A stretch of 33,737 nt of DNA from Patescibacteria group bacterium. GTDB taxonomy: Bacteria > Patescibacteriota > Minisyncoccia > Phycocordibacterales > DATDWN01. Within the stretch, counting starts at the first letter, position 1, and each line of letters begins with the position of its first letter. The stretch is taken from assembly GCA_013816135.1 (NCBI GenBank), contig JACDEV010000007.1:5065-38801 (forward strand), read 5' to 3'. Shown piece after piece: positions 1 to 33,737 of the stretch. A program made the translations under genes and the position numbers. The notes beneath the pieces are model-generated. The model was given only the letters and a program-made list of their open reading frames with translations, was not told the origin of the DNA and ran no database searches.

Positions 1-407
1 GTACTTACCAGTTTTTCTACATCCCCGCGAGCTTTCTGTAGGATATTAAGGGTTTCTCCGCTTCTTTGATCTTCAAACACACTATATGGCAGTTCTAATG
101 AGTGAGTGACACCCAGTGCATATATTTTCGCCCCTAATCTTTGAGTAATATTATTTAAATAATAATCCTGGAAGTTTTTTGCAACTCTTGAAACGAAAGC
201 TACTCCCATAGATAACGCCAGTAAGAAAGCTACACCTTTGAAGAATTGAATAAGAGTATAATCATTAAATTTTGTGGCGTATCCATCAATAACATGTCTG
301 AAAATAATAGGATCCAGTAGTGTAAATATCTGATTTATTGACGCAAGAATTAAGACGAGAATGCAGAGTTTCCAGTATTCCTTTATATTTGTGATTAGTA
401 ATTTCAT
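1..407 (-). CDS. ABC exporter, N-terminal membrane part (partial)
   Basis: The reading frame starts with ATG at 407 and runs off the window edge, giving about 135 residues with no stop. It begins MKLLITNIKEYWKLC and has two strongly hydrophobic stretches (about residues 14-36 and 58-76), followed by a loop with the pattern NITQRLGAKIY, then LELPYSVFEDQRSGE. That order (TM1, extracellular loop, TM2, the L-R-x-x-L/Y helix, then the FxxxxxGE turn) is typical of the transmembrane domain of type I exporters of the MsbA/LmrA kind. In those proteins a nucleotide-binding domain follows, which would lie outside the window. The substrate cannot be told. Family call by pattern only; the direction and start are clear. 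Confidence 0.75.
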   Translation of the reverse strand, partial: MKLLITNIKEYWKLCILVLILASINQIFTLLDPIIFRHVIDGYATKFNDYTLIQFFKGVAFLLALSMGVAFVSRVAKNFQDYYLNNITQRLGAKIYALGVTHSLELPYSVFEDQRSGETLNILQKARGDVEKLVS

Positions 408-473
408 TCAGCTAGTTTATCTGTCTAAGTAGGCCTTGTAAAGGAAAGGATTGCAATGCAACAATCCATCTAC

Positions 474-507
474 AAAAAAATCGGATGGGTGTCCATCCGA
501 TTTTTTA
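474..507 (-). terminator. Rho-independent terminator of the 535-930 gene
   Basis: An 8-bp stem TCGGATGG/CCATCCGA with a short loop is flanked by A-runs on one side and T-runs on the other. It lies just below the stop at 535 and ends in a T-run on the minus strand. Confidence 0.85.
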
Positions 508-534
508 GGTAAGTTTAGATATTACGATTTATAT

Positions 535-930
535 TTATATATTACAAGATTGGATAACTCCACTGTGAGGAGCTATATTGATTGCATTAGATAATGCAAC
601 TGATGCACTTGAGGCTGTGACTGACTGGAGTGTTCCTGATGTATCAACATAGTTATATATATTTGAATTACAAATTCCTAATACTACTGCTGTTGTAGTT
701 GTAGGAGTTACCACTACAGTAACTGGAGTTGAAGAAACAATCGTCGTGCTAATAACTCCGCTATGAGGGGCGATATTAACTGCATTCGCCAAGGCCATCT
801 GTGGATTGTCCGCAATTATAGTTTTCATGTTTCCAGAAGTGTCCACATATTGGTAAGTGGCTGCAAAAATACTTGGAGCGAATGATAGCAAAGCTACCAA
901 AGCGATTGTTCTTATTGTTGTTGATTTCAT
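535..930 (-). CDS. Secreted protein with two 35-residue repeats
   Basis: A 131-residue protein with a clear Sec signal peptide (positive N-terminus, hydrophobic core to about residue 22, cut site likely after IFA-A). The mature part is two copies of a 35-residue unit, at 26-60 and 92-126. Both read Y-x-YVDTSG, then about 12 variable residues, then AL-x-NA-x-NIAPHSGVI. A Thr/Val-rich linker (61-86) separates them. Single cysteines at 87 and 129 bracket the second copy and could form a disulfide. I do not recognise the family. The near-identical ends of both repeats point to a small repeated surface fold. No Shine-Dalgarno is seen; a TATAAA lies 11 nt before the start. A strong terminator follows, so it is probably transcribed alone. 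Confidence 0.75.
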   Translation of the reverse strand: MKSTTIRTIALVALLSFAPSIFAATYQYVDTSGNMKTIIADNPQMALANAVNIAPHSGVISTTIVSSTPVTVVVTPTTTTAVVLGICNSNIYNYVDTSGTLQSVTASSASVALSNAINIAPHSGVIQSCNI

Positions 931-1133
931 AGTTTTTTTAGTTTATAAATTGGTAGACTCATAAGCTTATTTAATATCTTCAAAGCATCAGAGTCAATAC
1001 CTACTATTTAATATGAACTTAATATTGATAAAATGCAAGCAAATAAATATTAAAGCACATAAAAAAAATAAGTCCACAATATGGTGAAACTCGCTTTTTC
1101 AAATCTGTGAAGTAATCGAGGTCCTTGTATATG

Positions 1134-1622
1134 CTAAAGATATTCGAGAGGAGGTTTAGGTTGGAAAAAACCCTTTAGTTTAAAAAAGTAATAAATAGGA
1201 TAAACTCCTACAAAAGATAGAAACATACTTGTGAAAACATCAAGAAAATGATGAACGCCTACATAAACTCGTGAAATAGCAACGACAGACGCTATAAACC
1301 AAAGAATAAATGAAAGCTTTCGATTAAAATAGTAAAAGATTGCAGCCACTGAAGACACCAATAAGACATGGTCTGAAGGAAAGCCATTATCATTAGCATG
1401 CGGAATGAGTGGAGTGTAGTTTCCCACAACAAAAGGTCTAGGATTGAAATAAAGATGATTTGCAATAATAGATAATAGAAATATGAGTACCAAAGAAGGG
1501 ATTGCGAAATAAATAATTCTTTTCTTTGTAGTCCAGTCTTGACGTAAGAAAAAAATTCCGCTTAAAACGAAGCTTAAGACAAAAAGATACTTCGCTCCAA
1601 AAATAAATAGTGAATTTAACAT
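1134..1622 (-). CDS. PAP2-family phosphatase, BcrC-like undecaprenyl-diphosphatase
   Basis: A 162-residue membrane protein with about five hydrophobic segments. It has the PAP2 signature: RPF at 62-64, FPSDH at 81-85 and SRVYVGVHHFLD at 117-128, which supplies the Arg, two His and Asp of the active site. The usual PSGH is PSDH, as in BcrC. In that subfamily the enzyme removes phosphate from undecaprenyl diphosphate to recycle the wall lipid carrier, which fits the murein genes further along. The Lys that normally begins KxxxxxxRP is not evident. Other PAP2 substrates (lipid phosphates) are possible. A TATAAT lies 7 nt before the ATG, suggesting a leaderless message. Confidence 0.8.
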   Translation of the reverse strand: MLNSLFIFGAKYLFVLSFVLSGIFFLRQDWTTKKRIIYFAIPSLVLIFLLSIIANHLYFNPRPFVVGNYTPLIPHANDNGFPSDHVLLVSSVAAIFYYFNRKLSFILWFIASVVAISRVYVGVHHFLDVFTSMFLSFVGVYPIYYFFKLKGFFQPKPPLEYL

Positions 1623-1669
1623 TATTTCAATTATACCATGTGACTTGAGAGCGTTTTATGGGTGAAGAA

Positions 1670-2245
1670 TTATTTAGCAAGCGCTTCCCTAGCTTTTTTC
1701 ATAGTTTCCCCCCAAAAAATAAGATCCTTAATAATACCTTTAGCACTTTCTACATGTCTCTCATTAAATTGATATTCACCTTTTTCGTTTAGGTTTTCCC
1801 AATAATTAGGTAGGAGTATCTGTTCTCTTAGGTCGTACATTTTTATTTCACCTGCAACACCTCTAAGATGCTCTACTGCTCTAGCGCCCCCTGCAAGTGA
1901 ACCATAGCTAACAAAACTTACAGGCTTATAGTTCCATTCTAAATATAGATAGTCAATTGCATTTTTTAAAGCAGGTGAAAATGAATGATTATATTCTGGA
2001 GTAACAAATATAAAGGCATCTGCCTCACTAATTACTTTTGACCACTTTATTGTGTGTTCTAGAGAGTATTTATTTTGAGAAGGTGGAATTGGTTCATTTA
2101 AAAATGGTAGGTTAACTTCAACAAGATCAATTAATTCTACATTTATATCTGACATTTCTTTTGCTATATTATATATCCAAGTTGTTGGCTGGATACCGAA
2201 TCTTCCTGGTCGAGTAGAGCCTGAAATAATTTTTAGATTGATCAT
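1670..2245 (-). CDS. NADPH-dependent FMN reductase family flavoprotein
   Basis: A 191-residue flavodoxin-fold protein. The N-terminal phosphate-binding loop is GSTRPGR (9-15), followed by TPEYNHSFSPALKNAIDYL (82-100) and the FMN-contacting YGSLAGGARA (114-123). These are hallmarks of the NAD(P)H:quinone/azo reductase group (YieF/ChrR, PF03358). Such enzymes reduce quinones, chromate or azo compounds by two electrons. The gene is divergent from an HxlR regulator, 74 bp apart, matching the common pairing of HxlR-type quinone/electrophile sensors (such as YodB) with the reductases they control. TATAAA sits 7 nt before the start. The physiological substrate is unknown. Confidence 0.88.
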   Translation of the reverse strand: MINLKIISGSTRPGRFGIQPTTWIYNIAKEMSDINVELIDLVEVNLPFLNEPIPPSQNKYSLEHTIKWSKVISEADAFIFVTPEYNHSFSPALKNAIDYLYLEWNYKPVSFVSYGSLAGGARAVEHLRGVAGEIKMYDLREQILLPNYWENLNEKGEYQFNERHVESAKGIIKDLIFWGETMKKAREALAK

Positions 2246-2319
2246 ATTTACTTTTATAAAAATTTATAATAATATTAATTAATACTATATATTTTAAAGT
2301 ACTATAATAAATATAGCAA
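2246..2319. promoter_or_regulatory. Divergent promoter region with repeated TACTATA
   Basis: A 74-bp, almost pure A/T region between the FMN reductase and hxlR starts. It holds a minus-strand TATAAA (2253-2258) 7 nt from the reductase ATG and a plus-strand TATAAT (2303-2308) 11 nt from the regulator ATG. TACTATA occurs twice in direct orientation (2283-2289 and 2300-2306), 17 bp apart and overlapping the regulator's -10. HxlR-family proteins bind TACT/AGTA-type sites, so these could be operators. That assignment is inference. Confidence 0.4.
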
Positions 2320-2634
2320 ATGAAAGTAGTATCAAACAACAAAACAGAGTTATGTGTAAAGAGCCTAAAATTAATGGGCGATTTTTGGACACTTAGAATA
2401 ATTGACGCACTAAAAGTAGGAGACACGAGGTTTTGTGAACTTCAGAGAGCAGTTGGGAACGTAAATCCTGTAACACTTACTAATAGGCTCCAAAAACTAG
2501 AAAACTCAAAATTAATAAAAAGAAAAGCTTTACTAGATAATATTTCAGTTATATATAGTCTTACACAACTTGGAAAAGAGAGTCTACCTATTCTTCAAGC
2601 CTTGAATAGTTTTGCTAAGAAATTAAACAAATAA
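2320..2634 (+). CDS. HxlR-family winged-helix regulator
   Basis: A 104-residue protein with the HxlR pattern: a single Cys near the N-terminus (C12, in ELCVKSLKLMGDFWTLRII), then RFCELQRAV, the recognition helix around NPVTLTNRLQKLE (49-61) and a wing containing SKLIKRK. Members such as YodB, CatR and HypR sense quinones or electrophiles through this N-terminal Cys and act as dimers. A second Cys at 39 could also take part. It is divergent from a flavin reductase, the expected target. No other regulator of this kind is in the window. Confidence 0.88.
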   Translation: MKVVSNNKTELCVKSLKLMGDFWTLRIIDALKVGDTRFCELQRAVGNVNPVTLTNRLQKLENSKLIKRKALLDNISVIYSLTQLGKESLPILQALNSFAKKLNK

Positions 2635-2666
2635 AGAATACTCCTCAGATTTATGATCGGTTTCTT

Positions 2667-3053
2667 TTATTTGAAGCATTTTTTACACTTACAACCTTTT
2701 GGTTTTATATATTTGTCGAAGTATTCCTTGCCATAGTGGTAGGTAAGTTCCTCTCCTGATTTTATTGCCCGCAATGAAGATATATAGATGTGACCTTTAG
2801 GTCCTGTGGCTTCACAGCTCGGCTGGCAAGAATGGTTTATATAACGGGCTATATTCCTAGGTATATTTCCATTGATCATTTCGTCTTTGCTTGTCCAAAA
2901 GAAATATTTACCACGAACATTTTCCTGTTCAGATTTTTTTACATTTTTTCCTATATATTCAATGATGTATGAATTTTTAGGAATCAATTCAGTGGTAAAG
3001 AGTCCTTTTCCCGTTTGTGAACGTCTAACTTTCAGCGTGAATTTTTGTCTCAT
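2667..3053 (-). CDS. Minimal SET-domain protein (putative protein-lysine methyltransferase)
   Basis: A 128-residue protein that is essentially one SET domain plus a short post-SET zinc cluster. Visible are GKGLF (15-19, start of the SET N-terminal strand), the pseudoknot motif ARYINHSCQPSC (69-80), where NHSC contacts S-adenosylmethionine, GEELTYHYG (100-108, with the active-site Tyr) and CKCKKC (121-126), which could hold zinc with C80. SET proteins methylate lysines on histones, ribosomal proteins or other targets; the bacterial target is unknown. It ends convergently with hxlR and lies 17 nt downstream of the zinc peptidase stop. All key SET residues seem present, so activity is plausible. 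Confidence 0.85.
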   Translation of the reverse strand: MRQKFTLKVRRSQTGKGLFTTELIPKNSYIIEYIGKNVKKSEQENVRGKYFFWTSKDEMINGNIPRNIARYINHSCQPSCEATGPKGHIYISSLRAIKSGEELTYHYGKEYFDKYIKPKGCKCKKCFK

Positions 3054-3070
3054 CTCAGATTGCTCGAATA

Positions 3071-3886
3071 TTAGTTAGATATACATTCTCCAACTGATCC
3101 TGTCTGAAAGCCCTTATTAAAAGAGTTCACTCTCTGTGCGGAAGATCCATGAGTCCAAGATTCAGGGTTAACTCTACCTAATGTTGCTTTTTGGATTCTA
3201 TCGTCACCAACAGCTGCTGCAGCATCTAGAGCTTCTTTTATTTCACCAGGTTCAAAAACTCCAAGATCTTTTATAGAATATGCCCAAAGCCCTGCAAAAC
3301 AATCTGCTTGAAGTTCAGTATTTATAGATTGCTGATTTGTTTCTATGTTCTCTGCTAAACCAAGTTCTTTTTGTACATGGTGTCCGACTTCATGAGCAAT
3401 CACATATGCTTCTGCCACATCTCCACCTTGGGCCTTAAATCGATTTTTTAGTTCATCAAAAAAGGTCTCATCTAGGTATATTGTAGAATCTGCGGGACAG
3501 TAGTGCGGACCTACATCAGAGGATGCGCCACCGCAAGCAGACATTGTTGCAACTCGAAAAAGAACAAGTTTTGGAGGTGTGTATGTTTTGTTATTTTTTG
3601 AAAAAACTTTCGTCCAGGTATCATTCGTAGATCCAAGTACAGTTGAAGCAAACACTTCATATGAGTCAGCTCCTTCAAAGTCTTTTGAATTGTATGACTG
3701 TTCGATTGGAACTTGAGTATTTTGTAATTGTGAAAGAACGTCAGTTACATTTCCTCCACCTAAGTAATTCAAGGCAAGAACAATTAGTAAGCCTGTGAGA
3801 CTAAGGCCTCCGCCTATAGCAACAGGCCCCATGGATCGCCGATCCTCAACATTACCTCTCCCTGTTAGATTTTCCCAGTTTGCCAT
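3071..3886 (-). CDS. Neutral zinc metallopeptidase (YpfJ/PF04228 family)
   Basis: A 271-residue protein with one membrane anchor at about 24-44 and a large extracytoplasmic domain. HEVGHH at 165-170 gives the HExxH zinc site, and ELQADCFAGLWAY, about 30 residues on, supplies the third ligand. Cys 118 and 130 (in SACGGASSDVGPHYCP) are typical of this family, as is the N-terminal RRSMGPVAIGGG that precedes the anchor. The role in envelope or peptide turnover is not established. TATAAT lies 7 nt before the start, so the message may be leaderless. The SET gene follows after 17 nt and may be cotranscribed. Confidence 0.88.
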   Translation of the reverse strand: MANWENLTGRGNVEDRRSMGPVAIGGGLSLTGLLIVLALNYLGGGNVTDVLSQLQNTQVPIEQSYNSKDFEGADSYEVFASTVLGSTNDTWTKVFSKNNKTYTPPKLVLFRVATMSACGGASSDVGPHYCPADSTIYLDETFFDELKNRFKAQGGDVAEAYVIAHEVGHHVQKELGLAENIETNQQSINTELQADCFAGLWAYSIKDLGVFEPGEIKEALDAAAAVGDDRIQKATLGRVNPESWTHGSSAQRVNSFNKGFQTGSVGECISN

Positions 3887-3954
3887 ATAGAATATTATAT
3901 GTGTAAAAAAAAATTAAGGAACTATTAATGAGATTAAATTTGTGTTAAAGAATT

Positions 3955-5061
3955 TTACAATATAACTTCTGGAATTATTAGAGGAGCTATGGGTTCAATC
4001 AGAGGTTTGTTTTTGAGTATATTCCAATTTGAATTATAATTTCGCAGCCAAAATCTAAGTTTACTGTCTTGAACATATACAAAATAAGAAATGATTAGTA
4101 TAAAAATTTCAAATATGAAAGCAAATTTATTCCAAGGGATGTTTAATTTGTTAGTTGTATAATTTATTAATGTGTTTCCTATCTTTTGATGTAATAAATA
4201 TAATGGGTATGTAAGTCCACCAATTATCATAAATACTCTAATAAAATATTTATTTTTTACATATTTTGAAAAGTATACAAGTAAAGGAATGGTTATGAAA
4301 AATAGTAGATGAAGATAAATAACTATCTCTGCGTCTAAAGGATTTATAGATGTATATGTTGGTAGAGATAATGGGATTAAATAAATTGAGAAAGCTGCGC
4401 TTGTAGCAAGTAGTATCCAATTAATATAATAACTAATAAAATCTTTTGTTTTGTTTGACCATATTAAGGCTAATGTTGATCCAAAAATAAAATATGAGGC
4501 ATGACGTACCAAAGCTAGATTAATGAAAAAATTTTGGTCAATATGTAAAGCAAATGACAGTCCACTGAGTATTATCCATCCAATTAAGAAATGTCGAAGT
4601 TTTTCATATGAAAAAAAATATACAAAGAAGGAAATTAGAATATAAAATATTAACTCAACATTTAAAGTCCAATATGAAGGATCAATAAGACTGTGTAGAC
4701 CCGTCAGACCATTTACGGTATCTCCTAGCATTGTCATGCTTGAGAGATATTGCCAAAAATTCAAACTGTTAGTATTAGGCACTAAGTGAGAAATAATGTA
4801 AGTTAGTGTACAAATTATCCAAAACAAAGGAAAAAGTCTAATAAATCTACCTTTTAAAAATTCTTTTAATGGTTTGCCCTCCAATGATTGAAATATGACA
4901 AATCCACTTATTATAAAAAATAATTGCACACCTAGATTTCCATATCTATACCAATGTATAGCGGAAGATTCTGGAACAGAAAAATAATGGTAATTCATAA
5001 CCCAAAATGCGGCTAGGAAACGTGCCACATCAAGTAAGGAGAAATATGATTTTTGAAGCAT
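3955..5061 (-). CDS. Acyltransferase 3 family membrane protein (OafA/YrhL-like)
   Basis: A 368-residue protein with about ten hydrophobic helices. The N-terminus has the family signature: FAAFWVMNYHYF with the conserved His near 25, then QLFFIISGFVIFQS and GRFIRLFPLFW, whose Arg residues are conserved. This family transfers acetyl or succinyl groups to extracytoplasmic sugars such as O-antigen, peptidoglycan or exopolysaccharide. There is no C-terminal SGNH domain, so it is the short form. The coding sequence is even richer in A/T than its neighbours, which may mean later acquisition. Substrate unknown. Confidence 0.88.
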   Translation of the reverse strand: MLQKSYFSLLDVARFLAAFWVMNYHYFSVPESSAIHWYRYGNLGVQLFFIISGFVIFQSLEGKPLKEFLKGRFIRLFPLFWIICTLTYIISHLVPNTNSLNFWQYLSSMTMLGDTVNGLTGLHSLIDPSYWTLNVELIFYILISFFVYFFSYEKLRHFLIGWIILSGLSFALHIDQNFFINLALVRHASYFIFGSTLALIWSNKTKDFISYYINWILLATSAAFSIYLIPLSLPTYTSINPLDAEIVIYLHLLFFITIPLLVYFSKYVKNKYFIRVFMIIGGLTYPLYLLHQKIGNTLINYTTNKLNIPWNKFAFIFEIFILIISYFVYVQDSKLRFWLRNYNSNWNILKNKPLIEPIAPLIIPEVIL

Positions 5062-5305
5062 ATAGGACAGATTAGATGTATTTTATGGCTAGTATAGCTT
5101 ATATTTAAAATGTGTGCAGTAATGGTCTCATATACAAAATATCTTTCTCCTCATAAGTTTTCCTCAACACACATAAATCCTTATTAGGATTTTGTTGTTC
5201 TCGGCTCGTCAGCCTGTGAAAGTCTCAGAAAACTTATGAATCAACAAGCGACCTAAATTTCTTGAGCGAAGCGATTAGAAATTGGAAGTACTCTTGTGGT
5301 GATTT
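5062..5305. repeat. Intergenic long-range hairpins
   Basis: No gene seen. A perfect 12-bp inverted repeat, TCATAAGTTTTC at 5151-5162 and its complement at 5228-5239, encloses a smaller hairpin (AAATCC/GGATTT, about 5174-5191). A further AATTTCT/AGAAATT hairpin lies near 5255-5283. The layout (gene-specific outer stem, structured interior) resembles the elements after mreB1, frr and greA, but I see no shared internal sequence. Confidence 0.55.
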
Positions 5306-5349
5306 TTTACAAAACAAAAACCCCATAGTCGGGGTTTTTGTTTTGTAAA
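5306..5349. terminator. Very long bidirectional terminator
   Basis: A perfect 19-bp stem with a 6-nt loop. CCCC/GGGG at the tip is backed by A/T runs, so it ends in T-runs on both strands. It lies 9 nt beyond the stop of the 45-aa gene, which it should terminate. Confidence 0.85.
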
Positions 5350-5357
5350 TTTTGAAA

Positions 5358-5495
5358 CTAAACCTTTACAATCATAAGGACTCCAACAACTATAGCGGCG
5401 ACAGCAGCTATAACATGAGAGTGACGGAATGGGGCAAAATGACTGACACCGTACGCAAGGAAGAAAACAATTTCAGCGATAGTGAGTAGTGACAT
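5358..5495 (-). CDS. 45-residue membrane peptide
   Basis: ATG at 5495, stop at 5358. The peptide begins MSLLTIAEIVFFLAYGVSHF, has a His-rich turn (HF-APFRHSHV) and then a second hydrophobic stretch rich in Ala and Val (VIAAVAAIVVGVLMIV), so it looks like two membrane helices. It has its own TATAAT-like box just upstream and a strong terminator just after, which argues for a real transcription unit. Family not recognised; it could be a small regulatory or toxin-like membrane peptide, with no evidence for either. Confidence 0.6.
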   Translation of the reverse strand: MSLLTIAEIVFFLAYGVSHFAPFRHSHVIAAVAAIVVGVLMIVKV

Positions 5496-5589
5496 TGTAT
5501 TATATTAAAAGTTATTAACCGACCTCAAATAATATTATAACATGTAATAGTAAAATTCGTCACTAGGTATTAAAAAGTAATTTTTGTAC

Positions 5590-5636
5590 AAACAAAAAGA
5601 CCTGTTCTCTTTGCAGATACTGAGGTCTTTTTGTTT
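5590..5636 (-). terminator. Terminator after the excalibur gene
   Basis: A 14-bp stem (AAACAAAAAGACCT and its complement) with a 19-nt loop, 13 nt beyond the stop at 5649. Confidence 0.75.
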
Positions 5637-5648
5637 CTTTTATTTTGG

Positions 5649-6128
5649 TTATCTATTCGGGTTTCCAGGAAGTGCTTCACACACAATCCCATTATGGTTT
5701 CCATCAAGGTGATATACATCCATATTCTTCCCTAATGCGTTACATCTATCATATACGTACTGAGCTTCTGGTTGAGTCTTAAAGTCTGCACAATTATAGT
5801 CTTTCTGTTGTGCGTTACAAAAAGCATCAACACTTGAAGGTAAAAGGTTTCCTTTTGAATCTCGTTGTATCTGTGAAGCTGCGAATGATCCCGTTTGAAT
5901 AAGTTTTCCTAGGTCATAGTCTTTGTTTGATGATTCCAAACCAAAAGCAGTAAGCAATAGTAAAATTGCTCCACCAATGACAACTTTCGCCCATGTTGCT
6001 TTAACAAAAATTAAAGTTATAACTGCAAGCGCTATCAACCCACCGATAATCCACAAACGCGCTTTTTTATTATTTTGGATAGGAACATGAGGGTCTTCTT
6101 GAGATAAAGGTGATGTATGTTTGTCCAT
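5649..6128 (-). CDS. Membrane-anchored excalibur-domain protein
   Basis: A 159-residue protein with a polar N-terminal tail, two membrane helices (about 25-42 and 47-64) and a C-terminal excalibur calcium-binding module at about 112-152. The module shows NCADFKTQPEAQ, then LDGNHNGIVCE, an EF-hand-like loop where Asp, Asn and Glu could bind calcium. Cys residues at 104, 113, 129 and 150 may pair as disulfides. Excalibur modules are extracellular and often accompany nucleases or surface proteins; none is fused here. It heads a minus-strand group of envelope proteins but has its own terminator. Confidence 0.82.
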   Translation of the reverse strand: MDKHTSPLSQEDPHVPIQNNKKARLWIIGGLIALAVITLIFVKATWAKVVIGGAILLLLTAFGLESSNKDYDLGKLIQTGSFAASQIQRDSKGNLLPSSVDAFCNAQQKDYNCADFKTQPEAQYVYDRCNALGKNMDVYHLDGNHNGIVCEALPGNPNR

Positions 6129-6181
6129 AAGGTTTATATTTTAATTAACACGAATTAAATATGAATTAGAACTTATGAATT

Positions 6182-6394
6182 TTAGCTCTGTTCAGTATCT
6201 GTATCCTCAGGAGTATTTTCAAATCTCACTTTGTTTTCTGCCATCCATTTCTTTGCATCTTCTTCGCTGTGGTCAGATTCTTTCATTGCCTCAGGATGAG
6301 CTTCTTTGTAATGAGGTTGTAGCGCTCTCATCCATTCTTCGAAATTTTCTCCTTTTGCAGTCACTTCACATAAGTCACATTTAAGTGTCTTCAT
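6182..6394 (-). CDS. Small zinc-finger-like protein (DUF1059-like)
   Basis: A 70-residue protein. It starts MKTLKCDLCEVTAKGENFEE and continues with PHYKEAHPEAM, giving a CxxC near the start and two His residues about 20 later, a possible C2H2 zinc site. The pattern (MKTLKC, A-x-GE, EE-x-M, H-x-x-x-xH) resembles the DUF1059 family of small proteins. The C-terminal third is acidic and probably disordered. It starts 10 nt after the stop of the fibronectin-repeat gene and may be cotranscribed with it. Function unknown. Confidence 0.65.
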   Translation of the reverse strand: MKTLKCDLCEVTAKGENFEEWMRALQPHYKEAHPEAMKESDHSEEDAKKWMAENKVRFENTPEDTDTEQS

Positions 6395-6403
6395 ATTTTT
6401 TGT

Positions 6404-7504
6404 TTAATTATTTGTTCTGAAGTTGACCATATCACCCTCGACTGTTCCGTATTGATTCTTTGCTACCAATCTGTAGAAATATTTTGTATTACTGTTTAAA
6501 TTTGTTTGATCAAATAATACATTTGTCGCTTGCGCGTCTCCATTTAATGTTTGAGTAGGTGTGGTCATTTTAACAACAGTTCCTATCAATGAATTTTCAC
6601 TGTATTCGAACCAGTAAGTTGTCACTGCGCCGTTAGGTGTTAAACGTCCGTTTAATCTAGCAGATGAAGCAGATATATTTGTTGCTGCTGTTGTATCAAC
6701 TGTTGGAACCGTTGCGGCAGCTGGACCAACTGTAATAAAGCTCTGAGTTGCACCGTTAACTGTTCCGTACTGGTTTTGAACATTGATTCTGTAATAATAA
6801 CGTGTTAGGGAATTAAGGTTTGCTATTGTTTGGGAAACAGTAACAGAAGAACTACCATCGCCTGCGGCTTTGAATTCAGTCAAGTTTCCGAAATTGTTAT
6901 CTGTTCCGTATTCGAACCAATAAGTCGACTGTGAACCATTAGGATTGTACTGGCCGTTTAATACAGCTCCTGTGCGTGTTATACCTGTGGCTTGATTTGT
7001 CGTTGCTGAAGGAGGATTTCCTTGTGTGGAAGGGTTATTATTGGTAGAGAAGCTATAAGTAGTTCCTTGAGTTGTACCGAAACTATTTTGGGCAACAAGT
7101 CTGAAATAGTAAACAGTATTAGCATTTAATTTTGTAATATATCCTGGTGTACGGATTCGAACATAACCAGAACCTATAGATTGGACAGTTGTCTTCAAGC
7201 CAAGATTGTTAGTAGTTCCATATTCATACCAATAAGTTGTCGGTGATCCATTCGGAGTAACATACCCTGTAACAACTACCGATGAATTTGTTGGAATAGT
7301 GTTTCGGTCACCTTCTACTGTTGGTAAATCCTTACTTCTTACAATTGGATTTTGAGTATTAGAAACTACATTTGTTGTAGATGCGTTCGGAGTACTGGTT
7401 GCGTTAGGACCGCCTTCCAGGTCATCCTTGTGCTTAAAAAGTAATATACCTCCTAAAATTAAGAGTAACAAAACAACAATTGCAATAACAGAATTTCTAT
7501 TCAT
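6404..7504 (-). CDS. Membrane-anchored protein with three fibronectin-III-like repeats
   Basis: A 366-residue protein with an N-terminal membrane anchor (about 6-24), a Thr/Asn/Ser-rich linker to about 60, and three similar domains at about 65-155, 165-258 and 270-365. Each carries NG-(S/A)-x-(S/T)TYW(Y/F)EY (from 85, 189 and 291) and ends with a strand pattern such as YYFRLVAQNSFGT (132-144), repeated at 236-248 and 342-354. This is the fibronectin-III-like arrangement common in Patescibacteria surface proteins, whose conserved segments usually read TEYWFEYGT and YRVVAQNSYGT. It probably forms a rigid stalk outside the cell. Binding partner unknown. Confidence 0.85.
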   Translation of the reverse strand: MNRNSVIAIVVLLLLILGGILLFKHKDDLEGGPNATSTPNASTTNVVSNTQNPIVRSKDLPTVEGDRNTIPTNSSVVVTGYVTPNGSPTTYWYEYGTTNNLGLKTTVQSIGSGYVRIRTPGYITKLNANTVYYFRLVAQNSFGTTQGTTYSFSTNNNPSTQGNPPSATTNQATGITRTGAVLNGQYNPNGSQSTYWFEYGTDNNFGNLTEFKAAGDGSSSVTVSQTIANLNSLTRYYYRINVQNQYGTVNGATQSFITVGPAAATVPTVDTTAATNISASSARLNGRLTPNGAVTTYWFEYSENSLIGTVVKMTTPTQTLNGDAQATNVLFDQTNLNSNTKYFYRLVAKNQYGTVEGDMVNFRTNN

Positions 7505-7778
7505 AAAAAATTTGAGTTTAATTAATAACTAAATATACCTATACTTAATATAAACTTAATCAAATAAAAAGGCAAGCTTTTTATTAACATGTAACTAAAT
7601 TAGGGGGGGGAAACCAACTAGTCCTCGAACTAGTTGATGATCCTAACTGGCTACGAGAGTAAGACAAAAGACCCTTTCGGGTCTTGTCTTGGCTCCTTGT
7701 TGTCGACAAGTTCAGAACTCTGAATTGGAAGAAAATTAAAATAGAGTTGGAAATTATGAAATTTAGTTTTATATAAAC
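7505..7778. other. Non-coding stretch with poly-G tract and small hairpins
   Basis: No convincing gene. It holds an A/T hairpin (AATAAAAAG/CTTTTTATT, about 7563-7586), a run of eight G (7603-7610), a hairpin CAACTAGT/ACTAGTTG (about 7617-7638) and a GACCC-TTTC-GGGTC hairpin (about 7669-7686). The higher GC of 7600-7720 suggests a small structured RNA or a decayed element, but no promoter or conserved motif settles it. Confidence 0.4.
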
Positions 7779-7815
7779 AAAAAAGTCGTGAGTATCGCAT
7801 ACTCAGCGACTTTTT
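7779..7815 (-). terminator. Terminator of the 54-aa gene
   Basis: Stem AGTCG-TGAGTAT paired with ATACTCA-GCGACT around a 3-nt loop, with T-runs on the minus strand. It lies about 60 nt beyond the stop at 7874. Confidence 0.75.
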
Positions 7816-7873
7816 CACGACTTTCGATTGGTGCTATCCGCTATTAGAAGAACTTGAAGTCGTTTAAAGTAAG

Positions 7874-8038
7874 CTAGGAATTATCGGGAACTCCATCCTC
7901 GTAGCAACTTCGGTCAATAATCAGCTCAAGATTACCTTCGAGCACCAGAGTAATGTTTGACCCATCAGTTCTCGCTTCAACAACCTTTTTACCCGTGAGT
8001 TTCTCGAGCAACTTCGTTATTTTGTCGATATCTTCCAT
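7874..8038 (-). CDS. 54-residue soluble protein with strong Shine-Dalgarno
   Basis: ATG at 8038, stop at 7874. It starts MEDIDKITKLLEKLTGKKVV and continues with alternating hydrophobic residues (NITLVLEGNLELIID) and an acidic end, so one helix and a two- or three-strand sheet are likely. A consensus AGGAGG stands 6 nt before the start, behind a consensus promoter, and a terminator follows: a complete single-gene unit. I do not recognise the family. Its codon use is more GC-rich than the core genes, like the genes at 14580 and 14872, which share the same start style. Confidence 0.7.
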   Translation of the reverse strand: MEDIDKITKLLEKLTGKKVVEARTDGSNITLVLEGNLELIIDRSCYEDGVPDNS

Positions 8039-8055
8039 CTAAACCTCCTATTTAA

Positions 8056-8084
8056 ATAATAGAATATTAATAATACATTGTCAA
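8056..8084 (-). promoter_or_regulatory. Promoter of the 54-aa gene
   Basis: On the minus strand TTGACA (8079-8084), a 17-bp spacer and TATTAT (8056-8061). The leader is about 10-12 nt and contains AGGAGG. Confidence 0.8.
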
Positions 8085-8089
8085 CTTTT

Positions 8090-8397
8090 CTCCGCGGGTA
8101 GGGAGATTTTTTTGAATTTCATTTCTTCGACACTTAGATCGCGGGTAGGGTGATCTCCCTCGAAATTCTTCATCTCGTCAGATGAAAAATTTCTGGGCAC
8201 CGGACTCGCGACAAACTCTACTGAGTTCGTAGACCGCGAGTCCGTTCGATCCCTACTCGTAAAGCTTCGCTTTGCTCCGCGGGTAGGGATATCGAAACTT
8301 ACAGTTTCTGTACACCTGTTCTATTTTTTGCTTCATTTCATTTTCAAAAAATTATCACAGGTTTTCGATCCCTAACATAAAACTGTCCCACAGTTTT
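8090..8397. repeat. Scrambled copies of the tRNA-Asn 3' end forming nested hairpins
   Basis: Fragments of the T-arm/acceptor end of the adjacent tRNA-Asn occur in the tRNA's orientation at 8090-8104, 8141-8150 and 8273-8290 (18 nt identical to the gene and its flank), and inverted at 8244-8256 and 8363-8373. The pair 8285-8290/8363-8373 forms a stem AGGGATCGAAA, extended by ACCTGT/ACAGGT. Its left arm carries an inserted TACAG-TTT-CTGTA hairpin followed by CACCTGT, which resembles the module found after mreB1 and greA. GGACTCGCG/CGCGAGTCC (8202-8242) and ATAAAACTG/CAGTTTTAT (about 8377-8399) are further hairpins. No protein gene is seen. Confidence 0.75.
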
Positions 8398-8410
8398 ATT
8401 CCCACTACGC

Positions 8411-8431
8411 AAAAAAGCCTTTCGGCTTTTT
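8411..8431 (-). terminator. Terminator of tRNA-Asn
   Basis: AAAAAGCC-GAAA-GGCTTTTTT on the minus strand, 5 nt after the tRNA end. Confidence 0.85.
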
Positions 8432-8435
8432 CTTG

Positions 8436-8507
8436 CTCCGCGGGTAGGGATCGAACCTACGACCAGCCGCTTAACAGGCGGCTGCTCTACCACTGAGCTA
8501 CCGCGGA
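8436..8507 (-). tRNA. tRNA-Asn (anticodon GTT)
   Basis: A 72-nt cloverleaf with a 7-bp acceptor stem TCCGCGG/CCGCGGA, D-stem GCTC/GAGC, anticodon stem GCCGC/GCGGC around loop CTGTTAA (anticodon GTT), T-arm GTAGG-TTCGATC-CCTAC and discriminator G. The CCA end is not encoded: CAA follows, so CCA must be added after transcription. Confidence 0.97.
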
Positions 8508-8550
8508 ATATAAAGATAATAGCAAAAAATGATAAGAATGCAATTTATAC

Positions 8551-8579
8551 TTGTAGTCTCCATCGACGAAGGTTATAAT
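8551..8579 (+). promoter_or_regulatory. Promoter of raiA
   Basis: TTGTAG (8551-8556), 17-bp spacer, TATAAT (8574-8579), then only 7 nt to the ATG. Transcription would start at or next to the start codon. Confidence 0.7.
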
Positions 8580-8586
8580 TAGATTA

Positions 8587-8961
8587 ATGAATATAAAAAT
8601 ACGATCAAAAAATTTTGACCTTACACCTGCGATTGAAGAGTATGTAACAAAAAAAATCAGCACGCTGGAGAAGTTCCTCGATGCCAACAATGCTCTTATG
8701 TGTGAAGTGGAAATAGGTAAGAGTACAAATCATCATAAGTCAGGAGATATTTTCAAAGCTGAAGTTAATATTACACAACCTGATATCAAACAAGTTTTTG
8801 TTGTCGCAGAAGAAGCTGATTTGTATACAGCTATTGATATAGTTCGTGACGAAGCTGAAAGGGCTATTGTTTCTCGAAAGAATAAACGATTCAGATTACT
8901 TAGAAAGGGAGGAGCAGCTATGAAATCTATATTAAAAAGAATTAACATAAAAAGCAAATGA
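8587..8961 (+). CDS. raiA: Ribosome hibernation factor, RaiA/HPF family (short form)
   Basis: A 124-residue protein of the sigma-54 modulation/S30EA family. It starts MNIKIRSKNFDLTPAIEEYV, followed by KKISTLEKFL, a central beta strand EVEIGKSTNHHKSGDIFKAE and the helix DLYTAIDIVRDEAERAI, all diagnostic. The family binds the 30S decoding region to idle ribosomes in stress. It lacks the C-terminal dimerisation domain of long HPF but has a basic tail (about 98-124), so it could be a YfiA-like inhibitor or a short HPF. The start is fixed by the promoter 7 nt upstream. A 52-aa membrane peptide overlaps its stop by ATGA. Confidence 0.92.
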   Translation: MNIKIRSKNFDLTPAIEEYVTKKISTLEKFLDANNALMCEVEIGKSTNHHKSGDIFKAEVNITQPDIKQVFVVAEEADLYTAIDIVRDEAERAIVSRKNKRFRLLRKGGAAMKSILKRINIKSK

Positions 8962-9116
8962 TTAAAGTTGGCAGTTTAAAACAACCAGCAAGCAAAGTAT
9001 TAGTTTCTTTTGTATTTGGATGTATATTTATTTCTATTATTCTTTTATTTATATTAGTTAAATTTGAAAGTGTAAGTGAAAAGTTTTCATTAAACTCGTC
9101 AATTTCAAGTTATTAG
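8958..9116 (+). CDS. 52-residue membrane peptide, translationally coupled to raiA
   Basis: Its ATG overlaps the raiA stop (ATGA), and its own TAG overlaps the convergent fmt stop by 4 nt. It starts MIKVGSLKQPASKVLVSFVF and has one strong membrane helix (about 13-36, rich in Ile, Phe and Leu) and a polar tail ending SISSY. The overlap suggests termination-reinitiation from raiA. The family is not recognised. The open frame, coupling and coherent helix support a real peptide. Confidence 0.6.
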   Translation: MIKVGSLKQPASKVLVSFVFGCIFISIILLFILVKFESVSEKFSLNSSISSY

Positions 9117-9964
9117 GATTTTTTTCCGTTCAAATAGGATTGATAATCCATTTCTTTTTTTCCTTCAGGAACAACTCTTTCGAGAATCAACAAATTATTT
9201 TCTACTCGGGCACGTTTTACTATAACTCTCTTTCCGTTGTCAAAGAAGAATGCGCCAGGCCAAATATGAAAGGCTCGAATCTTTCGCAAGTTATGGTCAG
9301 AACTTAAGCTTAGATCTAGTTCCGCATCTTCTTTGTTAATTTTTTTTGTAAATGTAGCTTCTTCGTTATTTTGAGGTATTTCCTGTTGAGTGCCATCCAT
9401 CCAGTTTGGCAATATTTCCAAAAGTAATTTTCCGCTTTCTTCAGCTAATATTTTTTCTAAATCAGCTTCGTAGGGAGGCCAGTCGGAAACTTCGACTTTT
9501 CTTTGTGAAATGATTGGTCCAGTATCCATTCCAGGGTCAAGTCTCATTATTGTTACACCAGTTTCATCTTCAGTGATAATAGAAGTTTGAATCGGTGAAG
9601 CTCCTCGAAGTTTTGGAAGCAGGGAAGGGTGAACATTTATAGTTTTTCTTTTGGGAATATCTAATACATGAGCAGGAATAATCTTTCCGTATGAAGCTAC
9701 TAAAAATAGGTCAAAATCTAAAGAGTATTTTTTTATTTCATCTATAATTACCGGGTCCTTCAAAGACTTTGGTTGAATAAAAGTCACTCCTTCTTTTATA
9801 GCCCATGTTTTCACTTCAGGTGGAGTGATAACTAGTTTTCTACCTTTTGGTTTATCTTCAGTTGTCACAATCAGATTTGGCATGAGTCCACTAGCTTTCA
9901 TTCTGTCTAAAATCATGACAGAGAAATTGGAAGTGCCAAAGAATGCCCAAGTGAATTTATTCAT
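9113..9964 (-). CDS. fmt: Methionyl-tRNA formyltransferase
   Basis: A 283-residue enzyme that formylates Met-tRNA(fMet) using 10-formyl-tetrahydrofolate. Visible are the start KFTWAFFGTSNFSVMILDRM, the hydrolase-like ASYGKIIPAHVLDIPK, and the catalytic block NVHPSLLPKLRGASPIQ with its Asn-x-His, followed by the DxxTGxxI-type DPGMDTGPI. A C-terminal OB domain is short but present. I chose ATG 9964 over the longer frame from 9985: it lies one base after the def stop, and family members begin with this FxGT strand. The def-fmt pair is a widespread translation-initiation operon. Confidence 0.93.
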   Translation of the reverse strand: MNKFTWAFFGTSNFSVMILDRMKASGLMPNLIVTTEDKPKGRKLVITPPEVKTWAIKEGVTFIQPKSLKDPVIIDEIKKYSLDFDLFLVASYGKIIPAHVLDIPKRKTINVHPSLLPKLRGASPIQTSIITEDETGVTIMRLDPGMDTGPIISQRKVEVSDWPPYEADLEKILAEESGKLLLEILPNWMDGTQQEIPQNNEEATFTKKINKEDAELDLSLSSDHNLRKIRAFHIWPGAFFFDNGKRVIVKRARVENNLLILERVVPEGKKEMDYQSYLNGKKS

Positions 9965-9965
9965 A

Positions 9966-10529
9966 TTATTTAACAATAGCGTCACGCTTCATGTGTTCAG
10001 GTATCATTTCTTCAATTTCTTTTGCTTTGTCTGTGAAAAGTATGCCATTTAAATGATCGACTTCATGTTGAAATATCTGAGCCACTAAGCCAGTTCCACC
10101 ACGGGTAAATTTTTTTCCATTCTCGTCATATGCCACCACAGATGCTTTATTGGATCTCGTAACTTTTCCGTAAAGAAACCGAACAGACAAACATCCTTCT
10201 TCCATAAGTTTTTTCTCTTTTGAAAGTTTTTTTATGACTGGATTAATATAAACTTGATCCGGGAAATTTACTGTTCTTTTCTCCAAGTCTTCATTTTTGT
10301 TTCGAATCTTCTTTGAAATGCTCTCTACTTTCCCAGACACCACAAATATTCTGAGTGCATATCCGATTTGAGGAGCAGCAATAGCAACTCCATCGTCTTG
10401 AGAAGCCAACGCTGTTTTCATTTCTTCCAAAATAGATTGAATCTTTGGAGAGATGATTTCGTTTTGAGGTATTTCCTCAGCCATTTTTCGTAAAACCAGG
10501 GCTTCTTTCTGTAGTATTCTCTTCGTCAT
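9966..10529 (-). CDS. def: Peptide deformylase
   Basis: A 187-residue metalloenzyme that removes the N-formyl group from new proteins. All three motifs are present: GVAIAAPQIG (47-56), EGCLS (111-115, metal-binding Cys) and QHEVDHLNG (154-162, HExxH with two metal His). An insertion rich in Lys/Glu (about 66-90) lengthens it compared with the usual 165-170 residues. It sits one base before fmt, so the pair should be cotranscribed and coupled. The priA-like gene ends 16 nt upstream on the same strand. Confidence 0.95.
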   Translation of the reverse strand: MTKRILQKEALVLRKMAEEIPQNEIISPKIQSILEEMKTALASQDDGVAIAAPQIGYALRIFVVSGKVESISKKIRNKNEDLEKRTVNFPDQVYINPVIKKLSKEKKLMEEGCLSVRFLYGKVTRSNKASVVAYDENGKKFTRGGTGLVAQIFQHEVDHLNGILFTDKAKEIEEMIPEHMKRDAIVK

Positions 10530-10545
10530 ATATAGGTTTAAATTA

Positions 10546-12447
10546 TCATAAAAGAGTAGCTGGGTCTATTTTGATACTGAAATTTGGCGGTAGACTGCGA
10601 AGTTTCGGCAAGAGTTCTTTATCTACCCATTTTCCATGTGGTACAGAAATCAAAGCATGCATAGTAAATTGGGTTTTGCTTCCTGGATTCCAAGCATCGA
10701 AAATAGACACCTCATAGGGCTTTAATATTTCCGTTGCTTCTTCCATAAGTTTTCTTGTGGCTACTTTCTCTCCTTCAAGAGTGATTTTTATATATGTTGC
10801 AAAAGGTGGGTAACCTATTGATTTTCTATCCTCAATTTCTTCTCTATAAAAATCCATAAGATTACCTCGCAATGCATGATCGAAGATGGTGGTATTTTCT
10901 TGCCTAGTTTGTATTAAAAGTTTTTTTTCTGCAATAGCCCGTAATCCTAAGATAATATGAAAGATTTTTTCATTAATCTGAAAATCAGGTATAGAGAAGT
11001 ATGAATCAAGCGAAACTACACCTGCATTCTCAATTTTTTGATTTAGATAAGTTAAAGCAATTTCAGTTCCTACCATTATTGAGCCAGCAGTATTGTAAAA
11101 AGCGTCACGGACTTTTACAGCTTGCTTGTGTGTACTTAAATGGTCTTTATCCATAATATGCACTTCCGTTCCAGGAAAAAGATTTTCAATCTCTTCTACA
11201 ACTTTTAGGATTCCAATTCCTAAAGGATTTAACTTCCAGCCTCCACAATGTATGCAAAGTTCTTGAGCATCGCGCCTTTCTCCGCAATGATGACAGACAA
11301 ACAGTGCCTTACTCGTTCCTGTCAGATTTTTCTTACCATACAGCACCACTGGTGAAGAGCAATTTTTACAGATAACAACAGTTCCGCAATCACTGCAAAC
11401 AGTGATAGGGTATAGGCCTTTTCGTCCGCAAAAAAGAAATGTCTGCTCATTATTTTCTTTTGCTTTTTTTAACATCTCAATCATTTTATCGCTTAAGATA
11501 GCGAACTCTTTTTTAACTGCATTGATTGGGGATTTCATATTCACTAATTCACATGTGGCAGTTGAAAGTGAACGAAATTTAAGAGGGGACAGTTCTGAAT
11601 ATTTTCCATTTTTTTCTTCCCATATAGTCTCTGAACGAAGAAGTATATCTCCTAAAACAAGTCGAATCCCTTGTTCTTTTGCGATTATTTCAGCCGCGGT
11701 TCTTAAGTCTATATATGGTCTTGTCTGCATTTTGTATGCTCGAGAACTTTCTTTTTCCAAAATTATCGTACCTAAGTCGTTTCTAGGTAAAGCTAAAAAT
11801 GATCCAGTCGTCACTACAAGTACAGGATGTGGGTTTGAAATTATCTCTTTCCAAATTCGTATGAGTTCTTTTTTTGGAAGACCAGAATATAGTGTGTAAG
11901 TGTATTTATCAATGCCTTTTTCAAGGGTTGTTCTAGCATTCAATAAATCCTCAGTTGTAGGCAAGCAGAAAAAAACACTTCTATTTTTTGCAAATTCTTC
12001 ACGTATTAAACTTTTATAAGTGGCATATCTTTCTTCATCGTCTGATTGAAGAAGTACAGTTTCATGAAATAGACCAGGCGGTTTTTCAGTAGGAGTAAAT
12101 GGTAACTCATCGCTACCTTCCAGTATGGTTTTTGGAAGTAAACTGGAAAGTACTGCACCAACACTAGAGGCATTATAGTCAGCAATTTTTTGCGCGGCTA
12201 CAATAAAGGATTGTGATATGAATGACCTTGTCTCAATATCATCAATTTTCTTTATGCTATAAGAAAGAGTTTTTAGTTCTGATTTTATTTCCTGAGCTTC
12301 CTTGCTGTCTATAACTAACCCAAATATGGATTTGGATCTAAGAGGAATTTTTACTATTGAACCGGTTGAGACTTCTTTCTTTGTAAAGTAGGTCAGAGTG
12401 TCCTTGGATATCCCGCGGCTGATAGGAATTACTGTAAGAATTCGCAT
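10546..12447 (-). CDS. priA: PriA-like primosomal protein lacking Walker A and DEEH
   Basis: 633 residues with PriA layout. The N-terminal 3'-DNA-binding domain (about 1-95) is followed by the remains of helicase lobe 1, the eight-Cys zinc region (CSDC, CKNC, CHHC and CIHC, all within about 355-408) and lobe 2 with MVGTEIALTYL, where PriA usually has GTQM. The nucleotide-binding loop expected after PPGLFHETVLL is missing: the place of GVTGSGKT reads QSDDEERYATY. The Walker B box is EKES in place of DEEH, followed by a retained AYK. The fold seems kept while ATP hydrolysis is probably lost, leaving a DNA-structure-binding or loading role. TATAAT lies 6 nt before the ATG. Confidence 0.85.
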   Translation of the reverse strand: MRILTVIPISRGISKDTLTYFTKKEVSTGSIVKIPLRSKSIFGLVIDSKEAQEIKSELKTLSYSIKKIDDIETRSFISQSFIVAAQKIADYNASSVGAVLSSLLPKTILEGSDELPFTPTEKPPGLFHETVLLQSDDEERYATYKSLIREEFAKNRSVFFCLPTTEDLLNARTTLEKGIDKYTYTLYSGLPKKELIRIWKEIISNPHPVLVVTTGSFLALPRNDLGTIILEKESSRAYKMQTRPYIDLRTAAEIIAKEQGIRLVLGDILLRSETIWEEKNGKYSELSPLKFRSLSTATCELVNMKSPINAVKKEFAILSDKMIEMLKKAKENNEQTFLFCGRKGLYPITVCSDCGTVVICKNCSSPVVLYGKKNLTGTSKALFVCHHCGERRDAQELCIHCGGWKLNPLGIGILKVVEEIENLFPGTEVHIMDKDHLSTHKQAVKVRDAFYNTAGSIMVGTEIALTYLNQKIENAGVVSLDSYFSIPDFQINEKIFHIILGLRAIAEKKLLIQTRQENTTIFDHALRGNLMDFYREEIEDRKSIGYPPFATYIKITLEGEKVATRKLMEEATEILKPYEVSIFDAWNPGSKTQFTMHALISVPHGKWVDKELLPKLRSLPPNFSIKIDPATLL

Positions 12448-12494
12448 CTAGAAATTATATCAGAAACAAGCTACTTCAGAGAATTTGAGGGGTC

Positions 12495-13256
12495 CTAAAT
12501 TATAACCTGCATCAGTGTAGCTACATCCAATATATATAGTGAGTTAGCATCAGCTTTTATAAATGTTGGTTTCTGGCCTTTGTATATAGGCATAAAGTTT
12601 TGAGTTCCTGGATCGCCACTTTCGATAGCGTAGACTCCATTTTGAGTAGCAAATACTACAACGTCTGAACGATTTTTATAGAAATCGACATTTCTTACAA
12701 CTGTGTCAGGTTGGACGATCTTCGAGATATTGTCACCGACTTTCAACATTATGGCATTATTTTCTATCCACAAAGAAGCTGTTTTGTCATTAGACAATCT
12801 TGGGAGAAGTTTTGTTGGAAGTTTGTCAGTTAAGATTTTAAATTTTAAAGAAGCATATTCCTTATCCTTTGTAGTTATTATTTGGCCGGAAGTATTTTGA
12901 GTGATAAATAGTGGAGAAATAGTTACATCTCCGTTGCTAGGAATAGAAATATCTTTTGTCCAAGGAAAATATCCTAGCTTAGAAACAATAACTGTGTGTT
13001 CTCCAGGTGAAAGAGTAATATTCAGAGCTTGATTGTCTGCGCTGGTAACTGCTTCTTCACTGTCATCAACAAACACAGAAGTGAGAGGCAGAGGCATTTC
13101 CATCTTCAAATGGCCAACTTTTCCAATTACAAAATTATTAAATCGATAACCGGCCGCATATCCGATACTTATGATTAGGAGTATCACAAGTGCGACTATC
13201 CCTGCCGTATATGCTGTTTTATTCTCACTGAAATGTGTTTTTGCATTATTGTTCAT
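12495..13256 (-). CDS. Membrane-anchored PEGA-domain protein
   Basis: 253 residues with one N-terminal membrane helix (about 15-35) and an extracytoplasmic PEGA domain at about 48-115. The PEGA strand pattern is visible as TSVFVDD near 60, LSPGEHTVIVSKLGYFPWTK near 82-100 and DVTISPLFI. The remaining half has repeated strand patterns (KTASLWIENNAIML, VVVFATQNGVYAI, NSLYILDV) that look like a partial beta-propeller. PEGA proteins lie at the cell surface of many Patescibacteria; the role is unknown. The -10 box lies 8 nt before the ATG. It is divergent from mreB1. Confidence 0.82.
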   Translation of the reverse strand: MNNNAKTHFSENKTAYTAGIVALVILLIISIGYAAGYRFNNFVIGKVGHLKMEMPLPLTSVFVDDSEEAVTSADNQALNITLSPGEHTVIVSKLGYFPWTKDISIPSNGDVTISPLFITQNTSGQIITTKDKEYASLKFKILTDKLPTKLLPRLSNDKTASLWIENNAIMLKVGDNISKIVQPDTVVRNVDFYKNRSDVVVFATQNGVYAIESGDPGTQNFMPIYKGQKPTFIKADANSLYILDVATLMQVII

Positions 13257-13264
13257 ATCGGCCT

Positions 13265-13292
13265 ATTATAGTCAAATATCTTACAAAGACAA
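13265..13292 (-). promoter_or_regulatory. Promoter of the PEGA gene
   Basis: On the minus strand TTGTCT (13287-13292), a 16-bp spacer and TATAAT (13265-13270), then 8 nt to the ATG, leaving almost no leader. Confidence 0.65.
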
Positions 13293-13340
13293 CTACCTTA
13301 TTAGAAGGAGTATTTAGTTGTTTTGTGATACATTTCACCT

Positions 13341-14354
13341 ATGGGTATCTTCTCAAAAAAATTAGGAATTGATCTTGGAACGGCAAATATTCTTGTTTTT
13401 GTGCCTGGAAGAGGAATAGTTTTGAACGAGCCTTCAGTTGTGGCAGTTTCAGAAGAAGATAACAGAATAATAGCTATTGGTATTGAAGCTAAAGAGATGA
13501 TTGGTAGAACTCCTGAAAACATAATTGCTTATAGACCGATGAAAGATGGAGTAATTGCAGATTATCGTGTGACGGAGGCAATGCTTCGCTACTATATAGA
13601 CAAAGCTCTTGGAAAATGGAATTTTGCTAAGCCTGAAGTTTTGGTTTCTGTGCCCGCTGGCGTTACATCTACAGAGAGAAGGGCAGTTATTGAAGCTTCG
13701 ATTCGAGCAGGTGCAAAGAATGCTTATGTAGTGAAAGAACCTATTCTGGCCGCAATTGGTGCGGGTATTCCTATTCACGAAGCAATGGGTCATATGATTG
13801 TTGATATTGGCGGAGGTACTACAGACGTAGCGGTGATTTCACTTGGTGGAATTGTTTCTTCAACTTCAGTAAAGGTTGCTGGTAACAAGATGGACTATGC
13901 TATCGCTGACTATATAAAGAAGACTTTCAACTTAGGTATCGGAGATAAAACCGCTGAAGATATAAAAATAAAAATCGGTTCTGCTATTCCTTTGGATGAA
14001 GAATTATCAATGATGATAAAAGGAAGGGACTTCGTTACTGGTCTTCCTCGCAGTGTAGAGATAAAAACTAATGAAATTGTTAGAGCTATAAGCAAGGATC
14101 TTAGAGAGATGATAAAAGCGATTAAAGAAGTTTTGCAGGAAACTCCACCTGAACTTTCATCTGACATTATTGATCAAGGAATAATAATGACAGGTGGTTC
14201 GTCTCAGTTGCGTAATTTACCAGAATTAGTTTTTCGTAGAACTGGAGTTAAGGCTGTATTAGCAAAGGATCCATTGTACTGCGTTGTGAAGGGAACAGGT
14301 ATTGCGTTGGAACATCTTGATATTTACAAGAGATCTATTATTTCAAAGCGATAA
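13341..14354 (+). CDS. mreB: Rod-shape protein MreB, copy 1
   Basis: 337-residue bacterial actin. Diagnostic parts are GIDLGTANILVFVPG (phosphate 1), VLVSVPAGVTSTERRAV, IVDIGGGTTDVAVISLGG (phosphate 2) and GIIMTGGSSQLRNLPE (adenosine). MreB filaments place the wall elongation machinery under the membrane. The N-terminal MGIFSKKLG is short and lacks the long amphipathic helix. A second mreB lies 5 kb on at the head of mreC-mreD-mrdA; this copy stands apart from those genes and ends in a large hairpin element 5 nt past the stop. The start codon has no Shine-Dalgarno at normal distance; an AGAAGGAG lies too far upstream (about 30 nt). Confidence 0.95.
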   Translation: MGIFSKKLGIDLGTANILVFVPGRGIVLNEPSVVAVSEEDNRIIAIGIEAKEMIGRTPENIIAYRPMKDGVIADYRVTEAMLRYYIDKALGKWNFAKPEVLVSVPAGVTSTERRAVIEASIRAGAKNAYVVKEPILAAIGAGIPIHEAMGHMIVDIGGGTTDVAVISLGGIVSSTSVKVAGNKMDYAIADYIKKTFNLGIGDKTAEDIKIKIGSAIPLDEELSMMIKGRDFVTGLPRSVEIKTNEIVRAISKDLREMIKAIKEVLQETPPELSSDIIDQGIIMTGGSSQLRNLPELVFRRTGVKAVLAKDPLYCVVKGTGIALEHLDIYKRSIISKR

Positions 14355-14359
14355 AAATC

Positions 14360-14519
14360 AAAATTTACACTTTTTGGAGTACGCATTTTTCTTGCTAGAA
14401 AAAGTGCTCGAATCCTTACAGGATCTGTACACCTTTCGCAAAAATGCTCAAGGTCTTGCGAAGCTACGCTTCTCACCTCGCGCCGTCGCGCTCTGGGCCT
14501 CCAAAAAATTGTAAATTTT
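14360..14519. repeat. Long-stem hairpin element, full copy (modules A+B)
   Basis: The outer stem is 14360-14379 against 14499-14519, about 20 bp with one or two mismatches. Inside are module A ends (GGAGTACGC...GCTCGAATCC at the left and CGCGCCGTCGCG...GGGCCTCC at the right) and, between them, module B of about 66 nt. Module B starts TTACAGGATCTGTACACC and ends in a GAAGC/GCTTC hairpin and TTCTCACC. Module A recurs after frr (16501-16609) without B; module B recurs after greA (23674-23856) without A. It begins 5 nt after the mreB1 stop and may act as terminator or 3' stabiliser. Confidence 0.8.
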
Positions 14520-14529
14520 CTTTAACATC

Positions 14530-14557
14530 TTGTAAATATTTTTAAATAATCTATAAT
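14530..14557 (+). promoter_or_regulatory. Promoter of the 65-aa gene
   Basis: TTGTAA (14530-14535), 16-bp spacer, TATAAT (14552-14557). A leader of about 16 nt carries AGAGGT. Confidence 0.7.
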
Positions 14558-14579
14558 TTTTAGATAGAGGTACAAAATT

Positions 14580-14777
14580 ATGATTGTTTTCGAGGAAGTA
14601 TTGAGTTGGGGATGCCGAAGACAAGAGGATCGTGTACGTTTGACTCCCATGTCAGACGGACAGGTTGCCTACATGAAGGCAGAAAGAGAGAAATCGGCAA
14701 ACAACCTGAAACAAATTCAGTTGCAAGCCGTAATCGATCAAAAAGCCTTCCTCGCTAGGTTCGACAAAGTTCGCTAA
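14580..14777 (+). CDS. 65-residue protein of unknown function
   Basis: ATG at 14580, preceded by AGAGGT at a 9-nt distance. It starts MIVFEEVLSWGCRRQEDRVR, and the second half (DGQVAYMKAEREKSANNLKQ onward) is predicted as one long charged helix, possibly a coiled coil. A canonical promoter and a strong terminator make it a complete unit. The coding sequence is much richer in G/C than the neighbouring core genes, as are the 54-aa and 69-aa genes with similar start signals. No family recognised. Confidence 0.65.
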   Translation: MIVFEEVLSWGCRRQEDRVRLTPMSDGQVAYMKAEREKSANNLKQIQLQAVIDQKAFLARFDKVR

Positions 14778-14779
14778 AT

Positions 14780-14818
14780 CGCCCCATCCGCATCCTTGCG
14801 GACTCCGGGGCGGTTTTC
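14780..14818 (+). terminator. Terminator of the 65-aa gene
   Basis: CGCCCC/GGGGCG outer stem with an inner CCGC/GCGG hairpin, then GTTTTCTATTTT, starting 2 nt past the stop. Confidence 0.88.
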
Positions 14819-14871
14819 TATTTTAGATTGAATATTCTGTTTTTGTTTGTTAGTGTGTTTCAGGAGGTTTT

Positions 14872-15081
14872 GTGTATTTTATCAAGATAAACAGTGCTCA
14901 TTACGGACCCCTGGAATCAGAATTTGAGGCCAAAAAGATTCTTCAAGAAAAGGGCTGGAAGCCCACCTCTTGCGAAGGCTCGAAAGCTTACTATTTTGTA
15001 GGTGAGGACCATTTAGAACTCATTGCAAATATTGTCTACGTGCTCAAGGTGAAGGATATTTCGGAACTTCCAAGTAAGTAG
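14872..15081 (+). CDS. 69-residue protein of unknown function
   Basis: GTG start at 14872 with a perfect AGGAGG 5 nt upstream, which decides the start. It begins MYFIKINSAHYGPLESEFEA, then KKILQEKGWKP, and ends with a helix and VKDISELPSK. The layout suggests a small alpha/beta fold; GPLESEFEAKKILQEKGW resembles short substrate-binding or ubiquitin-like patterns but nothing firm. A weak promoter (TTGAAT, 17 bp, TAGTGT) lies upstream and a terminator follows. GC-rich codon use matches the 65-aa neighbour. Confidence 0.65.
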   Translation: MYFIKINSAHYGPLESEFEAKKILQEKGWKPTSCEGSKAYYFVGEDHLELIANIVYVLKVKDISELPSK

Positions 15082-15090
15082 TAGTGTAGG

Positions 15091-15124
15091 AATAGGTCGG
15101 CCACACGTGGTCGATCTATTTTCG
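15091..15124 (+). terminator. Terminator of the 69-aa gene
   Basis: AATAGGTCGGCCAC paired with GTGGTCGATCTATT (two G-T pairs), followed by TTCGTTT. It lies just before the holB -10 box. Confidence 0.75.
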
Positions 15125-15141
15125 TTTGCTATAATAAAAAT

Positions 15142-15807
15142 ATGGAACAACTCTTATCTAGCTTCAAATCTTCGCAGAACTTACATCATGCTTATTTCAT
15201 TATTGGAGATAAGAAGATGATTATTCCAAAACTGCTTTCATTTATTAGGGATGAGGTAAAAGTAGAAGTTTCAGGTAACCCGGATTTTTGGCATGGAATA
15301 TTCAATACATTCACAATCAGTGACGCGAGAGCAATTTCACTTAGTCAAGAATCAAGAGATTTCCAAGGAGGTAAAAAAATATTTATTATCCAGACAGACT
15401 TTATCACTGAAGAAGCACAGAATTCGATACTAAAAGTTTTTGAAGAGCCCACTAAAGGAACCCATTTCTTCATAATCTCTCCTCAAGATATGCTTTTGCC
15501 AACACTACGATCAAGGATGCAGGTTATTATTCATAATTCAGATGAGTTGAAGCTAGAGTCAGTATTGAAAATGAAATTGTCAGACAGACTGTCAAAAGTA
15601 AAAGAAATAGTTGAAGCAATTTCAGATGAAGAAAAAACAAAGCAAGATGCAATAGCTTTTTTAAATAGAATAGAGAAGGAACTTTACTCAGAAGGGGTAG
15701 AGAAGTCAGCTTATAAGCTACGAGTGTGCGAAGATGCCCGACAGTCGCTATATGATCGCGGTGCTCCAGTGAAGATTATTCTTGAGAATGTACTACTCAC
15801 AATATGA
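15142..15807 (+). CDS. holB: DNA polymerase III delta' subunit-like protein
   Basis: 221 residues, about two thirds of the usual delta'. It keeps the N-terminal LHHAYFIIGDKK (where ATPase relatives have a P-loop), the conserved AQNSILKVFEEPTKGTHFFI, and LPTLRSRMQVI, which corresponds to sensor 1/SRC. There is no Walker A and no zinc-binding Cys cluster, so it cannot bind ATP by the normal loop, as is usual for delta'. The C-terminal collar domain is short. It would help the clamp loader place the sliding clamp. TATAAT lies 6 nt before the ATG. Confidence 0.82.
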   Translation: MEQLLSSFKSSQNLHHAYFIIGDKKMIIPKLLSFIRDEVKVEVSGNPDFWHGIFNTFTISDARAISLSQESRDFQGGKKIFIIQTDFITEEAQNSILKVFEEPTKGTHFFIISPQDMLLPTLRSRMQVIIHNSDELKLESVLKMKLSDRLSKVKEIVEAISDEEKTKQDAIAFLNRIEKELYSEGVEKSAYKLRVCEDARQSLYDRGAPVKIILENVLLTI

Positions 15808-15827
15808 AGTTCTGATATAATAGACAA

Positions 15828-16379
15828 ATGCAATACAATTTCACAGAATTCAAGCAAAACATAAAAGAAACTGAAGAATGGCTGAAAAGAGAGTTCGGTA
15901 CAATTCGTACTGGTAGAGCATCACCAGCTATTTTAGATGGAGTGAAAGTAGAAGCATATGGATCTGATATGCCAATATCTCAATTAGCTAATATTTCAGT
16001 TGAAGATGCTCGAATGATTCGCATTACACCTTGGGATATGACAATAGCAAAGGCTATTGAGAAGGCTATCGTTACTTCAGATCTTGGACTGTCAGTTGCA
16101 TTGGATGAAAAAGGTTTGAGAGTGATGTTTCCAGAACTAACTTCGGACAGGAGATCTTCACTTATCAAAATTGCGAAGCAAAAACTTGAAGATGCTCGAG
16201 TTACATTGAGAACTGAGAGAGAAAGAGTTATAAAAGATATCGACAGGTTGGAAAAAGAAGGTGGAATGTCAGAGGATGAAAAATTTCGTTTCAAAGCAGA
16301 GCTTCAGAAGTTTTTGGATGATGCTGGCCGTGGTTTGGAAGAAATATTTAGCAAGAAAGAAAAAGAGATTACTGATTAA
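15828..16379 (+). CDS. frr: Ribosome recycling factor
   Basis: 183 residues, the standard length. Visible are WLKREFGTIRTGRASPAIL near 18-36, YGSDMPISQLANISVEDARM, ITPWDMTIAKAIEKAI and the closing helix RLEKEGGMSEDEKFRFKAEL. RRF splits post-termination ribosomes together with EF-G. Despite being only 20 nt after holB it has its own TATAAT 6 nt before the ATG, so it may be made from a leaderless message. Two hairpin elements fill the space between it and rseP. Confidence 0.97.
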   Translation: MQYNFTEFKQNIKETEEWLKREFGTIRTGRASPAILDGVKVEAYGSDMPISQLANISVEDARMIRITPWDMTIAKAIEKAIVTSDLGLSVALDEKGLRVMFPELTSDRRSSLIKIAKQKLEDARVTLRTERERVIKDIDRLEKEGGMSEDEKFRFKAELQKFLDDAGRGLEEIFSKKEKEITD

Positions 16380-16392
16380 TTCCTCTCGTTGA

Positions 16393-16481
16393 CTTGCATA
16401 TTTTACGAGACTTTCGCAGGATTGGTCCGAGAATAGCAAAATCGTACCAACGATTTATGCGTGTTGAGTAAAATATGCAAG
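16393..16481. repeat. Long-range hairpin after frr
   Basis: CTTGCATATTTTAC (16393-16406) and its exact complement (16468-16481) form a 14-bp stem, with a partial extension outwards. It encloses AAATCGT-ACCA-ACGATTT. It has the same build as the neighbouring elements, but its interior is not one of the shared modules apart from CTTTCGCA. Confidence 0.7.
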
Positions 16482-16500
16482 GAATAAGAGAAGGGAATGG

Positions 16501-16609
16501 CTTAGATTCTTCAATGATTTTGGAGTACGCGATTTTGTTGCTACAAAATACGCTCGAATCCTCGCGCCGTCGCTCTCTGGGCCTCCAAAATCATTTAAGA
16601 AATCTAAGC
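16501..16609. repeat. Long-stem hairpin element, module A only
   Basis: The outer stem is 16501-16525 against 16583-16608, about 25 bp with few mismatches, unrelated in sequence to the stem after mreB1. The interior is module A: TTGGAGTACGC, TTTTGTTGCTA, CGCTCGAATCC, then directly TCGCGCCGTCGC and CTCTGGGCCTCC. The 66-nt module B present after mreB1 is cleanly absent between AATCC and TCGCGCC. Confidence 0.8.
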
Positions 16610-16634
16610 TTCATGTGGTAAGATTGGGAATGTA

Positions 16635-17735
16635 GTGTCAATAATAATTTTTATAATAATTCTAGCTATCCTTATCCTGGTACACGAGTTCGGGCATTTT
16701 ATCGTGGCAAAAAAATTCGGTATACGTGTCGATGAGTTCGGACTTGGATTTCCACCTAAACTTATTGCAAAAAAATGGGGAGAGACTCTTTATACATTAA
16801 ATGCCATACCATTTGGGGGATTTGTGAAGATTTTTGGTGAGGATAGTCACAGAGAAGATATTCCTGAAAATGAGAGGTCACAAAGTTTTTCCTATAAGCC
16901 CAAATGGGTAAAAGCTTCCGTGCTTATAGCGGGGGTTACTTTTAATATTATTTTTGCTTGGCTTGTCCTTTCTAGCGGATATCTTATAGGTATGCCATCA
17001 TCTGCTTCAAATAACACCTTGGGGAAAGTAAGTGATACGCATCTTATTATTACCGAAGTTTTACCCGATTCTCCAGCGGACAAAGCAGGTCTTAAACCAG
17101 GCGATGAGATTAGTAGAGTTTATTCTGGTCAGGCAATTTTAAATAAAGCAGAACTTTCTCCAGAAAATGTGCAAAAACTGATTAACGAAAGTAGCGAAAA
17201 GACTATTGGTCTAGATTATGTTCGTGGTAAGAGTGCCGAAATTCATATTCAGATCGAACCACAAAGTAATTTAGTTGCGGGTAAGAAAATAATAGGCATC
17301 GCAATGGATAGTATCGGTGTTTTGAAGCTCCCGATACATCTAGCGCTCTTTGAAGGGGCACGTACAACATGGCTTTTAACTAAGGCTACAGCCTCTGGTC
17401 TTCTAACTTTTCTCTGGAATACAATTAGATTTAAAGCAGACTTTTCACAAGTTGCAGGTCCTATTGGTATTGCTTCCGTTGTTAAAGATGCAACAAATTT
17501 AGGATTTATCTATTTGCTATCTTTTATTTCAATTATTTCTATTAATCTTGCAATCATAAATCTATTACCACTTCCAGCTTTGGACGGAGGAAGATTGTTT
17601 TTTCTTATAATAGAATCAGTTATTCGAAGACCGATAAAGCCTCGCACAGTACAATTAGCAAATACTATTGGTTTTGTCTTTTTGGTAATACTTATGGTAC
17701 TGGTTACAGGTCATGATATTTTGAAATTACTTTAA
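16635..17735 (+). CDS. rseP: Site-2 zinc protease, RseP family
   Basis: 366-residue intramembrane protease. HEFGH at 17-21 in the first helix binds zinc; a PDZ domain spans about 115-205 (VLPDSPADKAGLKPGDEI), and the C-terminal motif NLLPLPALDGGRLFFLI supplies the third ligand Asp. The family cuts membrane-bound anti-sigma factors and signal-peptide remnants. GTG 16635 is the first start in frame near the conserved N-terminus. In most bacteria it sits in frr-uppS-cdsA-dxr-rseP-proS; here frr, rseP and proS remain but the three lipid/isoprenoid genes are absent from the gap. Confidence 0.93.
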   Translation: MSIIIFIIILAILILVHEFGHFIVAKKFGIRVDEFGLGFPPKLIAKKWGETLYTLNAIPFGGFVKIFGEDSHREDIPENERSQSFSYKPKWVKASVLIAGVTFNIIFAWLVLSSGYLIGMPSSASNNTLGKVSDTHLIITEVLPDSPADKAGLKPGDEISRVYSGQAILNKAELSPENVQKLINESSEKTIGLDYVRGKSAEIHIQIEPQSNLVAGKKIIGIAMDSIGVLKLPIHLALFEGARTTWLLTKATASGLLTFLWNTIRFKADFSQVAGPIGIASVVKDATNLGFIYLLSFISIISINLAIINLLPLPALDGGRLFFLIIESVIRRPIKPRTVQLANTIGFVFLVILMVLVTGHDILKLL

Positions 17736-17767
17736 TTTATTGTTGAAATATCGAGATTTGTCTTGTT

Positions 17768-17796
17768 TTGACCCATGTATTTATTTCCTGTAGTAT
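17768..17796 (+). promoter_or_regulatory. Promoter of proS
   Basis: TTGACC (17768-17773), 17-bp spacer, TAGTAT (17791-17796), 6 nt to the ATG: a complete promoter that leaves no room for a leader. Confidence 0.75.
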
Positions 17797-17802
17797 TGGG
17801 TT

Positions 17803-19050
17803 ATGCGACAATCTCAGCTTTTTACAAAGACACGAAAAGAGGCCCCTGCTGACGAAGTGTCAAAGAATGCACAGCTTCTAATAAAGGCAGGTTTTATTCA
17901 CAAAGAAATAGCGGGGGTTTATTCACTTCTTCCTCTTGGATTACGAGTTGTAAATAAAATTAAGAAAATAATTTCCACAGAAATGGAGGCTCTTGGATCT
18001 GTTGAAATTATTATGTCGACACTTCAGAATAAAGAAATTTGGGAAATTACAGATCGTTGGAGCGATGAGAAAGTCGATGTATGGTTCAAATCTGCTTTAA
18101 AAAATGGAAATGAAGTTGGTTTTGGGTGGTCCCATGAGGAACCTATTACAAATATGATGAAATTCCATACTGGAAGTTATAATGAGCTACCAAGATATGT
18201 TCATCAGTTTCAGAACAAGCTTAGAAATGAAGTAAGAGCAAAATCAGGAATAATGCGTTGTAGGGAATTTGTTATGAAAGACATGTACTCTTATTCAGTT
18301 GATGAAAAGCAGCATATGGATTTTTATAATAAGGTCACAGAGTCATACATGAAGGTTTTCAATAATATTGGACTTGGAGGAATTACATATATAACCTCTG
18401 CTTCAGGTGGATTATTTACTGAAAAATTCAGCCATGAATTCCAGACGTTGTGTGAAGCCGGAGAAGATAATATCTATGTTCACAAGGATGGGAAGTTAGC
18501 ACTCAATGAAGAGATTTGGAATGACGAAACTTTAGAAAAATTAGCTGTTAAAAAGGAAGATTTTGAATTTAAAAAAGCTGCTGAAGTCGGGAATATATTT
18601 ACTTTCGGCACTGGAAAGTCTGAACAGTTAGGTCTATTCTTCAATGATTCAGAGGGAAAGAAAAGGCCTGTTTTTCTTGGGTCATATGGTATTGGAGTAA
18701 CAAGATTAATGGGAGTAATAGCTGAAGTATTTGCAGATGAAAAAGGTCTCTCTTGGCCCAAAGAAGTTTCACCTTTTGCAGTACACTTAGTTCGACTTGG
18801 AGTAAGCAATGAAACCTTGGAATTTGCCGATAATATGTATAATGATTTACAGAAAAAAGGTGTGGAAGTTCTTTATGATGATAGAGATTTGAGACCAGGA
18901 GAGAAGTTTGCTGATTCAGATCTCATCGGTATTCCAGTAAGAATGGTAGTAAGTGATAAGACATTGGCTGTAAATAAAATTGAGGTAAAGTTTAGAAATA
19001 AAGCAGAAGCAGAACTGCTCGATATTGAAGAGGCTTTGAAAATTTTGTAA
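17803..19050 (+). CDS. proS: Prolyl-tRNA synthetase without editing insertion
   Basis: 415 residues against about 570 in typical bacterial ProRS. The class II core is complete: the LLPLGLRVVNKI region (motif 1), FQNKLRNEVRAKSGIMRCRE (motif 2) and SYGIGVTRLMGVIAE (motif 3), followed by the HGTP anticodon domain with VLYDDRDLRPGEKFADSDL. The INS domain, which hydrolyses Ala-tRNA(Pro), is missing: motif 2 leads within about 90 residues to TFGTGKSEQLGLFF. Proofreading must therefore be absent or done by a separate protein. It follows rseP in the common order and has its own leaderless-type promoter. Confidence 0.95.
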   Translation: MRQSQLFTKTRKEAPADEVSKNAQLLIKAGFIHKEIAGVYSLLPLGLRVVNKIKKIISTEMEALGSVEIIMSTLQNKEIWEITDRWSDEKVDVWFKSALKNGNEVGFGWSHEEPITNMMKFHTGSYNELPRYVHQFQNKLRNEVRAKSGIMRCREFVMKDMYSYSVDEKQHMDFYNKVTESYMKVFNNIGLGGITYITSASGGLFTEKFSHEFQTLCEAGEDNIYVHKDGKLALNEEIWNDETLEKLAVKKEDFEFKKAAEVGNIFTFGTGKSEQLGLFFNDSEGKKRPVFLGSYGIGVTRLMGVIAEVFADEKGLSWPKEVSPFAVHLVRLGVSNETLEFADNMYNDLQKKGVEVLYDDRDLRPGEKFADSDLIGIPVRMVVSDKTLAVNKIEVKFRNKAEAELLDIEEALKIL

Positions 19051-19194
19051 TAAGAAACCCCACTATTTTAGTGGGGTAGCTTGTGGGGACCATGGGATAG
19101 CTAATTCCCAGGAACAGTGGAAGTCTGAACCAATTCTTGATTCCACCACGAGCGCATGTTATTGGCTTGTCCGTAGAATGTACGAACCGCTCCA
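19051..19194 (-). ncRNA. Candidate small RNA with own promoter and terminator
   Basis: Between proS and mreB2 but transcribed against both. A consensus promoter (19201-19229) is followed by about 140 nt of GC-richer sequence and a terminator (CCCCACT/AGTGGGG at 19058-19076, then TTTCTTATT on the minus strand). In between, on the minus strand, three hairpins can be drawn: GTTCGTA-CATTC-TACGGAC enclosed by GAGCG/CGCTC, GTGGAA/TTCCAC, and CC-TGGGA/TCCCA-T-GG. No long open frame with a start signal fits; an 18-codon frame from ATG near 19158 (MRSWWNQ...) is possible. I cannot match it to 6S, SRP RNA or tmRNA. Confidence 0.6.
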
Positions 19195-19200
19195 ATTACA

Positions 19201-19229
19201 TTTATATATAAAATAACAACTTTTGTCAA
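19201..19229 (-). promoter_or_regulatory. Promoter of the candidate small RNA
   Basis: On the minus strand TTGACA (19224-19229), 17-bp spacer, TATAAA (19201-19206), one of the closest matches to consensus in the window. Confidence 0.75.
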
Positions 19230-19273
19230 GTATAATTTATTAATACAAAAGAGTGTTAGTATAGCTATCGAAG

Positions 19274-20335
19274 ATGATAAAAAATTTTGAACAACTTAAA
19301 AGATATTTTTCCAACGATATTGGTATTGACCTTGGAACTGCTAATACGTTGGTCTATCTTTCCGGAAAAGGGATAGTTTTAAATGAGCCATCTGTTGTTG
19401 CTGTAAATCAGAAGACAGGGAGAGTAGTAGCGGTAGGCAAAGACGCAAAACAAATGCTGGGACGAACTCCAGGACATATCGTAGCTATTAGGCCGCTTGT
19501 TGATGGTGTCATTTCTGATTTTGAAGTTACGGAGGAAATGATAACGTATCTTTTAAATAAAGCTGAAAGGAGTAATAAAAAACTACTTGGTCCACGGGTT
19601 GTGGTTGGTGTTCCTTCTGGAATTACAAATGTTGAAACAAGAGCTGTTCGTGATGCAACAAAAAATGCTGGAGCTTCAGAGGTTTATATTGTGGAAGAAC
19701 CAATGGCAAGTGCGATTGGAATTCGATTGCCTATTATGGAGCCGATTGGAAATATGATTATTGATATAGGTGGTGGAACTTCAGATATTGCAGTCATATC
19801 ACTTGGTGGAGTTGTGCGTTCAAAAAACCTAAGAATAGCGGGAGATAAATTAAATAATGACATCATCGGCTATGTGAGAAGTGAATTCAAGATATTAATC
19901 GGTGAGAAAACTGCTGAGACTATCAAAATTTCTATTGGAGCAATTCTCCCTGGTGATGAGCCGTTAGAAGCTTCCATAAAAGGTCGAGATCTTATTTCTG
20001 GACTTCCAAGAGAAGTAGTTATTACTGATTCAGATATCAGAGAAGCCATATCTCAATCTATTGATACTTTGATCGAGTCTGTAAAAGAAGTTCTGGAAAC
20101 AACTCCTCCGGAAATTTTGGCAGACATTATGCAGAGAGGGATTTACTTAACCGGTGGAGGAGCACTAATAAAAGGCTTGGCAGAGATAATTTCAGAGTAT
20201 ACAAAAATTCCTGTTCATATCGCTCAAGATCCTTTGACAGCAGTTTGCCGTGGCACTGGTATCATTTTAGAGAATATTGAAGCTTATAGAGATGTTTTAA
20301 TTGCAAACGAAGATGAATTACCCCCTAAAAAGTAA
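19274..20335 (+). CDS. mreB: Rod-shape protein MreB, copy 2 (operon copy)
   Basis: 353-residue actin homologue with DIGIDLGTANTLVYLSGKGI, VVVGVPSGITNVETRAV, MIIDIGGGTSDIAVISLGG and GIYLTGGGALIKGLAE. It has a longer N-terminus (MIKNFEQLKRYFSND) that could form an amphipathic membrane-binding helix, unlike copy 1. It directly precedes mreC, with overlap, in the classic elongation operon, so it is probably the main MreB. Copy 1 differs throughout, so the duplication is old. There is no Shine-Dalgarno. Confidence 0.96.
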   Translation: MIKNFEQLKRYFSNDIGIDLGTANTLVYLSGKGIVLNEPSVVAVNQKTGRVVAVGKDAKQMLGRTPGHIVAIRPLVDGVISDFEVTEEMITYLLNKAERSNKKLLGPRVVVGVPSGITNVETRAVRDATKNAGASEVYIVEEPMASAIGIRLPIMEPIGNMIIDIGGGTSDIAVISLGGVVRSKNLRIAGDKLNNDIIGYVRSEFKILIGEKTAETIKISIGAILPGDEPLEASIKGRDLISGLPREVVITDSDIREAISQSIDTLIESVKEVLETTPPEILADIMQRGIYLTGGGALIKGLAEIISEYTKIPVHIAQDPLTAVCRGTGIILENIEAYRDVLIANEDELPPKK

Positions 20336-21095
20336 GCCAAAAAATGAAAATAGAGGAAAAGTTATTGCAATTATCACGATAACTCTAATTTTATTTTTAG
20401 GATTATTTTTAATGCCAAATTACTTGAGAGTTGTGGCAACTGGAGTGTCTCTGCCGATTTGGTCAGTTACCGATCAAGTAGTTAATCCATTTTTTAAAAT
20501 AAAAAATTTTCTTAGCTTTAAAGGCACGCTTATAAAAGAAAATTTAAAATTGCAAGATGAAACAGTCACTCTGAAACTTCGTCAGATGGATTACGATGTA
20601 CTGTCAAAAGAAAACCAGGAAATAAAAACAGTGCTTGGTCGTAAGAATAGCATTCATCGAGTCGCTGGTATTTTATCAAAACCTCCGCGTTCTCCATTTG
20701 ATACTTTTGTTATAGATGCGGGTTCTTCCGAAGGAGTTTTTATAGGTAATAAGGTTTATATTTCTGAAAATATAATTATAGGCACCATAACAAATGTAAC
20801 TCCTCATACTTCACTAGTCCAACTTTTTTCAACAGGTGGGTTAAAACAAGATGCTGTAGTTTCAAGAACAGGAACAATGCTTACCATAACAGGCCGTGGA
20901 GGGGCTAATTTTGAAATTGAAGTGCCGAAAGATACAGATATATTATGGGGTGATTCATTCCTTTATCCAGGCTTAAACTCTTCTATCTTAGGAAATGTCT
21001 ATTATATAGATACCAATTCCCAAAGTTCTTTTAAGACAATATATATTCGTATTCCTGGCAATGTTTTTGACTCAAAAGTGGTTTATATAGAGTAA
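20313..21095 (+). CDS. mreC: Rod-shape protein MreC
   Basis: About 260 residues with one N-terminal membrane helix (about 16-33), a heptad-rich stretch ending QEIKTVLG and the periplasmic double beta-barrel: GRKNSIHRVAGILSKPPRSP, FVIDAGSSEGVFIGNKVY and GTITNVTPHTSLVQLFS are conserved. I take ATG 20313, which overlaps mreB2 by 23 nt; a TTG at 20301 would add four residues. MreC links MreB to PBP2. It lies between mreB2 and a small mreD-like gene. Confidence 0.93.
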   Translation: MNYPLKSKPKNENRGKVIAIITITLILFLGLFLMPNYLRVVATGVSLPIWSVTDQVVNPFFKIKNFLSFKGTLIKENLKLQDETVTLKLRQMDYDVLSKENQEIKTVLGRKNSIHRVAGILSKPPRSPFDTFVIDAGSSEGVFIGNKVYISENIIIGTITNVTPHTSLVQLFSTGGLKQDAVVSRTGTMLTITGRGGANFEIEVPKDTDILWGDSFLYPGLNSSILGNVYYIDTNSQSSFKTIYIRIPGNVFDSKVVYIE

Positions 21096-21120
21096 TATGT
21101 TCATATGATATGATGTTTGC

Positions 21121-21372
21121 ATGAACAGTTTGTCTCAGAGGATACTTTTATTTTTTAGTGTGTGGATCCTTGTCATCGCTATGCCATGGTGGATTTCAGT
21201 ATTCGTGCTTTTAGGACTGACATTATATTATCCTTTTTACATAGAGGTAATTTTTTTTGGTTTTTTTTATGATGCATTATATGCTACAGGCAATTTTAGA
21301 TACTTTGGACTACTTTCAACATTTATATTGCTTTCAATTGTTTCCATAGTCCGTTCAAAGATTCGAACATAA
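21121..21372 (+). CDS. mreD: Short MreD-like membrane protein
   Basis: 83 residues, about half of a usual MreD, with about three membrane helices and GFFYDALYATGNFRYFGL near 46-63, which resembles the conserved FxxGLxxD...G segment of MreD. The place between mreC and the PBP2 gene is the main support. TATGAT stands 6 nt before the ATG, so a leaderless internal transcript is possible. Sequence alone would not be decisive. Confidence 0.7.
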   Translation: MNSLSQRILLFFSVWILVIAMPWWISVFVLLGLTLYYPFYIEVIFFGFFYDALYATGNFRYFGLLSTFILLSIVSIVRSKIRT

Positions 21373-21382
21373 TTACATAAAT

Positions 21383-23083
21383 ATGTTTCCAAAAATAAAA
21401 AGGCATTTTAAGAACAACAATAGAATACGTACATCTACAATAGATCCTGATGAGATATTTCTCGATTCAAAGAACTTGCCTGAGTTTAATACTGACCAAT
21501 TTGAAGGAAGGATAGAAAAACCTATTCCTAGGAATGTTTTCACGATGGTCACACTCTTTCTTTTCTTTGTTGGACTTGTTTTTATGTTTAAATTGTGGGG
21601 TTTGCAAATCGTACAAGGGCAAGTTTTTAGAACAAGAAGTGAAAATAATAGTTTACACCAGACACTGATCTATGCAGATAGAGGAATTATTTATGATCGA
21701 AATAAGATTCCATTAGCGTGGAATACAGTTAATATTGATTCTCCAGACTTTGCACACAGACAATATGCATCTTCAACCGGCTTATCTACAGTTTTAGGTT
21801 ATATAAAATATCCCACCAAAGACTCATCAGGCTTTTACTATCAGAATAAATTTGATCCTAAAGATGGAATTGAAAAGATAATGGATTCCCAAATTTCAGG
21901 AACAAACGGCACAAAAATTATAGAAACAGATGTGAAAGGCAATGTGGTTTCAGAAAGTGTTGTTAATCAGCCGAAAGATGGAAATAATATAGAACTTTCA
22001 ATTGACGTAGAACTTCAAAAACAATTAAACAGGTCTCTTTTAGACATTGCACAGCGAGCAGGCTATAAAGGTGGAGCAGGGGTAATTATGGATATAAAAA
22101 CAGGAGAAATATTGGCAAGTAGTAATTTTCCAGAATATGACTCCCAAATCATGACTGATGGTTCTGATACTTCACAGATAAAGGACTGGCTCAACTCGAG
22201 CTATCATCCTTTTCTAAATCGGGTAATCCAAGGACTTTATACTCCAGGTTCTATTATGAAACTTTTTGTCGCAATGGGAGTTCTGGACCAAGGAGTCATC
22301 TCTCCAGAAAAACAAATACTTTCTACAGGTTCAATCTCAATTCCTAATCCATTCTTTCCTGATAAGCCATCTGTGTTCGTGGATTGGAAAGCTCATGGTT
22401 ACGTAGATATGCGTCGAGCTATCGCAGTTTCTTCAAATGTTTATTTTTATGAAGTTGGAGGTGGATTTAAGGATCAAAAAGGAATCGGTATTCTTAATAT
22501 TGATAAATATGTCAGAATGTTTGGTTTTGGCACAACAACTAATATAGATTTTCCTGGAGAAAAATACGGCACAATTCCGTCACCTGAATGGAAAGCTAAA
22601 GTTTTTAATGGGGAGGAATGGAGAGTGGGAGACACATATAACACTGCGATTGGACAATATGGATTGCAAGTTACACCTTTGCAGGTTGTTCGTGGTGTAG
22701 CTGCTATTGCCAATGAAGGTATTATACTTACCCCAACATTTTTAAAAGGTGAAAAATTAATTGTTTCCGATAAAGTGAAATTAAATCCAAGCTTTTATAA
22801 AATCGTCAAAGAAGGAATGCGCCAAGGTGTTACTGACGGAACTTCTCATGCTATAAATTTTCCCTTTATCGAGGTTGCTTCAAAAACAGGTACCGCACAG
22901 ATTGGAGTTGCTAAAGATGAAGTTAATTCCTGGGTGGTCGGTTTTTGGCCATACAATAATCCTAAGTATGCTTATGCAGTAGTAATGGAGCGAGGTTCAA
23001 AGAATAATCAATTTGGTGCAGTATTGGTGATGCAAGAATTCCTTGATTGGATGCATATTTATGCTTCTAATTATTTGAATTAA
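21383..23083 (+). CDS. mrdA: Elongation transpeptidase PBP2
   Basis: 566-residue class B penicillin-binding protein. One membrane helix (about 52-72) is followed by the dimerisation region with YADRGIIYDRN (97-107) and the transpeptidase with SIMK (290-293), SSN (350-352) and KTG (501-503). It crosslinks peptidoglycan during side-wall growth with RodA. The N-terminal cytoplasmic tail (about 50 residues, acidic) is longer than usual. No rodA follows; greA comes next, so the partner glycosyltransferase must be elsewhere. It starts 10 nt after mreD. Confidence 0.95.
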   Translation: MFPKIKRHFKNNNRIRTSTIDPDEIFLDSKNLPEFNTDQFEGRIEKPIPRNVFTMVTLFLFFVGLVFMFKLWGLQIVQGQVFRTRSENNSLHQTLIYADRGIIYDRNKIPLAWNTVNIDSPDFAHRQYASSTGLSTVLGYIKYPTKDSSGFYYQNKFDPKDGIEKIMDSQISGTNGTKIIETDVKGNVVSESVVNQPKDGNNIELSIDVELQKQLNRSLLDIAQRAGYKGGAGVIMDIKTGEILASSNFPEYDSQIMTDGSDTSQIKDWLNSSYHPFLNRVIQGLYTPGSIMKLFVAMGVLDQGVISPEKQILSTGSISIPNPFFPDKPSVFVDWKAHGYVDMRRAIAVSSNVYFYEVGGGFKDQKGIGILNIDKYVRMFGFGTTTNIDFPGEKYGTIPSPEWKAKVFNGEEWRVGDTYNTAIGQYGLQVTPLQVVRGVAAIANEGIILTPTFLKGEKLIVSDKVKLNPSFYKIVKEGMRQGVTDGTSHAINFPFIEVASKTGTAQIGVAKDEVNSWVVGFWPYNNPKYAYAVVMERGSKNNQFGAVLVMQEFLDWMHIYASNYLN

Positions 23084-23159
23084 AAAGTTTTTAAATATTT
23101 CTTTGGAGTAATGCTTTTGAATCTCTCCGCTCGTAATATGAGCCTTTTGTGACGTAATT

Positions 23160-23188
23160 TTGACCAAAGCACATTTTTCTGATACACT
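23160..23188 (+). promoter_or_regulatory. Promoter of greA
   Basis: TTGACC (23160-23165), 17-bp spacer, TACACT (23183-23188). It lies where a longer greA frame would begin, which argues for the later start at 23217. Just upstream, a GCTC/GAGC hairpin (about 23131-23143) follows the mrdA stop. Confidence 0.65.
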
Positions 23189-23216
23189 TTCGGCAATTAA
23201 TTTAATTAAATTACTT

Positions 23217-23675
23217 ATGAATGAACACGAATATCTAACGAAAGAGAAGTTTGATGAATTTACCAAAGAACTAGCTCTACTCAAAGGTACTCGTAGAAAG
23301 GAAGTGGCTCAGAGCTTGGAATATGCAAAGTCACTAGGTGATCTTTCTGAGAATGCTGAATACCACGAAGCACGTGATGTACAGGCTACTGTAGAGGATA
23401 GAATCGCCAAACTTGAAGATCTTTTAAAGACCGCTAAGATTGTTTCTTCTCATGATACAAATATAGTGAACATTGGATCGACTGTAAGCGTTGAGAAAGA
23501 AGGTAAAAAATTTATATATACTATCGTTGGTTCAGAGGAATCAGATGTTGTAGCAAACAAAATATCTATTCGATCACCGTTTGGACAAGCTATTGTCAGC
23601 AAGAAGAAAGGAGATGTTTTTACTTTTAGTGCACCTGGAGGACAACTAACATACAAAGTTACAGATATAAAGTAA
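23217..23675 (+). CDS. greA: Transcript cleavage factor GreA
   Basis: 152 residues from ATG 23217, close to the usual 158. The N-terminal coiled coil shows EYLTKEKFDEFTKELALLKG and the acidic tip GDLSENAEYHEARD, which enters the RNA polymerase channel and activates cleavage of backtracked RNA. The C-terminal FKBP-like domain has VGSEESDVVANKISIRSPFG and a GDVFTFSAPGG turn. An upstream extension of 19 codons is open but contains the promoter, so I reject it. A long hairpin element overlaps the stop codon. Confidence 0.95.
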   Translation: MNEHEYLTKEKFDEFTKELALLKGTRRKEVAQSLEYAKSLGDLSENAEYHEARDVQATVEDRIAKLEDLLKTAKIVSSHDTNIVNIGSTVSVEKEGKKFIYTIVGSEESDVVANKISIRSPFGQAIVSKKKGDVFTFSAPGGQLTYKVTDIK

Positions 23676-23856
23676 ACGAATGAAATTACCTCATCTGCGT
23701 TGTTGCAGGTCGATTTTGTTCTTCACCTTATTTGTATAAGGCTCAATCACAAAATCTTCTTTTCCTTACAGGAACGGTACACCTTTCGCACTTGAATGCT
23801 CAAGGTCTTGAGAAGCTTCGCTTCTCACCTAGCATCTAAGGTGATTTCATTCGTTT
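23674..23856. repeat. Long-stem hairpin element, module B copy
   Basis: The outer stem AAACGAATGAAATTACCT (23674-23691) pairs with 23839-23856 with one mismatch, and starts within the greA stop codon. The interior holds module B (about 23763-23829): CCTTACAGGAACGGTACACC, TTTCGCA, ATGCTCAAGGTCTTG, GAGAAGC-TTC-GCTTCTC and ACCT. It matches the mreB1 copy at most positions. Module A ends are absent; a different left segment (about 23692-23760) takes their place. Confidence 0.8.
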
Positions 23857-23889
23857 TTGAATTTAATAAAGAGGTGTTATGATATTTAA

Positions 23890-25341
23890 ATGGCAAGTCT
23901 AGAAGAAATACGCTCAGCACGATTGCAAAAGCTCCAAATCTTAAAGGATAAAAACATAGATCCTTATCCTGCTAAGGTGCCCAGAGATTTTGATATAAGT
24001 CAGTTAAAAAGTGGTTTTGATGAATATGTAAGTGCAGATAAGACAGTTTCAGTAGCAGGACGTGTAATGGCTCTGCGTGGTCAAGGCGCAATACTTTTTG
24101 CCGTACTTTTTGACGGCACCGGTAAAATTCAGTCGATTATAAAAAAAGATTCACTTTCGGAAGAAGTTTTTTCGTTATTTGTGGATACAGTAGATGTCGG
24201 TGACTTTATTTCTGTAACAGGCTTACCTACTATTTCCAAAACAGTGGAACAAAGCGTGATGATGCAGTCCTGGACGATGGCATCAAAATCATTGTTACCA
24301 TTACCTGAAAAATTCCATGGTTTGCAGGATGTAGATGAAAGATACAGAAAGCGATACTTGGATTTACTAATGAATGATGAACTTCGCGAGCTTTTGGTAA
24401 AAAAATCCAAATTCTGGGATTCAACTCGTGATTTTATGAAAAAGCACGGTTTTCTTGAAGTAGAAACTCCGACTTTAGAAACAACAACTGGTGGAGCAGA
24501 AGCAACTCCTTTCAAAACTCATCACAATGATTTTGATCTTGATGTTTATTTGAGAATTTCAATAGGAGAGTTATGGCAAAAAAGATTGATGGCTGGGGGA
24601 TTTTCAAAGACTTTTGAAATAGGCCGAGCTTATAGGAATGAAGGAAGTTCTCCTGAACATGCTCAAGAATTTACAAATATGGAATTTTACTGGTCATTTG
24701 CTGACTATAATGATGGTATGAAATTGGTGAGAGAAATGTACATTGAGATTGCAAATAGTGTTTTTGGGACTACAAAATTCATTTCACGTGGACATACTTT
24801 CGATCTATCAAATGAATGGGTAAAAATTGATTATAGTGAAGAAGTGCAGAAGCAAACTGGAATAAATATTCAAACTGCTTCTGAAAATGAAATGAAACAG
24901 AAACTTGATGAATTAAGAGTTAAATATGACGGTGACAACAAAGAACGTTTGATGGATACATTATGGAAGTATTGTCGTAAAAATATTTCTGGTCCTGCAT
25001 TTCTTGTAAATCATCCTGTGTTAGTTGCTCCGCTTGCAAAAAGTAATTCTGGAACGGAAACAGTTCAGAGATTTCAGCCTATAATCGCTGGAGTTGAAAT
25101 AGGGAATGGTTATTCAGAGTTGAATGATCCAATAGATCAAAAAGAAAGATTTGAATTACAACAGAAACTGATTGATGGCGGGGATACAGAAGCAATGATG
25201 GCAGATTTTGAATTCGTGGAAATGCTCGAACATGGAATGCCTCCAACATGCGGTTTCGGCTTTGGTGAGAGATTGTTTGCTGTATTAGCCGACAAACCTT
25301 TAAGAGAACTGCAAACCTTTCCATTAATGCGACCTAAATAA
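23890..25341 (+). CDS. lysS: Lysyl-tRNA synthetase, class II
   Basis: 483 residues. The N-terminal OB fold (about 50-145) includes VAGRVMALRGQGAILFAVL. Class II motifs follow: FLEVETPTLETTTGGAEATP, FEIGRAYRNEGSSPEHAQEF (motif 2) and GFGFGERLFAVLADKPLREL (motif 3). EIGNGYSELNDPIDQ is characteristic of LysRS. Motif 3 has GER where most LysRS have GxDR, a conservative change also usual in AsnRS. TATGAT lies 6 nt before the ATG, suggesting a leaderless message. It follows greA across the hairpin element, a gene pairing also common elsewhere. Confidence 0.95.
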   Translation: MASLEEIRSARLQKLQILKDKNIDPYPAKVPRDFDISQLKSGFDEYVSADKTVSVAGRVMALRGQGAILFAVLFDGTGKIQSIIKKDSLSEEVFSLFVDTVDVGDFISVTGLPTISKTVEQSVMMQSWTMASKSLLPLPEKFHGLQDVDERYRKRYLDLLMNDELRELLVKKSKFWDSTRDFMKKHGFLEVETPTLETTTGGAEATPFKTHHNDFDLDVYLRISIGELWQKRLMAGGFSKTFEIGRAYRNEGSSPEHAQEFTNMEFYWSFADYNDGMKLVREMYIEIANSVFGTTKFISRGHTFDLSNEWVKIDYSEEVQKQTGINIQTASENEMKQKLDELRVKYDGDNKERLMDTLWKYCRKNISGPAFLVNHPVLVAPLAKSNSGTETVQRFQPIIAGVEIGNGYSELNDPIDQKERFELQQKLIDGGDTEAMMADFEFVEMLEHGMPPTCGFGFGERLFAVLADKPLRELQTFPLMRPK

Positions 25342-25355
25342 ATTTTCATATATAT

Positions 25356-25383
25356 TTGACCTTATAAATTAATAGTGTATGGT
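25356..25383 (+). promoter_or_regulatory. Promoter of the lipoprotein gene
   Basis: TTGACC (25356-25361), 16-bp spacer, TATGGT (25378-25383). The leader of about 50 nt contains a TCACCTT/AAGGTGA hairpin (about 25396-25414) and AAAGGA before the ATG. Confidence 0.65.
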
Positions 25384-25440
25384 AATTATCGAAAGTCACC
25401 TTATACAAAGGTGATTAATTGAAACCTTGAAAGGATTAGA

Positions 25441-25902
25441 ATGGACATTTTAAGAAAGTTTTTCTGGATTCCTGTAATTGCTTTGCTGATTGGATTGTAT
25501 GGATGCGGAAAGACAGACACGGTTAATGAGTCATTACATACAACTATTCAAGAAACAGATTCTATGGGTAGGTTTGGTAATAGTCATACTAGTGTGTTCT
25601 TTGGGCATTCATTAGTAGTCATACGTCCTAGTAGGAACAGTAAAGGTACACGAGGCTTTTTTATGAAAAGCCAGTATCAAAATATCTATCCTGATAGCAT
25701 TATAATGATTGGAGGAGATAATAATCCTCTCGCGCCCCTTAAGACGGATTGGGAGTTTGTACCTGCAGGAGTAACAGCGGGTATGGGGGATATTTTCCAA
25801 TCTGTCCTTACTATTGAAGAAGCGGGACAGAAAGTAGATTGTCATTTGCTAGTTTCTAATTCGCAAAGTTCGTTAGGATCTATCATCACTTGCGACAAGT
25901 AA
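25441..25902 (+). CDS. Small putative lipoprotein
   Basis: 153 residues with a lipoprotein signal: charged start MDILRKFF, hydrophobic core and LYGC with Cys 22 as the likely lipidated residue. The mature part has two further Cys residues near the C-terminus (in VDCHLL and ITCDK) that could pair. I see no family match. Short strands such as HSLVVIRPSRNSKG and SIIMIGGDNN suggest a compact beta fold. A Shine-Dalgarno AAGGA, its own promoter and a double terminator make it a single-gene unit between lysS and the mraZ cluster. Confidence 0.72.
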   Translation: MDILRKFFWIPVIALLIGLYGCGKTDTVNESLHTTIQETDSMGRFGNSHTSVFFGHSLVVIRPSRNSKGTRGFFMKSQYQNIYPDSIIMIGGDNNPLAPLKTDWEFVPAGVTAGMGDIFQSVLTIEEAGQKVDCHLLVSNSQSSLGSIITCDK

Positions 25903-25904
25903 GG

Positions 25905-25966
25905 TTTTGGTCGGGGAGGAAACTCACCGACCAAAACAAGCTCGACTTTCAAAAGTCGGCTTTTTT
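25905..25966 (+). terminator. Double terminator after the lipoprotein gene
   Basis: First hairpin TTTTGGTCGG/CCGACCAAAA (25905-25936), then TCGACTT/AAGTCGG with CTTTTTT (about 25940-25966). It insulates the mraZ promoter. Confidence 0.85.
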
Positions 25967-25977
25967 AATACACAAAA

Positions 25978-26044
25978 GTGGGGATAAACACCTTGAAAGT
26001 GGGATAGAGTGGTATATAATATTAATTAAGTGGGAAGAAGTGGG
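25978..26044 (+). promoter_or_regulatory. mraZ promoter with MraZ-box repeats
   Basis: TTGAAA (25993-25998), 16-bp spacer, TATAAT (26015-26020). GTGGG/GTGGT repeats occur at 25999 and 26009 (10 bp apart, inside the spacer) and at 26030 and 26040 (10 bp apart, just after the start point), with one more at 25978. Tandem GTGGG with 10-bp period is the known MraZ operator, so MraZ probably represses its own cluster by covering the promoter from both sides. Confidence 0.85.
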
Positions 26045-26095
26045 AAAGTAATCTATGTGGCTAGATTAATTTCTCACACTCACTTACAAGCCACA

Positions 26096-26530
26096 ATGTT
26101 AATAGGAGAATACACACACACCATTGATGACAAAAATCGTCTCTCGCTACCAGCGAAGTTTCGTGCAGAAATGGGAAAGAAAATTATTGTAACTCCTGGA
26201 CTTGATCAGTGTCTATTTGCATTCACTTTGAAAGAATGGGAAAAGATAAATGACAAGTTAGCCCAATCATCATTGTTGCAAGCAGATAATCGAAGTTTCA
26301 ATCGTTTTATGTTTGGAGGTGCGGTTGAAGCAGAAGTTGATTCTATCGGAAGAATCTTGATTCCAGATTTTCTTCGAGATAGAGCAAACTTAAAAAATAA
26401 AGTTGTCTTCATCGGAGTTTCAAGTCGAATTGAAATTTGGAATGAGAAGACCTGGATAGAGTATAAAAAAGTCGTGGAGAAGCAGGCCGATACTCTCGCT
26501 GAAAAGCTGGGACAAGTCGGAGTTTTATAA
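26096..26530 (+). CDS. mraZ: Cell-division cluster regulator MraZ
   Basis: 144 residues with two SpoVT-AbrB-like halves: MLIGEYTHTIDDKNRLSLPA at the start and EAEVDSIGRILIPDFLRDRA in the second, each with the D-x-x-x-R-(L/I) turn. I choose ATG 26096, as the family begins with M(F/L)xGEY; an open frame back to GTG 26030 would start inside the operator. MraZ forms rings that bind tandem GTGGG sites and represses the mra/dcw cluster. The leader from the promoter is about 70 nt. It is followed by rsmH after one base. Confidence 0.95.
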   Translation: MLIGEYTHTIDDKNRLSLPAKFRAEMGKKIIVTPGLDQCLFAFTLKEWEKINDKLAQSSLLQADNRSFNRFMFGGAVEAEVDSIGRILIPDFLRDRANLKNKVVFIGVSSRIEIWNEKTWIEYKKVVEKQADTLAEKLGQVGVL

Positions 26531-26531
26531 A

Positions 26532-27425
26532 ATGATCCACAAGACTGTTCTTTTACAAGAAGCAATAGATGGACTGGAAATCAAGAAGGGAGATATTTTT
26601 GTTGATGGCACACTGGGTGGTGGTGGTCACAGTGAAGAAGTTTGCAACAGGTTTGGCGATTCCGTTGTCATGATCGGAATCGACCTTGATCCTGAAGCGA
26701 TTGAACGAACAACTGTTCGTTTGTCTTCAAAGGACTGCAATATGAGATACGCTCAGGGAAGTTTCAGAAATATTGATTCTATTTTGGATACTTTCGGAAT
26801 AGAGAAAGTAGATAAAATACTTTTGGATATCGGTCTCTCTTCAAACCAATTCGAAGATTCAGGAAGAGGGTTTTCATTTCAAAAAGATGAGCCACTCCTA
26901 ATGTCTTTCAAGAAGGACATTGCTGTGGAAGATCTTACTGCAAGTGAAATCGTAAACAACTGGGATCAGGAAAATATACAAGCGGTCATCGAAGGGTACG
27001 GCGAAGAGCAGTTTGCTTGGAAGATATCTAAAGCAATCGTTTCCCGACGAGAGATAAAGCCAATTTTAACAACTTTTGATCTCGTAGATGTTATAAAAAG
27101 TGCAACGCCAGTCTGGTATCACACCAAAAGAATTCATCCAGCGACAAAGACTTTCCAAGCTTTGAGAATCACAGTTAATCAGGAAATAGAAAGTTTGAAG
27201 GAAGGAGTAAGTAAAGGTTTTGAAAGATTAAATAAAAACGGAAGATTAGCAGTTATTTCATTTCATAGTTTAGAAGACCGAGTAGTTAAACAATTTTTTA
27301 AAGAAAAAGAAGAAAACGAAGTTGGTATAAGAATTACTAAGAAACCAATTTCAGCTAGTGAAGAAGAGCTTCTTCTGAACCCAAGATCAAGGAGTGCCAA
27401 ACTTAGGATACTGGAAAAATCATAA
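26532..27425 (+). CDS. rsmH: 16S rRNA m4C1402 methyltransferase RsmH (MraW)
   Basis: 297 residues of the usual type. The SAM-binding start is DGTLGGGGHSEEVCNRFG, then GIDLDPEAIERT, LDIGLSSNQFEDSGRGFSF and the C-terminal VISFHSLEDRVVKQFF. The enzyme methylates N4 of C1402 in the 16S decoding site. It begins one base after mraZ, and a small ftsL-like gene follows after 16 nt, the canonical mraZ-rsmH-ftsL-ftsI order. Confidence 0.96.
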   Translation: MIHKTVLLQEAIDGLEIKKGDIFVDGTLGGGGHSEEVCNRFGDSVVMIGIDLDPEAIERTTVRLSSKDCNMRYAQGSFRNIDSILDTFGIEKVDKILLDIGLSSNQFEDSGRGFSFQKDEPLLMSFKKDIAVEDLTASEIVNNWDQENIQAVIEGYGEEQFAWKISKAIVSRREIKPILTTFDLVDVIKSATPVWYHTKRIHPATKTFQALRITVNQEIESLKEGVSKGFERLNKNGRLAVISFHSLEDRVVKQFFKEKEENEVGIRITKKPISASEEELLLNPRSRSAKLRILEKS

Positions 27426-27441
27426 AATTTTTACAAACAAA

Positions 27442-27753
27442 ATGACCGAAAAAATACTAGAACTAAATAACGGGAAGACAATATTTTGGAGCTTAGTTGG
27501 AGTACTACTGCTTTCTTTGGCATTTTATATGTATTTTATAAATATCACCATACACAATGTAGTAGCACGACAAAACTTAGAGAGCGAGGCTTCAACACTC
27601 ACTCTTTCAATTGGTAATCAAGAATTTAAATATATAACTTTGAGAAATAATATAACTTTACCCTTAGCACTTTCAATGGGATTTAGAGAAATGGCAATGA
27701 AAACTTTTGTTCCAAAAGATCCATCTACTCGCGTAGCTTTTGTGAAAAATTAG
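27442..27753 (+). CDS. ftsL: FtsL-like division protein
   Basis: 103 residues from ATG 27442: a short cytoplasmic part, one membrane helix (about 17-37) and an extracytoplasmic stretch with heptad-like hydrophobics (HNVVARQNLESEASTLTLSI). This topology and the place between rsmH and ftsI identify FtsL/DivIC-type proteins, which vary too much for sequence alone. The end (FREMAMKTFVPKDPSTRVAF) is unlike standard FtsL leucine zippers. A longer frame from 27394 overlapping rsmH is possible, but its extra residues look like translated spacer. Confidence 0.7.
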   Translation: MTEKILELNNGKTIFWSLVGVLLLSLAFYMYFINITIHNVVARQNLESEASTLTLSIGNQEFKYITLRNNITLPLALSMGFREMAMKTFVPKDPSTRVAFVKN

Positions 27754-27819
27754 AGAGGTACACTTTCAGTTTGGTCAGTTTTTTGAGATAATATATTTCG
27801 GCTAATATTTCGGACAAAG

Positions 27820-29529
27820 ATGAAATTTAATTATCTTAATCGCATAAGACTGATCTCTATTTTCATATTTTTTTTCGCACTCCTCCTTATTGGGAGGCTT
27901 TATGTATTACAGATAGTAAATAATGACTTATATTCAACAAAAGCTGATAGACAATACTCTTATACAGCAAAAAACGTTTTCAGTCGTGGAACTATTTTTT
28001 TTCAAAATAAAGACCTAAGTCTTGTTTCAGCTGCTACTCTACAATCAGGTGGCACTGTAGCTGTTAACCCTCAGATATTGAAGGATCCTGAAGCTGTCTA
28101 TAAAAAATTAAATGCAATTATACCTGTTGAGCATGATTTGTTTATTTCAAAAGCAACAAAGAAAAACGACCCATATGAAGAGGTTGCCCAAAGAGTAGGT
28201 CAAGAAATTGGAACAAAAATTGATGCTTTAAAAATTCCTGGTTTACAAGTATATAAAGATAGATGGAGGTTTTATCCAGGTGGAACATCTGCTGCTCGTG
28301 TAGTAGGGCTTCTGGGATACAAAGGTGATGCTTACGCAGGACGTTACGGATTAGAGAGGCAGTTTGAGTCACAACTAGAAAGAAAAGATGGTGCATATGT
28401 TAATTTCTTCGCAGAAGTATTTTCAAATATAAAAAGCGCTGCAGCAGCAACCACCACTGCTAATGAAGCTGATATTGTTACAACAATAGAGCCTACGGTT
28501 CAAGCATTCTTTCAAGAAATATTAGCTAGCACAACAGAAAAATGGAATTCAGATGTTACTGGAGGAATAATCATGAATCCATCTACTGGAGAAATATATG
28601 CAATGGAAGCTTCTCCAACCTTTGACCCAAATCATCCAGAAAAGGAAAGCAAAGCGGCAATTTTTTCAAATCCATTGGTGGAAAACGTTTATGAGATGGG
28701 ATCAATTATTAAACCTCTTACTATTGCAGCTGGAATAGACGCTGGAGTTATTACTGCCGCTTCTACGTATTATGACAAAGGGTTTGTAATTATAAATAAT
28801 AAGAAGATTTCCAATTTCGATAGTAAGGAAAGGGGAGTTGTTTCTATGCAAGACGTCCTTTCTCAGTCGTTAAACGTTGGAGCGGCTCATGTAGCTAGTC
28901 TTTTGGGAAATAAGTTATTTACTCAATACATGTATGATTTTGGATTAAACCAGAAAACAAATATTGATTTACCAAATGAAGGCAGAAATCTTGTAGATAA
29001 CCTAAAAAGTCCAAGAGACATTGAACATGCAACAGCTTCTTTCGGACAAGGAATTGCTTTAACGCCGATAACTACAATACGAGCATTAGCTGTTGTTGCA
29101 AATGGTGGAACTCTAATAAATCCTCATGTTGTAAAAAAAATAAATTATAAGATTGGTTACTCCAAAGATACTTCAGTTGAGCCAGGTCCAAGGATGATTA
29201 AACGTTCAACATCAGAAGAAGTTACCCGTATGATGATTCATAGTGTAGATAAGGTCTTAATCAATGGAACACTCAGTATTCCAAATTATACTGTTGCTGC
29301 AAAGACGGGTACCGCTCAAATTGCTAAAGATGGAGGGGGAGGGTACTATGATAACCAGATATTGCATACATTTATAGGTTATTTTCCTGCTTATAATCCA
29401 AAATTCATCATTTTGCTGTATTCAGTTAATCCAAAAGGTGCAAAATATGGTTCGGAGACCCTTACTTCTCCATTTATGGATACAGTCAAGTTTCTGATTA
29501 ACTATTACGAAGTTTCTCCAGATAGATAA
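27820..29529 (+). CDS. ftsI: Division transpeptidase FtsI (PBP3)
   Basis: 569-residue class B penicillin-binding protein: a membrane helix (about 10-27), a pedestal domain with SRGTIFF at 55-61, and the transpeptidase with SIIK (295-298), SLN (350-352) and KTG (495-497). The pedestal has a low-complexity Ala/Thr stretch (206-215). No PASTA domains. It makes septal crosslinks with FtsW, which is not in this window. The order rsmH-ftsL-ftsI-murF supports FtsI rather than a second PBP2. Confidence 0.94.
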   Translation: MKFNYLNRIRLISIFIFFFALLLIGRLYVLQIVNNDLYSTKADRQYSYTAKNVFSRGTIFFQNKDLSLVSAATLQSGGTVAVNPQILKDPEAVYKKLNAIIPVEHDLFISKATKKNDPYEEVAQRVGQEIGTKIDALKIPGLQVYKDRWRFYPGGTSAARVVGLLGYKGDAYAGRYGLERQFESQLERKDGAYVNFFAEVFSNIKSAAAATTTANEADIVTTIEPTVQAFFQEILASTTEKWNSDVTGGIIMNPSTGEIYAMEASPTFDPNHPEKESKAAIFSNPLVENVYEMGSIIKPLTIAAGIDAGVITAASTYYDKGFVIINNKKISNFDSKERGVVSMQDVLSQSLNVGAAHVASLLGNKLFTQYMYDFGLNQKTNIDLPNEGRNLVDNLKSPRDIEHATASFGQGIALTPITTIRALAVVANGGTLINPHVVKKINYKIGYSKDTSVEPGPRMIKRSTSEEVTRMMIHSVDKVLINGTLSIPNYTVAAKTGTAQIAKDGGGGYYDNQILHTFIGYFPAYNPKFIILLYSVNPKGAKYGSETLTSPFMDTVKFLINYYEVSPDR

Positions 29530-29582
29530 GAAGTAAATTTATATAGAATTAATTTTAGTAAAAATTAGTATTTTTAATATTT

Positions 29583-30875
29583 ATGGATTTTTTTAAACAG
29601 TCAGCAAAGGAAATTCTTCGGTATGAAGCTAGGCTTGTGCTTAAAAAGTATAAACCAAAGATAATAGTCATTACTGGTAGCGTAGGGAAGACTTCAACTA
29701 AAGAAGCAGTTTTTTCCGTGCTTTCAAAGCGTTTTTTTATCAGAAAAAGTGAAAAAAGCTTTACTGCAGACCTGGGTATTCCAATGACAATTATTGGTTG
29801 TCCGGATGTGATAAGCAATTTGTTTGAGCTTTTGAAAAATTTAATAAGAGGTTTAATTTTGTTAATTTGGAAAACTTCATATCCTGAATTACTAATCCTT
29901 GAAATTGATGGTGATAAGCCTGGAGACATACCTGGTGTAGCTGACTTAATCGTTGCTGATCTTCTGTTAATGACAGCAATCGGAGAAATTCCAGCACATA
30001 TAGAAGCTTTTTCAGATCTAGAAGTTTTTATTGCTGAGAAAAGGTCAATTCTAAATACTTTAGATCGAACAAGTACTATTATTTATAATGCTGACGATAA
30101 AACTGTTTTCGATATTGTTTTAAAAACCGAATGTAAAAAGGTTTCTTGTGGCATTGGAAGCGGATCTGAGATTAGTGGTTCAGAATTTCAAATTACATAC
30201 GGTGGAAAAGAATTTAATATTCCAACAGGAATGACATTTGATATTTCATTTAATGAAAACAAATATCCCATAACCGTTTATGACACGATAGGTGTTAATA
30301 ATGAGTATGCATTTTTGTTAGCTTTTGCTACTGGAATTCATTTTGGAATTACTGAAAAAGAAATATTATCATCCCTTAGTAAATTCAAACCTATCGCAGG
30401 TAGAATGAGACTTATAAATGGTAATAAGGATACTATTGTTGTGGATGATTCCTATAATTCCTCCCCTATAGCTATGAATCAAGCTTTGAGTGCATTCAAA
30501 CAATTAAAAACTTCAGGAAAAAAAATAATTGTTGTTGGGGACATGTTGGAACTTGGAAAGTATTCTGCAGAAGAACATAAAAAAATTGCAGAACAGATCA
30601 AAGGAGTATCTTTTGTAATTTGTGTAGGTATTCGTGCTCGAAAGATTGTCCAGGAATTACTGAAGAATGGTTTTAATGAAGCAAGTATAATTTCAGTTGA
30701 TAATTCAGAAGAAGCAAGTATTGAAATAGAGAAAATTTTAGAAAAAGGGGACGCTGTTTTGATTAAAGGTTCTCAATCGATAAGATTAGAAAAAGTAGTC
30801 GAAGAAATAATGCGTCATCCGGAGGACAAGGAAAAATTGTTGGTTAGACAAGAGGAAAGATGGCAGACCACGTAG
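29583..30875 (+). CDS. murF: MurF-like Mur ligase lacking a clear N-terminal domain
   Basis: 430 residues. The ATP loop VITGSVGKTSTKEAV lies at residues 29-43, far closer to the start than in standard MurF (about 100), so the UDP-MurNAc-binding N-terminal domain is missing or replaced by a short helix. Further motifs are IYNADDKT, the central-domain AGRMRLI and DDSYNSSPIAMNQALSAF, typical of MurF. A hydrophobic segment (about 81-96) follows the ATP-loop region and could touch the membrane. MurF adds D-Ala-D-Ala to the cell-wall precursor. Another amide ligase of the Mur superfamily (MurT-like) is a less likely reading. Confidence 0.82.
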   Translation: MDFFKQSAKEILRYEARLVLKKYKPKIIVITGSVGKTSTKEAVFSVLSKRFFIRKSEKSFTADLGIPMTIIGCPDVISNLFELLKNLIRGLILLIWKTSYPELLILEIDGDKPGDIPGVADLIVADLLLMTAIGEIPAHIEAFSDLEVFIAEKRSILNTLDRTSTIIYNADDKTVFDIVLKTECKKVSCGIGSGSEISGSEFQITYGGKEFNIPTGMTFDISFNENKYPITVYDTIGVNNEYAFLLAFATGIHFGITEKEILSSLSKFKPIAGRMRLINGNKDTIVVDDSYNSSPIAMNQALSAFKQLKTSGKKIIVVGDMLELGKYSAEEHKKIAEQIKGVSFVICVGIRARKIVQELLKNGFNEASIISVDNSEEASIEIEKILEKGDAVLIKGSQSIRLEKVVEEIMRHPEDKEKLLVRQEERWQTT

Positions 30876-30878
30876 TGT

Positions 30879-30906
30879 TTGACTGAAAATGCTTTTGTTG
30901 TAATAT
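30879..30906 (+). promoter_or_regulatory. Promoter of cmk
   Basis: TTGACT (30879-30884), 16-bp spacer, TAATAT (30901-30906), with a short leader containing GGAGG 7 nt before the ATG. Confidence 0.75.
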
Positions 30907-30926
30907 GAGGTTTTGGAGGTACTTAA

Positions 30927-31610
30927 ATGACGGAATTGCAGGATTTGGCTGTTCCCGTCATTACAATTGACGGGGGAGGTGGCACAGGTAAGGGAAGTGT
31001 AAGCAAGAATGTCTCAGAATTTCTGGGATTCCATTGTCTAGATACAGGAGTTATTTTTCGAGTCATAACATTTATCAAGATTTGTAGAAACGTGACTGAT
31101 AAGCGCGGAATCATTAAGATTGCTCAGGAAGTAAGTAACAATCCTGTGCTGGTTAGAAATACCATTCATCTTGATGAAACTCTCGTAGGTAATGCAATAA
31201 GGACTCCGATTATAGATAAAAATGTTTCTGAAGTCGCAAAAATACCTGAAGTAAGAAATGAGATTAGAAAGAGGATCGTCGATCTACGACAGTATCCAGG
31301 TTTAGTTGCTGAAGGTCGGGATATGTCACATGTTTTTCCGACAGACTTCATGTATTTTCTATACGCTGATCCAAGGGTAGTTGCCACTCGACGAGTGATT
31401 CAGAACCAAAGGCGGGAGATTTTTCTTAGTTACGATGAAGTTTTAAAGGATATATTAGATCGTGACCATGAAGATAAGAATAGAAAGGTAAGTCCACTTA
31501 AGCCACACGAAGGCGCGTTAATCATTGATACCTCGTACATCTCTAAAGAAGCGGTTGCGGAAATCATTTTGGATGATTACCGAAACCAAATTAATAAAGC
31601 TCGCGTTTAA
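30927..31610 (+). CDS. cmk: Cytidylate kinase
   Basis: 227 residues, the standard length. It phosphorylates CMP and dCMP with ATP. The P-loop is TIDGGGGTGKGSVSK (13-27), followed by LDTGVIFRV (where CMK has LDTGAMYR), VAEGRDMSHVFPTDFMYFLY and DRDHEDKNRKVSPLKP, all diagnostic. The usual Ala-Met-Tyr after DTG is Val-Ile-Phe, a rarer variant. It differs from the core genes around it in having a good Shine-Dalgarno, its own promoter and terminator, and more GC-rich codons. Confidence 0.93.
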   Translation: MTELQDLAVPVITIDGGGGTGKGSVSKNVSEFLGFHCLDTGVIFRVITFIKICRNVTDKRGIIKIAQEVSNNPVLVRNTIHLDETLVGNAIRTPIIDKNVSEVAKIPEVRNEIRKRIVDLRQYPGLVAEGRDMSHVFPTDFMYFLYADPRVVATRRVIQNQRREIFLSYDEVLKDILDRDHEDKNRKVSPLKPHEGALIIDTSYISKEAVAEIILDDYRNQINKARV

Positions 31611-31642
31611 ACAGCAAAGGTCTGTTTGATTAGCGGGCTTTT
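31597..31642 (+). terminator. Terminator of cmk, overlapping its last codons
   Basis: AAAGC-T-CGC pairs with GCG-G-GCTTT around an inner AAACAG/CTGTTT hairpin, then TTGTTGTTTTG. The left arm lies in the last codons of cmk. Confidence 0.7.
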
Positions 31643-31697
31643 GTTGTTTTGATTTATAGTAAGAATTACGTTATTCTGATTTAGTTGATGTTTATTT

Positions 31698-31840
31698 GGC
31701 CTTATCGTCTAACGGTTAGGTGAGAAGTCATGTTATGACTTCGTAAAACCGGAACGCGACGGCGTGAGGGAGGGTCGTGAGCAAGGTTAGCGAACTTTGA
31801 CTTGCGACAAGCCTTCTCAAGGTTTGTATTGAAATTTGTA
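31698..31840 (+). pseudogene. Broken tRNA-Glu copy with inserted hairpins
   Basis: 31698-31720 is identical to the first 23 nt of the intact tRNA-Glu 147 bp downstream, as are three bases before it. After the D-arm the sequence diverges into a perfect hairpin GAAGTCAT-GTT-ATGACTTC, AAAACCGG, and a GC-rich stretch with GCAAG/CTTGC. At 31809-31822 the tRNA-Glu anticodon arm AAGCCTTCTCAAGG returns. No T-arm or acceptor 3' half follows, so it cannot be a functional tRNA. Confidence 0.75.
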
Positions 31841-31844
31841 TTTT

Positions 31845-31916
31845 GGCCTTATCGTCTAACGGTTAGGACGAAGCCTTCTCAAGGCTTAAATCCGGGTTCG
31901 ATTCCCGGTAAGGTCA
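31845..31916 (+). tRNA. tRNA-Glu (anticodon CTC)
   Basis: A 72-nt cloverleaf: acceptor GGCCTTA/TAAGGTC, D-arm GTCT...GGAC, anticodon stem AAGCC/GGCTT around TTCTCAA (anticodon CTC), T-arm CCGGG-TTCGATT-CCCGG and discriminator A. CCA is not encoded (CAA follows). Its 3' 31 nt overlap, on the other strand, the last codons of the recombinase. Confidence 0.95.
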
Positions 31917-33442
31917 CAAATTGAAACTTCGGCAGATGTGAGCGAAAAATGGGTGCGCGCCGAAGGCGCGCTGTATGGCGAGGGTATGAAATCCGTCTTG
32001 CGGGCGCGGGCGAAATCGGAGGGCGGGCAAAATGAGATTGAAATAGTTTTGTCTTTCAGCGCGGGGTTCGTTCCGAAGGAACGAAGAAAATCTCTCATTT
32101 CATGAAGATTTTCACTGGTTACCAGAAACCCCGCTTGTTTTGAATCCAAAATCCATTTCCGCAGGGGTTCGACCCAATTCTTTCTCTCGGCTCGGGCAGA
32201 TGAAGATTTCGCTTGAAGCGAGATTTTTTGACGCATGAGCGCGTCCTTTTTCACCAAATATATCTCGCGCTCAATATCTTGATTAAGGTACAAATCAACA
32301 AGTGCGTCGAGCTTCGCTTCAAGCGTTTTCAAATCTGTCTTCATCTGTCCGAGCCGATTTCCCGAAGCGTGGAGGGCGTCTGTCTCAAATCCCTCGACTT
32401 TTTTGAGCATATAATCTGCCCACGCTTCGGGAAGCGACACTGATTGAAGCTGTTCTTTGACTTGGAGAGCGAGGGCATCTTCCTGCAAATATCCTTGACC
32501 ACATTTTCCTTTCTTTTTCGTACAGCGATAGTAGCGATACCGCCCGCCCATTTTTCCAGTACACCATTGAGCAGTAATCATACTTCCACATTCGCCACAA
32601 CGAAAAAGTCCAGTGAAAGGAAAATTGTGAGATATTTTGCTATGTCTCGGATGTCCTCGCTCGAGAAGTATTTTCTGCACAGCTTCAAACAGTGTCGGAG
32701 AAAGAATTGGCGCAAAGCTTCCGGAAAAATATTCTCCATGATGCAAAGTGAATCCCAAATATGCACGATTCGTTAAAATCCTTTTCACGGAAGCTTTGCC
32801 AAGTGGCGTTCCGGACTTTTGAGCAACACCGTGGTCAGCCAAAAACTGCGACAGCGAAATGAGGGTATGTGAACCTTTTAGATATTCTCCATACGCGCGA
32901 ACAATAATTTTAGATTTCACCGGATCAGGCTCAATATTGCGCGTAGTGGGATTGTTCACATACCCGAATGGAGCTTTGGTCAGCCATTCTCCTCGTCGCA
33001 GTTTTTGGCGCATACCTCGCTCGACATTTTGTTTCAAATTGTCGGAATAATATTTGCTCTGTCCGAACGCCACTTGAAGCATAAAGAGCCCCTGCGGTGT
33101 GGGTTCAAACCAAAATGTCGGGAAACGCAAAGAGACAACTTTAGAAGTGTCTACGGCGTAAATGATGCGTCCTCCGTCAATACTATTTCTCGCTAAGCGG
33201 TCAGGATGCCACGAGAGAATACCAACACCACTCATTTTTTCAATACGCATCATCATTTCGCCGAACACTTCTCTTCCCGGACTCTTTGCGCTTTTCGACT
33301 CTTGAAATTCCTCAAGAATTTCAAGATTTTCTCTGCTCGCAAATTCGCGAAGTTCTACAAGTTGAGCTGGAATACTCATTACTTGCTTATCATCATCTTC
33401 GGTGCTCTTGCGAGCATAGAGAAAATATTTTGGTTTGTTCAT
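31886..33442 (-). CDS. Large serine recombinase
   Basis: 518 residues. The N-terminal resolvase domain starts MNKPKYFLYARKSTEDDDKQ with catalytic Ser 13, followed by GILSWHPDRLARNSIDGG, typical of the family. A recombinase domain (about 165-265) and a zinc ribbon with FRCGECGSMITAQWC and RCTKKKGKCG (about 280-325) follow, then a coiled-coil segment (about 360-410). Such enzymes insert and excise DNA between short att sites. The last residues, DLTGNRTRI, are read from the complement of tRNA-Glu, so the end of the protein is supplied by the host attachment site. The coding sequence is clearly richer in G/C than the chromosome around it. Confidence 0.93.
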   Translation of the reverse strand: MNKPKYFLYARKSTEDDDKQVMSIPAQLVELREFASRENLEILEEFQESKSAKSPGREVFGEMMMRIEKMSGVGILSWHPDRLARNSIDGGRIIYAVDTSKVVSLRFPTFWFEPTPQGLFMLQVAFGQSKYYSDNLKQNVERGMRQKLRRGEWLTKAPFGYVNNPTTRNIEPDPVKSKIIVRAYGEYLKGSHTLISLSQFLADHGVAQKSGTPLGKASVKRILTNRAYLGFTLHHGEYFSGSFAPILSPTLFEAVQKILLERGHPRHSKISHNFPFTGLFRCGECGSMITAQWCTGKMGGRYRYYRCTKKKGKCGQGYLQEDALALQVKEQLQSVSLPEAWADYMLKKVEGFETDALHASGNRLGQMKTDLKTLEAKLDALVDLYLNQDIEREIYLVKKDALMRQKISLQAKSSSARAERKNWVEPLRKWILDSKQAGFLVTSENLHEMRDFLRSFGTNPALKDKTISISFCPPSDFARARKTDFIPSPYSAPSARTHFSLTSAEVSICDLTGNRTRI

Positions 33443-33615
33443 AAATAGATTTTGGATTCAAAACAAGATTAAACTATTAAGATCTCATTTCTTGCTTTCC
33501 GCCCGCCCTCCGAATTTGCCCGAGCCCACAAGACGGATTCCATTCTTTCGCCATTTTCCGCGCCTACGGCGCGCGCGGATTTATCCTTCACTTCTGCTGA
33601 AGTTTCAATTTGTGA
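31914..33615. mobile_element. Serine-recombinase element inserted at the tRNA-Glu 3' end
   Basis: A 1.7-kb region bounded by TCACAAATTGAAACTTC (31914-31930) and its exact complement (33599-33615). The similarity continues inwards for about 125-133 bp at roughly three quarters identity (to about 32039 and 33483). A separate 25-bp inverted match occurs at 32134-32158 and 33443-33467. The only complete gene is the recombinase. GC content is plainly higher than the flanks, a sign of transfer. The left edge is exactly the tRNA 3' end. Whether this is a self-contained element with inverted ends or one recombinase beside the remains of another is open. Confidence 0.7.
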
Positions 33616-33658
33616 TCTAATTTTAACCTTTGCTCTAACTTTTTTCCAGCAAGTTTAA
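33449..33658 (+). pseudogene. Inverted remnant of a recombinase C-terminus
   Basis: Read on the plus strand in one frame, this encodes ILDSKQ, a stop, and then a stretch containing PPSEFARAHKTDSILSPFSA and TSAEVSICDL before ending ILTFALTFFQQV. The complete recombinase on the other strand has ILDSKQ, PPSDFARARKTDFIPSPYSA and TSAEVSICDL in the same order, with about 30 more residues between the first two blocks. This is therefore the 3' tail of a second, related recombinase in opposite orientation, with an internal deletion. Where the intact gene continues into tRNA-Glu, this one continues into other sequence. Confidence 0.75.
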
Positions 33659-33672
33659 TTGTGGAATTCCGC

Positions 33673-33736
33673 CACGGCTCAGCGTCTACTTCACCGAGCA
33701 CTAGATTGTGCTCGGCTCCGTTACCGCTGTTCCGTG
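33673..33736. repeat. Nested palindrome at the window edge
   Basis: CACGG/CCGTG, CAGCG/CGCTG and a perfect CCGAGCAC-TAGATT-GTGCTCGG are nested in register. The stem may continue beyond the window. Confidence 0.65.
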
Positions 33737-33737
33737 T

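Follow-up and report, generated by a model that had tools for sequence, protein, structure and literature searches.

In a bacterium of the Patescibacteria group, the genes proS (prolyl-tRNA synthetase) and mreB lie in the same orientation on a 33,737-nt stretch of DNA (assembly GCA_013816135.1, contig JACDEV010000007.1, positions 5,065–38,801, forward strand), which is referred to as a whole as "the window" and which supplies the coordinates used below. The spacer between the two genes carries, on the minus strand, a near-consensus promoter, a region predicted to encode a transcript with several hairpins, and an intrinsic terminator that adjoins the end of proS (Table 1). The mreB gene itself has a likely −10 box (TAGTAT) ~12 nt before its ATG (window 19256-19274, as read from the sequence), with apparently little leader and no Shine-Dalgarno, and a GTGCTA(G/C)TATA box also occurs near mreB in several congeners.

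Table 1. Features of the proS–mreB spacer in the window and of the corresponding spacer in three relatives.
Feature	Position	Strand	Description
proS	17803..19050	+	Prolyl-tRNA synthetase; PF00587, PF03129; upstream neighbour, convergent with the unit
Predicted transcript, ~145 nt	~19050..19197	−	Placed from promoter and terminator
Intrinsic terminator	19057..19077	−	Hairpin ACCCCACTA-AAA-TAGTGGGGT, then TTCTTATTAC
Predicted three-way-junction domain	19079..19153	−	Closed by GCU/AGC and GUGG/CCAC; outer pairs 0.87–0.96
18-codon frame MRSWWNQELVQTSTVPGN	19101..19157 (incl. stop)	−	Tandem Trp codons; no Shine-Dalgarno
Predicted 5' hairpin	19161..19196	−	AUUGG....GUUCGUA-CAUUC-UACGGAC...CCAAU; pair probabilities 0.81–0.99
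Promoter	19201..19229	−	TTGACA (19229-19224), 17-nt spacer, TATAAA (19206-19201); 11/12 consensus
mreB	19274..20335	+	PF06723; downstream neighbour, divergent from the unit
Spacer of G005 (L005)		−	30-aa ORF with AGGAGG, terminator beside proS, 10/12 promoter
Spacer of G010 (L014)		−	75-aa ORF, terminator beside proS
Spacer of G021 (L027), another family		−	149-aa ORF, terminator beside proS

A probable minus-strand transcription unit

The near-consensus promoter and the proper terminator described in the initial annotation were both recovered. The terminator stem (19077-19057) comprises nine pairs, five of them GC, with a 3-nt loop and the tail TTCTTATTAC; read along the minus strand, the stem is followed by TTCTTATT. 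Transcription would start 5–8 nt past the −10 element (19196-19193) and end within the terminator tail.

Promoter sites that agree with the consensus at 11 of 12 positions number three in the window as against about two expected under a first-order Markov null, so that such a site is by itself not significant. The remaining two are placed directly upstream of ORFs (8084 on the minus strand, before a 54-aa ORF, and 25993 on the plus strand, before the ORF at 26030) and sites of this kind are therefore supported as real promoters here. When a promoter of at least 11/12 was required to have a terminator of seven or more pairs 50–250 nt further on, a single joint unit was found in the window, that of the proS–mreB spacer, and none in the shuffled sequences (0/40). 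The region is also GC-richer than its surroundings, as had been claimed, with a GC fraction of 0.466 (19050-19197); the value is 0.362 in the window as a whole, 0.355 in proS and 0.211 in the promoter region next to it (19198-19273). Judged by these sequence signals the unit possesses both its own promoter and its own intrinsic terminator, the combination expected of a stand-alone sRNA gene, and it is likely that the spacer holds a real minus-strand transcription unit.

The RNA had been described as antisense to its neighbours. Running from ~19196 to ~19050, it would end beside the proS stop codon (19050) and start ~80 nt upstream of mreB (19274), and thus overlaps neither gene; the opposite-strand coding overlap that defines a cis-antisense RNA is absent for proS as well as for mreB.

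Other small genes and repeats are found on the minus strand of the window. A candidate gene of 54 aa (MEDIDKITKLLEKL..., 7874-8084) is preceded by TTGACA-17-TATTAT and AGGAGG and has a terminator-like hairpin downstream, and a hydrophobic small ORF of 45 aa (MSLLTIAEIVFFLAYG..., 5318-5534) comes with a terminator and a promoter of 10/12; only a few bases separate TATAAT from its ATG, which suggests a leaderless mRNA. In window 8103-8449 the 3' end of tRNA-Asn (CCCTACCCGCG) is present in three further copies (8288, 8150 and 8103), which lie within ~350 nt downstream and might be leftovers of repeated integrations or duplications at that gene.

Predicted fold, known families and relatives

Prediction gives a well-defined fold (most pair probabilities >0.8), which consists of the 5' hairpin, an open linker of 7 nt (AACAUGC), the three-way-junction domain and the terminator hairpin, in this order. 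Its z-score is −3.64 with the terminator and −1.95 without it (8 of 200 shuffles were as good), while a value of −1.39 was obtained for the core read on the opposite strand; the hairpins beyond the terminator are therefore modest evidence. Of the several stable hairpins originally reported, that of the terminator is indeed strong, but the body of the RNA exceeds only modestly the degree of structure expected from its composition.

A covariance-model search of Rfam at the gathering cut-off matched no family to the element, which agrees with the earlier remark that features of 6S, SRP RNA and tmRNA are not apparent. The sub-threshold matches at E ≤ 10, namely Hrs1 (21.1 bits, cut-off 56.4, plus strand), Trp_leader (16.8 bits, cut-off 41) and abiF (16.1 bits, cut-off 37), are driven mainly by the terminator stem. 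The tmRNA (RF00023) is found away from this locus (G000:C1:9786-10181, 101.7 bits). 6S RNA (RF00013) was detected in none of 31 genomes (this one and 30 relatives). For SRP RNA, the large form (RF01854) was negative in six genomes (G000, G003, G005, G007, G010, and G011) and the small form (RF00169) in four, and a pattern for the apical GGAA motif, within one mismatch, found nothing in six genomes; the SRP RNA of this genus is either very diverged or missed by the search filter. Hfq gave no match over the cut-off in this genome or in five congeners.

Neither blastn nor a single-sequence covariance model (R1) detected a homologue of the element beyond short chance-level matches among the 11 congeners and about 1,000 wider genomes, part of which were covered by only one of the two methods. 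Blastn was run against 61 relatives as well as 397 genomes from the order and 384 from the class, and yielded just the short matches expected by chance. Run on 99 relatives and on 380 genomes from the phylum, R1 gave one partial match (18.5 bits, E = 0.04), which was taken as chance. A highly diverged relative could have escaped the R1 searches, since their filters were stricter and discard weak matches and a model built on one sequence has little power. Within the genome itself, nothing else resembles the element or is complementary to it at E ≤ 0.01. The phage collection gave two short matches (E = 0.6), both to the terminator end, and the plasmid collection gave none; when viral and genome collections were scanned with a pattern for the 5' hairpin, scattered matches were returned, those in genomes belonging to unrelated taxa, and the pattern of the core apical hairpin returned none in viral contigs. 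The literature searches listed no paper dealing with sRNAs of lineages like this one. The initial annotation had set conservation with covariation among near relatives as its own test of the RNA; the 11 congeners show no conservation, and thus offer no homologue to align for covariation, so that the RNA is either lineage-specific or not functional.

The spacer itself is very variable in length: nine genomes of the genus, including this one, have between 121 and 578 nt from proS to the IGIDLGT motif of mreB. In three relatives (G005, G010, and G021) it is occupied by minus-strand ORFs that are unrelated and that end, like the present unit, in a terminator beside proS. The −35 element of the G005 promoter lies at offset 92 from the mreB landmark compared with 90 here, and in G010 a TTGACA, read by eye, also stands ~31 nt from the mreB −10 box; the promoter offset of G021 is not comparable in the same way, as its mreB start was not fixed by the landmark search. 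The proS–mreB spacer is a variable slot in which the layout recurs and the cargo differs. In G005 the 30-aa ORF (MIVNMSDFAEIIEKF...) ends at TGA and the frame goes on with coding-like sequence (...FFQRIFADYSPKDLRQAIRDYKRTAK); this frame has a weak DUF7182 match (E = 0.038) and is possibly a broken gene or a case of recoding.

A proposed orphan small RNA and competing readings

The best single reading, which we put forward tentatively, is a stand-alone, lineage-specific unit making an untranslated orphan sRNA of ~145 nt. The initial proposal of a probable new small RNA is retained to this extent, an untranslated transcript of no known family being the best-supported product, and its antisense wording is abandoned. 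From the minus-strand promoter an untranslated RNA would be produced that ends at its own intrinsic terminator and would act in trans as an orphan riboregulator, pairing via its exposed linker and loops without Hfq. We infer transcription and non-translation from the promoter, the terminator and the absent Shine-Dalgarno; the proposed trans base-pairing without Hfq is the weakest step. The joint promoter–terminator unit, the raised GC, the well-defined fold and the same layout in three relatives argue for such an sRNA; the want of a homologue, a core fold only modestly better than shuffled sequence and the absence of an Hfq match over the cut-off count against it. Orphan intergenic sRNAs of bacteria have a stand-alone promoter and an intrinsic terminator, measure 50–300 nt and are lineage-specific. 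The unit resembles them in its own promoter and terminator, its size, its intergenic position, the lack of an ORF with a ribosome-binding site and the GC raised in an AT-rich genome; it differs in that no Hfq was detected in this genome and in being recognized here from sequence alone.

The main rivals to an sRNA are an inert remnant and an effect in cis. The first, which appears unlikely though it deserves serious attention, holds that the promoter and terminator are left from a decayed or replaced minus-strand small gene and are perhaps still transcribed with no selected function; a unit of that sort would present much the same picture as a functional sRNA unit. It is favored by the unrelated small ORFs that fill the slot with the same layout in relatives, no comparable ORF being left here, as well as by the core z-score of only −1.95 and the lack of conservation. 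However, in an AT-rich genome a decayed unit would not be expected to keep a near-perfect promoter, an intact terminator and a raised GC content, and no residual similarity to the small ORFs of the relatives is visible by eye.

The second rival, of rather low probability, is a cis-acting antisense or interference element, in which transcription of the unit or duplexes with read-through RNA would insulate mreB from the transcription of proS. The spacer yielded no terminator on the plus strand downstream of proS, which makes read-through towards mreB plausible, and it is only to a proS–mreB read-through RNA, to which it is by position fully complementary, that the RNA could be antisense. The promoter of the unit also stands back-to-back with that of mreB. 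Against this, congeners with a distance of only 121–135 nt from proS to the mreB landmark do without such a unit, and the RNA overlaps neither coding region.

A more far-reaching version of the sRNA reading, in which the spacer would be a docking slot, conserved together with a divergent promoter passed on by descent, where different species place small genes that are rapidly replaced, the present occupant being an Hfq-independent, structured, species-specific regulatory RNA, is speculative and improbable.

There is little to recommend a tiny gene whose product is the 18-residue MRSWWNQELVQTSTVPGN, or a leader peptide with Trp codons that serves as an attenuator. The tandem-Trp frame noted initially is present (19157-19101); as was also noted, it has no credible start signal and no trp gene lies downstream. 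Its AUG sits in the unpaired linker (unpaired probability ~0.95–1.0) and its Shine-Dalgarno energy is −3.2 kcal/mol vs. −11.4 kcal/mol for the 54-aa AGGAGG ORF in the same window, a comparison that is weak alone because proS (−3.6), mreB (−1.1) and the small ORF at 5495 (+1.3 kcal/mol) also score poorly; some of the genes here appear to be translated without a Shine-Dalgarno. Taken by its sequence, the 18-codon frame is probably not translated. Like the tryptophan operon leader (RF00513), the unit has a short frame with tandem Trp codons and a terminator after it, but the score of 16.8 bits is far under the 41-bit cut-off, a Shine-Dalgarno is lacking here, and the Trp residues are codons 4–5, whose stem does not act as an anti-terminator. 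Downstream the minus strand carries only the antisense of proS, so that an attenuator would have nothing to control, and with no downstream gene, a sub-cut-off score and no anti-terminator this candidate was dropped. A 67-aa frame opening with TTG (18992-19195) starts near the predicted transcript start; having no stop before the terminator, it was not considered a sensible gene.

Chance signals in an AT-rich spacer giving no minus-strand transcript are likewise very improbable: chance alone would supply about two promoters of this score in the window, but the joint promoter–terminator unit was absent from all the shuffles. Finally, a strongly diverged housekeeping RNA can practically be set aside, for although 6S and SRP RNA could be hidden, being undetected in the genomes listed above, and 6S RNA is of a similar size range, both are vertically conserved and all 11 congeners are without the element, no 6S or SRP match appears even at E ≤ 10, the predicted fold does not pair the 5' and 3' ends and has neither the end-to-end closing stem nor the central bubble of 6S RNA, and the SRP apical motif was not found, within one mismatch, in six genomes.

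Significance of the candidate RNA

Lineage-specific sRNAs are common in bacteria and the result is therefore modest on its own: the unit is probably one of many species-specific small RNAs, as yet a candidate. If transcribed, it would be a candidate for a regulatory RNA, in a small genome in which neither Hfq nor 6S RNA could be detected, and lineage-specific small genes, both coding and non-coding, would turn over at one site between conserved genes.
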